The notes under the pieces were generated by a model, which saw only the letters and a list, made by a program, of their open reading frames with translations, did not search any database and was not told the DNA's origin. Positions 1-6,685 of a stretch of DNA of 6,685 nt are shown here, in pieces. This stretch comes from Myxococcales bacterium (GTDB lineage Bacteria > Myxococcota > Polyangia > Fen-1088). Positions within the stretch are counted from its first letter, which is position 1, and every line of letters begins with the position of its first letter. Position numbers and translations under genes: made by a program. Location: the NCBI GenBank assembly GCA_003153875.1, contig PMBY01000255.1:1-6685 (forward strand), in the 5' to 3' direction.

Positions 1-836
1 CAGCGGAACTGCTGCGCCTTGAAGGCCGACATCTCGACCGGCAATTCCGCGGGCGCCTCGATCTCGGGCAGGTATACAAAGCGCCAGCCGCGCAGTTGCG
101 CCCGGTACGACAGGTCCATGTCCTCGGTCAGGGTGTCGTGGTGCCAGCCACCCGCATCCACGATGGCGGAGCGGCGCCACATGCCGGCCGTGCCGTTGAA
201 GTTGAAAAAGCGGCCCGAGCGGTTGCGCGCGGCATGCTCCATGATGAAGTGCCCGTTGAGCATCAGCGCCTGCGCCTCGGTGAGCGACGAGAAATCGCGG
301 TTAATGTGCTCCCAGCGGCACTGCACCACCGCCACGGAAGGGTCGACGAAGTGGTGCACGGTGCGCTCCAGGATGTCGGGCTTGGGCAAAAAGTCGGCGT
401 CGAAAATCATCACCAACTCGCCTTTGGCCGTGCGCAGCCCGTTCTCCAGAGCCCCCGCCTTGAATCCGGTGCGATCCGTGCGGTGCACGTACTCGATGTC
501 CAGATCGGGATGGTGGCTCTTCAGGACCGCGATCGCGCGCAGGCAGATTTCCTGCGTCTCGTCGGTGGAATCGTCGAGCACCTGAATCTGAAAACGATCA
601 CGGGGATAGCGAATGGTCGCCACCGACTCAAGCAGGCGCTCAACCACGTACATTTCGTTGAACAGCGGAAGCTGCACCGTGACCGCGGGTAGCTCGGCGT
701 ACTGACCCTTGGCCTGCGGCTGCCTATCGCGGTGCTTGTAGTAGAGAAACACCAGCAGGGAACGGTGGAATCCGTAGACCGCGAGGGCCAGCAAGATCAC
801 GAGGTAGGACGCTGTCAGGACACCGGGGACATCCAT
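1..836 (-). CDS. Family 2 glycosyltransferase, cellulose/glucomannan synthase-like, membrane-anchored (C-terminus beyond window)
   Basis: Translating the minus strand from the ATG at 836 gives 278 codons before the window edge. Residues ~8-31 form a hydrophobic membrane segment, followed by a cytosolic GT-A domain. The processive GT2 signatures are present: the first Asp pair in LDDSTDET (D88-D89), KAGAL (~126-130), the metal-binding DAD (D146, D148), the TED catalytic-base motif (237-239), and QQFR at 275-278, whose next codon begins TG and so fits the Q-x-x-R-W motif. VQCRWEHINRDFS (~171-183) and FNGTAG resemble bacterial and plant CslA/CESA-type enzymes. Family members polymerise beta-linked hexoses (glucan or mannan) from nucleotide sugars and usually carry further C-terminal membrane helices, which would lie outside the window. 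The start is well fixed: upstream in frame there is no other ATG, GTG or TTG before a stop at 894-896. No clear Shine-Dalgarno is seen. The exact product cannot be told from sequence; an exopolysaccharide or cell-surface glycan is likely. Confidence 0.93.
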   Translation of the reverse strand, partial: MDVPGVLTASYLVILLALAVYGFHRSLLVFLYYKHRDRQPQAKGQYAELPAVTVQLPLFNEMYVVERLLESVATIRYPRDRFQIQVLDDSTDETQEICLRAIAVLKSHHPDLDIEYVHRTDRTGFKAGALENGLRTAKGELVMIFDADFLPKPDILERTVHHFVDPSVAVVQCRWEHINRDFSSLTEAQALMLNGHFIMEHAARNRSGRFFNFNGTAGMWRRSAIVDAGGWHHDTLTEDMDLSYRAQLRGWRFVYLPEIEAPAELPVEMSAFKAQQFR

Positions 837-869
837 CGCGCTTGAAGGTAGGACGCCAATTGTCTCGCG

Positions 870-897
870 ATTGTAATCTTGTGTGGTTTCTTGTCAG
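870..897 (-). promoter_or_regulatory. Candidate housekeeping-type promoter of the GT2 gene
   Basis: On the minus strand, CTGACA (897-892) and TACAAT (875-870) each match 5 of 6 positions of the sigma-70 -35 and -10 consensus, with a 16-base spacer. The predicted transcription start would lie near 863, giving a leader of roughly 25-30 bases before the ATG at 836. It begins about 10 bases past the stop of the gltX tail relic, so the glycosyltransferase gene probably has its own promoter and does not depend on read-through from the lipoprotein gene. This is a motif match only. Confidence 0.5.
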
Positions 898-906
898 AGA
901 CATGGG

Positions 907-1013
907 TCAGGCCTTGGCCTTCTTGAGAACGTTGGCGCACAGGCGCACCGCCGGCGGGTCATGTCCCGACCCAGCACGGACAGGATTTCAAACAGCGGCG
1001 GCGTGGCCTTGCG
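907..1013 (-). pseudogene. Relic of a gltX 3' end (last ~36 codons, frameshifted)
   Basis: On the minus strand this stretch matches the 3' end of the intact gltX at 2727-2834 with about 92 of 108 positions identical by hand alignment, including the position of the TGA stop (909-907). Before the frameshift it reads [19 protein letters not shown], against [19 protein letters not shown] in the intact gene. One base is then missing in the Arg-rich stretch around 945-957, after which the frame of LKKAK and the stop is restored only by adding the base back. Many substitutions are silent (TTC/TTT, GGC/GGT, CTA/CTG), so this copy evolved under selection as a coding sequence before it broke. It has no start of its own and cannot make a synthetase. 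It lies directly after the lipoprotein stop codon and just before the GT2 promoter, where the tail of an ancestral gltX upstream of the GT2 gene would be expected. Confidence 0.85.
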
Positions 1014-1019
1014 TGCCGC

Positions 1020-2375
1020 CTATCCGCCATCGCACGAAATGCACTTCGAGGTCAGGCTGTCGCAACGGCCGTGGTAGCCGGAGCACTCGAGCGGCGCGCC
1101 GGTGCAGGCGGCCCCTTGTGCTTTCTGGGCGTGGCAAGTGCCTGAGCCTGCGACACTGGCGGCATCACAATACAAGCCGCCCTGGCAGGAGACATATTCG
1201 CCCAGGATCGTCCCACACGGGTCACCCTCCACGCCGAAGTGATCGGTGCAGATGCCGGCCGCCGTGCAGTAGCTCTCCGCCGTGCACTCTTGGTTGCCGG
1301 GGATGCACGTGGCCCCATTCGGCTTCGCCGGCGAGCAGGTCCGGTTGCCGCTCGGCCCGGTGCAGCTGGTTCCCCATCCGCATTCGTAGTGATAGTTACA
1401 CGGGCCCGATGTCGGGCGCAGTTGGCAGACGCCAGCGACCGTGGTGGAACCGCCCACGCAGTCAGTGGGCGATAGGCATTCCGAGCCACCCGGCCCCTCG
1501 CAGGACTGACCCGCGCCGACTCTCGCGACGCATTTTCCCGGGGTGGAACCGAACATGTCTGCATTGCACGTAGTTCCGGGTTTGCACTGTTGCCCATTCC
1601 ACGGGCAGGGCGCGCCCTCGTCCAAGTACGGCAGACAGGTGCCGGTGCACGAGTTCGAAACGCCACCTTCGTCGCAGTACCCACCGTCCGCGCATTCGAT
1701 GGCTGCGGTGTCCGGGGTGATAATCGAACACGCGCCACCCAGCGGCACCTGAGGGACCAGCGCGAGCCCACAGGGCGGCCCCAGGCTGGAGGACGACTGC
1801 CCCGCTTCGCAGTCAGCGGCCGTCGGTGTCCAGGCCGCCAATGCGGAAAGGCACGCGGCGCCGGCCGCGGGGTCGTACAGGACGCGCCCCGCGGCGACGG
1901 ACTTGAGGATGCGCCCGCAGGTCATCGCGGTGAGCGACTGCAGCCAGACTGGCGGCGGCAGCGCGGATGAAACACCGTCGCGGACGTTGGCGCACGTCCA
2001 GACAAGCGGGTACATGTAGCCGTAGAAGCCAAAACAGAAGCTCTGGGCGGTGGCGGCGCTCAGGATTCCCGCATCGGGAAGATTGCTGCTGCCCGTGTTC
2101 TTCCCGCCCGCACTGCCGCCGCCGCCTGTGCTGCTTCCACCCGTGCCGCCGATGCCGCTGGTGTTGTTCCCGCCCGCGCCGCCGCCTTGGTTCTGGGCAT
2201 CAGGGGCGGCGGCAGCGTCGTGGATCTGTGGGCCGCCATCGGTGGCGCCGAGGTGTCCGAGTTCAGTCGAACTTCCCGAGCAGCCAGCTACCAGCAAAGT
2301 CGTCAAGGATGTCGTGAGAAAACACCAGGAGAAGCATTTGTTGGTCATGCTCGGCTTAGTGGGTGCAAGGCTCAT
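1020..2375 (-). CDS. Cysteine-rich predicted lipoprotein with glycine-rich linker
   Basis: The 451-residue product starts with a signal sequence ending in the lipobox LVAGC (28-32), so the mature protein would be lipidated on C32 and tethered to the envelope. A low-complexity Gly/Ser/Asn linker (~64-99) follows. From ~110 to the end the protein holds 36 cysteines by hand count, an even number that fits extensive disulfide bonding outside the cytoplasm. Recurring units such as YCD...C...GAPC and C...G.TC resemble the cysteine-rich (Dickkopf-N-like) repeats of many uncharacterised Myxococcota surface proteins. The function is unknown; adhesion, ligand binding or surface scaffolding are guesses. 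The ATG at 2375 has a weak GTGAG five bases upstream; an internal ATG at 2348 (MTNKCF) would give a more typical short signal peptide and is an alternative start. The TAG stop (1022-1020) abuts the gltX relic, so the C-terminus may have been set by the junction. The linker DNA (~2080-2200) is an imperfect GCC/GCG-rich triplet tract. Confidence 0.85.
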   Translation of the reverse strand: MSLAPTKPSMTNKCFSWCFLTTSLTTLLVAGCSGSSTELGHLGATDGGPQIHDAAAAPDAQNQGGGAGGNNTSGIGGTGGSSTGGGGSAGGKNTGSSNLPDAGILSAATAQSFCFGFYGYMYPLVWTCANVRDGVSSALPPPVWLQSLTAMTCGRILKSVAAGRVLYDPAAGAACLSALAAWTPTAADCEAGQSSSSLGPPCGLALVPQVPLGGACSIITPDTAAIECADGGYCDEGGVSNSCTGTCLPYLDEGAPCPWNGQQCKPGTTCNADMFGSTPGKCVARVGAGQSCEGPGGSECLSPTDCVGGSTTVAGVCQLRPTSGPCNYHYECGWGTSCTGPSGNRTCSPAKPNGATCIPGNQECTAESYCTAAGICTDHFGVEGDPCGTILGEYVSCQGGLYCDAASVAGSGTCHAQKAQGAACTGAPLECSGYHGRCDSLTSKCISCDGG

Positions 2376-2381
2376 GAATTC

Positions 2382-2701
2382 TCACTCGCCATCAAACACG
2401 ATGGCCTTGATTCGTGCGCGGTAGGGACTTCCGGGATAGGCCCGCAGAAAGGTACGGGCTCGCTCACCTGCGGCGGCGCGAAGAGCCGGAATGGCCGCCT
2501 GGGCTTCGATGGTGAGCGCCTCGCGCTCCTGCGCAAGTGCGGTTGTTCCCGGCGCGCCGTCGCGAAGCAGGTGAAGTGCATGGGCTGGCTCGCCAGATCG
2601 AACGCAACACTCTGCATGGGAGACGCGCGTACAGACCCAGGAATCGCAGCCAGCGCAATGCCAACTCCCACGGCCAAAGGGCGCAATGACCAACCAGTCA
2701 C
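2382..2701 (-). pseudogene. Frameshifted small secreted protein gene (TPR/YfiO-like C-terminal motif)
   Basis: Two overlapping reading frames each carry half of what looks like one protein. From a GTG at 2701, frame one gives a convincing signal peptide (MTGWSLRPLAVGVGIALAA, then a VRAS-P cleavage-like site), but after ~45 residues turns into an Arg/Pro/Ser-rich non-coding-like string. A second frame, ending at the TGA at 2382, has an implausible N-terminus but from ~2615 onwards reads SGEPAHALHLLRDGAPG, then LAQEREALTIEAQ and RARTFLRAYPGSPYRARI. That pattern (paired helices, EREAL, RAxxFLxxYPGSP) matches small secreted or YfiO-like proteins I recall from myxobacterial genomes, often near sigma-factor/FecR genes. 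A frameshift or small indel around 2600-2650 best explains this. It begins 25 bases after the gltX stop, and the second frame ends 6 bases before the lipoprotein start. A real sequence error is possible; if so, this is an intact gene of ~105 residues. Confidence 0.6.
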
Positions 2702-2726
2702 GGATTTCCAATAATCCGATCGGCCG

Positions 2727-2834
2727 TCATGGCTTGGCCTTCTTGAGAAAATCGGCGCATAGACGCAAACGGCGTCTGGTCATGTCCCGGCCCAGCACGG
2801 ACAGGGTTTCGAACAGCGGCGGCGTGGCCCTGCG
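2727..2834 (-). repeat. Direct repeat copy B: 3' end of intact gltX (partner 907-1013)
   Basis: This is the last 36 codons, including the stop, of the functional gltX. The same sequence in the same orientation recurs at 907-1013 with about 85% identity and a single-base gap. Homology stops abruptly on the 3' side: the bases following each stop codon are unrelated (2702-2726 versus 880-906). On the 5' side it fades within a few bases of 1019. The pair brackets ~1.7 kb holding the lipoprotein gene and the broken small gene. Confidence 0.85.
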
Positions 2835-4169
2835 GGCGGTGGCGGCCAGGCGCATGACCATGAACAGCTCCTTGACGTCCCACACCGCTTTCTCGGCAAA
2901 GGCGCGCGCCATAGCTTCCAGCGCCGGCGGTGAAAAGTCGCGCTGGACATCCAACGCCTCGATGAGGCCGAGCAGACACTCGGCCACGTCCTTGGCGGTG
3001 CGATTGGCGGGAACCAGTTCCTTCAGCCAAGGCGCGTGGTCGACATCGCCCGAGAAGAAGAACTCGGTCATGGGCACAAACTCGTCCAGCCGCTGGATGC
3101 GCTTGCGCACCAGTGGCACCAGGGATTTCAGATACTCGTCCGAAAGTCGCCATTCGCGCAGCCGCGCCACGATGCCGTCGTCGTCCAGGGCACGCAGGTA
3201 GTCCGCGTTCACGGCCGACAGCTTGACCAGGTCGAAAACCGGCCCGCCCAGGCTGATGCGATCGAAGGTGAACGCCTCGATCATCTCGGGCAGGGTGAAC
3301 TTCTCGCGATCGCCCGCAATCGACCAGCCCATGGTGCCCAGGTAGTTGAGCAACGCCTCGGGCAGAAAGCCGGCCGCGCGGTAATAGTCGAGCGACACGG
3401 GATTCTTGCGCTTGGAAATCTTGGACTTGTCAGCGTTGCGCAGGAGCGGCATGTGGACCCATTCGGGCGCGGTCCAGCCGAAGGCGCTGTACAGCACCAC
3501 GTGCTTGGGCGTGGAGGTCAGCCACTCCTCGGCGCGGATGACGTGGGTGATGCCCATCAGGTGATCGTCGACGACATTGGCCAAATGGTAGGTGGGAAAC
3601 CCGTCGGTTTTCATCAGGATCTGATCGTCGATCTGGGTGTTCTCGAAGTGCACGGGGCCGCGCAGACGATCCACCACGGTAGTCTGGCCCGTTTTCGGCA
3701 TGGCCAGACGGACGACAAAGGGCTCGCCCGCGGCGGCCCGCGCCTCCGAGCTGGCCTGGTCCAGACCGCGACAGTGGCCGTCGTAGCCCATGAAGCCCGA
3801 CTTGCCCTTCTGCTCGGCGCGCAGCTTGTCCAAGCGCTCGGCCGTGCAGAAGCAGCGGTAGGCCGCGCCCGCGGCGACCAGCTTGGCAACTTCGCGTCGG
3901 TAGATGTCCGCGCGCTCGGATTGGCGATAGGGGCCGTGGGGACCGCCCACGTCGGGCCCTTCGTCCCAGGAAAGCCCCACCCAGCGCAAGGCGCGCAGGA
4001 TGGCCGCCTCGGACTCCGGCGTCGAGCGCGTGCGGTCGGTATCCTCGATGCGCAAGATGAATTGCCCGCCGTGATGTTTGGCGAACACGTAGTTGAACAA
4101 GGCAATGTAGGCGGTCCCCACATGGGGATCGCCGGTCGGGGAAGGCGCTATGCGAACACGTACGGTCAT
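2727..4169 (-). CDS. gltX: Glutamyl-tRNA synthetase
   Basis: This class I aminoacyl-tRNA synthetase charges tRNA-Glu with glutamate in the cytoplasm. The 480-residue product has normal family length. The N-terminal Rossmann domain opens with [16 protein letters not shown], whose HVGT (16-19) is the HIGH signature, and [10 protein letters not shown] (39-48) is the glutamate-binding block. CFC (106-108), Y129 and C133 form a zinc-binding-type insertion as in many bacterial GluRS. KISKRKN (250-256) is the KMSKS loop. The remaining ~200 residues are the helical anticodon-binding region, ending in [20 protein letters not shown]. The ATG at 4169 is supported because the family begins within a few residues of the first conserved strand; no clear Shine-Dalgarno precedes it. 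The last ~36 codons also occur as a relic at 907-1013, so the C-terminus may be a recombinant allele. Whether it is discriminating or also charges tRNA-Gln cannot be told here. Confidence 0.97.
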
Positions 4170-4477
4170 GATGGGAGCTTAGACTTGACGGCCGGGACGC
4201 GACAGTCAAGGGCCGAGAGCGCCGCCGCCTGGGATTCGCCGTGCCTGACCTGCCGGCAGGAGTACGGTATGGTTGCGCCTTTTCGGGTGTCGCATGGCCA
4301 TCCTTCTGGCCGGTTCAGCCTGCGACCTCGTGCGAGCGAGCAGCACTCCTCGTGTGTTTGTGCAGTCCATTCATTCGTGCGTGCGGTAGATCGTGGAAAA
4401 CTGGCAAGCCGTCTGATATTAGGAGCAAGAGTTTGTTCGAGCGCATCGGGTTGGAAGCCCTCGCGGGCACTTGAGCC
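4170..4477. other. 308-base divergent intergenic region
   Basis: This gap separates the divergent starts of gltX (minus) and the membrane protein gene (plus) and should hold both promoters. No credible gene, tRNA or terminator was seen. Candidate promoter elements are all weak. On the plus strand, TGGAAA (4394-4399) and TATTAG (4417-4422) have a 17-base spacer; CTGACC (4245-4250) and TATGGT (4268-4273) also have a 17-base spacer. On the minus strand TTGACT (4209-4204) could be a -35 for gltX, but no good -10 follows. Each hexamer with a partner matches only about four of six consensus positions, so none is called separately. Confidence 0.5.
4249..4260. repeat. Perfect 12-base palindrome CCTGCCGGCAGG
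   Basis: CCTGCCGGCAGG is a perfect inverted repeat with no spacer, placed between the divergent genes. It falls within the spacer of one weak plus-strand promoter candidate (4245-4273), a place where a dimeric regulator could bind. In high-GC DNA a GC-only palindrome of this length can arise by chance, so the operator role is speculative. Confidence 0.3.
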
Positions 4478-6097
4478 ATGAAACATCCACGTTTGGCCCT
4501 TTCTCTCGCCGTTCTCTGCGTTGTACTGGCGGCTTTCTTTGAAAGCCGCCTGCCCTACACCTTTGCCGAACAAAACCAACCACCCGCAGCGAGCTTTCTC
4601 GGCCAGGTGGCCCACACCACCGACCAGAACATGTATTTCTCGTTCATCCGTCAGGCCTACGACGGAAACGTCCTCTTCAATAATCGCCTGACCGCGACAC
4701 CCAACTCCGGCGCATTCGTCAATCTTCAGTTTCTCGCCGTCGGGCGAGTCATGCGCCTGTTTCATCTTTCGGAGAACGCCGTCTACCAGGTGTGGCGCTT
4801 TGCCGGGGTCCTCTTCTTGACCCTCGGCTTCACCTTTCTTTCCCTGGTTGCTCTGCCCAGCCTCTCGAAACGGGTGGTTTCCTTGTGCGTGTTCATTTTC
4901 GGTGGCGGGTTCGGAGCGCTCTTTTCGCTCGCGGCCAACTACGGTCTTCTCTCTCGCGAGGCCGCGTTCAGACTGACGCCAGACCTCTGGTCCGGCCTGC
5001 TTCCTTTCCAGCAGCTCATGTGCAACCCGCACTTCTCCCTGCCCCATGGGCTCATGCTCATCGGGTGTGCGCTGTTTCTCCTGGCGGAGACGCGCGATCA
5101 ATCCGTGTGGCTCTACGTCGCCTCGGGAGTAATCTTCCTCGTCAATGGATTTGTCCGACCCTACGACCTCATCTCGCTCGCGGTCGTGATCCCTGTCTTT
5201 ATCGCCACCGAGGCTATCCGGCGCTTTGATTGGCGCGCCGGCGCGTTGCGCGCTATCCCGCTCGCGATTGCGTCGCCGGCGCTGGTGTATTCAATCTGGC
5301 TGTTTGAATACCATCCGATTTTCAAATACTGGTCGCAACAGGGCCACAATATCCAGTTTATGCCCCCGCCGCATATTCAGATGCTCGCCTATGGCAGCAT
5401 CGGCCTGCTGGCCATTGCGAGAATTCTTCAGTTCAGGAGCAATCCGCTGTCCCCGGTAGAGCGATTTCTTCTGGTCTGGTTCGTCGGGATCTTCTTTTGC
5501 GTTCATCTGGGCAGCATTTTTCCTGCGCTCGGGTTCAGTCCTCAAAACTGCATCCCGCTCTTTGCGCCGCTGGTGCTGTTCGCCTTCTCACTGCGTTTGC
5601 CTCTACGAGGCTTCCGCCGCGGACTGTTCATTGCTGTGGTCGCCGTTCTGCTGGCTATTGGCAATGTCGGCGGCCTGGCCCATGCTTGGCGGCCGTTCTT
5701 CAGCCCGGCCGACGCTAACAACTACTACGCCAGCACTGACGAAACGACAGCGCTTGGCTGGCTTGACAAGAACCTACAGCCAGGAGCCGTAGTGCTGGCG
5801 GTTCCGCCAGTTTCCGGACGCATCAGCAAGTACACCAGCGCCTCGTCACTGGTCGGCCATCACAGCGTAACTCCACACTACAGCGCCATACTGGCGCATG
5901 TCCGGCGCCTGTTTGCGGCCCGTCAGTTCACGCCTTTCGAACACCGCACGCTGCGCGAACTGGGGGCCGACTATCTCTTTGTCGGCCCCCAGGAACAGCG
6001 TCTGCTTGGATTTGATCCGAATGCGGCGCCGGGCCTTACGCGAGTTTTTGCCCAAGGAAGCGTGGCGATCTACAAAGTCGAATCGCAGGCCGAGTGA
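4478..6097 (+). CDS. Polytopic membrane protein, GT-C glycosyltransferase-like
   Basis: The 539-residue product begins with a hydrophobic helix (~6-21), then a periplasmic-type loop with HTTDQNMYFSFIRQAYDG (~46-63). In GT-C enzymes an acidic residue in this first loop is catalytic, making D49 a candidate. Several hydrophobic helices follow (~108-128, 133-155, 190-204, 210-224, 231-247, 256-275, 303-316, 328-350, 358-373, 382-400). The GFVRPYDLISL stretch (224-234) and the SQQG...FMPPPHIQMLAYG stretch (~286-306) recall a broad family of predicted membrane glycosyltransferases that I recognise only by pattern. From ~415 on is a soluble domain (ALGWLDKNLQPGAVVLA, LGADYLFVG, AIYKV) typical of the extracytoplasmic C-terminus of such proteins. 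They usually move sugars from polyprenyl-phosphate carriers onto lipids, glycans or proteins; donor and acceptor are unknown. The start is the first ATG after an in-frame stop region, with only a weak GAG upstream. Codon third positions appear less GC-biased than in gltX. Confidence 0.75.
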   Translation: MKHPRLALSLAVLCVVLAAFFESRLPYTFAEQNQPPAASFLGQVAHTTDQNMYFSFIRQAYDGNVLFNNRLTATPNSGAFVNLQFLAVGRVMRLFHLSENAVYQVWRFAGVLFLTLGFTFLSLVALPSLSKRVVSLCVFIFGGGFGALFSLAANYGLLSREAAFRLTPDLWSGLLPFQQLMCNPHFSLPHGLMLIGCALFLLAETRDQSVWLYVASGVIFLVNGFVRPYDLISLAVVIPVFIATEAIRRFDWRAGALRAIPLAIASPALVYSIWLFEYHPIFKYWSQQGHNIQFMPPPHIQMLAYGSIGLLAIARILQFRSNPLSPVERFLLVWFVGIFFCVHLGSIFPALGFSPQNCIPLFAPLVLFAFSLRLPLRGFRRGLFIAVVAVLLAIGNVGGLAHAWRPFFSPADANNYYASTDETTALGWLDKNLQPGAVVLAVPPVSGRISKYTSASSLVGHHSVTPHYSAILAHVRRLFAARQFTPFEHRTLRELGADYLFVGPQEQRLLGFDPNAAPGLTRVFAQGSVAIYKVESQAE

Positions 6098-6115
6098 TCC
6101 GGGTTGCGGCAGAGC

Positions 6116-6685
6116 CTACATGACCAGCTTGTAGCCGATTCCATAGATGGTCACGATGTGGCGCGGGCTGGAGGCGTCTTCCTCGATCTTCTTGCGCAGC
6201 TTGACCACGAAGTTGTCCACCGCCCGGGTCTGGCTGTGTCCCGAGACGCCCCAGATCTTCTCGAGAATCTCTTCGCGACTCACTGGCTCGCCAATGCGTT
6301 CGTGCAGCAGCCGCACCAGCTCGACCTCGTAGAATGACAGCGGCATGGTCTTTCCCTTGCGCACCAACTCGTGGCGGCGCGGATGAATCACGACCGAGCC
6401 GATGGAGACCGCTTCGTCGAGGGGAACCGAGCGATACAACCGACGGAAGATGGCGTTGATCCGCGCCACCAGCTCGCCCACGGAGAAAGGCTTGGTCACG
6501 TAATCGTCCGCGCCCGCCTTGAGACCGCGAATCTTGTCGGTCTCCTGCGAGCGCGCGGTGAGCATGATGATGGGCACCACCGGGTGACTGCGCCGCATCT
6601 CCTCGCAGACTGAGAACCCATTGATGTCCGGCAACATGAGATCGAGGATGACCAGGTCGGCGCCGCGTTCCTGCAGCATCTTGAT
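6116..6685 (-). CDS. OmpR/PhoB-family two-component response regulator (N-terminus beyond window)
   Basis: The minus strand reads open from the window edge to TAG at 6118-6116, giving 189 residues. The partial receiver domain holds the phosphoacceptor Asp in VILDLMLPD (D15 of the visible part), the switch Thr in MLTAR (T43) and the conserved Lys in VTKPFS (K65). The C-terminal half (~95-189) is a winged-helix DNA-binding domain with the typical L-S-x-x-E-x-x-L-x-x-L pattern, [10 protein letters not shown], and the recognition-helix and wing block [17 protein letters not shown]...IYGIGYKL. About 35-40 N-terminal residues, including the acidic pocket Asp pair, should lie past 6685. The Met codon at 6679 falls inside the receiver fold and is not the true start. 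The protein would act as a phosphorylation-controlled transcription factor; its kinase partner and regulon are not visible. It converges on the membrane protein gene with only 18 bases between stop codons and no evident terminator hairpin. Confidence 0.96.

Follow-up and report, generated by a model that had tools for sequence, protein, structure and literature searches.

A lipoprotein gene cassette lies between two copies of the gltX 3′ end in a Myxococcales bacterium

The window, by which we mean the whole stretch of 6,685 nucleotides analysed here, contains an intact gltX gene, encoding the catalytic and anticodon-binding domains of glutamyl-tRNA synthetase. In its reading direction, gltX is followed by the remnant of a dispersed repeat, the 3′ remnant of a second gene, a lipoprotein gene, a second copy of the gltX end and a glycosyltransferase gene, hereafter called GT2 (Table 1). 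On the other flank, a gene for a 539-residue membrane protein (4478-6097) lies between gltX and a response regulator gene. It is present in two relatives, G016 and G021, and was not found beside gltX in G017, G019 or G020 (in G020 by DNA search only). This flank of gltX therefore varies too.

Table 1. Features of the window between and including GT2 and gltX
Feature	Position	Strand	Evidence
GT2 glycosyltransferase gene, running off the window; native gltX neighbour	3..836	-	Pfam; gltX neighbour in eight relatives
Native spacer between gltX and GT2; promoter-like site at 897-870	837..906	-	stretch also in G016
Stranded native gltX tail (relic)	907..1016	-	repeat; alignment to the empty site in G016 and G019
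Intact gene for a Cys-rich lipoprotein of 451 aa	1020..2375	-	ORF; relatives; G021 copy beside gltX
Remaining 3′ part of a gene next to that of an ECF sigma factor; putative anti-sigma	2385..2627	-	tblastn against G020 and G014; operon context
Remnant (26 bases) of one inverted end of a MITE-like dispersed repeat, just past the gltX stop	2691..2716	-	motif recurs in relatives
Attached gltX tail, completing the working gene; rare-codon cluster 2760-2777	2727..2837	-	repeat; codon use; private changes; silent divergence
gltX, glutamyl-tRNA synthetase, 480 aa, intact	2727..4169	-	ORF; Pfam tRNA-synt_1c and Anticodon_2

The gltX end at 2727-2837, hereafter called the attached tail, recurs in the same orientation at 907-1016, the relic, with 95 of 113 positions identical (84%) and one single-base gap. 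An automatic repeat search resolved the repeat into two ungapped blocks, 906-947/2726-2767 (83%) and 949-1016/2770-2837 (88%). The relic is frameshifted, as one base is missing between 947 and 948. The local alignment of the two copies scores 135, while the best of 1000 dinucleotide-preserving shuffles reached only 28, and the similarity is thus above background. The preliminary description had reported this repeat at 907-1013 with about 85% identity; its orientation and identity hold, while its extent needs correction.

How is this region organized in related genomes? We searched for GltX in 317 genomes of the class that includes an Enhygromyxa genome, and 313 of them gave a match. The closest GltX proteins among the relatives are those of G016 and G021 (96% each), followed by G017 and G019 (92%) and G020 (91%). 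The few organism names given among the best 120 relatives listed read “Polyangia bacterium” or “Deltaproteobacteria bacterium”. A search of genome contigs with the gltX alignment gave at least 80 loci, and the 80 listed were at most 60% identical. The region trees cover GT2 and the gltX body only, and in the gltX body tree G016 and G021 are grouped with only 58% support.

In G016 (locus L138) and G019 (L141), the window from position 1 to 1016 or 1018 aligns uninterrupted (93% and 87%), covering GT2, the intergenic region and the end of gltX. GT2 directly follows gltX in both genomes, with gaps of 72 and 57 bases, respectively; the gap is 271 bases in G017, 176 in G020, 153 in G018, 153 in G013, 139 in G014 and 39 in G027. 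None of these eight relatives carries a cassette between gltX and GT2, whereas the window does, and the gene content thus differs between two conserved genes. Since the relic and GT2 align without a break to the empty site of G016 and G019, the relic is, as judged from these alignments, the native gltX tail, lying at its native position and in its native direction on the far side of the cassette. The preliminary description had proposed such a native tail, stranded downstream, and had suggested searching for relatives in which gltX joins GT2 directly; both the tail and the relatives were found. Furthermore, a stretch known from G016, GACAAGAAACCACACAAGATTACAATCGCGAGACAATTGGCGTC, is kept in the region behind the relic and overlaps the promoter-like site; GT2 is therefore not severed from that site.

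Next, we consider the cargo between the two tails. As described before, it includes a gene for a Cys-rich lipoprotein, and this gene is intact. The protein has a lipobox, LVAGC (read by eye), a Gly-rich stretch and a Cys-rich domain, and its similarity to Pfam families is only sub-threshold. A search returned 11 proteins, including that of the window (with scores for the best-sharing candidates only), and the cluster of the window lipoprotein comprises 7 member sequences on 3 contigs. When the lipoprotein alignment was searched against the 317 genomes, 23 gave a match, and only that of G021 is close (E 5e-219); the next match, in G017 (E 4e-50), is located elsewhere in the genome between other genes.

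The broken frame at 2382-2711 had been taken for a small secreted-protein gene. Most of it instead corresponds to the C terminus of a protein whose gene neighbours that of an ECF sigma factor: by tblastn, its last 81 residues match this protein in G020 (63%) and G014 (58%). In the G020 operon, the gene for the ECF sigma factor (Sigma70_r2 and Sigma70_r4) is followed by that for a 322-residue protein and then, 6 bases past the stop of the latter, by a lipoprotein gene; the gene order is the same in G014. The 322-residue protein has no Pfam match, and we infer from its operon position alone that it is a putative anti-sigma factor. The junction GAGTGAGAATTCATGA is common to the window and G020, and the first 60 residues of the window lipoprotein are related to those of both G020 and G014 (0 of 2000 shuffles each). 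These two observations trace the cargo to the operon, and on sequence grounds it is the 3′ part of a three-gene unit of ECF sigma factor, putative anti-sigma factor and lipoprotein, cut inside the second gene. As a separate observation on the operons themselves (L173:1-2270 and L175:1161-4027), the lipoprotein leader is conserved and the remainder looks different between genomes.

At the left junction, just behind the gltX stop, lies the single end of a MITE-like repeat. Copies of this repeat in relatives are about 100-250 bp long; their inverted ends, of 31 bases each, start near CTAGTACCG, and the sequence between them is rich in CCGGNNCCGG. Its end motif gave 32 matches in 12 genomes, as compared to 1 for the reversed control; some of these matches are unrelated, and those at L222, L223, L228 and L231 look so by eye. 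Reading of 30 loci (among L212-L221 and L222-L251) revealed 12 elements with paired ends. One relative's repeat gave two microRNA matches in Rfam, both below the gathering scores. This repeat end suggested a MITE as the carrier of the cassette, and we rejected this idea, as no second end was found: even with two mismatches allowed, the 18-base core matches nowhere else in the window. A MITE is flanked by two inverted ends, in contrast to the one 26-base end remnant seen here.

Two other origins of the cargo were considered and rejected. None of 72,556 plasmid records gave a tblastn match to the lipoprotein, and the window has no tRNA or tmRNA gene, which would mark a tRNA-linked island. The window has no Rfam match at E values up to 0.5. 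Except for the repeat end, the outermost ~100 bases of the fragment have no long match among the matches listed for 21 relatives. The interval from gltX to the lipoprotein gene lacks a terminator-like site. None of the six window proteins has an integrase domain in Pfam, in agreement with the earlier statement that no integrase is recognisable.

A related arrangement exists in a second species. In G021 (L139), the same lipoprotein gene lies right behind gltX (86.5% identity over the aligned DNA), and of the upstream gene only a few bases remain. Ten bases past the lipoprotein stop is a stretch resembling the gltX tail, with 34 of 43 positions identical (79%). Its alignment to the gltX tail scores 41, which none of 1000 shuffles reached, and that to the window relic scores 33, reached by 1 of 1000; it lies within two bases of the corresponding part of the relic. 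The right junction, where the window passes from the lipoprotein stop into the interior of gltX, looks shared by the two genomes, while the left junction is not. Downstream in G021 are genes for an ECF sigma factor, a zinc-finger protein, a caspase-domain protein and an opposite-strand protein without a Pfam match, after which the contig ends. None of the four encoded proteins has an integrase domain, and no GT2 was found in G021, which has either further cargo or a rearrangement. A box like ACGAGCYYACGCACCTAACCTRGA was seen by eye near 10180 and near 14460, on either side of the ECF sigma factor, zinc-finger and caspase-domain genes (L139:10265-14424). The attached tails of the window and G021 are 84% identical, and G021 does not have the window's tail. 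As G021 shares the cassette and the right junction, but not this tail, one common donor tail or ancestral event fails to explain both cases.

Do the two tails of the window have one origin or two? As compared with five relatives, the relic has five private states (four altering an amino acid and one silent) and the deletion, whereas the attached tail has seven (one altering an amino acid and six silent). The relic has thus changed like freed sequence and the attached tail like a working gene, and the “many silent changes” noted earlier belong to the attached tail and not to the relic. The relic has dS values of 0.25 and 0.245 to G016 and G021, respectively, close to those of native genes (0.33 and 0.285 for gltX; 0.26 to G016 for GT2), while the same codons of the attached tail give 0.49 and 0.55. 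The latter values are similar to those obtained when all of gltX is compared with the outer relatives, G017 and G019 (0.41 and 0.54). Among the 90 overlapping 35-codon windows of gltX, only the last two reach such values to both relatives; against one relative, a dS of at least 0.53 is reached by 14 of 90 windows between the window and G016 and by 13 of 90 between G016 and G021. The silent divergence is therefore a modest signal, drawn from 35 codons, that the attached tail may be the more distant one.

Codon usage in the attached tail is also unusual. In the last 17 gltX codons, including the stop, GC3 is lower than in any other stretch of this length in the gene (9/17, with a gene mean of 85%), while the corresponding count in the five relatives is 12 to 15. 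Codons 465-470 read AGA-CGC-CGT-TTG-CGT-CTA (2760-2777). Five private silent changes within these 18 bases give the rare codons AGA, CGT, TTG, CGT and CTA, and the cluster is absent in the five relatives.

These patterns bear on the main rival explanation, in which the cassette arose in place: break repair or template switching would have put the operon piece into gltX while copying ~107 bases twice, leaving initially identical tails of which one decayed, and G016 would have branched earlier or would have shed the cassette when its two tails recombined. Such an event requires no gltX-bearing donor. The mosaic cargo, consisting of a repeat end, a cut gene and a whole gene, suits a repair patchwork, and the right junction in common with G021 suits one old event. 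The tail tree fully allows it as well: among 195 placements on a fixed tree (111 columns), the attached tail and the relic as sisters are within 0.001 log-likelihood units of the best placement, and the tree does not separate one origin from two. However, if the cassette and the relic came from the common ancestor of the window and G021, about nine altered codons would be expected in the relic at the age implied by gltX, and only four are seen (P 0.037 at t=0.145). An age chosen to yield the observed total of differences leads to the same expectation of about nine. We also simulated the joint pattern of at least 17 differences and at most four altered relic codons. In-place duplication reached P 0.0022 at best over nine ages, as compared to 0.09 to 0.41 for five two-origin settings. 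In sensitivity runs, its P was 0.0035, rising to 0.027 when the five clustered changes were counted once, to 0.023 when the tail rate was doubled and to 0.10 with both. Against in-place duplication, too, the relic matches the native genes in dS and the attached tail does not. We therefore consider two origins of the tails more likely, with hints in the silent changes that the attached tail may come from a more distant lineage than the relic, and we regard duplication in place as less likely.

The age of the cassette can be approached through silent divergence between the window and G021. The lipoprotein gene has a dS of 0.16 (0.115-0.215), as compared to 0.285 (0.228-0.354) for gltX and 0.486 (0.406-0.590) for the membrane protein gene; the response regulator gene, at 0.19 (0.123-0.266), overlaps the range of the lipoprotein gene. 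The tail remnant of G021 is more decayed than the relic of the window. The evidence leans toward transfer of the cassette after the two species parted; loss of the cassette in G016 by recombination between the tails is possible.

Taken together, we propose, with a probability of roughly 45%, that the cassette is a chromosomal fragment that recombined into the 3′ end of gltX, supplying a new tail and displacing the native one. The incoming DNA would have come from a related but distinct lineage and carried a gltX tail with the cut piece of the sigma factor operon. Homologous exchange within gltX would have attached the incoming tail with the reading frame kept. The other end would have joined the native gltX ~107 bases before its stop, three bases past the lipoprotein stop, and left the native tail stranded beside GT2. 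The two sides may differ in kind, with homology at one and an illegitimate join at the other; alternatively, a second exchange may have occurred inside an older tail copy, which the junction shared with G021 would allow. The lipoprotein gene, oriented as gltX is and lacking its own operon start, would now be read from gltX. No donor was found. The preliminary description had gltX rebuilt with the tail of a related strain: gltX is indeed intact and its native tail displaced, and the foreign nature of the new tail is suggested by its silent changes and by the simulation, while the tail tree fits either origin. A circle as the vehicle, also proposed there, is not needed for the insertion and finds no support.

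An error of assembly or binning that joined unrelated pieces would also place foreign DNA beside gltX. The private changes and frameshift of the relic, the independent occurrence of gltX beside the lipoprotein gene in G021 and the three contigs represented in the lipoprotein cluster make such an artefact highly unlikely.

The proposed insertion resembles several known systems. The prophage e14 of E. coli K-12 entered icd, and the duplicate of a 165-bp segment that lies on its far side differs at 12 bases, giving two amino-acid changes, both conservative (PMC11148124, PMC6379469). In e14, and in the window on our reading, the end of a housekeeping gene was supplied anew with base changes and the frame kept; in both, the old end is duplicated on the far side. 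Unlike e14, a prophage with a putative integrase in those accounts, the window carries 1.7 kb cut from a chromosomal operon, and we found no integrase. The same anatomy raises the alternative that the cassette is what remains of an integrase-bearing island, which targeted the gltX 3′ end, restored the gene with its own tail and later lost the integrase and most of its content; the G021 genes running from the lipoprotein to the contig end leave room for a larger element. Against this, no integrase domain was detected in the window or in the four G021 proteins, the cargo looks like a cut chromosomal operon, and a second match to the GltX end was obtained in just two of the 317 class genomes. We thus consider this origin improbable.

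Homologous recombination is the sole means of incorporation of minimal mobile elements, whole-gene cassettes located between two conserved genes, in the account of PMC3898611. The window likewise differs in gene content between two conserved genes and lacks mobility genes, but one of its genes is cut and a gene end is duplicated, in contrast to the whole-gene cassettes described there, which are exchanged by flanking homology. In homology-facilitated illegitimate recombination, one end is joined by homology and the other without it (PMC3240628), a process also invoked for T6SS modules whose arrival shifts older genes downstream (PMC5361080). The window would share with those modules the single homologous end, its type of join being our reading of the junctions, and the shift of old sequence downstream; the T6SS clusters, as presented in that report, displace toxin and immunity genes, whereas here the end of an essential synthetase gene was displaced. 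Finally, the phage S1249 integrates between csp and gltX of Aggregatibacter (PMC10087258). It is likewise inserted at gltX, but it sits beside the gene and uses a 49-bp att site and a phage integrase.

Does gltX serve as a route for accessory genes in general, as the preliminary description suggested? A search for the GltX end matched 210 of the 317 class genomes, and two of these, G007 and G272, gave a second match; G272 has two full-length GltX-like genes. The idea therefore gains no general support, and we see no sign of a gltX-directed route in a scan that missed the decayed remnant of G021 and lets old relics escape. A narrower version is that the unit “gltX tail - cargo - gltX tail” spreads without an enzyme of its own, by homologous insertion at an empty gltX and precise removal. 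Since the two arms of such a fragment both match the end of a gene that every relative must have, ordinary homologous recombination could insert or remove the cargo. Several observations are compatible with such spreading: the cargo and right junction occur in two species while the site is clean in G016, a relative about as close as G021, the relic shows less decay than the G021 remnant, and the lipoprotein dS between the window and G021 is lower than that of gltX, though not clearly lower than that of the response regulator. We hold it to be a speculative and rather improbable reading. If it is true, small gene sets would have in duplicated gene ends a general means of moving between related genomes without an enzyme, and the stranded tails would date each move.

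The type of insertion described here is already known in outline, and the window is a clear, well-documented example, with a related case in a second species. It offers a view at base resolution of how accessory DNA can settle in the end of an essential gene without harm: gltX still ends in a working tail, the promoter-like region stays with GT2, and the cargo comes to be oriented like a housekeeping gene.
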